From: Sporopachydermia quercuum | Taxonomy: Eukaryota > Ascomycota > Sporopachydermiomycetes > Sporopachydermiales > Sporopachydermiaceae | NCBI GenBank assembly: GCA_001599295.1 | Contig: BCGN01000004.1 | Location: 1,551,676 to 1,615,675 of the forward strand | Direction of reading: 5' to 3' | Length of the DNA stretch: 64,000 nt | Position numbers and translations under genes: made by a program | Shown here: piece by piece, positions 1 to 64,000 of the stretch | Position numbering within the stretch: the stretch's first letter is position 1 | Layout of the letters: each line of letters starts with the position of its first letter | The notes under the pieces: generated by a model | What the model saw: only the letters and a program-made list of their open reading frames with translations | Told to the model about the DNA's origin: nothing | The model's database searches: none

Positions 1-1679
1 TTCTTGTTGTTCTCTGATCAAAGGAACTTCTTCTGCTTTCTTGGTCACTAGGTCGACATCAATAACATTTACCGAATGCCCATTGGCTTTATTGGATTTC
101 TCCACTAGATTTGCCGCGTTGGAACCGTTAAGAGGTCTTCCTTCGCCTTCGCCTTCTGAGATTTCCCGCATGTTGGGATCCATTGCGTTGAGCATTCCTT
201 TAACATCGATACCGGATTGGCTGAGCCAGCCGTCTTGAGGGAAGGTGATACTAACTTCTAAGTACAAATCACCGTGATCTTTCCTCTTAGAAAAGAATGA
301 ACTTGTTTGCTTAGATCGCTGTATAGGCATACCTTCTCCTTCAATAAATATATACTCTCCAGGACGAATAACTTTTGCGGAAGGTGATGTTACTTTGATA
401 GCTCTACCATCTAAATGATAAAGTAACACTCTTGAAAATCCGCAAATAGCTTCAGATAGTGAGATTGTCACACGAGCATGTAAATCATTTTCATATCGAG
501 TGAATGTGTCGTGTGGCACTTGATTGAGTTGCAGTATAATATTACCAGCTTTGAGTCCGTACTAAAAATCAGTTAGTTTATCAATATTGAACATGATATC
601 GACACAGTAGCATCCCAATAATATCCAATATATTAAAAGTTTCATTAGGACATACCTTTTCATCCGCTTCACCTTTTTTGATAATACAATCTTTATCAAA
701 TGAACCAGGCTCTACATAAAACTCTAGTATCTTTCTTTCTGGCGTTAAACCTTTACCCAAACACTTTTTGCATCTATATTTTGAGCTAAAAGTTGAACCA
801 GTTCCTGAGCATTCTTCACATGTGAGGTACTCCATTGTTGTATAGCCAGGTCCTAATCTATGAATCTTCCTGACTTCTCCCTTTCCATCACACTTTTTAC
901 ATCTTCTTTTAGATGCCTTTGGCTTAGCTCCAGTACCATTACATAGAGAACATAGCTTATTCCTAGCACTTTGAATTTTAATCGTTTTTCCTTTGTATAA
1001 ATCTTCTAATGTGATAGCTGCATCAATCGTTGCATCTTCTGTAGTAGTCCGCTTAGGCTTTTTGGCATACGATCTATTAGGGCCTGGTCCTGGTGCTGCG
1101 CCCCCACTCATATTGAAGAAGAATTGGAAAAAGTCATCTGGACCAAAGTCGTTTTCCTCTTCGTAAGCGTACGATCCATTTGCATTGAAATTAGTGTTGA
1201 ATGAGCCTTCTTCAGCTCCAAAATTGTCATAATGTGCTCTTTTGTTGTCTAGACATATATCAAACAAATATGTTAGTAACAATGAACCATACTGTCAGAA
1301 CCTGATCTGACGCCATTACCATATGTTTAGTAACTCAACTTACCATCAGAAAGAATCTCGTAAGCATGCCTTATCTCTTTGAATTTTTCCTCAGCTTCCT
1401 CACGTTCCTCAGGGGACACCTTATCTGGATGGCAGCTTAAAGCGGCTTTCCTATAAGCTTTCTTTATTTCATCACTAGAGGCACTTTTGCTAATACCTAA
1501 AAGTTCATAGTAGTCTGCCACTATTCCGTTTAGTTAGTTTCATGGTCTTCAAAATTATTCAAATCACTTCAATCTAGTTCANGCTTCTGTTATAAGAGTG
1601 TACATCAGAAGAAACCAATCATCACATATGTAAATAAAAAACATATCGTCAAATGTTTAAAGACCAATTGCCACATACT
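1..1679 (-). CDS. XDJ1: Class I J-domain protein, Xdj1-like (3' end outside window)
   Basis: Hsp70 co-chaperone with an N-terminal J domain (HPD present in [20 protein letters not shown] at its end), a region rich in F and G, and four CxxCxGxG-type zinc repeats. It continues into the substrate-binding domain ([31 protein letters not shown]), where it resembles S. cerevisiae Xdj1 (TISLSEALTGF, VVRPGD, GDLYVFVHIEFP) more than Ydj1. Xdj1 is known to act at the mitochondrial outer membrane. Coding exons on the minus strand are 1520-1344, 1248-656 and 561 to beyond base 1; introns are 1343-1249 (GTAAGT) and 655-562 (GTATGT). The first codon of the J-domain frame is GTG when unspliced, with an in-frame stop just upstream. 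A further intron at 1678-1521 joins A1679 to TG and creates ATG (MADYYELLG). The C-terminus is off the window, so a CaaX box cannot be checked. Ydj1 or Apj1 are less likely alternatives. Confidence 0.8.
1521..1678 (-). other. Intron that splits the XDJ1 start codon (A^TG)
   Basis: On the minus strand the donor is GTATGT (G at 1678), the branch site is AACTAAC, and the acceptor AG lies at 1522-1521, 158 nt in all. The exon before it ends in A and the exon after it begins TGGCAGAC, so splicing creates ATG GCA GAC (M A D). In the spliced frame a TAG lies three codons upstream, and in the unspliced frame a TAA lies a few codons upstream, so this junction is the only ATG that covers the J domain. 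Seen in sequence; use of the splice site is inferred. Confidence 0.7.
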
Positions 1680-2291
1680 TCTTAACTACTTCGCTTTGGA
1701 ATTTGTACAAATTGTAATTCAATAATCACAATATACGGGTGCACTAGTCACAATCACGTTTGCAACGAATTTACTATCAGAAAAATTCAGCAGTCACTGC
1801 CTAAAACACTGTTATCATCAATGTACTTCACAGGCTTGCTCTATTTTCTTGTTGGATATATATCGAATGATTCTGTATCATAGTATTGGCCTTCTGCCTA
1901 TTAGACCCAATTTGTTTAATATCACTAGAAACATAATTTTTTCTTTGGAGTAATAGTAAACTTTATTTTGTTGGTGGAACAACTGTAAGTCTCACTTCAG
2001 AGAGTAATAGCTAGATTGATACGTGAAGATGGAAATTGTCCCTTAACGGTAGAGTATTTTCTACAATTAATAGACATGATGAAGCAATTTGATGGTAATA
2101 TATCAGCGATTAATATTGTTTATCTGCGGTTTGTTGTGCTTCCAAGAACTATGTTCTTTTCCTCCTGAATTTTTCTGGATTTTATTAGTTCTTATAAACT
2201 TTTTTGTAAGCTCATGCTACAAAAATATCCTTCCATTTCCATTTGAATAATACTAGAGTTCATACCCTATCTCCCGTATGCAAATGTTCAA
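1680..2291. promoter_or_regulatory. Divergent promoter region XDJ1/MDM10
   Basis: AT-rich intergenic DNA between two divergent genes, including the probable XDJ1 5' untranslated exon at its left edge. I see no further gene, tRNA or strong repeat in it. Confidence 0.5.
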
Positions 2292-4112
2292 ATGTTCTAC
2301 TATATGGATTATCTATTAAGGTGCTTCTATAAGGCCACAGACTGGAATCTGGATAATATTTATCCCAACATATGTGAAACACCTCGTGCTATATTAAATT
2401 TCAGGGTTCCCGACGGAGTTTCACTGGAGATATCGTCGCAAGCATCAGCCAGTTCAGCCACTTCATACACACTAACCAATCGTGGTTTCGTCCGGGGCTC
2501 AATTGCTTATCTATACTCTTCTACACCGTTGNAAAATGTATCTGGATCAAAAGATATCAGTTTAAAAGATGCGATTGCCAGTTATAGAATACTTGATCTT
2601 CCTAGGTTGCCAGAATTAGCTAAGTATAAAGAAATATGGCTAGGGGGACGAAGAGTTGATAAAGCAGGTAAGTGAGACAGGTATACTGGTAGAATATATT
2701 TCAAGCAACCATGCTTTATTGATATTTTGAAGGGCCATCGTATCAATAAGTTTTCAATGAGAAAAAATTTCTCTAGCGGAATAGGATCCGTCATTGATTC
2801 AATACTAACTTATCAATCTCTTTTATAGATACATTGATGTACGGTCGTATGTATCTACCGGAGAACACACTGGAGGCTATGATAATCAGAAGAGTATCAC
2901 CTACACTGCAGCTATTGGTTACGGCAGCCAGTGACCATAGGTATAAAAACAAAGGAAGCGTATGTCAGCTGTCACTTGATATGGGTCCCTCAGAGCTATT
3001 CTAAATCAACATTCGTATTCAGTTCCTTCAGTTCTTGACCAAACTAACTAAACATTAACTAGATGACATTCTATCTACAGCGAGATTTGGGAAAATTTGC
3101 TCATGAATATATTCTATCAACAAACGAAGCATTAATTGGGTTTAGAGGCGTTTATAACTTTGGATATGACGAAAAAGTGAAAGAAAAGTACAATGAGTCA
3201 TCTGACAAGTCTCAAGTAACTGTTGGTGGTGAAGTATACCTTGGATTACTAAATAAAAGTCCTGGATGTAAGTCTTATATTGAATGAACATTGGAAAATG
3301 TAAATATTGGAATTACTTATACGAATCATTTTAACATAGATTTAATGATAATATGACAAACTCGTGAACACTTTACGTTATGTTTGTTGGGTTATTATGT
3401 TATCTGAATGCTGATTATTTTATTCGTTATTAATGTCCCAGCTACTTATCTTGAGTACTTGTTAAGTTCAATGCATCCAATTACTACTCTAATTATTAAT
3501 CGTTTTTCTTATTTCACTCATTCAACTAACATTTCTCTAGTATCAACCGCGGTTAGGTACACAACCGAATCTGCTTACACAAGCAAACCATTAACTATGA
3601 CTTTTGCTTGTAATCCTTTGATAGGATTCGTCTCGATGACGTATAATGTTCACACATCCTCAGCCTCATCCTTCTGTTCAAAATATGACTTTAATTTCTA
3701 CTCTTATGAGAGCGATTTGTCGATAGGAATGGAAATTTGGAGGAACGGTAATAAATTTGTCAGTGATGACGATTTGATACAATATCAGCAATACGCAAAT
3801 AAAAAGGCCAACACCCATACTTCAACTAGCACTGCAAATACTAATACAACTAATCTCAGGAATATGAATAATAATAACGACGATGCTGTTTCTATTGACA
3901 AAAATTCAAACATAAATACCGAAACGTCAGCTACTAAGGGTCCTTTTACTAATGTTATAAAGGCCAGTACCAGTATAACTGCACGAACTTTGAAACTTCT
4001 ATGGGAAGGCAGATTCAAAGAATTTTTGGTTTCAGCAGGTGTAGCTATGAATCTCAATGATAACTTACCTGTGATACCTAATATTGGAATTCAGCTTCAA
4101 TATAGTTCCTGA
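2292..4112 (+). CDS. MDM10: Mdm10, mitochondrial outer-membrane beta barrel of ERMES and SAM
   Basis: Beta-barrel subunit of the ER-mitochondria encounter structure, also found with the SAM complex. Four exons: 2292-2667, 2829-2959, 3063-3267 and 3541-4112, total 1284 nt, 427 residues. Introns 2668-2828 (GTAAGT, branch TACTAAC), 2960-3062 (GTATGT) and 3268-3540 (GTAAGT, branch AACTAAC). The N-terminus MFYYMDYLLRCFYKATDWN matches the S. cerevisiae MLPYMDQVLRAFYQSTHW start. Later blocks align well: YGRMYLPENTLEAMIIRR, FCSKYDFNFYSYESDLS, TLKLLWEGRFKEFLVSAG and the terminal strand IGIQLQYSS, which fits the C-terminal beta-signal read by SAM. A low-complexity N/T-rich loop (about residues 245-305) replaces the long variable loop of the family. 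One n at 2532 falls in exon 1. Identification is secure; exon edges follow from frame and splice motifs. Confidence 0.92.
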
Positions 4113-5415
4113 AGGTTCACTTTGAAGCTCCATATAATAGCTGTNAATATAACGTGCGACTAATTTTTCCCATTAGGAAATGCGTATGATATTCTTCTCT
4201 AACATCCAGTAGACCAACCTACAGATCTGATGTTATTACGTAAATATCGCTAGCAATAGCATGATCAGCGAATAAATGAATGGAGCTATGGAGTGCATAA
4301 TTATTCACAATTTTTGCTGATTAGAGATTAAGAATAATCAACATCGTTACCTTTCTTTTTTACATTACAAGTCATCACCTGATAATCGACATAGACGGCT
4401 TTCAAGCTCTGAGCGCTAATTCACTGTCGTAGCGCAGAAGGGGATACCTACAGTATTATATTCAGTACTACCAATAGACAAGAAAATATCAAATGACATC
4501 AGTCATCATATTTTTATGAAATTGCCAATTCAAAGTCTATCTTGTTTGATCATCCTTAAGTTTTTCAACTCTTGTGTCGCCTCCCTCCTGTACCAAGATT
4601 TCTAGAATCGTGATCCAAACTAATGGACTGATTTATTTCTATAACTCTCAAAATATAGGTCTTATTACGCGAGATATACAAGNGGCAATTCATAACAATT
4701 TCAGTAGTTTCATTTAACTCCTATAATAAGTAATATATATCTATCTTCATGGTAACTCCCTACTGTTGATACTCTTGCAGACTTGATTGTCAAGAAAAGT
4801 AAAACCCCCAGCAGATGCTTTTGTAAAGCATAATTAGATGTAAATTCTTGGAAGAGAAATCGAGGACTTGAAAGCTGGATGGTTGAAGTTAGCTTTTTTG
4901 CTATTTAGATCTTTGAATCAAAAGATGTTTCGAAGAATAATGTTAATGTTTTAATAAAGAGATTTTCTTTTCCATAAGTAGGAAAAAGTACTTATAACTG
5001 GTAGAATCAGTAATACAGGTAATGAAACTGTATGCTTGCTTCCACTGTTAACAATGCATGGTAATATGAAGATTCAGTAGAGACGGGATACACATTAAGT
5101 TAACGTATCTAAAGACCGGGATATAAATAATTTCATTCTTTTTAAAGAATAATAGCTGACTTTACTGAAGAAATCGGAATGCTGAAAACAAGTTGTTTGA
5201 ATTAGCTACGGCTAGCCTTATCGAAGCATCTCACATATAACGGCTAATCACGCATCGTGTTGCAGCTGTTAGTCAGAGATAGTCGATTACCTCGTTAATA
5301 ATTGATTAATTTTCTTTCAACTGAGTCAATTCAGTTCAAATAGTTTACAGTCAATATCACCTATTTCAACATATNTAGGAAAACCAGTAGTAACGCACCT
5401 GTTATTTATGTCTTC
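4113..5415. other. Convergent intergenic region
   Basis: About 1.3 kb between the 3' ends of MDM10 and the creC-like gene. It is AT-rich with only short chance reading frames. I find no tRNA, tandem repeat or protein homology in it. Confidence 0.4.
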
Positions 5416-8400
5416 TTATACATAGGTAGGTCTCAACCAGGATCTAACTACTCCTCCATCACCACATACTGTAACACTTGAACAACTAAAGTTCACACAA
5501 CTCAAACTACCAGAAAACACTTCTTGGTTGAATATTGCCTGTATAATTGGTATGTCATTATGGGATCCCAATTCATGAATCCTCACCGCTGCAACTTCTC
5601 CTGCTCCATCTTCTTCTCCAAATTCCTTCCCTGTATCAGATCTATCATCATCCATTGTGAAAGCGCTCAACGAGCTAATATTCCTAGCATGTTGAGCTCT
5701 AAAAACCCCAACAGCTCCATGACCAGAACTAACACTGATACTTCTTTCAGTTTTTCTAGCTCCACCTGCTTTACTATTAACTACGTTTACTTTAGGTCTT
5801 CCCAATAATCTAGGAGAAAAATCCCAAAAGAGCAATCTACCATCATCACCAACCGATCCCAGTCGATAAGTTTCCTGTGATAACTCACAGCGCCATTCAT
5901 CAAATTTAATATCACGAACCCACGACCTATGACCTTGTCCTCTGCAAACAAGGCGCACATTCGGATCCAGTATAACCTCTTCAAGTTTCGCAAGACTAGA
6001 ACTATCATTAGGATCTAATCCGCCATATGGAAAACTATAAATTGATACCATATCATCTTGGCCACCAGCTGCAATGAAACGACCGTCTGGAGACCATGCA
6101 AGAGATAGAACTCCACCATAAAAACTTTGAAACACATGCAAGACAGATTCTCTGTAAAAATCAAAAATACAAAGGTATCCATTAGCGTCAGCAATAGCAA
6201 GATATTTACCATTTGGTGAAAATTTTAGCACAGTGATAGGATCTTTGCTTATTTGGTAGCTGGCTACAATACTGTCATTGAACTTGTCTTCTCTGCTAGT
6301 ATCATATAAGCTTCGTTTGACTTTTACATGCCGTTCCCCGTTACTGTCAGCTTTCTGGAAGCTTCCATGTTTTTTCTGAACATCATGTATATTAGATGAT
6401 TTCCCCAGCACATTGAATACTACGACAGAGCCATCAGTAAAGCCAGCAACGACTAGCTTCTTATCATAAACGAAGTCTCTTATATGGGTATCCCAGATAT
6501 GATTATTTAATTCTGGGAATTGAGTAGCACAAGGCAGATTAGATACTAGAGGCACCCAAGCCACTGCTATACATCCCGAACCAGGGTTTGGTTCAATTTC
6601 TGCTAGGAAACCAGTTTTGGCTCGTTGACCCTGATTCTCATTGAATCTGGTGGCCCTCCCTGCTAAAGCGTCCAGCCAGAGGATTTCCCCTGAAGTAAAT
6701 CCAATGACGATATCCATTCCGCCTAGTCCATTCTTCTGACTTAAAGAGCTGTACAAGGAAATACCTGAAGGGGAATTATTATTGTTGGAATTGCTTCCGC
6801 TAATTGATGTACTGTTTGCCGAGTGTGGATGCACATTGTCATGTGATTTCTTACCACGGTAAAATGAAGACTTAAACGGGTTGAACTTATGACCTGAATT
6901 ACCTAAATAAGACAGTCCAAGTCGCCGGAAAGACTCAGAAGGAACAGCAGGTAATTCACCAGAGTCTTCAAAGTTAACTACTCGAGTTCCCACAGATTGG
7001 TAGTTCAAATCAATGGCACTGATGCGATTCATAGGTTTTGAAAAGGATAAAGAAAATAAGGGTTCTGCCTTCCTTTTGAGCTTGAGAAATTCACCAATGC
7101 TTTTCCGAGATTCGAGACATGTTGAGATAAGGTTCTGCATACAATATTCCACATCGGACGACAATTCATCGGAATATTCGTATCTCTTTAAACTAGAATT
7201 CTCATCTAGTAACAACTGGAGATTACGGCCAAAAGCATAAAACTGAAACTCATCGTCGTATTTGTTACTAGGTGTTTCGGGAACAATCCCAGATAATGCG
7301 ATTTTAACTTCATTTTGCCCATTGCTATTCCGAGATTTTCCGCTCCCTGGTTCGGTAGAATCAGATTCTGATATATTAGATTTGAAGTTAAACCCAAAAA
7401 AGTTAAACCCTGTTCCTTTGGAATTGGATGATTCTGTATTTCGGGTAGAAAGCGGATCAACTCTAGTGGAATGTCTCGAAATACCTGGAGTACTAGGATC
7501 AGCGGATTCTAGAACTGTAGCTAAGCCAAAGGGATCGAATTCAGTTCTTTGCGTTGTTTCATTCTCTTTTTCCAGTTGTTTTTCGGATTCCGTTTCTGAC
7601 ACACCTTCAAAATATTGTTCGGCAAATTTTCCAAGCTTATGGGTATTAATCTGACTTTTACTCATAAATGGGGTTGAATTCGAATATACATTTTCTTTCG
7701 GGGTCGTCCCAAAAGTATTAGTACCTCCCGTCCATTCAGGAGACTGAACTCGATTCAAGTTCCGTAGCGAAAAGCCAGTGGAACTATTAGTGGATGCCCT
7801 AGCAACAGCTGAACTTGATGATCCACTAGTAATGGTCTTCTGTAATGATAATTGGTCATCAGTATCTATTCCCAAATGAGCAGCATCAGATGACCATTTT
7901 TCGGCTCGTTTCATCATTGCTGGGGCTAATAATCCTGAAATTGATCTGTTTCCAACACTGCTCCGTTTGGTATTTCCGCTACTAGTACTAGTACTTCGGT
8001 GAATCCCCAATTGATGCATGCCTATATATCTTGTTCTATTGATAGCAAATACACCATAGACAGTGTAGAAAAAATAATAATTGCTAATTCTGTCCTTTCC
8101 ATCATTGAATTTCATGAAAAACGCATCGTCCAAAAATTCTAACAGTGGAGATGAATAGAATTCCGGTAATAAATTATTCAAACTATTATCCGTGATGGTC
8201 TGTGGTCTAGTGATGGATGTCTGACGAGGTCTTAGTAAACTACCCTCTCTTTTGTTAGCTGTTACTCGTCTCCAATGAACTAGTTTGATACCAATTCCAG
8301 TACAGCCAGGCAATAGATGCGAAAATTGATAAGAATCGGGAGTTAAAGGATTCAGTTGTATGTGATACTGAGCAAACGCTGGGTGAAAGGGAAAGAGGTC

Positions 8401-8880
8401 CAACACTGATTGAGGTTTATTGGCAGTGTCACTTAAATCTTTGACTGCTTCTTCCGCCACAAAAGCTTCGCCCACGCTCTTTTTTTGAACAAACGTATTG
8501 ACAAGTTTATTTAATTTCTTCTCAACAGCGGGAACAACAGCATAATGGGAATTGTGAACAGCACTCAAATAGATATCATCTTTTGGCCAGTATTCCCCAT
8601 CTAGTACTCGGAAAGGCTTCCATAGTGTATCGCATTGTTTTAAATCTTCGTCATATTCTCTCTCACCCCAGGTTTTCGGTTTNCGGAAACTCACAGTCCC
8701 TAGTTCTGGTTCTGGTAGTATGATTTTCTCTTCAGTGTATGTGAATATTGNGTTGTGATCTCCCACGTTGATAGGATAATATCCATGAGGGATTTCGCCT
8801 ACCAAGACAGGATCAACCCCTAGAACCGAACTTTGGAGATTCGTAGGTCTCAGGCCCGTCACACCGAGCATTGAATACAT
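5416..8880 (-). CDS. WD40 protein of the creC/WDR20/DMWD family
   Basis: A 1154-residue protein in one exon, starting at ATG 8880. The C-terminal half carries the family WD40 propeller: GEILWLDALAGRATRFNENQ, then DPITVLKFSPNGKYLAIAD, GGVLSLAWSPDGRFIAAGGQ, GHRSWVRDIKFDEWRCE, GSVGDDGRLLFWDFSPRLL and, at the very end, GDGGVVRSWLRP. This order is typical of Aspergillus creC and animal WDR20/DMWD, which bind and support deubiquitinases of the USP46/USP12 (creB) type. The N-terminal half is long and rich in S, T and N with little recognisable structure. S. cerevisiae has no clear counterpart that I know of. Two ambiguous bases (8693, 8750) fall in the N-terminal part without disturbing the frame. 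The role in carbon catabolite control is inferred from creC only. Confidence 0.82.
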   Translation of the reverse strand: MYSMLGVTGLRPTNLQSSVLGVDPVLVGEIPHGYYPINVGDHNXIFTYTEEKIILPEPELGTVSFXKPKTWGEREYDEDLKQCDTLWKPFRVLDGEYWPKDDIYLSAVHNSHYAVVPAVEKKLNKLVNTFVQKKSVGEAFVAEEAVKDLSDTANKPQSVLDLFPFHPAFAQYHIQLNPLTPDSYQFSHLLPGCTGIGIKLVHWRRVTANKREGSLLRPRQTSITRPQTITDNSLNNLLPEFYSSPLLEFLDDAFFMKFNDGKDRISNYYFFYTVYGVFAINRTRYIGMHQLGIHRSTSTSSGNTKRSSVGNRSISGLLAPAMMKRAEKWSSDAAHLGIDTDDQLSLQKTITSGSSSSAVARASTNSSTGFSLRNLNRVQSPEWTGGTNTFGTTPKENVYSNSTPFMSKSQINTHKLGKFAEQYFEGVSETESEKQLEKENETTQRTEFDPFGLATVLESADPSTPGISRHSTRVDPLSTRNTESSNSKGTGFNFFGFNFKSNISESDSTEPGSGKSRNSNGQNEVKIALSGIVPETPSNKYDDEFQFYAFGRNLQLLLDENSSLKRYEYSDELSSDVEYCMQNLISTCLESRKSIGEFLKLKRKAEPLFSLSFSKPMNRISAIDLNYQSVGTRVVNFEDSGELPAVPSESFRRLGLSYLGNSGHKFNPFKSSFYRGKKSHDNVHPHSANSTSISGSNSNNNNSPSGISLYSSLSQKNGLGGMDIVIGFTSGEILWLDALAGRATRFNENQGQRAKTGFLAEIEPNPGSGCIAVAWVPLVSNLPCATQFPELNNHIWDTHIRDFVYDKKLVVAGFTDGSVVVFNVLGKSSNIHDVQKKHGSFQKADSNGERHVKVKRSLYDTSREDKFNDSIVASYQISKDPITVLKFSPNGKYLAIADANGYLCIFDFYRESVLHVFQSFYGGVLSLAWSPDGRFIAAGGQDDMVSIYSFPYGGLDPNDSSSLAKLEEVILDPNVRLVCRGQGHRSWVRDIKFDEWRCELSQETYRLGSVGDDGRLLFWDFSPRLLGRPKVNVVNSKAGGARKTERSISVSSGHGAVGVFRAQHARNISSLSAFTMDDDRSDTGKEFGEEDGAGEVAAVRIHELGSHNDIPIIQAIFNQEVFSGSLSCVNFSCSSVTVCGDGGVVRSWLRPTYV

Positions 8881-9758
8881 TTAGATGAACTGTCAATTAA
8901 TATGCACAGCCACCTGTTTTTATGATTAGATGTTGCTGATATATGGTAATGAGTTTCAAAAGAAATCAGTAAAATTGTGATGTGAATTGTATTGTATTAC
9001 TGCGGCGGGGGGNAAAGGTACATTCTCAAAACGTATGAGATATGTGGATTGAGCTACTATGACAGTTTTCCGAATCTTATACGTCAATTTATAAACCAAT
9101 TGAGTCGAATAAATTAATCAGTATATTTGTAATCATATAAGAACCAGTGCAATAATACATAATTTCATAAGGTAAGAAATACATTTGGAGCCGATAAGTC
9201 TGTGAAGTGAGTTTTATGGCTAGTTCTCTTCTTGGTAATAATTAGTCACGTAGATAATTCTGTAAACGGAAATCATAAGGTTAGCAAATTTCGGAGATGA
9301 TTAAGCTAAAACATTATCTCCTAAATATGTTATCTTTAAGGTACAGCCAAATTAATCGGGTTCATCGGAATTTCCGACATAGATCAACTGAGAATTTAGA
9401 GATCCGCTTCAAATCAGATTGAGCTAGTTAAAAAAAATTCTCTGTGTCTCTGTCAGACNGCAAGGAAGTACCAAATTAATTAAAGTGTCTTCATTGGCTC
9501 TAAGAGATCATACGAGGCATATGAAGAATTCGCTATTGCTACTGAGATATTTGCTTATACAAGTATAGGATTTTGATGCATTCTTCAAATCTATATCAGA
9601 TATTTTGGTTGCCGAATCAAAAGTTCTGGATTCGGTTTATAAGGCTGATCTCCATCAGCAATGACGTATCATTTCGGATATCCTGCTTTTTACATACCTT
9701 TCTAACCCTTCATCTTATTTTAATTCATTCTATGGCATTTGTCATTTTACATGGTATC
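8881..9758. other. Intergenic region, PTPA gene to creC-like gene
   Basis: About 880 bp that should hold the creC-like promoter and the 3' end of the PTPA gene (both minus strand). There is a short G-run near 9003-9012 interrupted by an n. No gene, RNA or repeat seen. Confidence 0.4.
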
Positions 9759-11375
9759 TTATATCCATGGAGCCTTGGTCACGACTATTGGTTCATCCTT
9801 CCCTCCACTTGAACTACCATCTTTTGATTGTTTGCTATGAATTTTGCCTCCCCATTTGGGAATAATAGTCCTATTGTATGCTGTTGATGGCTCATCCTTA
9901 CTAATGGGAGTAGGTAATCCCCTTCTAGTAGCCCCCAATGGAGTTGCAAAAGAACTATGTTCATGATTTTCTTCACTTTCTTCCTTGCTTATATCGTCAG
10001 TATTATTATCGTTTGATTCATCTATAGCATTAAGCTTTTCTCCAGGTTCTTCTTCATGATCATGCACAGCTAAGTCATTTCCTTGTAGATCCTTCCAAGG
10101 ATAAAGAGCAGTACCAAACCAAAAATGCTGAACAACAGGGAACTTTCCCAAAACTTCAGCATTATACATTTTGATCATTCCTTTATAGATCTTGAGCCAA
10201 TTAGGTACTGCTGATATATCATATAATATAGGNGAATGTTCATAGAATGGACCTTTCTTATAGTGATAGATGAAAGCAATAGCACTAAAATACAGATTAG
10301 AGTGTTTGTAGTTAGAAACTGTTGCTTTTTCTAGTACAGAAGATGGCAAAGGAACTTTTAGCCTCCGAACGAATGGATGGCTTCTCGGTTTATTGAAGGA
10401 AGACTCGGAAGATTCAGACATGGAAGTTATGTCTGTGATTGTTGGATCATATGCTTTAAATTTCATCCGTTCATTTGCTTTTCTACTATCAATCCTGCCG
10501 GATGCTTCTTCGCGCGATAGTGAGATAAATTGGGCAGCGCCAAATATATACGGAAGATGGAAATGATCATCGAGCCCCCAGACTCCATGACTTCCAGCTG
10601 GCTCAAGTGTATACTTTATTATGAGTGCTCGGATAATGTCGAAATATATGTCAAATATTATTAGAATGTCTTGAGGGGTAATCTCACAGGGACTGATAGT
10701 ATCAGAAGTGTTATCACTAGTTGATGAGGTAGTAGAGTAATCATTACTATTGTTAGAATCACGTTTCTTCGGTTTGATGATATTCAGTTGTATCAAGCCA
10801 CCAATAAATGCAAGAAAACTCAATTCATGACCGGTACCAAAGTCAAGCCGAATATTTGACCCAAATGCTGATATGAAATAGTAGTTCAATTCATGTAACG
10901 CACTAGTAAATATGGTCTCGGCCTCTGAGTGATCGGATAAATCATTTCCTTTATGAAACAAATGAAAACAAGCATGTCGTATCCATTTTTTAGAGTGATG
11001 CCGAAGTTTTTCATGTAGTGTTCTAAATGCTAAGTTGCCATACCTTCTTGGCCCTTCCAATGGAGGTGTGTCTTCTATTATTGCTTCTAGTTGTTTAAGT
11101 ATATATAATACCGCTTGCACACCCTTTGTTGTACCGGGTTTCTCAGTATAACCAGTTCGAGTTGGTGTTGGTATTCCGCTGATCAAAAAGCTCAATTCTG
11201 AAATAAAATATTGAATCCGGAAGCAGGCAATTGATTGCATGAACTGATCCACATCCATTGCATTACTAATCTTCTTGGTTGGGCTACTGAATGACAATTT
11301 CCTGACATCACAAACCAACAGTGACTTGGCTGGCGACTCGGAATCAGTAGATAACGGAAGATCAAACTCAGACAT
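9759..11375 (-). CDS. RRD1: Serine/threonine protein phosphatase 2A activator (PTPA; Rrd1-like)
   Basis: PTPA-family peptidyl-prolyl isomerase that activates PP2A-type catalytic subunits. Family blocks are clear: [55 protein letters not shown], the signature [20 protein letters not shown], then GPFYEH and [20 protein letters not shown] followed by [14 protein letters not shown]. About 95 residues of polar tail follow, ending TKAPWI. That Rrd1-like tail favours Rrd1 over Rrd2, which lacks it. The frame stays open upstream to a TTG at 11405, but the first ATG is at 11375 ([10 protein letters not shown]), giving 538 residues. The insert between the GLIQLNII and [13 protein letters not shown] blocks is S/N/T-rich. 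One n at 10233 changes one residue at most. Confidence 0.88.
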
Positions 11376-12032
11376 GTTTGATAATATCTGTGATAATGAT
11401 AACAACCGAATACAAATTTACCACTGACGATGATAATGTAATAGATATCTGTCAATCGAATGTCACTTGTGATTTTCGAAATTCTAGTCCTTTAATAACG
11501 GTATAACTCTGCTGTTATAATTCTAGTATAAAATGTAGACGGAAAGAAAAGCTTCAGTAATCCAAACGTACGCTTTTCCTAATACTCATATCAATTGTTA
11601 TACAACACAACACATTCTCAATGAATTACCGGTCGATGGAAGAGATGAGGAATGATCTGTATGTCATATCGCATGAGATGACCCAAAATATGGGAGATAA
11701 TGTAAAACCATAATATCCGTTTCAGAAACACATCTTGAATATATAGATAGATAGCTCTCTCATTTTTCTTTCATAATCATTTCCGAAATTTTACTCAAAT
11801 CGGACATTATTGTCTATCCGGGTAATTTACAAAGCTTAATACTATTCTCTGTAGCTCATAATAAATAAATACAAAAAACAATAGATCAAAACAATCTAGC
11901 GTTTAGCTCATCATCTGTTATGTAAGCCACCCCTACATTATAATGCCTTTTTGTTGCAGATAAGCCCATACCACTACAGATTCAATAGATGTCTTTATCA
12001 CTAGGGTAATTGATATCAAACTAGAATTCGCA
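11376..12032. promoter_or_regulatory. Divergent promoter region RRD1/NUP192
   Basis: About 650 bp between divergent genes. AT-rich, with no recognisable coding or RNA signal. Confidence 0.45.
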
Positions 12033-15000
12033 ATGGATCCGCTGACCCTGAACTGGTCAAATGTTCAGCTCCAGAGACTTAAATCTGCTTTAGAGCTATT
12101 TCAAAATGATCCATCAACATTAACTACAGGAACGGTGAGAGAAGTAGAAAGTTGTTATGAGGAAGTAAAGAATGACTTGAAGTTTCTCTTTGGGCTTCCG
12201 AAAAGGTCAGATATAGCTGCGAATGCTGTGAAATCAGGTACGGTTTTGTTGATTGGATATTTGGAGCTTATGGCATGTTGATGATATGATTGAAAAAAAG
12301 ACCATTAGCATGTTTGTTCAAGTGATATATGTTTTGATGACTTTTTATTGGTTACTAACTATATAATCTTTAGGCAAGTTTCAAATCAACCAAAGTACAA
12401 TCGAGATCAATGAGTCTTTTCAAAGTGATGTGTTTGCTGTTTCGGAAATTCTCGGAATAGATGAAAGAATTGCAGTGTTATTAGTACTCAATTGTAGGGA
12501 TGATACAAGAAGGCTAGGTCTAACGGCACCACAAGCGGCTGTTGATCTATTTCAAACCCGTCACCAATCAATACTACAAAACTTGATTCTCTTAGTGCAA
12601 ATTTCTAATCAAGCGAACTTGGAAAGAGGCAAATTTATTCAGGAACCTGAATCATCATTCAGACTATTAATACAATCTTTTACTGAGGACCTATTACGTG
12701 ATAAAATGTTTGTCCCAGAAGTAATTAAGTGTTTTTCACTNATTAGGGAATCGATATCTCGGTTGGAAAAAGAGGCTGAGGCTACTAAACTATTGAAAAC
12801 GAATGCGTCTATCGATGTGTATAGATTTGTTAAAAGAAGGATAAGTCACTATCGAGAAGCTTATGATGCATTGGGAGAATTATTGTATGGCATATTAGAA
12901 GCTGGTGGAATGACAGTGGCACATTTCAAATTATTGGCGGATGACCTCTTTCTTGTTTCTTCTGTTTCTGCATCTCTAGTTGTTTATATTCCTACATTAG
13001 TTGGATTTCTCAGTACATTTTATTCTCAAAGCCCTTTGGCATCCCGATACAANTCAGGTGTCTCAGATGGTGAGGCACTACATACTTACTTATGTCGAAC
13101 TTTACCGGATAATCTTTCAGACCGATCAAGACCAAATGAAGAGGTTGGACGAACTACAGATACATTAGCATCATGGTTATGTTTCCTTCAAATGACATTT
13201 CTAGTTTTCTATCAGAGACTGTGTCGAAACAAATCAGCCGGTGATTTCCGAGACTCTTTTCGAAATAAAATTCTGTTTCCTTGTTTGGATGCAGTTTATA
13301 AAGGAGGCATGGAATTATTCCTCCTTCTGGCTAATATGTCAGGAAGAGTACGAAATTCCGTCTTAACAATCGCCCCTTTCTCTGATATAACAGATGTTCT
13401 TACTACCAAAGTTTCGAAACCACCATCTGATGGAACTAACGCCATTTTGAGTCATTTCGTCTTTTATTCCAGTGACAGTTACATCCCCGATCTCACACCA
13501 TCTCAAACTATCTTTGAACGTTGCGCTGAGGCTTTACTAGTCTTTTCCAGTACTGTTATTGATGATTTCCCCTATCTTCTTAAGAAATTGCATGAACGTG
13601 AGGATGANCTGCTGATCAAGCTTCGGGAGGAACAAAACAACAGATCAGCCACCAAATATGACGGGTCGAGTTCTTTCTTTCCTATTGCAAATGTTGCCAA
13701 GTTCATACTAGCGACAGCAATTCTATTAAAGAAAAGACCACAATATGCTGGGGAATATCTTGATCCCAAAGGTATCAAGTACGGATTTTTATGTTGGGCA
13801 GCTGCTTTGGGTTCCAAAACGAATGATTCTTGTTTTTTGCATTTACTTTCCGCTCTTACGTCAGACGAAGGATCTGCAAGAGCTGTTCATAGATTTGCTT
13901 CTGAGCCACCCAGTAATACTGGGTCAGAAGCTCAATCGTCGTTTCTTAGCTCAGAGAATGGATCTGGTACTATATACGACACTGTTTTTAGATCATTCAG
14001 ATCTGTTGAACAAGAATATCGTACCAAATCACTAGAAGATCTACAGGGACCAGGTACTGAAGCCATTGCGCGGGCCAATAGTTTTGCCGAACAATCACGT
14101 TTTATCTATGCTGGAGCTGAATTATTATGGGCTATAGGAAATGAACTTCCTTCTGCTATTCCTGCCTTGCAGCAACAATTCAGAATAGTAGATTTAGTGA
14201 TGAGTTTACTAGCAGTACGTGTATTCAGCAGAAAAGCTCCCTTGCTTCATGTCATAAGAAGTTTCTTCAATAGTTTCCCATCAAGTGCTGTGTGGAGTTT
14301 CTTAGATAGAACCCTATTCTATGTATCATCGGGGCCTAAGCTTGCTGATTATCATGGGATAATTCATAATAAAATTGAAAGTGTATCTGACATATGTGCA
14401 TTCTTAGCAGTGGTTGAGAGAGGACTGAATACTAAGGACCAAGAATATGCTAATGATAAAACTACTGCACTTGCTAAGACAACTATCGCAGCGGAGGGTA
14501 AACCGGTAACATCTTCTGGCAAACCTCCTTTTGAACTACCTTATGGCTCATCTTTAGGGGAATTCAGGGATAAGAAAGGTATTTGGCCATATATCGAATT
14601 TTTATTTACGGATGTGCTTTTCAGACTTCCAGTATTCCGTCTAGGATCTGAAGATAAAGCTACTTTGGAATTGCAAGCCTATTCCACTATTGTTGCCGCC
14701 CTAAAGTTAGGATTCCCATTGCCTCCAAACAAGAATGATCCTCCGGGAACAGGAGATATGTTTGCTCGTGTTTTATCGGAAACCGCAAGTCTCCCTACTC
14801 TCAACTATCTGCTGTCACCTTCAGGATATCGTCAATTGCTTTCACTAGGATATGATCCAATTCAAATAAATCTTTTATCAGGGAATGATAATCGCGTTAA
14901 ATTAGCTGTGCAAAAGTTGGGGACGGTTAAATTAATTTTAGAATTGCAGTCCGAATTCTTTGGTGCTGTTGTACCTACTATCAGATATGGATTGGGTAAT

Positions 15001-17472
15001 ACTGGATTATCATCAGCATTAGAAGAATTTGTTCGTCGGAATGGTAAATCAACATCTTCTGATAATAGATCGCGATTTGCATGGGCTCATAAACTTATCC
15101 GATATGATATCAATAGCATTGATGATGCGTTAGTGCAAAAGCTTGGTTTTGTTGTTGATATTGTATCATTCTTAGGCTCTGCGCACGTTTCTATATGCCG
15201 CGTTGCTTTATCGGTGCTTTCATTAGTAGGAGGGTCCGTGAGAGCCCGATTATTAACTGCTTTAGAACGTGCAGAGGAAAATCATGTTACTATTAGAGCG
15301 TTGATAATTACCCAACTCGAGCGTACTGTAGGTGGAAACGAATCAGAAACGGAAGCAGAAGCAGATGTGAAACTAGGCATTTTGAATTTCATTGCTAGCG
15401 AATTACCAAGACCAGAAGTTACAGAACCCACCGTCGGTCATTTTCTTTTAGGATTTGCCATTCCTCGTAATGGCTCCTTGGATCTTGGTTTACCTATTCA
15501 TTTGATTGAAGAGCTTGGGCAAGAAGCAGACATAGGGTATATCAGGTCTGAGGTTTCCGGTTTGAAAAGTGTAGAGCTTCTGATTGAACAAGCCTTAGAG
15601 GGATTAAACTCTGCTTATGTTGATGGCATGGCAGTATCCATTCTTGCAGTATGTTATAGAATTCTTTTAAAAGTGGCTCAAAATCCAATATCTTCCCAAT
15701 TAACACTTGGATATCTGAGGGGAGCTAATTACTTCCAGCAGTTATTGGCAAGTGAACCAGTGATCTCAAGGTCCACAGTATGGTCAGGTATTCCAGCTGT
15801 AACGTTCCAGGGATTTGTTTCCAGAAGAATTTACTTATTGCGTTTTCTAGCTATTGAGTATCATGCTAGTGCAACTGCGGAAGCTCTTAGTTTAACTAGT
15901 AATTATATGAGGCTATTGACTAGTCATTCCGCACTTCCAACATCATCAAACAATAACTGGGAGGGAGTTGATTTATTAAGTATGCTAGATGTATTGGAAT
16001 ATCTGTCAGAGGACAATTGTAACGATAACAGTAATAGCACCAGTAATGCCAATGGTACCGACAACAGGATTGCTAATCGCAACAGTAATAGTGGAAACAC
16101 CACTCAAAGACATAATCTAGGAATTAACATTACATTACTGCTACAACACTATCTACAGGCATGGTCAGAACTAGTACTTATTCTTATTAATGATAGAACA
16201 GCATTTGCAGCTGGCGAAAGAGTGGCTTTGGTTCTAGAACTACTGCAACAAATAGTTCCTCGTTTGGTTCAGAATTGGGGAATTGGTGATACTTTGTTTG
16301 TTCAGCAATTCTGCTCTCTCTCATTGGCCCTCTTCACTGTTTACACAGAAGACTCTGCGATGGAAGACGCTGGTCCTGGAAGGTGGAATTCCGTGCGTAA
16401 TAATAGTGGCAGTCTTAAAGAGTTGTTTGATGCTTGCCTCGGTTTAATTGCGTATCCAGCAAGTCAGTCGGAAGTTCTGCGTGCTGACCTTTACACACTT
16501 GGCACTAAATACATTTGTTGGAGATTTGGTTTGGCCAATGCCAATATGGAAGACCGGGTATATCAAGCGGCAATTTTATGGCCTACAATTGAAGGATTAG
16601 GAATCAAAATATTTNATCCTGTTTGTAGTGATGCTGTAGATGGTGTTGGAGCTGTTAGATTAACAGCATTGTGTTTACTTGAAAACCTTGTACGAGTTAC
16701 TAGGTTAGCGGGATCTGGTTCAGTGCGAGACCATGTGACTAGCTACATGATTATCGCTCCTTTATTAGACTCACTAGCTAGAACAGATAAGCTATTACAA
16801 GCAGCTGCAGCCAACTTCCCAACTGTAGATTCTGCTAAGGCATCACATCTACAGACAAAAGAAGAGGTTGAATTCGAGTTAGAAGCAGCTAAGACTACTG
16901 TTCAAATACTTACAGGGTTAGCACAAACAAAAGGAGGAGCTCAAGAATTATTGCGTCAAGACGTGTTTCTTAAAGCTTCTAACTTCTTCATCTTCTCTTT
17001 GAATGGGGCAACTGGAGTTGAGCTTTATTTCCCGGCGCTAGAAGAAACAGGCTCAAAGTTAGAAGTAGCTTTGTTGTGCTGGGACGAATCAGAATCCACA
17101 GGGAAGGAACTTTTCTCATTATATGACCTATACATTCCGTGCTTTCAGTTGATAGCAGCAATATTAGTATCCTTAGGTCCAGAGAATCCAATAGCCAGGA
17201 AAAAGGTTCAAAGATTCCTAGCGCTTAATCATAAACTGTTGTTGATGCTGTTATACAGGTATCGTGAAAAGGAAAATAATCGCGGAGGTCTTGATAGTAC
17301 TGTTGATGATGCTGCAATAGTGGAAGATGAAACGGTTGAGGAAAATGACTCTGATCTAACTGTTTTGGTTAAATTAGCTGTATTGATTGTTTCACTGACT
17401 GAATATGATGTTTCAAGCTCCGAATTCAATGTAGCAGGGTTATCAATTTTTAATGGAGAAAGAGTATTTTAG
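12033..17472 (+). CDS. NUP192: Nup192, inner-ring nucleoporin (Nup205 family)
   Basis: Large alpha-solenoid scaffold nucleoporin of the inner ring of the nuclear pore, a partner of Nic96. Two exons: 12033-12237 and 12374-17472 (5304 nt, 1767 residues; S. cerevisiae Nup192 is 1683). The intron 12238-12373 has donor GTACGG, branch TACTAAC near 12353 and acceptor TTTAG; the join gives AVKSGKFQINQSTIEINESF. N-terminal blocks fit the family (LKFLFGLPKRSDIAAN, EILGIDERIAVLLVLNC, RTRHQSIL-like QTRHQSILQNLILLVQIS). The rest is helical-repeat sequence with few fixed motifs. An N-rich insertion lies near 16020-16110. Four ambiguous bases (12741, 13053, 13608, 16615) do not break the frame. It is convergent with NSP1, another subunit of the same pore region. 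Confidence 0.88.
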
Positions 17473-18139
17473 ATACGGGAAATGAACGGTGAAAGGTTGT
17501 CATGCATGAACAATAATTGGTGAATGGTGTATTAAAATTAATAGGTTGAGTACAATGCACTACGATACATATGGGATTTTTTTTGATTATGCGTCGAATG
17601 GATGATAGTGTTATTTATTTATTGAGTGCTGGTCCTAACGAGTTGTATATACTTTATATGATACAGTATTAAAATCAGATGTAGGTTACTAATTCATGAT
17701 TATAAGAAATAACGAAACCCAAATAACTGGTGTATAAGGATATTAAGAACGAAATTTATGGCAATTCTCGTAAAGTTAAAGAATTCCCCCATAATCCTAC
17801 TTGTTATGAATTCATTCTTTGGCAAAGTGGTTCACTCAGTACTCTGACACTATCCAGTTATTCCATGATAGTTCACTGGATGTATTTTTGCTTTCTTCTA
17901 TTATCACTGACCATATTAGAATTCTTCATACTAAATTCCATTCCGCCAAGTAATCATATCTCACAATCAAACTAAGCAACCATGTTATCGCATCAAACCA
18001 NACCAATTATTTTGCAATGAAAGTACAGTCTCCCTCTCTTCTTTCAATCATTTGATGATTATTCATTTATTATCTTGTTATTTCCATCATTTGACAATTA
18101 CATAATAAACAAACACCTATGTTTATCATACTATACTAA
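17473..18139. other. Convergent intergenic region NUP192/NSP1
   Basis: About 670 bp between two 3' ends. Only a chance open frame at 17730-17975. No RNA gene or repeat seen. Confidence 0.45.
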
Positions 18140-20476
18140 TCATAACACTTCCTTTCTTATTTCTTCAATTTTCTCCCTAAACACTTCTGATCGAATATCC
18201 ACGAACTTCAATGTTTCTAAGTGAGAGTTCAGAATTCTCATGATTTGTACTAACAATGGTTCATTAGAGCCAATACTTTGCCCAGTAGTTACAGATGAAT
18301 CTCGCTCTTCTTTCCTTTTAGAAGGAGCATTGATACCAGTTGTGAATGATTCGCCTCCAGCAGAAGTAACAGCGGTCCCTGTTGAGTTTTCTTTCATAAT
18401 TCCCTCTGATAATGTATTGATTTTTTTAATCAGTCCTGATAAAGTTGATTCCAGTCCATCTAATTTATCATCAATAGTTTCTGCCATTTGACCCATTTTC
18501 AATCTATCTTGATCAGCTTGTACTAAAAATGCATTCTCACGAATATAACTACTNGATAATAAAGGATTCAGGTTACCTGACAGATTATTTGCGTCATCAC
18601 CAGCCATAATAGAATCAATTTGAACCTCGCATTCGTCCAAGAGTTTTTCCATATAACTTTGATCATTTGAGATTGAATCAAGAACGGTATCAATTTCATT
18701 TTGGGTAACTTCTAAGCTTGAAACATTATCGTACAATTGGGAGATCTTTTTACTGTTTTTATAAAGCTCGGTATCTGCTTTGTTTAAGAAATTTGCCTGA
18801 GATTCGAATATCTTAGAGTAAGTTGCAATTTGGTCTTTCCATCGTGAAACAATTTCAATCATTGATTTGTTTTCAAATGAAATTGGTTCCACTTTCACTT
18901 GTTCTGTTTTCGTAGGCACTGTGGATGCTGTATTAGAAGTAGATGTGGAAGTGGTACTTGTGGCAGTCTTAGTATCTTCTTTCTTACCAAAGGAGAATCC
19001 TGATGTTGTTGCTTTATTATTTGTAGTTGCATCAGAAGTGCTCTTTGGTTCTTCTTTCTTACCAAAGGTAAATCCTGTACCAGCGGCGGCAGGCTCTTTC
19101 GCAGAAGGAGTAGTGGTGGTAGCGCCATCTTGTTTACCAAAAGAGAATCCGCTTACAGCTGGTTTGTTGGATGTTGATTCTTCTTTCTTGCCAAAACTGA
19201 AACCTGAGGATGGAGTGCTGGTAACATTCGACTTGGCTTCATCTTTCTTTGCTGTTGCGCCAAAGGAAAATCCTGTTGAAGAAGCTGGCTTGCTAGTTTC
19301 GCTGTCCTTCTTTAAACCAAGTGAGAATCCTGAAGGGGCAGCACTAGCTGTTGATGAAGCAGCTGCATCTTCTTTCTTTCCAAATGAAAATCCAGACGAA
19401 GTGATAGGGGCACTTGATGATGATGAGTCAGGTTTACTAGAATCCGTTTTACCGAATAAACCACCAGTACTGCCTGGTGCTGATGTAGTAGCTTCAGAAG
19501 ATTTCAATGAAAAGCCCAATAATGGTTTGCTGGCCGTGGAATCCGTTTTATTTTCGTCTTTCTGTCCAAATGAAAAGCCCAATGATGGTTTGCTGGCTGT
19601 GGAATCCGTTTTATTTTCGTCTTTCTGTCCAAATGAAAAGCCCAATGATGGTTTGCTGGCTGTGGAATCCGTTTTATTTTCGTCTTTTTGTCCAAATGAA
19701 AAGCCCGGTTTCGTTGTACCGTTGCTATTGCCCAGGGAGAATCCCGCCGATAGAGTAGATGTAGTAGGAGCAACCTTTTTCTCAGCAGAAGCACCAAAAG
19801 ATAATCCACCAGCTGAACCAAAAGGAGACACTTTGTTGTCACTAGAGTTAGCAGTGGATCCGAATAAATTGGTTGGTTTATCTTCTGGCTTTTTACCAAA
19901 TAATGATGTAGATCCTGTTGTAGTGCCAGTAGCACCGGTAGAACCGAATGAAAAGGCGCTGGAAGTTCCAGTAGAGCTAGTACTAGTTTCTTTCTTCTCA
20001 GCAGTACCGGCAAAACTAAAAGGAGGCCTACTACTGGTGTTGGCACCAGAATTGCCAAAGCTTAGAGTTGGCTTGCTACTGGAATCAGTAGATGATCCAA
20101 ACAGTGAAGGTTTATTTCCATCTGTGACTATTGTGTTTGGTGCTTGACTTTGATTCTGGGACCCAAAAAGACCCCCAGATGAGGATGTGGTGCCAATTGA
20201 ACCAAATGGCTTGCTTCCAGTACTAGTGTTTCCAAAACTAAACCCAGAAGTTGGTTTGGCAGAATCAGTTCCACCGCCAGTATCTGGTGCCTTAGATCCA
20301 AACGTACTACTGCCAAAGGCAGATGGTCCTGCATTATTTCCTGCGTTGAAACTGAAAGCATTTCCTGGCTTATCCCCTTGCGAGCTTGAGGTATTCCCAA
20401 AGGAAAAAGAGTTGGAGCCAGAGGTTCCTGATCCAAACAATGGTTGGCCAGAAGATCCCTTTCCTGATCCTGACAT
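18140..20476 (-). CDS. NSP1: Nsp1, central-channel FG nucleoporin
   Basis: 778 residues, start ATG at 20476 (MSGSGKGSSG). Residues 1 to about 190 are of GLFG/FG type rich in G, S, T and N. Residues about 190-530 carry FSFG repeats in charged spacers (FSFGKKEE, FSFGQKDENK), as in Nsp1 FxFG repeats. The last 250 residues form the coiled-coil domain that joins Nup49-Nup57 and Nup82 (MIEIVSRWKDQIATYSKIFE, QANFLNKADTELYKNSKKIS). A 63-bp unit is triplicated around 19507-19710. Just upstream on the coding strand, a GCTAAC, a T-rich tract and CTTTCAG lie before the ATG, so a 5'UTR intron is possible, although I see no convincing donor. One n at 18554 falls in the coiled coil. Confidence 0.93.
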   Translation of the reverse strand: MSGSGKGSSGQPLFGSGTSGSNSFSFGNTSSSQGDKPGNAFSFNAGNNAGPSAFGSSTFGSKAPDTGGGTDSAKPTSGFSFGNTSTGSKPFGSIGTTSSSGGLFGSQNQSQAPNTIVTDGNKPSLFGSSTDSSSKPTLSFGNSGANTSSRPPFSFAGTAEKKETSTSSTGTSSAFSFGSTGATGTTTGSTSLFGKKPEDKPTNLFGSTANSSDNKVSPFGSAGGLSFGASAEKKVAPTTSTLSAGFSLGNSNGTTKPGFSFGQKDENKTDSTASKPSLGFSFGQKDENKTDSTASKPSLGFSFGQKDENKTDSTASKPLLGFSLKSSEATTSAPGSTGGLFGKTDSSKPDSSSSSAPITSSGFSFGKKEDAAASSTASAAPSGFSLGLKKDSETSKPASSTGFSFGATAKKDEAKSNVTSTPSSGFSFGKKEESTSNKPAVSGFSFGKQDGATTTTPSAKEPAAAGTGFTFGKKEEPKSTSDATTNNKATTSGFSFGKKEDTKTATSTTSTSTSNTASTVPTKTEQVKVEPISFENKSMIEIVSRWKDQIATYSKIFESQANFLNKADTELYKNSKKISQLYDNVSSLEVTQNEIDTVLDSISNDQSYMEKLLDECEVQIDSIMAGDDANNLSGNLNPLLXSSYIRENAFLVQADQDRLKMGQMAETIDDKLDGLESTLSGLIKKINTLSEGIMKENSTGTAVTSAGGESFTTGINAPSKRKEERDSSVTTGQSIGSNEPLLVQIMRILNSHLETLKFVDIRSEVFREKIEEIRKEVL
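19507..19710 (-). repeat. Triplicated 63-bp unit inside NSP1
   Basis: Three nearly identical 63-bp units encode FSFGQKDENKTDSTASKPSL-type repeats of 21 residues; a partial further unit follows. The near-identity at the DNA level, against weaker similarity of the other FxFG repeats, points to recent in-frame tandem duplication. Confidence 0.85.
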
Positions 20477-21147
20477 GGTTGATGCTTGGGATAGGACAAA
20501 CTGAAAGAAAAAAAAAAAGTGATGAACTGTTAGCCAAAAAAATGTCTACTGCAAACCTAGTACAAATTACTGTGTAGTTTTGGGTGAGCTTGATTTTGTG
20601 TTTAAATTACTTTCGCGTTTTATTGAGAGTGGCAGTTATAGAATTGATAGTTTGACATAACTGTTTATCTGATATTCATTGTTATTGTTACTTGATCTCC
20701 GTGATACTTTTTATTGTTTTGTATTGGTATTACCTTATACATTTGTGAACACCTTGACACCAGAGATTACCTTATTGGGATAGTACGGGAGATAGAACTT
20801 TTATATCACGTGAAAGGAAATATGTACGAATAAATGGAACTTTTATAAAGCGCTGAGAATTCATATAATTCGAGTCTGATAATGGGTTAGAGGTATAACA
20901 GACCAGGTATATGACAATAACTCTAGGTCTCTATTAAACATCGGAAACGTTTTGATGTTTGATTGACGTACAGATGGCCTTTTGGTCTTATGATTAGGTG
21001 GAAGGAGGAGGTAGTGGGAGGTAATACAAGTGAATCACAGTACTATATCAGATACGCATAGCAAAGGTTCATATAACAAAAAATTTATAGTTTCAGATAA
21101 TCTTATAAATTGGAAATATATCAATTAAGTATATCATTCTAAATACT
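20477..21147. promoter_or_regulatory. NSP1 promoter / GPM1 3' region
   Basis: About 670 bp. It contains one CACGTG E-box (20807-20812, in TATCACGTGAAA) of the Cbf1/bHLH type, about 330 bp upstream of the NSP1 start. No gene seen. Confidence 0.45.
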
Positions 21148-21897
21148 TTACTTCTTTTGACCTTGAGCAGCAACGGCAGCTGCACCAGCAGCTGCAGCTT
21201 CAGGATCTAAGTAGTAAGCAGGCTTGATAGGCTTCAAGTCATCATCGAGTTCGTAAACAAGAGGGATACCAGTAGGCAAGTTCAAACCAGCAATATCATC
21301 ATCACTGATGCCATCTAAATGCTTAACAAGACCTCTCAAAGAGTTGCCATGGGCAGCAATCAAAACGGTCTTACCAGCCAATAAGTCTTTAGAGATAACA
21401 TCATCCCAATAAGGAAGTAATCTTTCAATCACAAGCTTTAAAGATTCAGTTTTTGGGATGATTTCAGGATCGACGTCCTTGTAACGTTCATCATTTGATT
21501 GAGAAAATTCGGAATCATCGTCAATCGGTGGAGGAGGAACGTCAAAAGATCTTCTCCAGGTTTTGAATTGTTCAGGTCCGTAAGCTTCTAAAGTAGCAGC
21601 CTTATCCTTACCTTGCAAAGCACCGTAGTGACGCTCATTGAGTCTCCAGGTTCTCTTTACATCAATGAAAAGACGATCAGCGTTGTCCAGAGCAATGTTA
21701 GCGGTTTGGATAGCTCTTGAAAGCTTGGAAGTATAAAGAATATCAGGTTTCAATCCTGATTCCTTCAATAAAACACCAGCTCTGGCAGCTTCCTTTTCAC
21801 CAACAGCAGAAAGACGAACATCAACCCAACCGGTGAAAAGGTTCTTTTCGTTCCATTCGGATTGTCCGTGTCTGACGAGAATCAAAGTTTTGGTCAT
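21148..21897 (-). CDS. GPM1: Phosphoglycerate mutase, 2,3-BPG-dependent
   Basis: Glycolytic enzyme converting 3-phosphoglycerate to 2-phosphoglycerate in the cytosol. 249 residues from ATG 21897 ([19 protein letters not shown]). The active-site histidine is H10 in [10 protein letters not shown]; the acid/base glutamate lies in [15 protein letters not shown]; the second histidine is in [14 protein letters not shown]. Length is close to the usual 247. The C-terminus is an alanine-rich tail ending AAQGQKK. The frame stays open 11 codons upstream of the chosen start, but that part contains a likely 3' splice site (see the candidate 5'UTR intron) and does not match the family. Confidence 0.97.
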
Positions 21898-21901
21898 ATT
21901 G

Positions 21902-22165
21902 CTGATTTGGTTAGTAANTGATTTCATCAACTGACAATTGATTGATGATCAATTGTTATTACTGTCGACTAGATGATATGGTAAACATAGTCAGTCCTAA
22001 TGATTCGCTTGCTAAGTGATGAGGAATCGGTATTTAATTGCTTTCCTCACATTTTTAAATCATAAGAATGAAAGAAACANACAGCTCACCAATTCAAACT
22101 CCTATGTCTATGTATTTATCCGATCTTTTCCGATGTAAGAACAATTACCACTATTCTATACTTAC
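21902..22165 (-). other. Candidate 5'UTR intron of GPM1
   Basis: On the GPM1 strand there is a donor GTAAGT at 22165-22160, a perfect TACTAAC at 21916-21910 and a CAG acceptor ending at 21902, four bases before the ATG. The 9-nt branch-to-AG spacing is similar to ATP14 intron 1 (10 nt). Size would be 264 nt. Motifs are seen; splicing is inferred. Confidence 0.45.
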
Positions 22166-23029
22166 AAATAAAATTACTTGATAAGTTGGAGGTTATTCAC
22201 TAAGTATCTTTCATACTTGTATTTTTAAGGAATTCAGTCAATTGATTGGTATTTCCTCGAAACTATTGTTGAGCGATCAAGTAATATCTTATTTGTAACA
22301 AGGGAGTAGAAAGACAAGAGAAGANATACAATTGACAAGCGGGTAAAGCTCAAGATGCCAAAAGGGCCTAGGAAACAGAGAAGTTTCAGTGCATTTTTCC
22401 TGTCTTGCTGTGCAGGTAGAGTACTACAGGAAGAAATTATGTGTACATGTAAAAGTTATACGAAATTCAGTATGTACACTGAATGTTGTTCCAATATTGA
22501 GGGTCGACGATGAGATGTTGCACATGGGATTAAGGGTCTGGTNGTATGTGTTATATCTGCATCGAATGAGCAATTGATTTTATGTGATGGCTAAGCTTAT
22601 GGTAATAAGGGATTTCTTAGAGGCAATGGCTAAGATTACACAATGTTCTTGTTAATTAATTGTGCTAACCGAAGATGATCATGTGCTTTTGCCATTTCTG
22701 CCTTTATCTTATTTACTCCTTACCACCAATGTTCAACGATCGTAAAAATGATCTCATAGACGTCTCAAATCAGGCACAGCACATTCATTGTCATTGCATA
22801 ACGATTATTTCCGATCGAATAAAAACCGGAATGTTGTTTCTTTTGGCTGATGGGAACCATTCTTTTACATGGTTTTAACAAATAAGTACCGATCTACAAC
22901 GCAGTTTTATAGAAAATATTGAAATGAAGCGTATACTTCTTTCCGTTATACTCTATTGTATGAATTTATAGAGAATATGGAGTTCATAAAACATTTCATT
23001 AGCATCTCCATATCGTCCTTCCGTGATTA
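21931..23029. other. GPM1 upstream region / PUF6 3' region
   Basis: About 1.1 kb. It includes the candidate GPM1 5'UTR intron and presumably the GPM1 promoter. Short open frames at 22389-22577 and 22675-22878 have no recognisable features. No tRNA or repeat seen. Confidence 0.4.
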
Positions 23030-24988
23030 CTAGATGAGAGTCAATAATAATGCAGATCCTTTATTACCACCATCAGCTGCTTTGGTAATCACTTTTCTCA
23101 GTTTTTTACATAGTTGAATAACATCTTTCTTTTCATGCTCATCAGAACTTTCAATCAAAGCAACGACAACGAAAGATCCTTCACTTACAGCCCATTGATC
23201 AATCCTACTCTCTATAGCCTGTAATAATAAGGAGCTGAAAGCAACTTCATTACCTTCACTGTCTATCAAATGCATATCAACTTTTTCTAACTTCTTCTCT
23301 TTACCATTCCAGTGACCTTGTTGTATCAGAGTTCTTAATAATCTAGTACTGAATGGAGACTTAATTAAGTGGATTTCATCATCTATATCGCGAGATCCAA
23401 ATGCTTCAGCGATTTTATGTGCAATAGTGTATTTCAATTTATTACATTCTTCAGAGCCAACGGCATACAATAGCGCTTCAGAAACAAATTGTGATCCTAA
23501 GTTATCTCTGATAATAAATGTAGCATTTGCTTCGATTACTTTCAGTATTTCAGGACTGAAATATGAATTCAATTCTTGTAATCTAACTTCACTGTCTTTC
23601 TTAGATGTTGTTTCGCTCAATTGCCTGTATTTGGCAAATTGTTCAACATTGATTTTTGAGAAGTATCTTGGTGACAATCCAAGTAAAATGTATAATAGAG
23701 GTCTTCTTCCGTACTTGTGGAATATTAATTCCATAGCTTTCTCATTATCACCAATTAGTTCAGGAATTAATGACTTAGCTACTAATTTTGTATCATCAAC
23801 GACTTGGAAAAGATTAATCACAACATTGCAGCCGTACTCATCTTTGGCACATTCATAAACGAATTGTTTTAATGATTTGATTAATTGTTTTCTCTCCTTA
23901 GCAACAGCTCTGCTCAAAACGATGCAAGCTACTTGCGAACCTTCATTAGAATGAACGATCTCAGCAAATTGTTCTTGTATCAGATCAATGAATTCTGTTT
24001 TCTCTTCGTCATTCATGTTTAAAGCGTATTGCAGCATAGCAGCATGAATAATAGTGAAACCAATTGATCCTTTGTTCACTGCTGATTTGATTGTATCAAA
24101 CAAATTCTTCATTATAATGCCTCTTTTTGATCCTGATTCATCATTTTGAATTATTTGCTGTAAGGTTTGATTCTCTCCATTATCTTTGAACACAGCAAAT
24201 GATGAGCCATAGAATTCTCTAATCATTTGCTGTTTCTGTTTCGCTGTGGAATAGTCTCTATAACAATCTTCAATAACATAAGCACCTTCTTTGTGTCTCA
24301 TAAGCTTCCTGAACTTACCAAATAACTCATCGATGATATCCTGTCTAACTTCTTTTGACCCATAGTGTAACATTTTAACCAGAAGATACTTTCCATAGGG
24401 ACTTCTAGCTAATTCGTAATAATTCCCTTTTAAAGATTTTGTTATGACTAATCTTTTTTGCTTGTCGCCATACTTGAAGATTGTCTGAATTACTCTTGAT
24501 GAATCATGCTTCAAAACTAATTCACTGATGCAATCTTCGCAATGCTTCCAAATTTCTTCTACTAACTTTTTTCTCTTCTCAGCATTGATATCCTTCTTTA
24601 CACGAAGCTTTTCCCACAATTGTTTAATGTGGTCAATTTCTTGACCATTCTTTCTGCTCAGTTTTCTTTCTTTCTTCAATAACCTTTGCTCTTCATGACG
24701 TGGTTTATCAGATTCGCCTTTTAACCTTTTAGTATCCTTCTCCTCATCTTCATCTTCATCTTCATCTTCATCTTCAACTTCGTCGTCTCCATTTTCATAG
24801 ACTCCTGTGTCTAACTCGTCCTCACTGGAATCACTCATGTTATCTAAGCTGTCATCTGACGATTCATTATCAAGTTCATCATTAGACTCGTACCTGATAT
24901 CAGGACTAGGGTCCTTTGCTTTAGAAGGCTTGGAACCCTTGGTCGACTTGGTCAGTTCGTACTTTCTTTTGGACGTTGTTGGACCCAT
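23030..24988 (-). CDS. PUF6: Puf6, pumilio-like protein of 60S ribosome biogenesis
   Basis: 652 residues (S. cerevisiae Puf6: 656), start ATG 24988 (MGPTTSKRKYELTK). The first 125 residues are a basic head followed by a strongly acidic stretch of D/E repeats (about residues 60-85). The PUF-A type repeats follow: LVLKHDSSRVIQTIFKYGDK, LARSPYGKYLLVKMLHYGSK, MRHKEGAYVIEDCYRDYST, VHSNEGSQVACIVLSRA, CAKDEYGCNVVINLFQVVDD and FHKYGRRPLLYILLGLSPRY. This subclass binds nucleic acid through basic patches and works in 60S assembly and in ASH1 mRNA repression in S. cerevisiae. It is divergent with CCC2 across 1.2 kb. Confidence 0.93.
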   Translation of the reverse strand: MGPTTSKRKYELTKSTKGSKPSKAKDPSPDIRYESNDELDNESSDDSLDNMSDSSEDELDTGVYENGDDEVEDEDEDEDEDEEKDTKRLKGESDKPRHEEQRLLKKERKLSRKNGQEIDHIKQLWEKLRVKKDINAEKRKKLVEEIWKHCEDCISELVLKHDSSRVIQTIFKYGDKQKRLVITKSLKGNYYELARSPYGKYLLVKMLHYGSKEVRQDIIDELFGKFRKLMRHKEGAYVIEDCYRDYSTAKQKQQMIREFYGSSFAVFKDNGENQTLQQIIQNDESGSKRGIIMKNLFDTIKSAVNKGSIGFTIIHAAMLQYALNMNDEEKTEFIDLIQEQFAEIVHSNEGSQVACIVLSRAVAKERKQLIKSLKQFVYECAKDEYGCNVVINLFQVVDDTKLVAKSLIPELIGDNEKAMELIFHKYGRRPLLYILLGLSPRYFSKINVEQFAKYRQLSETTSKKDSEVRLQELNSYFSPEILKVIEANATFIIRDNLGSQFVSEALLYAVGSEECNKLKYTIAHKIAEAFGSRDIDDEIHLIKSPFSTRLLRTLIQQGHWNGKEKKLEKVDMHLIDSEGNEVAFSSLLLQAIESRIDQWAVSEGSFVVVALIESSDEHEKKDVIQLCKKLRKVITKAADGGNKGSALLLTLI

Positions 24989-26189
24989 TATAAGAATGTA
25001 GATTAAGAAGTAGGAATAATAGCTATTCTTTACAAGATAGTGGTTCTATTTCAATAATGAATAAGGGTTTTCGTTAACTTTTTTATGATAAGCTTAATAG
25101 ATAAATAATGCAAACGGATCGAAAAATTTTTACCCCAATAAAAAAAAATTATTACTTAGTGCTGGGTATTACGCTGCATTAGATACTAAATAGAAGTCTG
25201 GAGTATATCGAAGAACGGAAAAGATAATTTCCTTAAACCAAGCTTTGGGGGGTATTCTTGTGAAACTTTCTAAGTCAGATTAAATCTTCAATCGAAGTCA
25301 GTAGTAATTTGAGCAGAATTCTCCTCAAGCGAAGAGAAAACAATGTGAATGATATCTAAATTTTGTAGTTTGTTGAGACATTATAAAGGAAAAAAAGATC
25401 TAAATGCTTGAATATTCTTGGTAAATTTATTTGGTTGTTGTAGTTTTTGTCTATATGTTAGTGTGTCTCCGCTGGGAGTGTCTCATCTAAAGAATGATTT
25501 AAGATTCATATAAAGTTTAAACAAGTTCCACCTGATGCTTTTTTTTTGGCCTTTTAGCCTTCAATTGAACTGAACCTTGGATTCTCAAAAACTATGGCAA
25601 TTATATTCTTTTCAAGAGTTGTTTGAAAATATATATTTGAAAGACTTTGTGAAATTTGGTGTTATTGTGAATAGAACACTTCGATTCTGTTTAAACTTCT
25701 CTTTTGGTATGATGATCTTTACAGGTTATTACTGACTGAGCATATCGAAAGCAAATTTATGGTTCATCAGAAGGTAACGTTAAACTTTGTCTATATGGAA
25801 TGTCGCCGTTCTTTGGCAATTGAGTTTGAACTTAATATGATTTTTCTCGTTGATGGCAAACTCTATTTCCATGTCTTGCTCTGCTTTTCCTTCTTTGCAG
25901 CAAAAACTTCTCTTGAATGACTATTGCCCCTATTGACATTCTTTTCTCTTCTTATATGAATATAATGAGCAGCGATGATGTTTCTATTGTTGTTGTAGCT
26001 GCTGGAGGACTTTCCTTTAGAAAAGTTCAATTTTTAAGCGCTTGGTTCGTTCTTTAAAGAGCACGATTTGGAAAGTATCGGCTAAATTAGTAGAACACCA
26101 TTATTATATGAGATTGCTATTGAGCTTGGGAGTGTTGTATATTCTTTTATATTCACTCTATGTTGTTCGATATTAAGTAATAAATAAAA
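24989..26189. promoter_or_regulatory. Divergent promoter region PUF6/CCC2
   Basis: 1.2 kb of AT-rich DNA with T-tracts (for example a run of nine T near 25541). I looked for Aft1-type (TGCACCC) and Mac1-type (TTTGCTC) sites upstream of CCC2 and saw no exact match. No gene seen. Confidence 0.45.
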
Positions 26190-29100
26190 ATGGAGAAAAT
26201 TCAAATATCAATCACTAATATTCATTGTGTCAATTGTGAAGACTCTTTGAAAAGAGTAATCAAACCACTGATTGGTCCTTCTGCGGTTCTCCAGATATCG
26301 GTATCTGAAGGAACTGTCATCATAATTCATAATGAGAATTCTGTACCAAAGATAGTGCCATCTGAAGTTGCAGAAAGAATTTACTATGCTGGATTCTCGA
26401 TTGAGGATATAGATGTTGACAGGTTAGCAATAGATTCTGATACTGACATAGATATTGATGATGACAATAGCTCTTTGTTCGCCTACTACGAGCATGAGCG
26501 AGATCTTGAGTCGGGTAGGTCCAAATTGCATCCCTATAAGCCATGGATCTCAAAAATACCAATTATTGGTCAAAAACTGACAAAAAATCTCACAAAGAAA
26601 CATACAAAGAGTTGNAAGATATGTCAACAGGAATCAGAAGCTGCTGCAACTGATGCCAATGGGTTGGCCAGCAATGAAGCATCAGAATCAACACCTTTGC
26701 TCACCAATAATGAAATTAATAATGATTATAGCTCTTCCGAACCTCAATCCTTGGCTCATAAGAAGAATGTTAATGAATATCAAGCAACATTTTTAATTGG
26801 GGGGATGACATGCGCTAGTTGCGCTTCTACCATTAAATCAACAGTTCTTGATAACTTCTCCGAAGTATCGGAAATTGTAGTTGATCTCATGAGTAAAACT
26901 GCAATTGCAGTTATTTCGGTGAGTGATAGTAACTCTGGAACAAGTGATTTGATTTGTAAAAATACTGCGAATAAGATAATACAGTCAGTTAGAGATGCTG
27001 GTTACGAATGTGATCTTATTGACATTCTGCCAGTTACCGGTCATGTTAAATCGTTCAAAGTAAGTGCGATCATAGGCGGAATTACCTGTGCCTCATGCGT
27101 GAATACAGTGAAACAGAACATTTCAGCCTTGGATTTTGTTATGGAATCTGATTTATCCCTGATTACTAAAGAAGCAGTAATTATAATGCGAGGTGGAACA
27201 TCTACCACCACAGCAGAAGAGGATGAACAGTTGAAAGCAAAGGAACTGAAAGAACTACAGGAACGAGTCGAAGACTCAGGATTTGATTTTGAATTATTAG
27301 ATATTTCTGAACTTAATTACGCCGCTACTCAGAAAGTATCTCGTACTGTAAATCTCAAAATCTCTGGAATGTACTGCAGTCATTGTCCTGAGTCAATCAA
27401 CCAACTATTCAGAACGTATGGTTCATCTGTTGTTGTTAACGATCCTATCACTCAGAAAACACCGTTTATTCGATTTAAATACATACCATCACCACCAAAT
27501 GTGACAATTCGGAGTATTCTCAAGGATATTGAGTCTTTGCCATTAGGCAACAATAGACATTTCTCTGCTCAAGTGATTAAACAAGTTTCATTGGATGAAA
27601 GACTAACTGAATTAAACCATCGAGAAACGTTGAAAATTGTTTCAAGGCTTGTGTTAACTACAATCATTTCTATACCTACTTTTCTTATTGGCATGGTTTA
27701 CATGGACATGGTATCACCAGATAATTCAATCAGAAAGTACTTACATGAGCCATTGTGGGTTGGTAATGTCTCCAGAGCTTCTTGGTTCTTGTTTTTTTTA
27801 TCAACACCTGTTTACTTTTTCGCTGCTGATATCTTCCATAGAAAGGCTATTAAGGAGATTCTCTCGTTATATAAGTTTGGTGTTTCCTGGAGAAGACGGT
27901 TATTGAAATTTGGTTCCATGAATCTGCTTATGTCGTTAGGAACATCAATTTCATATTTTGCTAGTATTGTCCTGATAGTTATAGGTTCGAAGTCAAGCCG
28001 CTCTAGCAATGGTTATACTACTACATATTTTGATTCTGTAGTATTTTTGACTCTATTTTTATTGGTTGGAAGATTATTAGAAGCCTATTCTAAGGAAAAG
28101 ACTGGTGGAATTATAGGTGAACTAACAGCTGGAAAGCCCAAGAAATTGGACCTAATAACTTTCCCAAATGATACCAAGGATATAACAAAAATTCCTTATG
28201 GCAAGCTGGATTTCTCACAATCTGAATCTCAAGAAATACCGGTGGAGTTATTAGATTTATACGANTTAGTTAGAATCAACGTTGGACAATCACCACCAAT
28301 GGATTCAATTATTGTTAACGGCACAACCTATTTTGACGAATCAGCATTAACAGGAGAATCAACACCTGTAAAGCATGGTCCAGGAGAACAGGTTTTTGCT
28401 GGTACCATAAATTGTGGTGAGACTCCTATTGTTGTTAAGATCAATTGTTTAGAAGGTCAAAGTATGTTTGATCAGATAATTAAAATTGTTAGGGAAGGAC
28501 AGCTACATAGAGCACCAATTGAAAGAGTTGCTGACTCTCTTACAGGTTATTTTGTTCCTTTTGTTACTCTCTTAGCCATTTTAACGTGGATTATCTGGCT
28601 TGTGTTAGGCTTATCTGGAGTACTACCTAACTCCTATTTAGATATCGATGTTGGAGGATGGTTAGTGTGGTCGTTACAGTTCTCTATTGCTGTTTTTGTT
28701 ATAGCTTGTCCTTGTGGAATTGGACTGGCTGCCCCTACTGCATTATTTGTTGGCTCGGGATTAGCTGCAAAGTATGGTATTCTAGCAAGAGGAGGTGGAC
28801 AAGCGTTCGAAGTAGCATCTAGGATAAATACAATATGTTTTGATAAAACAGGGACCATTACTGAAGGCGGTGACCCCAAAGTCGCTAACTATCAGTTTTA
28901 TTATAATAACGCCTTGAAGGATACTAAAGCGGTTGAAGAGTATGGTAGAAAACTAGTTCATCAAATAGTTGGGCTTCAACTAGCGAGAGACTTAGAACTA
29001 TCGTCAAACCATCCTTTATCAAAGGCTGTTAAAACATTCTGTGAAGGTTTGATTATTAAGGATTCGCCATCTGAATATTTAACTACCAATAAAGTATCAG

Positions 29101-30050
29101 ATGTTAAGGAGATAGCAGGGAAAGGATTATTTGGTACTGTTGTTCATGATGGTAGTGGTAACAGATCAGCTTTGCCGATTTTAAATTCTATTTGGACTGA
29201 ATTAAATGGTAGTAAGGTGATTGTTGGCAACGAAAAATTAATGAACGATTATAATGTAGAGACATCAACTGCTCAATTAGATGTTTTACATTCATGGAAA
29301 AAACTTGGACAATCCGTTGTATTAGTAGCTATACAACAGAATGCTGAATCTGACTTCCAATTGATACTCGTGATGTCAACACAAGATGTCATAAGAAGAG
29401 AAGCGAAAGCTGTAGTCGATACTTTGAAAAAGAAGGGTATTTCTGTTTGGATGATCACAGGTGATAACTATGTCAGTGCCAAAGCAGTTGCAAGCCAAGT
29501 TGGTATAGATGAAAATCATGTTGTAGCTGAAGTTCTACCAAATGAGAAAGCTGATAAAGTGAGAATGTTGCAAACTGCACCTTTGTCTATTGGTAGTAAT
29601 AAGCGTAACACCGTCGCAATGGTTGGTGATGGAATAAATGACGCACCCTCATTAACTGTTGCTGATGTAGGAATTGCATTAGATTCAACATCCGATATTG
29701 CAATGACTTCAGCTGATTTTNTTCTTTTGTCCAGTTCCAATGCTAAAGATTCAAATGAGGGAAATGGCTCTCCAGATACGCCTAAGAAGGTCAGGCCTGT
29801 TTTGCTGTCAGTATTGACTTTACTTGAGTTATCAAAAACTGTTTTTCAAAGAGTGCATTTTAATTTCGGTTGGGCTTTAATATATAANATGATTGGTATA
29901 CCAATTGCTGCTGGAGTATTTTACCCTCTAAATCATAAAAGATTGGACCCAGTGTGGGCAAGTTTGGCTATGGCATTGAGTTCTATATCTGTTGTGTTGA
30001 GTAGTTTGGCTTTGAAGTTGTTCAAGCCTTCTAAAGTGAAAACTGAGTAG
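26190..30050 (+). CDS. CCC2: Copper-transporting P1B-type ATPase (Ccc2)
   Basis: Pumps Cu(I) into the late Golgi for multicopper oxidases. 1286 residues. The cytosolic N-terminus carries four heavy-metal-associated modules: a weak one (IHCVNC, about residue 12-15) and three clearer ones (GGMTCASC about 210, GGITCASC about 300, SGMYCSHC about 395); S. cerevisiae Ccc2 has two. Membrane core: TGES loop in [12 protein letters not shown], the metal-binding CPC in [15 protein letters not shown], phosphorylation site [10 protein letters not shown], the ATP-site histidine in [10 protein letters not shown], and [19 protein letters not shown] conserved leucine of the CPC helix is encoded by CTG (about 28725). 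Ambiguous bases at 26615, 28265, 29721 and 29888 leave the frame open. Confidence 0.95.
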
Positions 30051-30763
30051 AGGAAAAGTCTGAAATTGGGCAAAAGTTGAATTTGTAAATAGTTAGTTAT
30101 TACTAAAAAATTAAATGTAAAAGAAACGAGGACATTTTATGATGTATGAAGATCGAAGGTAATTAACAATATTGTAGTTATCACACGTTACATAATAGCA
30201 TTTTGAATATTTAGACACTGTACTTTCGTTGTTTTCCTCTGCATATGCAAAAAAGTTTGGTGCTATTGGGATTGATTTAACGGTAATCCTATAAACTTAT
30301 TGTCATGAAAAGTGGAATGAATTGAAAGATCATTCAGACAAATAGCCTCTAAAAAGGGAAGATTGTATCCATTTGATAATCGTAAAATTAAATGTTGTTC
30401 ATACTGCATATGAAGCACAAAAATAGTAGGATGAAGAATNCTTGACAATGAATAATAAAAATTGAGTTTCAATGATCATGCACTGGACTCATAGCCCCGC
30501 ATAATATACATGTAGATTATCAAAAGTGATTATATCCTTTTTTGAATACTTCCTAACAGATCACAATATCACCTTTTTATTGTTTACCACTGTAACTGAT
30601 TTTAGCCAGATTGCTAACGAATATTTCTACTTCTGGATTTGATAAAAGCTATACAATTTTTTACACGNCAAGAGAATTTAGATAGATAATATAAAATACC
30701 TACAAGTTGATATTAAAGAGTGCATTTTAGCCTTCAAAGAATTCTCGTCTTTTACTATGGACA
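30051..30763. other. Intergenic region CCC2/APC11
   Basis: About 710 bp. No gene recognised. A short upstream reading frame (30757-30780) overlaps the APC11 start. Confidence 0.4.
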
Positions 30764-30780
30764 ATGAAAGTCATCATTGA
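30757..30780 (+). promoter_or_regulatory. Short upstream ORF overlapping the APC11 start
   Basis: ATG GAC AAT GAA AGT CAT CAT TGA starts 7 nt before the APC11 ATG in another frame and ends inside the gene. If it lies in the mRNA it would compete for initiation. Confidence 0.4.
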
Positions 30781-31160
30781 ACAATGGAACAGTGTTAGCA
30801 CATGGACATGGAATGTATCAGAAGACGATGAATTATGTGGCATTTGCAGAGTTCATTTTGATGGCACCTGTCCCTCATGTAAATTTCCAGGCGATGGTTG
30901 TCCTTTAGGTATGTTTCAGTTCAACTTTATTGAGAAACAAGCTCAACTGTCAGGCAAGCTTACTAACTTACGGGATAGTTGTTGGGGAATGTCAACACTT
31001 GTTCCACATGCACTGTATTTACAAATGGCTCGAAGTAGAAACATCTAAAGGTCTGTGTCCAATGTGTCGTCAGCCATTCAAGAATAATGATGGGAAAGAG
31101 GAACAGAGAAATGAAGTTCAGAACGAGAATCAAGACCTAGTCATCCAACAAGCTTTGTAA
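30764..31160 (+). CDS. APC11: Apc11, RING-H2 subunit of the anaphase-promoting complex
   Basis: Catalytic RING subunit of the APC/C ubiquitin ligase, working with Apc2 and E2 enzymes. Two exons, 30764-30908 and 30979-31160, 108 residues. The intron 30909-30978 is only 70 nt: donor GTATGT, TACTAAC at 30961-30967, acceptor ATAG. The start MKVIIEQWNSVSTWTW matches Apc11 (MKVKIEWKAVATWSW). Zinc ligands are in CGICRVHFDGTCPSCKFPG, CPLVVGECQHLFHMHCIYKW and CPMCRQPFK. The join VVGECQH fits the family VWGKCSH. The tail is short, acidic and polar. A 7-codon reading frame begins 7 nt upstream and overlaps the start out of frame. Confidence 0.95.
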
Positions 31161-32161
31161 AGGTAATTGGGATTTTTGCTGCTATTCTTCATAGCAAAAA
31201 CAGCATGAACGTAGCTGGGAACACATCAAAGCAGTCGGTAATCATGACATCTATTGTTCAAGAGGCTCTTTCTATTGGTAGGTTTCCTCATAACTGTAGA
31301 ATGGTATTCATCTATGCCTAGTGCCGTCACGCCTGATGATAAAGATTGTAACATAATCAAGATAAATTATTGCTATCATTTTGCTAACTACAGTTGAACT
31401 ACAGCTTATATGTACATCAGACATCAGCGTCTCAATTCTAAGACCAAAACAAACATCAGCCTATCAGCTATGGAATCTTTTTATCAATACTCTCTTTCCC
31501 AAGCTCCTATCTTGTACTACAGACAATCGGATAGCATCATACATAGCTTATGATGTCGCTACCTAATGAATCAAATTACCTGTAAAACTGATCTAATAGT
31601 AATATCTCCAATCGTACCTGACATTTATTCCTAACACGGTATCCCAGATTGTGCACCCTCACCTAACAATTCTTCAAATCCGATAATATCTCCGACTATG
31701 CTATCCCTGAAATGAGACAGGGGAAAGAGGAATCGAAATCTGTCAAAATAATCATTAAAAAGAGCAATTGATTGATTACTACTACTTTTGATTTGGCTTA
31801 AGAAATTCCGATGGTTCAACTGAATTTTTTCTGACTGGATCCTTTTATTTCTTTGTCAATAGTCAAAAACTCTGTTGATATTTCAAGCAGTTGAACGATT
31901 ACTCAATCAGATAATAAATTCTACACAAAGTAGCATGAGTGCTTCATCACCCTTTTGTATATGATTTGTGTTTCTATTTATATCTCTATTATCTGTTGTT
32001 TCTGTTAACTGAATTTCCACTGGATCAGGAGAATATATGGCAGGACTGTATCAGAAGAGTTGAAATCATCTCAATATTAAACATTAGTGAGGCGCGTTCA
32101 GTGTGTATGCTTACTATAGCAGTGTTCTAGTGGGTGCATTAGAATCGTTCGTTGACAAGCT
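31161..32161. other. Intergenic region APC11/VPS3
   Basis: 1 kb. It holds a 71-bp stretch resembling MSN5 coding sequence (31248-31318) and otherwise only short open frames (31381-31566 +, 31631-31819 -) that I do not recognise. Confidence 0.45.
31248..31318 (+). pseudogene. 71-bp relic of MSN5 coding sequence
   Basis: Gapless match to MSN5 positions 55309-55379, with 61 of 71 bases identical by eye. In the matching frame it reads VQEALSIGRFPHNCRMVFIYA against GQEALSNGRLPHNHGMVFIYA of MSN5, then meets a stop. Neither flank continues the similarity, so only a fragment remains. It is probably a decayed partial duplication. Confidence 0.65.
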
Positions 32162-35100
32162 ATGGAAGAGGGAGATAAGGAAGACGTTGAGAAGTCTTCC
32201 CAATCACCGGAAGGAGGAAGTGATGAGAAATCTTTAAAAAGGGATACTAACATCAAGGAAAACACACCAGAAGCAGCCCAAGGGGATGTGGTAAACGAGC
32301 AAGCTGTAGAAACAGGCCCCGTGGTACCTGAAGAACAAGGACCTTCAGAAGTCCAATCTCCAACATCACACACTTCGCCAAAACTTGACACAAGAGAACA
32401 GACAGTAACCGAATCTAACAGTCAAGAGAGAGACACCGGTAATCACGATTCAATTGTAAATACAGACTCCACAAATAAAAGCATTGCAGAATCATCGATT
32501 GCAGATTCCACAAACAATATCAAACCATCACCTAATGGAACTCCACATCTAGTATCATCGTCACCAGAGACATTATCAATAGCAAAGGAACCTTCAAGTT
32601 CCAAAGAATCTATTACATCGAATGAGAATAGCGGCAAATTTCAAACGTACTCAACAGTTACCCTAATATCAGACATTCCTACAAGCAATCCCGATATACC
32701 AGAAACTGAATCAGGCAACCAAGTCACAACCATAGAAGCTTGGGATAACAGTATATATGTTGGAACTTCGAAAGGTGAGATTTTGCACTTCTTCCAAGTT
32801 GAGGATGGTCAATATATCTTGGTGAGTAGACAAAGAGTCCTTGCAACTCGACTGAGACCTGTTAGCCAAATAGTGCTCTTGCCTCAAATAGCTAGAGCTC
32901 TAGTATTATGTCATAATTCTGTTAATGTTTTTTCGTTACCAGAATTTTCGCCAGTGAGTGGAATTGGAAGAATTAAAGATGCGAAAGGATTATCTTTGGA
33001 TGCTGACAAAGTTATCCCAACTGGATCTTCTGACGTAAAGGTATCTGGAGTTCATGTAGCTGTTTTTACCAAAAATACTATCAGACTGATCAACGTGCAA
33101 CCAGATTCACTAAGGCTTTTGAAAGATGTTAGCTATTCTGGTTCTTTGGTTGGGATAAGAAGGTCGTCATTAGTTCTTATTGGTTCAAAAGAGTTCTATG
33201 ACTTAATTGATATTGAGAACTTTCAGAAGATTCCGTTGTTTCCGGTCAACAATGGTACTCCAGAGGATAAAAGTAGCACTAGAGCAGAAGAGAGAATTTC
33301 ACCAATGATGACACCAGTGGGCACTGATGAGTTTCTCCTAGTAGTAGGAACAAAGAAAACTGAACCTGCTATGGGTATGGTTGTTAATACTGACGGTGAT
33401 GTCTCTAGAGGAACTATTGTATGGAACCAATTCCCTTCATCAATTGGTGTAGATTATCCTCATACCGTAGCGATGGTCAACGGGCAACTGGAATTTCATT
33501 CCCTATTTGATCAAACATTAGTTCAAACTCTTAAGGCACCCGAAGGAAGTTTTGTTACCAATGTATCAACTAAATTCTCAGTTAAACATCACGAATTGAT
33601 AGATAAACTTCGAACAGTACCGTTATTTGTCTCAGGGATCGAGCAGCAAGATCTTGTCAGTTCTCGAGAGATTCAGTCCAAAATCCAATCAGAGAAAGAG
33701 ACTATCGAGAAGCTGTCATTTCTAACTTCCAATTTAGTTCTCTTTAAGAAAAATCCTAACTCCGAAGGTGGATCCATTGAATGTCTACAATCTGCACCCA
33801 GAGTAGCTAGTATCGAGGAGAGAATAAAATCAATCTCTAGTAAACCTAACTCTAGACAAATGGTATACTCTGAGATCAATGATGAAATACAATCAATGGA
33901 TGTTAATTCCGAGCTATCTTTCCTAGAATTTGAATATCTTAAGTTATTTATTGGTGTTCATTATCTTGCAGATGAAGATGAAAATATGAAGAATGAATGT
34001 ATAGATGCTTGGTGTGAAGGCAGCCTTGACCCTAGGATATTCTTATATCTTTTCAGCAAGAATGAACCAGACTCTGACGANAGCAGCAAAAAAAACAATC
34101 ATGTTAGTTTGATACCTTTAGTGAAAGACATCCAAGGAAGTGTTTGGATATATAATGGTGTAATGGAGTTATTCAGCTCTCTCAGAGACAAAATTCAAGC
34201 TGTGATGTTCAGTAAGCGCTCGACGTCAGACTCAGAAACAAAAACACATGAATTTTATGACAATATACTGCAAACATTCATAAGCAAATGGTTAGCTAAA
34301 GGAAGATTAGAATCAATTCAAGATCAACAAAACGTCTTAGAAAGCATAGAAAAATTTAACATCATATATTGGCTTTATCATTATTCTACAGAATCTGAGA
34401 AAGAACTATTAAGGAATCACTCGAGATATTTACCTCCGCCAGAATCAACGCTTTACTCTGAGAACCCTGAAGTTAAAATTGAGAGATACAAAGCTCAAGT
34501 TCTGAGGATCATTGAATCTCACATTTCTTTCATTGATACTGACTTTGCATGGGTATATGACTTATTAGTATCAAACAAACAATACTACTTCTTGCTCTTG
34601 ATATATAAGAAGCAAAAGAAACTAGAAGAGTACTGCGAACTGTTCATAAAACTATTGGATCCTATGGAACAAGATATAGTCGACATTGGATTTCCTCACA
34701 GCGAAAATACGTATGATATAAAAGCAGTCTCCATTACTTCCTCGACTGGTCAGAAAACTACAGAAAAGAAAGGTAAACAGAAGAAGAAGAACAAACTCGA
34801 GAAGACTGGAACCATAGAAATCAGAAAGAATGACAAAAATAGTGTAGGGGCAGAGATTTTATTAAGTTTTCTTTGCGAATGTGAAGATACGGCAATAGTA
34901 TGGAAATACGGTTGCTGGTTGTTAGATCATTTTCCTGAACTCGGTATAAAGCTATTCTTATACGGAGATGCAAAAGTCAAGTTTGATGATGAGAAAGTGA
35001 TAGCACTTATAAGAGAACATGCCGAAAAGCCTGGTGAATCCGGAAAGGAGACGAATCTAATTGCAACAGCATGGACAAAGTATTTAGAGGATATTGTATT

Positions 35101-36094
35101 TGAATCTAAGAAATACGCCTATGCTTCCGAACTATTAGAAATCTATCTCAAAGACTTGAGATCAACTTTAGAAGGTAATGAAAAACTGTGCAAGGCAATG
35201 GATGAATTATATTTATCATATAAAAAGTTAGCATTTCCTAAGGCACGATTTCCTGAGTATATTAACTCAGTTATCAATACAGAGCTGGATGATACTAGTA
35301 AGTCTTTCCTACAGGTTCGACTGAAGTTCATTCATCTGATTGAAAAAATGTCTCCAAATGTACCAAGGCATCTCTCTTCACTAGAAAAATGTCGAGTAGC
35401 TTTGAATAGTAACAGTATTCTTGAAAACAGGTTTACTTATGAACTTTTATTGATATACAACAAGTTTGGTCAACATGAATCTATACTTAGGACACTTTGC
35501 TTGGATTTAACTGATTATGTTTCATGCATAGAGTTTTGCTTAAATGGTGGGAGACTTCATTTAGATGAAGAAATCAATGAAGATGTTGTGATATCCCAAG
35601 AGGTGATCATTGGGAAGTTTGTTACTAATTTAAATTTGGAAATGAAACAAGTTATTGACAGCAATTTTGTTCCGAGAATTAAGGAGCTGCTGCACAATTT
35701 GTATCTAATGTTTCTTTCTATTGAAGTGCCCTCTACTAGACTTTTCTGTGTGACAATGCTGCTCGATGTGAGTATATCAGATTCATTATTGGATATTCTT
35801 TACAATCCAAGTGAGTATATGCTCAAGAATAAGAAGCAGATTATCACTAATACTTTAGTTGAGTACCCGTCGTTGAAGTTTACCAGTTCTCTTCTAGAGC
35901 CTGGATTTATACTTAAGAACCTACCTGAAGATTGGCCTCTGAATTGCGTTTCGTCCTACTTTTCTTTTGTCCTACGGGATTTGAGGGATACCAAGAAGCT
36001 AGCATCCTTAGCTAAAGGTCTGGCAAGAAGTGAGATGTCGGAGTACCAAGCAGTATTCAGAGACGTGAAAACTAATAATTTCAGTCAGACATAG
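32162..36094 (+). CDS. VPS3: Vps3-like CORVET subunit (CNH / Vps39 domains)
   Basis: 1310 residues in one exon, start ATG 32162 (MEEGDKEDVEKSSQ). The first 170 residues are acidic and polar. A citron-homology-type beta propeller follows (about 190-480: WDNSIYVGTSKGEILHFFQV, VLLPQIARALVLCHNSVNVF). The C-terminal half is alpha-solenoid with Vps39-type blocks (LVSNKQYYFLLLIYKKQKKL, LLIYNKFGQHESILRTLCLD, YVSCIEFCLNGG). This layout fits Vps3/TGFBRAP1 and Vps39; I favour Vps3, which confers Rab5/Vps21 binding on the endosomal CORVET tether. It has a long acidic head and is longer than S. cerevisiae Vps3 (1011). A K-rich insert lies near 34750-34830. One n at 34081. Vps39/Vam6 is the main alternative. 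Confidence 0.75.
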   Translation: MEEGDKEDVEKSSQSPEGGSDEKSLKRDTNIKENTPEAAQGDVVNEQAVETGPVVPEEQGPSEVQSPTSHTSPKLDTREQTVTESNSQERDTGNHDSIVNTDSTNKSIAESSIADSTNNIKPSPNGTPHLVSSSPETLSIAKEPSSSKESITSNENSGKFQTYSTVTLISDIPTSNPDIPETESGNQVTTIEAWDNSIYVGTSKGEILHFFQVEDGQYILVSRQRVLATRLRPVSQIVLLPQIARALVLCHNSVNVFSLPEFSPVSGIGRIKDAKGLSLDADKVIPTGSSDVKVSGVHVAVFTKNTIRLINVQPDSLRLLKDVSYSGSLVGIRRSSLVLIGSKEFYDLIDIENFQKIPLFPVNNGTPEDKSSTRAEERISPMMTPVGTDEFLLVVGTKKTEPAMGMVVNTDGDVSRGTIVWNQFPSSIGVDYPHTVAMVNGQLEFHSLFDQTLVQTLKAPEGSFVTNVSTKFSVKHHELIDKLRTVPLFVSGIEQQDLVSSREIQSKIQSEKETIEKLSFLTSNLVLFKKNPNSEGGSIECLQSAPRVASIEERIKSISSKPNSRQMVYSEINDEIQSMDVNSELSFLEFEYLKLFIGVHYLADEDENMKNECIDAWCEGSLDPRIFLYLFSKNEPDSDXSSKKNNHVSLIPLVKDIQGSVWIYNGVMELFSSLRDKIQAVMFSKRSTSDSETKTHEFYDNILQTFISKWLAKGRLESIQDQQNVLESIEKFNIIYWLYHYSTESEKELLRNHSRYLPPPESTLYSENPEVKIERYKAQVLRIIESHISFIDTDFAWVYDLLVSNKQYYFLLLIYKKQKKLEEYCELFIKLLDPMEQDIVDIGFPHSENTYDIKAVSITSSTGQKTTEKKGKQKKKNKLEKTGTIEIRKNDKNSVGAEILLSFLCECEDTAIVWKYGCWLLDHFPELGIKLFLYGDAKVKFDDEKVIALIREHAEKPGESGKETNLIATAWTKYLEDIVFESKKYAYASELLEIYLKDLRSTLEGNEKLCKAMDELYLSYKKLAFPKARFPEYINSVINTELDDTSKSFLQVRLKFIHLIEKMSPNVPRHLSSLEKCRVALNSNSILENRFTYELLLIYNKFGQHESILRTLCLDLTDYVSCIEFCLNGGRLHLDEEINEDVVISQEVIIGKFVTNLNLEMKQVIDSNFVPRIKELLHNLYLMFLSIEVPSTRLFCVTMLLDVSISDSLLDILYNPSEYMLKNKKQIITNTLVEYPSLKFTSSLLEPGFILKNLPEDWPLNCVSSYFSFVLRDLRDTKKLASLAKGLARSEMSEYQAVFRDVKTNNFSQT

Positions 36095-36677
36095 AATTTA
36101 CTAGCATCATTCTTTTTATATCTATCTTGTATAATTATTTCCCTTCATGCACATATTAATATCATACATTTTCTTGTACTTTTTCTTATATTATCTGTCT
36201 AGTTCACTCTAACACCTGGTAACATCATCAGATTTCCAACTTTACATGTAAATATCATTGTGCAATAAGTGCATATAGATACATATGAATGCATATGTTC
36301 TGCATATCCATCTTCAACAACTCTTTCGCAAACCAAAGGTGAAATGAATGTTCCTTTTTACCTTGCGTTTTCTATTTTCTATACCTTCAACATTATTTCA
36401 TTCTTATACACAGCTGGCCATGATTCACTCTCTTCTTCTCTATAAGTATCAATTGTCTTTCCATGGTCTATCAACAAATACTGGCTTTCTTTTTCCGTCA
36501 GTAATTGATATCAAACAGGCGATTTCTTTTTTCTTCATTGGCATTCATTTCACTCACCCTGAATGAATCATTGTATACTGTTTGATATTTCATTGGTTGA
36601 TTGATTATTTCTGGTAACCTACCAGTCCATTATTGATCATCACTTGGATTGAAGCCACTGAGTCCTCGACCGCTACA
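36095..36677. promoter_or_regulatory. Intergenic region VPS3/CFT1
   Basis: About 580 bp, T- and A-rich, with no gene seen. The CFT1 frame is open back to a TTG at 36633 but the first ATG is 36678. Confidence 0.4.
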
Positions 36678-39600
36678 ATGTTTGCTTACAAATCATTGAC
36701 AGAACCTTCATTGGTTTCCGAGAGCGTTTCGTGTAGATTACTACTACCTGGAGAAGAAAATATAGTAATAGCNAAAAACAACCTCCTACAGATATTCGAT
36801 ATAGTAGAAGCAACAGATATAAATGATACCGGTGATATCAATGAATACAACAACAATGAAAATAGCTCCAATCCAGCAAACATAGAGGACGTCCTACGTC
36901 ATGAAGATTCATTTATCAACAATGAAGTTGAAATGATTCGAACGGCAGAAGTATCGGCTAAAAAGATGAGATTCATTAAACAAATCTATCTCAACGGAAT
37001 TGTTAGAGGTATCNAAACGATAAAAAGACAAGCTAATTCTCAATTGGACTATTTGATCGTTTTGTTTCAACATGCAAAGATTTCTATCTTAGGATGGAAC
37101 GATGAATTGAATGATATCGAAACAATCAGTATGCATTATTATGAGAAAAGTTTGATGGAGTACCATTTCAGAGATTTAGATAATTTCAAGTCAAAGCTGA
37201 TAGTAGAAGAATCAGGAGAATGCTCGTGTTTATTATTTGATCCTGACCAGTTTGCTTTTCTACCTTTTCATCAGTCTGAAAATCTAGAAGGTGATTCTAC
37301 TGCTTTTCATGATGATGACTTGACATTTCACGATATTACTGACAATGGAGACGCGAGTGCCAATGATGTGAAGAATGGTACTGGTGATAAGGATACCAAT
37401 GAAAATGGCACCAGCAATGGTGACAATACAACTTATTTTGATGAGGATGAATACGCCACGATGAAACCTCTATTCAAGCCTAGTTTTATCGTCCCTGGAG
37501 CAAAACTAGACGAAGCTATTTCTCACGTGCTTGACGCTGAGTTCTTATACGACTATCGAGAGCCGACACTAGCTATTATGTTTCAACCTAAAAGAACTTG
37601 GACCGGGAACATCACACGAGTCAAGGACAATGTTAGATTTCTCGTTTTATCACTAGATCTTGAAAACAGATCTTCCACAGCTATTATATCTTGTACAGGT
37701 CTACCTTACGATCTGTCTGAAATAATTCCTTTACCTGCTCCTATAGGAGGCTCATTACTATTAGGAGCCAACGAAATAGTACACATTGATACTTCCGGGA
37801 AACCAAGAGGGGTAGCTGTTAATGAATTTGCAACTTTAGGATCAGATTTCAAAATGGCTGATCAGAGTAATCTTCATTTAAAACTTGAAGGGTCAAAAGC
37901 TATTGCTTTAAATGATAATTCTGGTAAAGTTCTACTTATCACTGACGATGGATTGTTACATTTAATAGAGTTCAATATAGATGGACGTTTAGTAAGAGGT
38001 TTCGAAGTATCAAAATTACAAGATAGTCGTGGTGGAGATATTAGAATTCCTGGCCCCACTACTTTATCATTAGTAATGGATAGAATGCTTTTTGTTGGAT
38101 CCTCTCTGGGTGACTCTTTCCTGTTAGGTTGGAAATATGAGGGCGAGACTTCTGCTAATGATAAACAAGAACTTATATCTGCTGATGTATCTCAATCAAG
38201 AAAAAGCTCATCTATTGCTAATGGGCATGAAAGTAGCAACCTTGACGAAGATGATATTTATGGAGATTTCGATACTATGGAAGACGAAATGTCACATGCT
38301 GAGTTTCGTAATGATTCATTAGCACCCAAGAAAGTCATATTCTATGTTAACGACAGACTCATATCCAGTGGTCCAGTGTCAGACTTTTGCTTCGGCTATT
38401 CAAGAACAAGACATGTTTCAGGGTATTCAAACCCATCTTCTGGTTTATTGGATATAGTATCTAACACTGGTGTAGATAATAACAGTAGACTAACTATTAC
38501 TAATGAATGTATCAAGCCAAGAATCAACGCTGCTATGAGGTTTGATAATTATGACAAACTGTGGACATTGCCTTTACTACAAGCAGGACCTGAACATCAT
38601 TTGCTTGCAGGTAAAGGTAAAACTAATGAAGATAATGCTATAGCTGAGGTCTTACATGAATATTTGATTATCAGCTCCTCAACTAATAAACAGTCTGATA
38701 TTTTCACTATTGATGACTTCAATTTCAAACCTTTGAACAACAGTGGTTTTATTAAGAATGCTCAAACCTTACAATGTGCTACCGTCCTAGATAACAGCTA
38801 TGGAATTCAGGTTACAAGCAATAAGATTATGCTATTTGAAGGAAGATTCAAACAGGTTGTATCCGTGAGTGTCCCTACTGAAAATAGCAGCAATAATGAT
38901 GATTATGTAGTATCATCGGAAATCATTGACTCATATATTCTCATTCTAACTGCCTTGAGGAAAGTTGAATTACTAANTGTTGGATTTAACGCGTCAAAAG
39001 GAAGACCATCGGTAAGACGAGTTAAATTGAATGATCAATTGAGGAGCTTGAACATTGTTGATGGTTCATTTACAAGGTTGAATTTACTGAAGAATGTTAG
39101 TAAATCCAATGGTGTTAAACGCAGTGCCGATGGTAGAGCTGTTACTACCAATGATAAGAATGCATCTATCGCTGCAACTAATAATGATAGAAGTTCACAC
39201 ATATCTACAGAATCTCAACCTACATTGCTGTTAACTACTGATAAGGGTACTATGATCACAGTATCATTGGCAGACCCCAAATCTCTCTTCTATATGAACA
39301 AGCTATCCAATTTAGCTTCACAACTAAGAATTTCTCCTATCTATGAACCAAAAGAAACATCGGATATAGATAACGATGAGCCGACTATCAAACAAGTGCG
39401 TCTAGCGACTATTGGTGATGAAATCTCTTCAGAAGACTATCTGATTGTTCTAACTACTGGTGGCCAAGTATTCATCTACCATGTCTATTCCTACAATAAT
39501 AGCTATAGATTTGGCATAGAAACAGATCTACCGTTATTAGGCACACCTAAAGACGAAGTTGAATGCAATATCAACATTTTACCCGATTTATCGGGTTATT

Positions 39601-41072
39601 CCACAGCTTTCATCACTGGTAAAAGAACACTGATGATTGTTAAATCTCATCAAGGACCTCTTAGAATAATCAATTTCACCAAAACATGGTTCAAAGATCT
39701 TGCTGGTTTCAACACTATCAATTCTGTTGATAATTTCGTTTCTATTGATAGTAAATCAATTCTTAGAGTCGGTGATATACCTAATCAGTATCACTTCAGC
39801 AATAAGCTACCCTTCATCAGAACAGAATTCCTAGGAGAGTCAATCAAAAACATTGCATATCATGAATCTGCTGATGTGTTTGCTATAACTACATATAAGA
39901 AATTGCCATATGATCCATTAAATGAAGATGGAACCTCCATTCCTGGTGTCATTGATGGTTCTACTTCTTCTTATACTTATCAAGGGTCATTGAAGCTCAT
40001 CTCTCCTTATAATTGGAAAATCATTGACGAAGTTGAGTATAGTAAAGATCATATACCGATGGCCATGAAATCAGTATTACTACAGGTTTCTGCTAAATCC
40101 AAACAGAAGAAAGAATTCATTGCAGTTGGAACTAGTAATTATAGAACAGAAGATTTAGCAGGAAACGGATCATTTCATCTTTATGACGTAGTAGAAATTG
40201 TTGCTGATAGAAATCAGCCAGAGAAGAATCGTAAATTCAGATTTATTGTTAAAGAAATCGTGAAAGGAGCCGTGACAGCTTTAACTGATGTGAGCGGTCG
40301 ATTGCTTGTTGCTGAAGGNCAAAAGGTAATTGTCCGGGATTTACAGGAAGACAATACCACAGGACCAGTTTCTTTCTTGGATCTAAATTTGTTTGTATCT
40401 GAAGCCAAAAGTATGGGAAATCTATTGATACTAGGTGATGCTATGAAGTCTATATGGTTTGTTGGTTTTGATGCCGAACCTTACAGAATGCTTTTGTTCA
40501 GTAAGGATTTGAAGAAAGTTGAAGTATCATGTGCTGACTTTTTAGTATCAGATGGAAATACGTACTTTTTGATTGGTGATTCAACTAAGCTGCATTTATT
40601 ACATTATGATCCAGAGAATTCTGCTTCGGTCAATGGATCAATTTTGATTCGTAAAGCAGAGTTTTATCTTGGAGTAAGATCTCAAGCACTGAAACTTATT
40701 CCTAAGGCTAATAACGAAAACAATAATAATGAAGAACAGTCTATTCAAAGTATGGGCGTGACTGTTGATGGTAGGTACTATTTGGTTACACCATTACCAG
40801 AATCCTCTTATCGACGATTGAATGTTATACATCAACAGATAATAGATAAAGAAGCTCATGCAGCAGGATTGAATCCCAGAGCCTTCCGGTTGGCCTCATA
40901 TCCAATTTCATTCAATCAGTCAGCCACTGGACGTCATATACTTGATTTTGATCAACTGAGAAGATTCAATACCATTTCTTCTGCCAGAAGACGGATTATG
41001 GGTAGGAAGATTGGTAGAACAAGCTACGAGTATATATGGAAGGATTTACTAGATGTTGAGCAATCCTTTTAG
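36678..41072 (+). CDS. CFT1: Cft1/CPSF160, cleavage and polyadenylation factor subunit
   Basis: Large scaffold of the mRNA 3'-end cleavage and polyadenylation factor. 1464 residues from ATG 36678 (MFAYKSLTEPSLVSESVSCR), which aligns with the family start (V-x-h-A-V-S-C block, then NIVIxKNNLLQIFDI). Three beta propellers of the DDB1/CPSF160/SF3b130 type are expected. Recognisable parts are FVGSSLGDSFLLGWKYEG, and the CPSF_A region with SFLDLNLFVSEAKSMGNLLI, LGDAMKSIWFVGFDAEPYRM, DLKKVEVSCADFLVSDGNTY and FNTISSARRRIMGRKIG at the end. Polar D/N-rich insertions occur near 37270-37450 and 38860-38930. Ambiguous bases at 36773, 37014, 38977 and 40319. The upstream TTG start is rejected. Confidence 0.93.
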   Translation: MFAYKSLTEPSLVSESVSCRLLLPGEENIVIXKNNLLQIFDIVEATDINDTGDINEYNNNENSSNPANIEDVLRHEDSFINNEVEMIRTAEVSAKKMRFIKQIYLNGIVRGIXTIKRQANSQLDYLIVLFQHAKISILGWNDELNDIETISMHYYEKSLMEYHFRDLDNFKSKLIVEESGECSCLLFDPDQFAFLPFHQSENLEGDSTAFHDDDLTFHDITDNGDASANDVKNGTGDKDTNENGTSNGDNTTYFDEDEYATMKPLFKPSFIVPGAKLDEAISHVLDAEFLYDYREPTLAIMFQPKRTWTGNITRVKDNVRFLVLSLDLENRSSTAIISCTGLPYDLSEIIPLPAPIGGSLLLGANEIVHIDTSGKPRGVAVNEFATLGSDFKMADQSNLHLKLEGSKAIALNDNSGKVLLITDDGLLHLIEFNIDGRLVRGFEVSKLQDSRGGDIRIPGPTTLSLVMDRMLFVGSSLGDSFLLGWKYEGETSANDKQELISADVSQSRKSSSIANGHESSNLDEDDIYGDFDTMEDEMSHAEFRNDSLAPKKVIFYVNDRLISSGPVSDFCFGYSRTRHVSGYSNPSSGLLDIVSNTGVDNNSRLTITNECIKPRINAAMRFDNYDKLWTLPLLQAGPEHHLLAGKGKTNEDNAIAEVLHEYLIISSSTNKQSDIFTIDDFNFKPLNNSGFIKNAQTLQCATVLDNSYGIQVTSNKIMLFEGRFKQVVSVSVPTENSSNNDDYVVSSEIIDSYILILTALRKVELLXVGFNASKGRPSVRRVKLNDQLRSLNIVDGSFTRLNLLKNVSKSNGVKRSADGRAVTTNDKNASIAATNNDRSSHISTESQPTLLLTTDKGTMITVSLADPKSLFYMNKLSNLASQLRISPIYEPKETSDIDNDEPTIKQVRLATIGDEISSEDYLIVLTTGGQVFIYHVYSYNNSYRFGIETDLPLLGTPKDEVECNINILPDLSGYSTAFITGKRTLMIVKSHQGPLRIINFTKTWFKDLAGFNTINSVDNFVSIDSKSILRVGDIPNQYHFSNKLPFIRTEFLGESIKNIAYHESADVFAITTYKKLPYDPLNEDGTSIPGVIDGSTSSYTYQGSLKLISPYNWKIIDEVEYSKDHIPMAMKSVLLQVSAKSKQKKEFIAVGTSNYRTEDLAGNGSFHLYDVVEIVADRNQPEKNRKFRFIVKEIVKGAVTALTDVSGRLLVAEXQKVIVRDLQEDNTTGPVSFLDLNLFVSEAKSMGNLLILGDAMKSIWFVGFDAEPYRMLLFSKDLKKVEVSCADFLVSDGNTYFLIGDSTKLHLLHYDPENSASVNGSILIRKAEFYLGVRSQALKLIPKANNENNNNEEQSIQSMGVTVDGRYYLVTPLPESSYRRLNVIHQQIIDKEAHAAGLNPRAFRLASYPISFNQSATGRHILDFDQLRRFNTISSARRRIMGRKIGRTSYEYIWKDLLDVEQSF

Positions 41073-41469
41073 CTGAATGAAGTTGAAAATAGAATAGTGA
41101 GATAGATGGTTTCTTTATAATGATTTGATAATGTTGTAGATGATTTTGCTAATCCTTTAGAGGAATAATGATGAGCCAAGCTTCTTATTGTATTCTATAA
41201 TCAAGAAATCAAATCATAAAATTTTACGTAATCGAAAATCTGTCTGTATTTAATATCACCTAATCAAATATTAATCCGCATTTAGCATAATGTCCGATAT
41301 AAAATCATCCTTAGTAAAACGGAAACCTTTCAAACACGACAGGCTTTACTTTTTATTCATTATCCAAGCTATAGGTCATATAACAAGCCAAATTTTTTTC
41401 TTTTTTTGATGCCAAATTCTCTTATAAACACATACTAATCCTCAGTAAGAAATCTATTCTTTAGTCAAC
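41073..41469. promoter_or_regulatory. Intergenic region CFT1/GPI11
   Basis: About 400 bp. A TACTAAT and two possible AG acceptors (near 41440 and 41463) lie just before the GPI11 ATG, but no convincing donor is seen. Nothing else found. Confidence 0.35.
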
Positions 41470-42162
41470 ATGAGTCTAAAAAAACGTGTCAAGTGGGGAG
41501 ATCAAACATCTCCGGCCTCTGGATCTCCTCCGAGCTCAGCATTGACCCATGAACCTCTTCCAAATACTGGTTTACTATTCACAGTATTACCTATAATAAC
41601 AGTACCTTTAATGTTCTGGCTNGACATCACGGAGCCAGAGAAAACAGTTTCAGCATTAGTAGCTACACTATTCGTTACTACAGCACTTCAATTCACCCAT
41701 GGAGTATTGTATCTAACACCTAATAAGACAAAAAAGAAAGGTAAGGCTAACAATTCATCGACAACATCTAGTGCCATCATTGCTTTGGTGCTAGCTTTCA
41801 CATTAGCTATACCAGTTTATATTGCATTTGTTCTAATGGGTGCTCCAATAGCTACATTTTTTCCACATACATTTCTTATGGCTTGCCATTTTGCTGTGCT
41901 TAATTTGTATCCAATAATTTTGGTATTCAATGTACCATCTGAAAAATGGTTGGATGGATTGATTGGATTTCAACATGAAGTGATGGTTCTTGGAAGTGCA
42001 TCGACCATTGGAGCATGGATTGGGACTATTCCTATTCCTTTAGATTGGGATAGACCTTGGCAGAATTGGCCAATTACAATATTGGTTGGAATTTATGCTG
42101 GTAGGTTGTTAGGTGTTCTAGTAGTTTTATTAACGAAGATTGCTAAGAGTAAATTGTTATAG
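41470..42162 (+). CDS. GPI11: Gpi11/PIG-F, GPI-anchor ethanolamine phosphate transfer subunit
   Basis: 230 residues. Membrane protein of the ER that supports Gpi13 and Gpi7 in adding ethanolamine phosphate to GPI precursors. Several hydrophobic spans are visible (LLFTVLPIITVPLMFW, TSSAIIALVLAFTLAIPVYI, FLMACHFAVLNLYPIILVF, VLGSASTIGAWIGTIPIPLD, ILVGIYAGRLLGVLVVLLTK). The block IGAWIGTIPIPLDWDRPWQN followed by WPI is the PIG-F signature. The N-terminus (MSLKKRVKWGDQTSPASG) is polar and cytosolic by prediction. One n at 41623. Confidence 0.94.
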   Translation: MSLKKRVKWGDQTSPASGSPPSSALTHEPLPNTGLLFTVLPIITVPLMFWXDITEPEKTVSALVATLFVTTALQFTHGVLYLTPNKTKKKGKANNSSTTSSAIIALVLAFTLAIPVYIAFVLMGAPIATFFPHTFLMACHFAVLNLYPIILVFNVPSEKWLDGLIGFQHEVMVLGSASTIGAWIGTIPIPLDWDRPWQNWPITILVGIYAGRLLGVLVVLLTKIAKSKLL

Positions 42163-42680
42163 ATTAGAAATAGCGTAAGAAAATGGGATATAATTATAGA
42201 ATCATGTAAAAGGATATATAATTATAGTATCATGTAAAAGGATAATTGTATTACAGTATGATGCACGTTTGATCTAATGGTTATCCGTGATGCTTATCAT
42301 AAGGTACTACGCGTTCTTGTTCACCTTCAATCAGAAATGCAGGTTTCATATAGTAGCAGTATACTTATAATTTGACCAATAAACTATACATAAAACAAAT
42401 GTATAAGTATATTTGGTATTAGGCTAAAATCTGATTGTTGGCAATTATTGCTACTTAATGCCTAGTGGGTAACTGTTTAATTATTAAATGAAAACTGATC
42501 CTGCAGTAAAGTAAGATTTCTATTGNAAATTCTCTGTAATCCGTGTCGTAATTATATCGTAAAATAAACTTCGTATATCTATCTCCCGTAATTCATTCAT
42601 TTATTCATTAATTCATTTCGTTGTTATTAAACATTACCTTATAGAACTCTTTTCAAATAACCCCTAATTGACCTTCAGGC
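42163..42680. other. Convergent intergenic region GPI11/WDR44-like
   Basis: About 520 bp between two 3' ends. It begins with a short imperfect tandem duplication (42185-42245); the rest has no recognisable feature. Confidence 0.4.
42185..42245. repeat. Imperfect tandem duplication, unit about 28 bp
   Basis: The motif GGATATAATTATAG followed by ATCATGTAAAA occurs twice in a row with small differences, and a third GGATAATT begins directly after. A local slippage duplication in the GPI11 3' region. Confidence 0.6.
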
Positions 42681-45005
42681 CTATGACTTACTATGATTAC
42701 TATTATACCGTTTAACCATCTCATCAAGCTGCGATACTAATTTCAATAGTTTCTTTCTCTGTTCATGAGCACAGTCCAATCGATAAACCCTAATATTCCC
42801 ATTCACATCTCCAGTAACAATAATTTCTCCTTTATCAAATGACTCAGACTCGTCAACCTCACTGTGAATATCTGCGTCCTCCAACTGACTCTCTGCTAAG
42901 ACATCAAACGGTTTNTTCTTTTGTTCATCTGACTCTACTTCCTTCAGCAATTCTTCTAATCGTGCTTGATGTGCATAATACCTGCTAGTACAAAGATCAT
43001 ACAGTGGATCATCAGTAGCTCTTAAAAGTTCTCGGGTTTTCTCAGGAGCAAATATAGAACATGTTACAACCGATCCTTCACCTCGGAAAGACTCACTAGA
43101 ATCAGTTCTGTACCTGGCTGTGGAAGAAGCATTCGAGTGAAAAAGCGAGGAGTTGCCGTTCTCTGGGGATTCATTAGGATATGCTGGTAATATATAAACG
43201 CGCCCATCATCCGATCCACATACTATATCTTCTCTACGTGAATTAAAGGTAGCGGCAATTTGTTTGGAATCATTTTTTGGTCCAGAATACTTCACTTCCA
43301 ATTCTCCTTTGGAATTATATAGTCTGATTCTTGAGTCGTTAGTTGTTATGAGAGCCATGTATTCATTATCCGGTACTTCATTCTTATCTTCTGAACCAGC
43401 AAACTTTACAAGTTCCTTCTTATAAACACATTGGATTCCTGTAATCTTCGCACCTTTACTGTTTTTCCCTCTTGCGGAACAGACTTTAAAGACCGATCGT
43501 CTTTTAAATCCAGTGTTGCTTATTGAAAATATATAACAAAGTCCTTTGAAAGTACCTACTAAACATTCATTTCCAGAAGGGGAAAAAGAAACTGCAGTTA
43601 CGAAATCGGATACTTTTTGGGTTGCCATTTCTTCATGAGTTTCAATAAACCACAGCTTTATTGTTGCATCGAGTGATCCTGATAAGAAGAACCTATCGTC
43701 TTTTGGATGGAACATTACTGAAGTGACAAACTCATCATGCTCATATGTGTGTAAACACTCTCTGAAGTCCAAATGCCATAATTTAACAGTGCAATCCATT
43801 GATGAGCTAAGCAAGAAGTTGTTCTTAGACCACGAAATGTCAAGAATATCGCCAGTGTGACCTTCAAACTCTGCAACAGGTGCATTCCAGAACACAGGAG
43901 CATATAAATCGTGAGACGAATCATCAGGGTACGAATCATCAGACGAGAAGCTCTGTCTAGACACAGTGATTGGAGATACTGTTAGCGAACTGAGTCGTGT
44001 ATCCTTGGCCGATACATTTGAAGACTTTCTGGAAAGTGAACCATCATAATTTCCTTTAGTTGAACCATGACTTCTTTGTTGGCAGGCATATACCTCCTCA
44101 AGTTGTTTCCTCTCCGAGCGAGTCGTTATGACTTTCCATATTCTAATGATTCGGTCTTTTCCCGCCACAGCAAGATACTTTCCATCTTTAGAGAATTCCA
44201 TCTTCCAAATAGCAGCATCTTCACCCGAGAAGCCGGAATTTGACGATTCTGAGTTCACATTTATAGCAGATGATGCTTCAAATGAATCAGAGTCCCAAGT
44301 AGGTGCATCTACTATTCGGACTCTTCTCTCTCCATTTGAGCCATTCAAAGTTGGGAACTGACCTTGGCTGTGAATTTGGTTCTGTTGAATATCAATAGGA
44401 AAAGAAGAAGCCGAGAATGAATGGTGGAATTCTGCTGGAGCCACAATTTTTCCAGTATAAGTGTTAAAAGCTTCATTCCATTCATCTAAACCAGTTTGAC
44501 TAGGATGTAGAAACTCTTGCGCTTTAAACAGATATTTATAAGCACGATGACCAGGTTTATTACGCTTCATAACTTTTTTATACCTTTTCGGTTCCGCCGG
44601 TGAGATTATGGAGGATATATTATTGTTGCTTTCTGCCGAGATTAGAGAATTAGCATAATGGATTAGAGCCGCCGAACCTGGCATTGCTAAATTAATAGGA
44701 GCTAAAAGTTTTAGAATTGGACTGAGAGCAGATAAAGAAGTTCTCGCCAGTCTTTGAGAAGTTGTTGAACTACTCGTATTAGTCCTCTTGACTACTGGCG
44801 ATACGTTATTTGACATATCATAGGGTACTTTACTATGTCTACCACTTACCGAGAAGACCGAACTAGACTGTGGTGAGGACGTTGGTTGACTCGAGTTCTC
44901 TGCAGGAATATTAGAGCTTGAAAAATCTACTTTAACACCGCTTAGAGGTGTTGTAAGTGTACCTCCAATAAGACTTTCTGAGCCATTTGATGACAAAGTG
45001 TCCAT
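42681..45005 (-). CDS. WD40 protein of the WDR44 / Dgr2 (YMR102C-YKL121W) family
   Basis: 774 residues from ATG 45005 (MDTLSSNGSESL); a GTG one codon further up is ignored. The N-terminal 190 residues are S/T/N-rich. The block NKPGHRAYKYLFKAQEFL and then the propeller follow: DAAIWKMEFSKDGKYLAVAG, KDRIIRIWKVI, FEGHTGDILDISWSKNNFLL, SSSMDCTVKLWHLDFRECLH, VTSVMFHPKDDRFFLSGSLD, ATIKLWFIETHEE and TAVSFSPSGNECLVGTFKG. The last repeats sit after an acidic insert and close with VTGDVNGNIRVYRLDCAHEQ. This is the WDR44 layout shared by S. cerevisiae Dgr2 and YKL121W, whose function is poorly known. One n at 42915. Confidence 0.8.
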   Translation of the reverse strand: MDTLSSNGSESLIGGTLTTPLSGVKVDFSSSNIPAENSSQPTSSPQSSSVFSVSGRHSKVPYDMSNNVSPVVKRTNTSSSTTSQRLARTSLSALSPILKLLAPINLAMPGSAALIHYANSLISAESNNNISSIISPAEPKRYKKVMKRNKPGHRAYKYLFKAQEFLHPSQTGLDEWNEAFNTYTGKIVAPAEFHHSFSASSFPIDIQQNQIHSQGQFPTLNGSNGERRVRIVDAPTWDSDSFEASSAINVNSESSNSGFSGEDAAIWKMEFSKDGKYLAVAGKDRIIRIWKVITTRSERKQLEEVYACQQRSHGSTKGNYDGSLSRKSSNVSAKDTRLSSLTVSPITVSRQSFSSDDSYPDDSSHDLYAPVFWNAPVAEFEGHTGDILDISWSKNNFLLSSSMDCTVKLWHLDFRECLHTYEHDEFVTSVMFHPKDDRFFLSGSLDATIKLWFIETHEEMATQKVSDFVTAVSFSPSGNECLVGTFKGLCYIFSISNTGFKRRSVFKVCSARGKNSKGAKITGIQCVYKKELVKFAGSEDKNEVPDNEYMALITTNDSRIRLYNSKGELEVKYSGPKNDSKQIAATFNSRREDIVCGSDDGRVYILPAYPNESPENGNSSLFHSNASSTARYRTDSSESFRGEGSVVTCSIFAPEKTRELLRATDDPLYDLCTSRYYAHQARLEELLKEVESDEQKXKPFDVLAESQLEDADIHSEVDESESFDKGEIIVTGDVNGNIRVYRLDCAHEQRKKLLKLVSQLDEMVKRYNSNHSKS

Positions 45006-46535
45006 CACTATAACATTTACTTATGATTTTGCTTTATCAGCCGCCAGTCCGAGAAATTGACTACAACTAGAGGGTTGTTCATTTAATTCTGCGAGCGATA
45101 AAAGAAATATTCATAATATTTGCTGTTTTATCTTTAATATAGATTTTCCAATAACGAGCCTCTTATTCCTGTTGATACATATATTTCTTTTTTTCGATTA
45201 TGCCTGTCACTGACGATGAGGCTGACGAGTAAACTAACACAGTGTGGTTCAAATATCCAATAGTTAATGAGCTAGTAAACTCTGAATTTAGATCAAAGAC
45301 ATAAAACGATTATATCGATATTTCAAGCTGGTATGAAAATTATTGAATAGTCAACTATAGCAAGCAATTCTCACTGTAATAGTCATTGAGAAGAAGAAAA
45401 AAGTTGAGAACAGATTGAAGAAGAGATCAGCAATAAGGAAGATGCTGATGTAAACGGCAAATAAAATAATGTCACAAATANTAAATGTCTGGAGTTTAAC
45501 AACAGTACAAAGCAAAGAACAGGGTGAACCTAAATATACTTAAGGGATAGTAAAGTTTAGTGCTGTATAAATAATTTAAAAGTACGTGAAAGTTTAATTT
45601 CTTCAATCGACTGTTGCTTATTAAAATGAGCCCAAGGAGAAATAGCCAACCAGAAAGATCTGATTGCTGAATTCTTGGAAGTTGTACCTGAATGTAGTAG
45701 TTTCATAAAAATTATCAAGTTGTAAATTCTATGTTGTTCAGATAATCAAAGTTAGTGTCAAAGGCTTATTCATTTATTATTTTTGTCCCTAGAAAATTGG
45801 AGATAAGGTTTCAAAGTTAATGAAGTCCATTTCTGAAAAACGAGGTTCGACCAGTTTACACGAAATTTATCATTATGAAGAACAATCAATATGTAATAAA
45901 TATACATATATATAATTACTATACACAAATATTTAAACCAGGGTAAATGTAAAGAATCTTTTACAAATAAATACACAGCGTTTTATAGGTGCTTTTCATG
46001 CCAATCTCTCCGTCAACAAATATCTTGATGAATGCAATTAGTAGATTAAAGTTAAACGGTATTTTACCTGGTTCACTAGCGGCTGATTTAAGTAATCCAA
46101 TGCTTCAACATCCAAACCAAACAGACATCTTATCGGCATTCTTCGATCTATTGAGTAAAATGATATGAGAGAATAAGTGAAAAGGCACGAGTCAAATGAC
46201 CGATATTTTATTTGAAGTAAAAGTGAGAGTACATTAGAGATATTATCGACAACCATCATGATTTGTGAATTTTTAAAGATCCTATTAACTAGATTGGGGT
46301 TTCCGGTTAGGAAAGACTGCTGTTTCACTCTGAACCAGTAATAAGCAAGTTGTTTCCTCTGTTCGTAGAATACCTTCAAGTATTTTTATCCAATGTGATT
46401 TGTATAATGAACAGAATTTCAATACTTGAACTATAGGGTCAGATTTTCCATATGATGGTGCTTTGAATTGGTTATATGATCTATTCAATTAGTTATTCTT
46501 TCAACATCTTGGCTTTGATACAACATACTCTAATA

Positions 46536-46669
46536 CCCCCTCAAGAATTTGATGTTATACCAGAGGGATCAATTAGTTGTTGATTTCAACCCCCAAATAA
46601 TGATGTCGGCATTTAATCTTGCACTTTATAAGTATAACTTTTAGCCTTTAAAAATGCAATTATACAACA
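46536..46669 (-). mobile_element. Possible LTR-element fossil (Ty1/copia-like), very degraded
   Basis: On the minus strand a 92-bp segment runs from TGTTG (46669) to CAACA (46578) and contains a TATAAA. It is followed about 30 bp on by a purine tract (CTTGAGGGGG, 46545-46536) of the sort found before copia 3' LTRs. Reading frames further on the same strand (46488-46038) could be internal remains but show no protein I recognise. If real, it is an old, broken fragment. Chance similarity is quite possible. Confidence 0.25.
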
Positions 46670-47294
46670 TCTGAAAGGCTGTCATGTCCAGCTGAAAAGT
46701 GCAAGCAAGTAGAGCTCTTTCAGGCATGCACTTACGCAAAAACCAAGAAACAAGCGTTTATGACAGTTTGTCATAATTATAATATACAGAGATCAACAAA
46801 AGATTTAGTTCAAATTTGAGAAGATCAAATTCGAAAATGCATTTCTGTTAATCTTGTGAAGAACATGCAAGGTGCAACAGCTAAACGCCTTTGATCCGTA
46901 CCTGAAAGGAGATTTATAGTCAAGATATTATTAACTATAATAACCTGTCTTATCTTGGAAACTTACTACTCCTTCATCTAATTTCCACTTGAGTTCTGTG
47001 CAACATCCCTATTATTTTCAACTAATTTCAAACGGGTTATAGGTTTCATATTGATGAATGAGACAGCCATGGATATCAATAATCCAATGATTATGGTTTT
47101 TGACAAAACAATCCCCAGCCTTCACTGAAATTAAGGTTGTTGAAAGACTCTAGTACAACCTGTTTACAGTTAAGTTATCAAATCTTATTTTATTTAAGCT
47201 ACTTTAAATTTTTCCGTACAATCAATCCCTCGGAACAAATATGATGATCATGTAATCTTCCAGAGAAAGATTGAAAAAGATTGCTGAAAATTGT

Positions 47295-47326
47295 GAAAGT
47301 GCGCCTGCACTTTCTAACCAAAAATT
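47295..47326 (-). ncRNA. Sm-site plus 3' hairpin motif (candidate 3' end of an Sm-class RNA)
   Basis: On the minus strand the sequence AATTTTTGG (47326-47318), the canonical Sm-binding site, is followed after three bases by a perfect 8-bp hairpin GAAAGTGC-AGGC-GCACTTTC (47314-47295). This is the arrangement at the 3' ends of U1, U4 and U5 RNAs. Upstream sequence does not match U1, U2, U4 or U5 landmarks (no ACTTACCT, no GCCTTTTAC loop). Only the motif is supported; an RNA gene is a guess. Confidence 0.25.
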
Positions 47327-47749
47327 GTAAAATATAAAAAGCTTACTTTGTTATAGATTCTGCTAGGTTGTTACAAGTCGCATTCACTAGTAAAACAAGA
47401 ATCTCTTTGTCAGAGACGCCAAGCACTGACCATGACACCACCGAAGTTGTTGAAGGATGAGATAGTTTTAGATTATGTAATTGATATTACATCACCGAGT
47501 TCAAGCATAGTGTTTTCGTTTACGTAATTCATTAATACTCTGATAGTTACTTTCTGATTATATCATCACAAAACTTAGTGATCCCTGTTTATTCCTCCAA
47601 TTAGACGTTTACGCTTCTCGAACATCTTATCATCTTCAAAGCATTGTTCTTTTATGACGATTAACTAAAAATTCATATGCACAATGCATTACATTTATAA
47701 CTGCGTCACAAGCCTAAATTGTCTGTCTTATCCTGTAATCTTTTGCAAA

Positions 47750-48913
47750 ATGATGTCCAAGCGCATAATACCAAGCCTAAGTCTAAGGCTAGGGAGATCT
47801 TATGCTTCTATTTCTCAAACACCATCATCATCAAATCCATCATCAGACAACATAGCCAATGTATCTGAAGCAGTCACAGCTATTCCAACAGTCACAGGAG
47901 CTGGTCCTTTTGCTGATCAGCCAAAGTTTGAAGTATTAGGAAACCCTGCATCATTATTATCAGTTTCTTTACCTGCATCTTCTACGTTATATACCCGACG
48001 AGGTTCAATACTTCTAATCAATGGTGATTTGACAGACTTGGTAACTCAATTATCTGTGAAAGCTTCACATGGAATTGTGGGTATCCCATTGGTATATCAA
48101 AAAGTTCTAGCTGTTTCACCAGTATCAGTTTTGATATCTGGTGCCAAAAAATCATACCAAGAATCATATGCTGTCATCAACCCATCTCCTGACACAGCTT
48201 GGATCTTACCCTCGAGAAGAGCACTTTTAGCGTGGGCTGGTGCTGGAATATCTGTTGCTCCATTAAAAAGAACTTTTGGCACAGTTTTCAGTCGCCATGC
48301 ATATAAAATTGGACATTCTAATCTAGTCATCTCAGGCAAAGGCTCAGCAGCTGTTTCTGGATCAGGACAGCTATTTCAAATTGTTTTGAAAGAAGGTGAC
48401 GAATACACGATTCATCCCAAATCCCTATTAGCTCACTCTGTCCCAATTACTGACGGAAATATCAATTATGAAGTTGCTGGTGAGTTTTCTAAAATTTCAC
48501 ATATAACCAAACCTGAGTTCAATATACCTCTAGTATCACTATGGGAGAAGGTAAAACTATTCTACAAAAATGCTGGTAGTAAAAAGCAATTAGAGCTTGA
48601 AGCTGAAGAGGAAAAGAAATACAATGATTCTGTAGCTGAAGCTGAGAAACTAGCTACTGAAATCAAACAGAAGGATAAAACCGTCGAGGTTGAAGTCATT
48701 CCTCCAACTAAAAGTGTTAAATATGGTCCTGTAATAACATCGTGGTTTGCTGATACTTGGATCTCATTCAAACAGTTTTTTAGATGGGTCATATGGGGTG
48801 ATGATGTTTTTTATAAGGTAAAAGGCCCTGCAACTTTGATTGTTCAGTCTGAGTTCACTCCAAGTGATAGACTTGCTTCTCCAAAGGAACTAGATCAACT
48901 TTTCACTAAATAG
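47750..48913 (+). CDS. AIM24: Aim24, mitochondrial inner-membrane protein
   Basis: Needed for MICOS integrity and respiratory growth in S. cerevisiae. 387 residues from ATG 47750 (MMSKRIIPSLSLRLGRSYAS), a typical matrix-targeting sequence. An in-frame ATG at 47684 would add 22 hydrophobic residues and is less convincing. AIM24-domain blocks align: PKFEVLGNPASLLSVSLPAS, LYTRRGSILLINGDLTDLV, SRRALLAWAGAGISVAPLK, NLVISGKGSAAVSGSGQLFQ, and the end VKGPATLIVQSEF. A charged insert with a short coiled coil (LELEAEEEKKYNDSVAEAEK) lies near residue 300. Confidence 0.9.
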   Translation: MMSKRIIPSLSLRLGRSYASISQTPSSSNPSSDNIANVSEAVTAIPTVTGAGPFADQPKFEVLGNPASLLSVSLPASSTLYTRRGSILLINGDLTDLVTQLSVKASHGIVGIPLVYQKVLAVSPVSVLISGAKKSYQESYAVINPSPDTAWILPSRRALLAWAGAGISVAPLKRTFGTVFSRHAYKIGHSNLVISGKGSAAVSGSGQLFQIVLKEGDEYTIHPKSLLAHSVPITDGNINYEVAGEFSKISHITKPEFNIPLVSLWEKVKLFYKNAGSKKQLELEAEEEKKYNDSVAEAEKLATEIKQKDKTVEVEVIPPTKSVKYGPVITSWFADTWISFKQFFRWVIWGDDVFYKVKGPATLIVQSEFTPSDRLASPKELDQLFTK

Positions 48914-49266
48914 AATTCCACGCTTATCTCTTAAGTTCATATTTTGTATATGTTTACATGAATAAAAATTTGATAACTTATTAATTAGTTGGTAACTTAT
49001 AAATATTATTCATTCTCGAGCGACTTCCCATAGTCTGTCACGTGACTGTTGATAGTTTTTGCAAGGCTGTATGTCATTTAGATCAGTCAATTGAGTTTAC
49101 CATCTTGACGAAAGAATCACTTAGTGATAACATTGGCTCCAATTAATCACCAGATACTTTTTATATAACAAGAGACAATTTCCATATCTAATACCTTATA
49201 CTAGTANGCAAAATCACTTATCATTTAAATCATACCTACCTTCCTACAATCAACACAATACGCAGA
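48914..49266. promoter_or_regulatory. IPK1 promoter region
   Basis: About 350 bp between AIM24 and IPK1 (both plus). It holds a perfect 10-bp palindrome GTCACGTGAC at 49037-49046, about 220 bp upstream of the IPK1 ATG. Confidence 0.5.
49037..49046. promoter_or_regulatory. Palindromic E-box GTCACGTGAC (Cbf1-type)
   Basis: TCACGTGA core with G/C ends. In S. cerevisiae a T directly before CACGTG favours Cbf1 and disfavours Pho4. Binding here is inferred from the motif alone. Confidence 0.5.
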
Positions 49267-50250
49267 ATGGGAGAATGGACTTTCTTCGCAGAAGGGAATG
49301 CGAATGTGCTATTTGCGTCTCCTGATAGGAGAAATCTACTGAGAGTAAGGAAAGTTACTGCCCCGGGATTATCATCAGAAATCCTAAATAACATAAAATT
49401 ATTNTTTGAGCCTGAACTGAGGCAATTCATTCCTCNAATGGAATTGTTCCCATTGTCACCTTCGTTGTTAAATGATCTGATGAAAGAACTTACAAATCAC
49501 GATACAAGAGACAATTNTCAACTGAAAAGAGACGATCCAAAGGCCATTCTAATTGAAAATATAATTCCTTTTCTATTCAAGAAAGTCCAGCTAAACCAGT
49601 TGGTCACCGTCTACGAGAATACTGATTCTAATGAGCTTGTTGTAGAGTTTAAGCCTAAGTGGCTAGTGCAATCTCCAGCAGCTCCTGAGGGATCAAAAGC
49701 CTGTAGAACTTGTGCATTTAATCTAGTGAGAAATCGGGAAAAGGTAATATGTCCTTTGGATTTGGTATCAGATGATGAAGAAGTAGTGTTCAGAGCTGTG
49801 AAATGTTTGCTAAGAACCAAGAACAACAAATTGTATGAATTCAATAGAGTGCCTNTGGTGGAACTGATTGGAGAATACTTCAACACAAGCAGTATACTGC
49901 ATTTGATAAAACACATACAACTACAAGATAGAGCAGATATATTGAAGAATGATAATACAAACTTATCAGAAAATGAAAAATTAGTGTTTCTAAAGGCTAT
50001 GACTATGCGAGATATTACTATATTCTTAAGAATTAAACCAGAACAAAATATAGGTGATGTTAAGAATGAACCATCAAATCCAGTACATCTTAATTATATT
50101 AACGGCAAAGGATGGAGAATTGAAGCCAAGATATCTGACTTGGATTTGAAAGATGGCTCAGGTAAATGGCAGAAATGGAGAGAGATCGAGCAGAATTTAC
50201 TAGACTCCGATGCTTACTTAATTGTCAATAAATACAGATGCAATGTTTAA
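49267..50250 (+). CDS. IPK1: Inositol-pentakisphosphate 2-kinase
   Basis: Makes IP6 (phytate) from IP5, needed for mRNA export factors Gle1/Dbp5. 327 residues, start ATG 49267. The start WTFFAEGNANVLFASPDRRN matches the family W-x-x-x-x-E-G-x-A-N-x-V motif. The central VVEFKPKWLVQSPAAPEGSK is the IPK1 signature (E-x-K-P-K-W-L-x-Q-S-P), followed by the zinc-type CRTCAFNLVR. C-terminal MTMRDITIFLRI and ISDLDLKDGSGKWQKWREIE include the conserved DLD. Several n calls (49404, 49436, 49517, 49854) fall in this gene, more than in its neighbours. Its 3' end lies 31 bp from that of convergent HTD2. Confidence 0.93.
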   Translation: MGEWTFFAEGNANVLFASPDRRNLLRVRKVTAPGLSSEILNNIKLXFEPELRQFIPXMELFPLSPSLLNDLMKELTNHDTRDNXQLKRDDPKAILIENIIPFLFKKVQLNQLVTVYENTDSNELVVEFKPKWLVQSPAAPEGSKACRTCAFNLVRNREKVICPLDLVSDDEEVVFRAVKCLLRTKNNKLYEFNRVPXVELIGEYFNTSSILHLIKHIQLQDRADILKNDNTNLSENEKLVFLKAMTMRDITIFLRIKPEQNIGDVKNEPSNPVHLNYINGKGWRIEAKISDLDLKDGSGKWQKWREIEQNLLDSDAYLIVNKYRCNV

Positions 50251-50281
50251 TGATGACATGTTTGAATACGGGCTTCATCTT

Positions 50282-51190
50282 CTATAATACAGAGATTAGT
50301 GACTTCATGCAAATTTCCCCCAGAGAGTTAAGAATGTCGAGTTCATAGCCTTTATTTTGCTTGCGACATGCTAAATACATAGATTCATCAACATATAATA
50401 CTCCTGTGTTCCTATACTTGAATGAATAGATTTGCTTATTGGGGAAAATATTCCTAAACCAGTCAAGCACAATTGTCACAGTCAGTGGCCCTTGTACTAT
50501 TAGATCTTTGTGGTGTTCAGTAGTTTTCGTGTATTCTTTATCGTAATGGATTTTATGGGCATTATATGTCAGGGCAGAATATCGAAATAGCATAGTACTG
50601 GTTAACTGATATTTGAAAACATTAGAATACTCTGATAATCTATCATTCATATTCACAGGTTGCTTATCTGATCCAAAAATAGAATCTGACATTTTATTAC
50701 TGTACATTAGATTTCTTATTTCTTTCAAAACTGGAGATCCATTCTCATCTTTTACTTCCCTTTCAATAGTAACAAATGCCTGACCTCTTATTATGCGACT
50801 CCGTTTGATCTGCTCAATACATTTGAAATCCTTATTGAATACGAGATTTTCGCTATTATTGAAGTAAATTTCTCCTCCTGTCCACATACGCTGCTGAAAA
50901 TACATTCCGTTCACATTTGGCGCTTGATAGTTATCATAGCCATCCCTTCCCAAGCTACTATCACTAAACACAGGATTGAAGTATATCAAATGATAACCTT
51001 CTGGAAGTTTTCCTAACGGTTTGAACGTTGTGTGTGGCCCATTTTTTGGCACGATATCTAGTAATAAAAGTTTTAACTTTTCTCCGTGAGATCTTGACAT
51101 ATCATCAGGCAATTCCCAAGTTTGACCTATGCTGCGTGTGGAGTAGCATCGAGCCAATAGATTGAACTTTCTTGCACTAAGCTCCTTCAT
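50282..51190 (-). CDS. HTD2: Htd2, mitochondrial 3-hydroxyacyl-thioester dehydratase
   Basis: Dehydratase of mitochondrial type II fatty acid synthesis (lipoate precursor supply). 302 residues from ATG 51190 (MKELSARKFNLLARCYSTRS), a good presequence. The open frame continues up to a TTG at 51220, which is rejected. Family blocks are YHLIYFNPVFSDSSLGRDGY, QQRMWTGGEIYF, and the hot-dog motif FRYSALTYNAHKIHYDKEYT with the active-site N-x-H-x-I-H-Y-D pattern, then DLIVQGPLTVTIVLDWFRNI. It is divergent with RPF1 and convergent with IPK1. Confidence 0.92.
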   Translation of the reverse strand: MKELSARKFNLLARCYSTRSIGQTWELPDDMSRSHGEKLKLLLLDIVPKNGPHTTFKPLGKLPEGYHLIYFNPVFSDSSLGRDGYDNYQAPNVNGMYFQQRMWTGGEIYFNNSENLVFNKDFKCIEQIKRSRIIRGQAFVTIEREVKDENGSPVLKEIRNLMYSNKMSDSIFGSDKQPVNMNDRLSEYSNVFKYQLTSTMLFRYSALTYNAHKIHYDKEYTKTTEHHKDLIVQGPLTVTIVLDWFRNIFPNKQIYSFKYRNTGVLYVDESMYLACRKQNKGYELDILNSLGEICMKSLISVL

Positions 51191-51723
51191 TTTCCCGAGT
51201 TTTTCACCAAAGCTTGTCAATTACAATACTAAACAGTCATATTATCCATTTGACTCTACAGAAATTTCATATAATATAGACATCATACAAAATACAGCAT
51301 AAAAAAGGATATGGTTCCCATAATTATGCAACTGAGCCAACTCTTCTCATTATCACCAATTCNTCATTTTCCTCATCCCAAGCAAGTGTTAGTACAAATA
51401 GGGTTTACACATATATCCTAAAACGGCAACATGAGAATCTATGCCTGGGATATATGATCGCCTCACAGGGACCTGTAAAGGGACGAAGGGTTATAGCCAC
51501 AAAAAAAATTTATTTGGTGTGTGTGCAAGGAAGTTCAAGCAATTATTACTATATCCTCTATGATTCATGTAGCATCACATATATTCAATAATAGCAGCTG
51601 TTACTTATTCTTACTGGATGAATAATTGATTGCTATTGGTTNCATTAAATGGAATAGTCGTTTTTTTCTTTGTTTTCAGGAGTAATATTCTTTTTTCCTT
51701 TGCGATTAACTCATATCACCAGC
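51191..51723. promoter_or_regulatory. Divergent promoter region HTD2/RPF1
   Basis: About 530 bp with A/T tracts (including an A8 and a T7). Nothing else recognised. Confidence 0.4.
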
Positions 51724-52608
51724 ATGTTGTCAGAGGAACTCCAGAAACTAAAGTTTATCAAGAATAAACAAAAGAGACAAGAGCTGTTTGCCAAAATAAA
51801 AGACAAACAGAACAAATCAAGACATAAGGAAAGAAGAGCTCGAGCAAAAGAAGAAAGAGAAAATCCGTTGTTGAAGGAAGAAAGATTAGCCCAGAATGTA
51901 ACCCAGACCATAGAATCTAAAAGAGTTTACGATGAAACGGTAGGTGCAGAAGTTGAAGGTGACGATGAATTTTCTAGTTATTTTGACGGAAAATCACCAA
52001 AGATCCTTATCACAACAAATGCGAATGCGAAACGAGTTGCCTACGAGTTTGCAGACTTTCTAATGGAGATTTTACCAAATTCGCAGTTCGTCAAACGTAA
52101 AAGAGAGTTCAACATGAAGACAATGGCCACTTACTGTTCGAACAGAGATTTCACTGATTTGATAGTAATCAATGAGGATAAGAAGAAAGTCACAGGTTTA
52201 ACTTTTTTACATTTACCTGAAGGTCCCTCATTTTACTTTTCGGTCAGCTCATTTGTGGAACCCAAACAAATTGCTGGTCACGGACGAGCAACTAGTCATA
52301 TCCCTGAATTAATCCTCAACAATTTCTCTACAAGACTCGGTAAAACAGTTGGCCGTTTATTTCAATCTCTATTTCCTCAGAACCCGGATTTTATTGGTCG
52401 ACAGGTTGTCACATTGCATAATCAGCGTGATTATATCTTTTTCAGACGGCATAGATATATCTTTAGGAACGAGGAAAAAGTTGGTTTACAGGAACTAGGA
52501 CCTGAATTCACATTAAGACTACGAAGAGTTCGTCGTGGAATTCAAGATGAAGTTGAATGGGAGCATAGGTCTGAAATGGATAAAGAGAAAAGGAAGTTTT
52601 ATCTATAA
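51724..52608 (+). CDS. RPF1: Rpf1, Brix-domain 60S assembly factor
   Basis: Nucleolar 60S biogenesis factor. 294 residues from ATG 51724 (MLSEELQKLKFIKNKQKRQE), close to S. cerevisiae Rpf1 (295); an upstream in-frame ATG at 51670 would add 18 residues not seen in the family. The basic head RHKERRARAKEERENPLLKE matches Rpf1, and VTQTIESKRVYDE likewise. The Brix domain runs from KILITTNANAKRVAYEFADF to the end: RDFTDLIVINEDKKKVTGLT, HLPEGPSFYFSVSSF, TSHIPELILNNFSTRLGKTV, RQVVTLHNQRDYIFFRRHRY and LQELGPEFTLRLRRVRRG. The last residues MDKEKRKFYL match exactly the family end. Confidence 0.97.
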   Translation: MLSEELQKLKFIKNKQKRQELFAKIKDKQNKSRHKERRARAKEERENPLLKEERLAQNVTQTIESKRVYDETVGAEVEGDDEFSSYFDGKSPKILITTNANAKRVAYEFADFLMEILPNSQFVKRKREFNMKTMATYCSNRDFTDLIVINEDKKKVTGLTFLHLPEGPSFYFSVSSFVEPKQIAGHGRATSHIPELILNNFSTRLGKTVGRLFQSLFPQNPDFIGRQVVTLHNQRDYIFFRRHRYIFRNEEKVGLQELGPEFTLRLRRVRRGIQDEVEWEHRSEMDKEKRKFYL

Positions 52609-53576
52609 TCTTCATTTCTCATTTCCTATTTCTCATTTCCTTGTTGTCATATTGCAGTCCTCACTCTCTATCCGAATGTACTTGTATATCCATCTGTCTT
52701 GCATAGAAAAGTTCCCCCCCCCCTAAACTCATACTAATTTTTCTCTTGAAGCTCTGTAGTATCCTAATGTATATACCACCATTTTGTTATCCTTTCTTAT
52801 CCTACCAATCAAATACTAATCGATAGTACTGCATCAATCACACATTCATTGTCTTCATTATCTGTTTCTCATATCACCTGGCAATAGTTCATATTTAGAT
52901 TACCTCATCATTTAATCTCATACGGTATCCAAATTAGGAGTAAACTTTCCACACTAGAGACATTCCAAATTGAGACAATTTACATAAAAACAAACACAAA
53001 GTGAGACGTCAAGTCCATCAAGAGTTTTCACAATTCATACCGTTTTTCCCATTGACAAGAGGTTGTATATATCAATAGAGGGAATGAAAAGCAATGAATG
53101 TAAAGTAATATGGTCACTCAAACTTTGAAAAGTAAGGAAGGAGAATCTAGCAGCTGGTGAATTGATTTATCGGACAGCTTTTTCTTCACGTTGAGCTTTC
53201 TGCTTTTTAAGCTTGTCATTTGTATCATAATAACGATCACCGCTGACTGGATATTGCATTTGGCTTCACAGCAAGTGCAATTTATTCGGTATTGTTACGA
53301 AAAGGATCTAGGTTGTGTTAATCCTAAGCAGAATCCTAATATTGCTTGTTGATATTGATTATAATTTTTCTGATCGGATTTTTTGACAGTTCAACAGGTT
53401 CATAGATCTTCATAATACAGAGCAATCAGGAGTAGATCTTATCAGGGTCACGTTCGAGATTCTAGAACTACGGACGCATTGCAATCAACATAACAACAAC
53501 TATTAATATCTAAGTTGTCTTCTATTTCAGCGTAAAGATTGATTTCGGTTTTTTTGGTGATTTAAACAACTTGTAG
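52609..53576. other. Intergenic region RPF1/MSN5
   Basis: About 970 bp. It contains a C10 run near 52714-52723 and, on the minus strand, a 30-codon coding-like frame at 53167-53259 that may be the last exon of a small gene. Confidence 0.45.
53167..53259 (-). CDS. Small coding-like ORF, possibly the last exon of a small gene
   Basis: 30 codons starting ATG CAA TAT CCA (MQYPVSGDRYYDTNDKLKKQ...) and ending REEKAVR then TAA. The composition, a short head then a K/Q/R/E-rich helical tail, is like the matrix or cytosolic tails of small mitochondrial or ER proteins, but I do not recognise the family. An in-frame stop lies four codons upstream, and an AG with a weak branch-like TAAC precedes the frame. 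If there is an upstream exon, it would lie in 53270-53570. ATP14 and YHC1 show that short multi-exon genes exist here. Confidence 0.3.
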   Translation of the reverse strand: MQYPVSGDRYYDTNDKLKKQKAQREEKAVR

Positions 53577-56500
53577 ATGGATTCGTCGGGAGTCCAACAG
53601 ATTGTCTCCGCATTGGAGACTATTCATAGTCCGTCTACTTCGAATGCTGATAGACAGAAAGCGCAAGAGGTATGTTCGCCATTACTTACATTTGATCTTT
53701 CATCCCACTATAATAAAGCATATTTAGAACTGCTTTATTTTAATGAATAGTATTTTTTTGCNTTTGTTTTTGTTCTATGATTCATATTCCATAGATCTGG
53801 TACTAACATGTTTTATTTATTCTAGTTTCTGGAAACTGTCAAAGCTCAAGAAGATGCACCACTGTGGGGTTGGCAACTGGCGTTACCTGAGCAAGGAAAT
53901 GATCCAGTGGTACGACATTTTGGCCTTACATTAATCCAGCATTCGATACAGTATAACTTCATTTTGTATCCCGAAATAAAACGTCGTGCGGTCCGTGATT
54001 GGGTAGTCGAATTAGCAACTAAAGTCACTGATGGTGATAAACATTTCATAAAAGAGAAAATTGCTTTCCTCTGGGTCGCCTTGGCCAAAAGAGTTTGGGG
54101 AGCTTTCCCCGTAGGTTCTGAAAACGAGTTGGAAGCTGAAGGATTTAAAAATGTGTCTTCCAGTGGTAGAGATGCCAGTGTAGGTGAATCTGCCGAACCA
54201 GATGATACCTCCCAACCAGACACTATTCAACCTGATGGATGGGTAACAATGGATCAAACATTATATGAAATGTGGAATGCTAATAACAGCACCAAAGAGC
54301 TCGTGCTTATTATATTTCGTACTTTGTTCGAGGATCTTTTCATGATAGAAGATCCTGTATCTGCTAAACGAGGAACCATTCTTGGTGCCATTTGCATAGA
54401 AGTAGTTACTTCAGAACATGTTCTAACAGAAACATACTCTTCAAGGGTTCCTTCGCTACGGAAATGTCGTTATGGTTCTGAAGGTTGGATTCGTAGATGG
54501 TCTGATTTATTAGGTGAATGTTTAGCTGTTGGACCTGCTGCTGACGCTCTGTCACAACGGTTCAGTATCAAGGTGCTCCAGACATTGAAAACGTGTCTCC
54601 ACTGGGTTCTACCATTGGAATTGCGTTCCGCTTCGCTATTAGAAAGGTTATCATCTTGCATTGTTATCGATTGTATACCCATTCGAACATTGGCAACCGA
54701 CTGTCTACACGCTCTATTCACCAGAAATTATGCCTCCGATGAAGATTTCCAACAAATCGTTGGAGTAGTGTTTATGTCTCAAGGAATACAGACCTTGGCT
54801 ACGGTATACAACTCCATCACAATAGATCCGGATGATATAGATGAACAAGGTTATGCTTTGTTGAAAAAACTAGTGGAAATGATTGTTGGATTAGGTGAAT
54901 TCCTTAACGTGAGTAAGAAAACTTTACCTAAAGACGCTGACATTGCAAGCTTCTTAGAGCTTGTTTTGTCTTCAACTCAGCATCCAAGTCTTATTATCTC
55001 TGGATTGTCTCTACAGTTTTGGTGTTCAGTGCTTCGAATTGAATTAGTTTTAGGCAATGAAGAAGTAATGGCTGTTGTTCCGAGACTGCTAGAAATAGCC
55101 GCTGATAGATTACTAGCTTATGATGATGTTCCAGAGGATCACGTGGCTCGAAAATTTCTTGAAATCGATTTTGATTCGGCCCCAGATATCTCAGTGTTTG
55201 TAGAAAATTACCGGAAGTTTATGGATGATATAGTTAGATTAGCTGTGTGTCGTAAACCAGAAACAGGTTTACAATGGATAGCTGCAAGATTGAGTATGTT
55301 TTTTCAATCATCTGCTGGTCAAGAGGCTCTTTCTAATGGTAGATTGCCTCATAACCATGGAATGGTATTCATATATGCCCAATCCCAGTTTGCTCTAGTT
55401 GAAGCTGGTCTCAGAGGTCTTACCAGGTGGAAAATATGGTATCAAGGCAGCGATAAACAAGAACTGAGAATGAACTTGGAAACCATTGTAGAACAGATAT
55501 GTAATGAAGTTCTAACATTGAAAATTCCTGATCCTTTACTACTGGGGAAGCATATTCAAACATTGGTGCAATTTGCTCCTTTATTAAAAGCTTCACAACA
55601 GCAATTGATGTTCAGAGTATTAGAAAAAGTGCTAGAAACATGCACATTTGATGCAGGAGATACTACTTTATCTGATGACGATCGTGAGCTTGTTAGAGAC
55701 CTACGCACTCTATGTGGAACAGAATTAAATAGGTTGGCTTATATGATGCCAGAAGCTCTCAGAAATATATACGAAGATCTAGAAAGAGTCATTGCTCAAA
55801 TTCTATCCGGTGACAGAGTAACTGAGCATGAAGCAGTAGCATTCAAATCATTTTTATTAGTTGTTTCTCAGAGATCTGCTATGCCTAATAAAGCAGAGAA
55901 ATTCATTGCAATTGTTGATCCAGAATTAGCTGCTTGGACAGAGAAAAGTACCATGCAAGGCTTGATGGATCTCCCTTGGTTTATGGAAAGAGTAGGCATT
56001 GTTAGAATTGCTGAGTATTTCCGCTCCCGTGGTATTTCTGCTTCGACTGACCTTCTACAGGCCAAAATGGATGCTAGAGGCAGAGAATTGAAATCAGAAT
56101 TAAAGTCTAAATGGTCAGCTCTGTTTCCCATACGTGCCACTAGAATATATATTCAGTATACCATTGAAAAACTTCCACATGACTCCTCTGAATATAAGGA
56201 TTTGCTTGCATTATGGAAACCAAGAGTACAACCTATTTTGCCCCATATCCTTCAGTTAATACGTCAAACACAAGCATATTTCAATCCTGACAACTGGATA
56301 GAATTGCCTTCTGAAGTGCAGTCTTTTGTTAAATATTCAACTATGGAAAGGCTATGGCAAGTAGGTGTTTCCATCAAGAGCAAAGATACATTTGTCGAGG
56401 AGAACGTAAAAGCAATGCATACGTTACGAGATTTTGCAGACTCGGTTGGTCATATCGTCAGCTATACAAGGGAGTACGCATTTCTGACATTGGGATCTAT

Positions 56501-57578
56501 TTCTCAGTTAGAAGAAACTATGTACGAAATACCAGGAATGGCAGAAAACCTATGGTTAGCATTAGCTGGAGATGCTAAAGGTATTACCAGTCATGTTTGG
56601 AGGCATATGATAAACTTGGTAGTGAGAAACGTTGTAAAGAATTGTCCTCATAGATACATCAAGCCGTTCATGACCCAATTCCTCCCATTAGTATTACGTC
56701 AGTTGGATACTTTGCTGAGAGGAAAATGGGAGACAGTATATATTCATGGAGTCCTACTAGTAGGGGATGAGGATGAAGACACACTATCAGCAGAAATGAT
56801 GGAGGAGTATCTGTTGAGACAATTAACAGCTATTGTTGATCGTATGCTCATTGATTTGGTAGGTCCAGTATCAGGACATCACCACCATGGTACAAGTTCC
56901 AGTTCTAATGGGTCGTCAGGAAAGTCAGGTTCCAACTTATCCCCAGAAGCTATAGAGCTCAGAAAGACTGTTTTAACTACTAAGGAGGTTCTGGCACCAT
57001 TCTTACAACTGTGCGTAAATATTGTTGGGTATAGAGATACTCGTTGCAGTTTTAATGCATGTTTGGTGTTAAGAAACGTTCTACCGGAGATAATGCTTGT
57101 CGATCAAGAGGTTGATGCCTTTCTATGTGAAAACTTGATCAAAACTTGTGTGGGTGTTCTTTCCGATTCATATTTCAATGATGTTCATGGAGAAGCAGGA
57201 TATGTGCTTACTATGCTATATACAGTTTTACGTACGAAGTACGATGAGCCAGCAAGCATTCTTGCTGAGCTACTAACAGCTAAAGGTAACATTACCGTCA
57301 AACAAGTTGGTGATTTTGATGAGAAGATTAAGACAATAGGATCTTTACGCCAGCAAAGAGGCCTACTATTAGAATTGATGATGATGGCTAATAAAACAAT
57401 GGAAAACTCAGAAGCCAATGATATGAGAAGTAGAGAAGCTCTACAGAAACAAGCCGATCGTAAAGCTCAGAAAGAAAAAATTCAGTTGATGAAAGAAAAA
57501 CAACAACAGAAGAAAAATTATGATGTTATGGATGATCCTTTTGTCGAGAATGCCTTGTCAGGCATATTTGATCAATAG
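53577..57578 (+). CDS. MSN5: Msn5, karyopherin beta (exportin-5 family)
   Basis: Nuclear exporter of phosphorylated cargo and importer of some complexes; cargo loading is controlled by Ran-GTP (GSP1 lies 5.6 kb downstream). Two exons, 53577-53669 and 53826-57578, 1281 residues. The intron 53670-53825 has donor GTATGT, branch TACTAAC and acceptor TCTAG, and falls exactly between E31 and F32, giving DRQKAQEFLETVKAQEDAPL. The N-terminal importin-beta/Xpo1 region is clear (WGWQLALPEQGNDPVVRHFG, LTLIQHSIQYNF, KIAFLWVALAKRVWG). The rest is HEAT solenoid. The tail is a charged helix rich in K and Q, ending VMDDPFVENALSGIFDQ. A 71-bp fragment similar to part of this gene lies downstream of APC11. Confidence 0.93.
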
Positions 57579-57960
57579 ATTGGATAGAGTAAAGTAAGTG
57601 ATGATTTAATATTTCAGTAGGTCGCTGAACTCAATCAATAATGAAGCAAGAAAAGTAATTAAATGAGAAATCAGTGGGAAAGAAGAGGGAATAGCTGTTA
57701 TTGGTGTTAATATTGTATTTTTCTTTGGTTTAATGGTCAATCAAAATGTTTCATTCGCATAGAATAGTATTCTTTAATAAATGTGAGTGTTACTATGAAG
57801 AACTTAAAAATCATGTTTATCATGTATTAAGTATATATGTCACGCATTCTATATATATTATTAATACATTGANGTATAATATAAATAACATTATATGGTA
57901 TGCTATGCTGTTCTATGCTTATATCCTTCGACTCCCTAATCATTACTATTGTTACACACA
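57579..57960. other. Convergent intergenic region MSN5/ADIP-like
   Basis: About 380 bp, AT-rich, nothing recognised. Confidence 0.4.
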
Positions 57961-59046
57961 TTATTGAGATTCTCTATACTTTTGCCATTTCTCCATCGTT
58001 TCTATAGCACTTTTCCAATTCTTACTCACATCTTGTAATTGAGCTTTCAGCTCAGTATTTTCCTTTTGAAGTTGTTCAATTGTTACTCCATTTTCAACTG
58101 ACCCATTCTTATGTTGAGCCCTATACGTAGACCGCAATGATTCAAATGCTTCATTGGTTTCATTCTTCAGCTCATTATAAGGCTTCAAATTCAATATTTG
58201 CACAGCTAAGTCCAAGTTTTCATTTGATAGCAATTCCTGTGAATCTATCAGCTCCTCTAGACTTATAGATTTATTTGGTTCAGACAACAGTTTGCGAATA
58301 GCGCTATTAACAGAATGTACTAATCCTGAAAGATTTTGATGTTCCTGTGCCAAATGCTTCAATAAAACATTCAAATCTGATAATATAATATCGGTTTCCT
58401 TATCTATAATATTTGGTCTTACTGTAGTTGGATCTAATAGCACTACTTCTTCTCCACTTATCAGTCTTCGACGATTAAGAGAGAAAAGCTTTTCCCTTAG
58501 CTGTGATAAAGTAAAATCTCTTCTTTTGATTTCCTTTATATATTGCGTTTTCATTCCTGATGACGNAGCTTTCAGTTTACTATTGGCTTCCTTCAGTTCA
58601 TTGTTGTTTATTTCTAAATTACGTATAGTGCTTAGAAAGGATATCTTTGCCAATGAATTCTCTTGCAGTTTCTTCTCCAGTAGCATTACTTTATTCTGAG
58701 CCTGACGTTTTTCTTCGTTAGATATTGCCACTTTATTTTGTTCATTGTTGATCTGAGTAATAAAATTTTCTTTCTGTCTTGAGTTTCTTTCTATTGTTTG
58801 AATTAGAAGATATATCAGATTGATCACGTTCTTATCGTTGGCCTTACACTTCTCTGATGCTGTAACTGTCAGTTTAGATTCCACATCATTTACTGTTCGT
58901 TCTTCTTCGACTTCAATTAAATCGTTTAGAGAAACTGAAGGAAAAAATATTTTATCTTTTTTCTTAAGATATCCTTTAGCTTGTAGAGTTGAGTTTAGAA
59001 TTGCTGACGCGTTGTCTAGAGATGATTTATCAATTGAGCTTTCCAT
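57961..59046 (-). CDS. Coiled-coil protein of the ADIP/SSX2IP (Msd1-like) family
   Basis: 361 residues, start ATG 59046 (MESSIDKSSLDNASAILNST). It is mostly coiled coil (about residues 80-215 and 300-355). The stretch ISFLSTIRNLEINNNELKEA, then IKEIKRRDFTLSQLREKLFS and LNRRRLISGEEVVLLDPTT, resembles the afadin- and alpha-actinin-binding domain found in SSX2IP and in fission yeast Msd1, which anchors microtubule minus ends at spindle poles. The N-terminus SAILNSTLQAKGYLKKKDKI also fits that family (an LNxxLxxxGxP-like start). Function is inferred from this resemblance only. One n at 58566. Confidence 0.6.
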   Translation of the reverse strand: MESSIDKSSLDNASAILNSTLQAKGYLKKKDKIFFPSVSLNDLIEVEEERTVNDVESKLTVTASEKCKANDKNVINLIYLLIQTIERNSRQKENFITQINNEQNKVAISNEEKRQAQNKVMLLEKKLQENSLAKISFLSTIRNLEINNNELKEANSKLKAXSSGMKTQYIKEIKRRDFTLSQLREKLFSLNRRRLISGEEVVLLDPTTVRPNIIDKETDIILSDLNVLLKHLAQEHQNLSGLVHSVNSAIRKLLSEPNKSISLEELIDSQELLSNENLDLAVQILNLKPYNELKNETNEAFESLRSTYRAQHKNGSVENGVTIEQLQKENTELKAQLQDVSKNWKSAIETMEKWQKYRESQ

Positions 59047-60103
59047 TTCTTGACAGAATTAGTGAATGGGCATTTGTCGAAGACCGAACGCTATATGATA
59101 AGAAATACACTCGAATAGAATAGATAGTTGATTTATATAGTCGCAATCCAAGTTTCTCAGTTTTGATCATTAAGCAGTGAAAATGAATTATGTTTTATGA
59201 TGTCTTATTTGGTTGATTGATGAGACAAGAGAGAAGATAGATAGCTATGATTGTAGGACGCGTCGCATAGAGATGCATGTATATGTATGAAGCTGCATGA
59301 TGAATGTAATGCAATGCATTGGAAGGGGATAAGACAAATGTGATTGGATAAAGGGAAAAAGATGTCGAGGTTATGGGAATAGTTAGAAATTATGATGAAC
59401 TTGAAGGATACTTTTATTATTTTAATAACAGATAATTTTTTCATTGTTTTAATGTTCTCATAAACACCTGTCTTAGATATTTTGCCTTTATTTATATCAA
59501 CGCGTGTGGAGTCTCTGTACAATTATGCATGTAGTGCATGAGTTTGAAGTAGGTGCAGTCTTCATATTCATTGAGAAGCTTCTTGATTGTCTATGATCTA
59601 CAATTGAACTGATTTCCACTCTATTTTATATCATTAGGTAAACGTAAGCGTAATATGCGGAAAAACGGAACTTCTTCGTTTAATGTGTCCGTCTCATTGA
59701 AACAACTGAATGCATCTTCAAATAGCATTTACCCTAGAACAAATCAATACGCATTCCTGCATGANTCATGCAGGAATGTAAACTTAATTCTTGATGTTCA
59801 ACAAATCCCTTACAATCTACAAAGCAGATAGCTAAGACCTCCATATAAATGAGTTCAATAAAACATAACAAAAACAAACCTTTAGAGATTATAAATATAT
59901 AGCCAGTATTCTTAAATCTTCAATAGAAAAAAAGATATCATATACAATTCAAGAAAACTCCTAATAGGCCATTTCCATAATTTCTTCAAGTTCAAATCAC
60001 ACATGAAACTCTTTATAACATGTTCACACCAAAACAAACCTTTGAATATCTAAAGAAATGCTAAAATTTTAAGGAAAATATAATTGTAATGCTGTAAACA
60101 GGT
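59047..60103. other. Intergenic region ATP14 to ADIP-like gene
   Basis: About 1.06 kb with a near-perfect palindrome at 59752-59778. The frame at 59205-59522 (-) has no recognisable feature. Confidence 0.4.
59752..59778. repeat. 27-bp perfect palindrome around an n
   Basis: Arms CATTCCTGCATGA and TCATGCAGGAATG are exact reverse complements of 13 bp, with a single n between them. Confidence 0.8.
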
Positions 60104-61132
60104 TTAATGAGAATCGTGGATTTCTTCCAAAACAAACCATTCGTCTTCGGCAGGGGCAGCTTCTCCATCTTCGGCTTTAATTCCTTCAACTTCAACAGCA
60201 GAAGCAGTGTATGATTCTAATTCACTGGCACCTTCAGCTTCAATCTTAGGAGCAGCAGGCGCAATAGGAGAAGACCATGGTTTGACATTTCCTTCGGCAT
60301 CCTTAGGGGAGATAGGAGTAGGCTTGAATGACTTAAGCTCCTTGAGGTAAAGGTCTTGGATGAGATCTATGAATTCTTGTTAGCACATGAACAACACGAT
60401 TGAGCGTGCTGTCTCAAAGCTTCAGTTCCAATCGGTAATGGTTTTTCTTAATACATACTTGATCTCACAGCAGCGGCAGAGAAAGCTCTGACATTTCTGG
60501 CAGCAACGCGCTATATGTTGTTAGTATTCAATTGTAATCGTAAACAATGAGAAAACCTGAGGGTATTCTTTATTGATATAGGTCCTTGTATTACATTTCC
60601 TCTAATTCTCCTGGTTGATGATTAATAGGTAAACCATTAATCAAGGCACTGTCTAATATAATTCACTGTCTAACATAGTTCATTCAACACACCGACCGGC
60701 GCAACAAGGTCCACTTTCGTCAATTGAAGGTATCGTGTCCTCTGACACGTTAACAAACAATGAAATAGCAATTCAAACAATTTCCTTATGCCAGGCTTAA
60801 CTCTCAGTACATTTTGTTCTCGATATCATCGTTCCTATCTTCCGAATCTATAACCCCTGAATACCACACATCTCCAGTGACCACCAACCAGAACACTCCA
60901 ACAGCAATTGCCATCAATTGAACTTATTTCTAATTCAGACAAACATTCATCATTAAACCAACAATTATCTCCCACCAATTACTGTCGAATATCTATCGAA
61001 AATGTTGCTACCCCAAGAAACAAAACATATTATCATTCATTGAATCACCTAATCAACTATTGAACCTATCCCTAAATCAATCAATCAGCAATCATAACTT
61101 ACTGTAGAAACTTTGATAGATTGTGACAACAT
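60104..61132 (-). CDS. ATP14: Atp14, subunit h of mitochondrial F1Fo ATP synthase
   Basis: Peripheral-stalk subunit of ATP synthase. Three exons on the minus strand: 61132-61103 (MLSQSIKVST), 60510-60459 and 60366-60104; 345 nt, 114 residues. Intron 1 is 592 nt (GTAAGT, TACTAAC, ATATAG) and intron 2 is 92 nt (GTATGT, TGCTAAC, CATAG). The spliced protein begins with a presequence (RVAARNVRAFSAAAVRS), then NLIQDLYLKELKSFKPTPIS and PKDAEGNVKPWSSP, which match S. cerevisiae VIQDLYLRELKDTKLAPSTL and DAEGNVKPWNPP. The acidic C-terminus ends with DEWFVLEEIHDSH, like EEDWLVLDD...ESH. The gene is too fragmented to show as a long open frame. Identification is secure. Confidence 0.95.
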
Positions 61133-61720
61133 TGTAACTAATTATTTCAGAAAATTATCCAATGCTTTCTGTACTAATGCTGGTGGTTATTTTTCTTCAA
61201 TCGTATCATCAAACTTTCTTTCTTTCTAGTGCTCTTCTAGCTGATATCCCCATCTCGACTGCTAGCAAGTAAGAAAGGAGCTCTCCCTATTCTATTTCCA
61301 TTCAGTCAATCAACGTTCAGCTTCGGCCACAGTAATGAGATAGTTTGTTATTGGTGTTTGGGTGTTAAGTTTACTAGGAGGGGGTTTCGGGAGGTTTTAT
61401 CCGGGTAATTTCCAGATGAGAAGGTTTGGGAGAGACACGGGGGTCATTCTCGTGACAGTGAATGTGAAGTATAACAGAAAAAAAGGAATAGGAGATAGAA
61501 ACATATATGATTGATGGCATCTTGCTCTACTGTTACCGATTGATCTGCTGTGTTATTAATTGATTTGCTACGTGGGAACTATTGTATATTATCACTGAAG
61601 ATCTGTTTGTCTGTTGATGTTCTAACCGCTAAGTGAAATAGAATTGTTGAGCTCAGAAAAATAATTGGGGGAGCGCAATAGAAAGTGTAACATATTGAGA
61701 TTGTGCAAAAAAAAAATATA
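61133..61720. promoter_or_regulatory. Divergent promoter region ATP14/YHC1
   Basis: About 590 bp between divergent genes. AT-rich; an A-run lies just before the YHC1 ATG. No other feature recognised. Confidence 0.45.
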
Positions 61721-62351
61721 ATGCCTAAGATAAGTATTTTATTTGATAATGATTGATTTATATTAGATGGTTGAATTACGTGGAAAACAAAAATTTATCT
61801 GTAACATTGGTATTAACATATTGGTTGCTTTACTATTTCTGCGATTACTGTCAAGTGTTTCTCACACACGATTCGAGAAGTGTCAGGAAAGCTCATAGTA
61901 TTGGGAAGAACCATGTGAAACTAGTGAGTGATTATTATGAAGGTACGTTTGAATGTTATTAAATGTGGGATTTACAATGTAGAATATTTTAATAGAGTAA
62001 TGCATACTAACTTTTATTGCAGCGCGAGCTAAAGAATTGGGTTTACTACAGAGTTCTGTTATTTTCCAGGCGGGAGAAGATCAAGATATCTCGGTACAGA
62101 AGTATAATTTGGGCGCACCTGGCCTCTCAACAGGACATAAGAAGATACACAGAGGAAAATTCAATCGAAATAACAAGTTTGCGCCAAAAGAACAAGAAAA
62201 ACCGGATGATCCTTATGAGCTTCTGAAAACTAGAGTTCTTCCTCCTCCCCCTCCATTGGTTGTTGGAGGAACTTCAATCCCATTACCTACACCACAGTAT
62301 GCATACGTTCCACCAGTGATCGAGTTGAAGAATGTCAAATATCCTGAGTAG
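61721..62351 (+). CDS. YHC1: U1 snRNP protein C (Yhc1), with an AT-AC first intron
   Basis: U1-C binds the U1 snRNA:5' splice site duplex and helps U1 accept or reject splice sites. Three exons: 61721-61729 (ATG CCT AAG), 61834-61942 and 62023-62351; 447 nt, 148 residues. Spliced, the start is MPKYFCDYC, and the zinc ligands fall at C6, C9, H24 and H30, exactly as in human U1-C (MPKFYCDYC). Intron 1 (61730-61833) is AT-AC; intron 2 (61943-62022) is ordinary (GTACGT, TACTAAC at 62005-62011, GCAG) and joins SDYYE to [10 protein letters not shown]. Without intron 1 the zinc-finger frame has no ATG: a TGA at 61750-61752 closes it, and only a TTG follows. The tail has a proline run ([10 protein letters not shown]) typical of U1-C. 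I know of no intron in S. cerevisiae YHC1. Confidence 0.93.
61730..61833 (+). other. AT-AC intron of YHC1 (104 nt, U2-type)
   Basis: Begins ATAAGTATTT, identical to a strong GTAAGTAT donor apart from position 1, and ends TTGCTTTAC. A TATTAAC branch site lies at 61811-61817 with 17 nt from the branch A to the intron end, inside the 9-23 nt range of the other introns here. It does not match U12 signals (ATATCCTT, TTCCTTAAC). The only AG between the stop and the zinc finger is at 61764-61765, and it gives neither the frame nor the MPK join. Phase 0. Confidence 0.85.
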
Positions 62352-63183
62352 TCGAACCGGATATTAAAGAAAAAACCACAGTTAATACGGAACTTAAACA
62401 ATCAAGAGATCTAATACCAAGAATAGCTAGAAGGAACCAGAACTATGGCACCATAGGTTCTTTGATCACAAGAAACTGAATTCTCAATTCCATTTCAGCT
62501 GAGACTTGGCAAAAGGCATACAACAATCTTTGAAATCTCAATGCCTCAAACCGACATGGATTATCTACAATTCCTGTGATCTTCGGTGTAGCAGATCCCC
62601 TACCTCCTCTTGTCCTATATCAGGGCGGCGATCTACTTGGGAAGCATCACATCTCATTCTATGAGAAATTTGACCTGCGATTACATCATCACTATTTACA
62701 TACCACTTAAAACGGTAGATGTTGCCGGGTAACAGATACTTCAATTACATAATCGAACTGTGTAGAAGCCATAGCTAAAACATTGGGAACACACATTATG
62801 AAAGAATTTTTCTTACTGTTTACATGTAGAAAACATAAATGTATAGTAAATCACAACACCCATTAGAGAATTTCACAAATGGATTGCTTGTCCCTTTTTT
62901 CTTCTTACATTTTCATAGAGATGATATAAATATATAAAGGAATACTCAAATACGATCTGTTATTTTAGTAGTAATATATTATAAATCAACGTTGGTTAAT
63001 CTGAAGAACTTAGACTGGGGCAATTTCGCTGGACAAAGTTTGGTTTTGTAAGATATTTATTGTTGTAGAATAGCTTAGTGTTAGATCAATATACAGTGAT
63101 ATATTAGCACCGAACTAGGTTTAACGTCATATCGAGTGATTTGAACAAAGTACACATATTAAACAATAATATACATATACAAA
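62352..63183. promoter_or_regulatory. GSP1 promoter region
   Basis: About 830 bp. A good TATA box (TATATAAAG) lies at 62931-62939, about 250 bp before the GSP1 ATG. No gene or RNA seen. Confidence 0.5.
62931..62939 (+). promoter_or_regulatory. Likely TATA box of GSP1
   Basis: TATATAAAG fits the yeast TATAWAAR consensus. The distance to the ATG is long but possible for a gene with a leader of 100 nt or more. Confidence 0.45.

Positions 63184-64000
<817 letters not shown>

Follow-up and report, generated by a model that had tools for sequence, protein, structure and literature searches.

We have found that the first intron of the YHC1 gene of Sporopachydermia quercuum, which encodes the U1 snRNP protein U1-C, is very likely a U2-type AT-AC intron that is removed by the major spliceosome (Table 1). 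The anatomy of the gene, its reading frames and the complementarity of its donor to U1 can be read directly from the window, by which we mean the whole stretch of 64,000 nucleotides that was analysed, and it is from these that we infer splicing in vivo. The zinc-finger frame of U1-C that continues from 61834 contains no ATG; its upstream opening ends at 61753, where a TGA at 61750 closes it. The bases ATGCCTAAG at 61721-61729 encode MPK, and the segment that follows (61730-61833) starts with ATAAGTATTT (its donor being ATAAGTAT), contains TATTAAC 17 nt from its end and terminates in TTTAC. When 61729 is joined to 61834 the product begins MPKYFCDYC and, as in other members of the U1-C/Yhc1 family, C6, C9, H24 and H30 all fall into place. 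The original prediction had described the frame without an ATG, the MPK exon, the join with its four zinc ligands and the ends and branch site of the removed segment, and each of these proved to lie where it had been put.

Several properties of the spliced product are consistent with this gene structure. The Pfam zf-U1 score rises from 59.3 bits (profile positions 4-38) without MPK to 69.7 bits (profile positions 1-38) with it, and the five PDB sequences matched with an E no higher than 0.001 all prove to be U1-C chains, with alignments that start at residue 1. The protein is complete at 148 aa, is encoded by a gene with two introns whose stop codon ends at 62351, and has its exons, frame, second intron and zinc ligands all intact. 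The removed segment has AT first and AC last, and the junction cannot slide without altering the product, as the flanking bases are G/A and C/T. We also note that the unspliced message runs into a stop after 11 codons, so that production of the U1-C protein depends on the removal of intron 1.

Table 1. Features of the YHC1/U1-C gene, in positions of the window
Feature	Positions	Strand	Remarks
Exon 1, ATGCCTAAG, encoding MPK	61721..61729	+	MPK completes the zf-U1 profile
Intron 1 (very likely AT-AC), 104 nt	61730..61833	+	AT-AC ends
Intron 1 donor, ATAAGTAT	61730..61737	+	with exon AG, pairs with the U1 5' end at 9/10, mismatch at +1 only
Branch-site-like TATTAAC	61811..61817	+	branch A at 61816, 17 nt from the intron end
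Acceptor TTTAC	61829..61833	+	first AC past the branch site; read directly
Exon 2, zinc finger YFCDYC...DYYE	61834..61942	+	
Intron 2, 80 nt	61943..62022	+	GT-AG, TACTAAC branch
Exon 3 and stop codon	62023..62351	+	
Nested GT donor GTATTT	61734..61739	+	5/10 to U1; joined to the AG that ends at 61855, it is in frame and deletes C6 and C9

New in this analysis is the finding that +1 is the one position at which the YHC1 donor fails to match the U1 5' end. Positions -2 to +8 of the donor, AG/AUAAGUAU, match nine of the ten positions of the U1 leader AUACUUACCU, as printed in the accessible text of PMC3985668, this leader being the consensus and maybe not that of this yeast. Part of the match is to be expected because the AG at -2/-1 lies in the Lys codon. 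On both strands of the window, the donor of intron 1 is the only site with at least nine U1 matches and an A at +1; the GSP1 donor also reaches nine, and the remaining introns that we checked reach 4 to 8. Judged against the consensus U1 leader, the donor is of the U1 type rather than of the U11/U6atac type, and the branch site is of the U2 class. TATTAAC differs from TACTAAC by one change, as do the sites of two other introns (AACTAAC and CACTAAC), and its distance of 17 nt compares with 9-24 nt for the TACTAAC-like sites of the other introns.

The donor, which departs from U1 complementarity only at +1, has an apparent counterpart in binding experiments. Judging by its description in the accessible text of PMC9436412, the oligo RNA-2+7 (A+1), a version of RNA-10 that carries A at +1, seems to have the same sequence as AG/AUAAGUAU. 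That text reports that oligos mismatched at +1 associate with purified S. cerevisiae U1 at about 100 times background while long-lived complexes scarcely form, that A+1 RNA is quickly released, and that predicted duplex stability and long-lived binding are uncorrelated for this U1, so that extended pairing alone failed to rescue A+1. It further reports that Yhc1 touches the U1/donor duplex near +1, which means that U1-C adjoins the single position at which the donor of its own gene deviates. Since purified S. cerevisiae U1 fails to hold A+1 RNAs (PMC9436412), one would not a priori expect an intron of this sort in a gene of the essential type, and the prior is also low because AT-AC accounts for 0.019% of annotated fungal introns according to the accessible part of PMC7072748. 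In our judgement the anatomy at YHC1 nevertheless outweighs this low prior.

To this anatomy can be added an enumeration of gene models that started from every ATG at or after 61100, allowed GT-AG, GC-AG and AT-AC ends, took 40 nt as the shortest intron and required a frame open to the end of the gene. This yielded 324 in-frame models (91 GT-AG, 57 GC-AG and 176 AT-AC). The CDYC motif is kept in 13 of the 148 GT-AG and GC-AG models, at least two of which split the ATG and so lack the Met, and in eight the ATG is whole in exon 1 (six GT-AG, two GC-AG). These CDYC-keeping models depend on the AG at 61766, the sole AG in the open stretch, which sits 50 nt upstream of the branch A, and their products carry additional residues ahead of YFCDYC; none of the 148 enumerated GT-AG or GC-AG models gives a normal U1-C N-terminus. 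CDYC is also kept in 66 AT-AC models, AT-AC ends being frequent by chance in such AT-rich DNA. Among the enumerated models, however, 61730/61833 alone combines a near-consensus donor, the usual branch distance and MPKYFCDYC, and the other AT-AC models on the same donor use an AC that lies before the branch site or within the zinc finger. The enumeration, together with the U2-type donor and branch site, thus supports the U2-type AT-AC intron that had been predicted, with splicing itself deduced from sequence.

We also asked how often such an arrangement might arise by chance. The pattern M(P/T)(K/R) followed directly by RTAHGT occurs once on the two strands of the window, at the YHC1 site. First-order Markov sequence of 20 Mb contains it six times, which corresponds to about 9e-5 per 300 nt, and lacks its strict MPK form altogether; TAYTAAC has a probability of about 0.0035 in a 22-nt window. 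The patterns were chosen post hoc with the site already seen, and the combined value of about 3e-7 is therefore an order of magnitude only. A structural reading of the region 61700-61850 was rejected, as this RNA folds no better than shuffled sequence (z 0.71, with 156 of 200 shuffles folding at least as well).

Two arrangements would give YHC1 an ordinary GT-AG first intron. One has a different first exon further upstream, the acceptor AG at 61766 and an N-terminal extension ahead of YFCDYC. Models of this kind do exist, the best of them (61269/61766) having the donor GTAAGA with 7/10 to U1, but their acceptor sits 50 nt upstream of the A of the TATTAAC branch site, no TACTAAC-like site was seen by eye before it, and in 61269/61766 an extension of 58 residues is placed directly before YFCDYC and the zf-U1 score is 57.6 rather than 69.7 bits. 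Such a gene would also make the occurrence of MPK beside a U1-complementary donor a coincidence, and we consider it very unlikely. The other arrangement starts from the same ATG and joins the donor GTATTT at 61734 to an acceptor ending at 61855, with a product (MPKIMFLTHDS...) of 142 aa whose frame is kept through to the gene's end. This product has lost C6 and C9, however, and its zf-U1 score is down to 35.0 bits; the donor matches U1 at 5/10, the branch distance is 39 nt, and the C6A substitution in Yhc1 is lethal to S. cerevisiae according to the accessible text of PMC3985668, all of which makes this arrangement extremely unlikely. The 61734/61855 junction could nonetheless arise as a by-product that yields no working protein, and the product of this nested pair (61734-61855) might be the one annotated by gene finders limited to GT-AG.

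A different kind of explanation is that two bases of a true GT-AG intron were misread, or that this YHC1 is a decaying, non-functional copy. The 46 isolated Ns in the window indicate that some positions are uncertain, and copies of YHC1 were viewed within the window only. An error would have to have affected both ends in matched fashion, turning G into A at the first base and G into C at the last, in a part of the window that is free of Ns (none lies after 59765), and decay is at odds with the intact exons, frame, second intron and zinc ligands; either possibility seems quite unlikely. The AT-AC ends might also suggest a U12-type intron, removed by the minor spliceosome. The U12 donor consensus is ATATCCTT, whereas the donor of intron 1, ATAAGTAT, is of the U1 type and not of the U12 type. 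The accessible text of PMC5499181 moreover describes the minor spliceosome as lost in all Ascomycota, and the likelihood of a U12-type intron at this site is close to negligible.

The remainder of the window provides a setting for the AT-AC intron of YHC1. We compared 12 candidate introns, 11 of them hand-picked from a longer pattern list and the twelfth from NUP192, where the donor was set from the end of the open reading frame. Seven of the 12 are clear coding GT-AG introns (562-655, 1249-1343, 2668-2828, 30909-30978, 53670-53825, 61943-62022 and 63256-63501), and one (21902-22165) is a GT-AG intron that probably belongs to a 5' UTR, as it immediately precedes the ATG in a gene that we take to be GPM1-like; the donor of the latter, GTAAGTAT, is complementary to U1 from +1 to +8. 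Three candidates (9260-9697, 32105-32270 and 60511-60692) were dropped because they had no frame support. Near codon 80 (in the stretch 12033-12400) the NUP192-like gene is interrupted by an intron with an unusual donor that fits either GT-AG (GTTGAT at 12277, 4/10 to U1, acceptor 12373, Pfam 79.8 bits) or GC-AG (GCATGT at 12273, 5/10 to U1, acceptor 12378, Pfam 83.0 bits, which is 3.2 higher). The statement in the original prediction that all 13 other coding introns in the window are GT-AG therefore holds for the seven clear cases; the number 13 was not recovered, and with NUP192 fitting GT-AG or GC-AG the wording was too strong.

The neighbours of YHC1 include GSP1/Ran and genes for proteins with Nup192, Nsp1_C, CPSF_A, Exportin-5 and zf-ANAPC11 domains. 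Gene content and the TACTAAC introns together suggest that the window is nuclear and comes from a budding yeast. At residue 120 of GSP1 a CTG codon stands opposite a Leu in GSP1/CNR1, the best PDB match, which argues against CUG-Ser at that single position. The 46 isolated Ns, all single, lie between 1582 and 59765 and are perhaps ambiguous or heterozygous positions that were turned to N. No Rfam match was obtained at gathering thresholds over the whole window. Searches by tblastn with the 148-aa protein and a three-row U1-C alignment gave no relatives in the collections viral_contigs and genome_contigs; these collections are viral and prokaryotic, and so little was expected of them.

U2-type AT-AC introns of animals and plants were reportedly described by Wu and Krainer in 1997 (cited in PMC6726248). 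Intron 1 of YHC1 resembles these in its AT and AC ends, in an inner donor and branch consensus like that of GT-AG introns and in its probable use of the major spliceosome; it differs from them in that its genome resembles that of a budding yeast, with the minor spliceosome reportedly lost, and in that its host gene encodes the U1 protein that contacts +1. AT-AC splicing in a yeast without a minor spliceosome has precedents in the accessible text of PMC6726248, namely a natural AT-AC junction validated in the S. cerevisiae SUT635 protointron and an alternative use in RPL30. SUT635 is a noncoding RNA in which GT-AG is also used, and RPL30 makes alternative AT-AC use of a normal GT-AG intron (PMC6726248); in YHC1, by contrast, AT-AC is needed for the coding frame, and we found no GT-AG model that restores the N-terminus. 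The same text, citing Parker and Siliciano, ranks AT-AC second only to GT-AG in efficiency among the end pairs of a mutated yeast intron, which bears out the earlier claim that A1 and C-1 are compatible in a yeast reporter. As in those 1993 reporters, with their paired changes of first and last base (via PMC6726248), AT-AC takes the place of GT-AG in YHC1; unlike them, the YHC1 intron is natural and its donor is otherwise complementary to U1 from -2 to +8.

In RNA-seq data from fungal pathogens, including Candida species, AT-AC makes up 0.09-5.19% of splice sites according to the accessible text of PMC6176087, and with values as high as this in some fungi an AT-AC junction in a yeast is by itself not unprecedented; no validation of single AT-AC junctions was seen in that text. 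The accessible part of PMC3091305, on dermatophyte genomes, mentions AT-AC, Saccharomycotina and intron, and a word search for "AT-AC" had no hit in PMC3983031 or PMC2911113. We found no literature that pairs an AT-AC intron with YHC1, or AT-AC introns with yeast U1C, in a search that left most subscription papers outside its reach, and this is weak evidence that the YHC1 case is unpublished.

If intron 1 is spliced as an AT-AC intron, U1 would meet AG/AUAAGUAU through nine Watson-Crick pairs around a single A/C mismatch at +1, the branch would form at UAUUAAC, and the second step would bring A1 into contact with the terminal C, the two replacing the usual G1 and G-1. Splicing of this intron may be slow and may limit the supply of U1-C, in which case the output of U1-C would follow the strictness with which A+1 is rejected. 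A feedback role of the AT-AC intron is possible. A more specific idea, which we put forward tentatively and consider rather doubtful, is that the intron serves as a built-in gauge of 5' splice-site stringency through which U1-C holds its own activity at a set point. Rejection of A+1, involving U1-C, would lower productive AT-AC splicing of the U1-C message, and either retention of the intron or use of the nested GT donor, which lies 4 nt inside the intron and would remove C6 and C9, would give no working U1-C; with the remaining nine positions almost fully complementary to U1, the check at +1 would be decisive. The sign might also be the opposite, with U1-C helping the weak A+1 site rather than rejecting it. 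In human cells, U1C and U1-70K are linked by cross-regulation that operates through an alternative 3' splice site of U1-70K and NMD (accessible text of PMC3798272). The level of U1-C is there tied to splicing of the message for a U1 snRNP protein, as it may be in YHC1, where regulation is a candidate only; unlike in the human case, the candidate element would lie within the gene for U1-C, as a non-canonical intron.

Should intron 1 be removed as we propose, it would illustrate how gene finders that accept only GT-AG could mis-annotate a core splicing gene, and the gene would offer a ready-made in vivo test of the balance among 5' splice-site proofreading, U1 complementarity and the contact between the first and last bases of an intron. 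Production of the protein that checks introns would itself depend on the cell accepting a non-standard one, and intron 1 of YHC1 is a candidate for a simple circuit that keeps the U1 snRNP in homeostasis.
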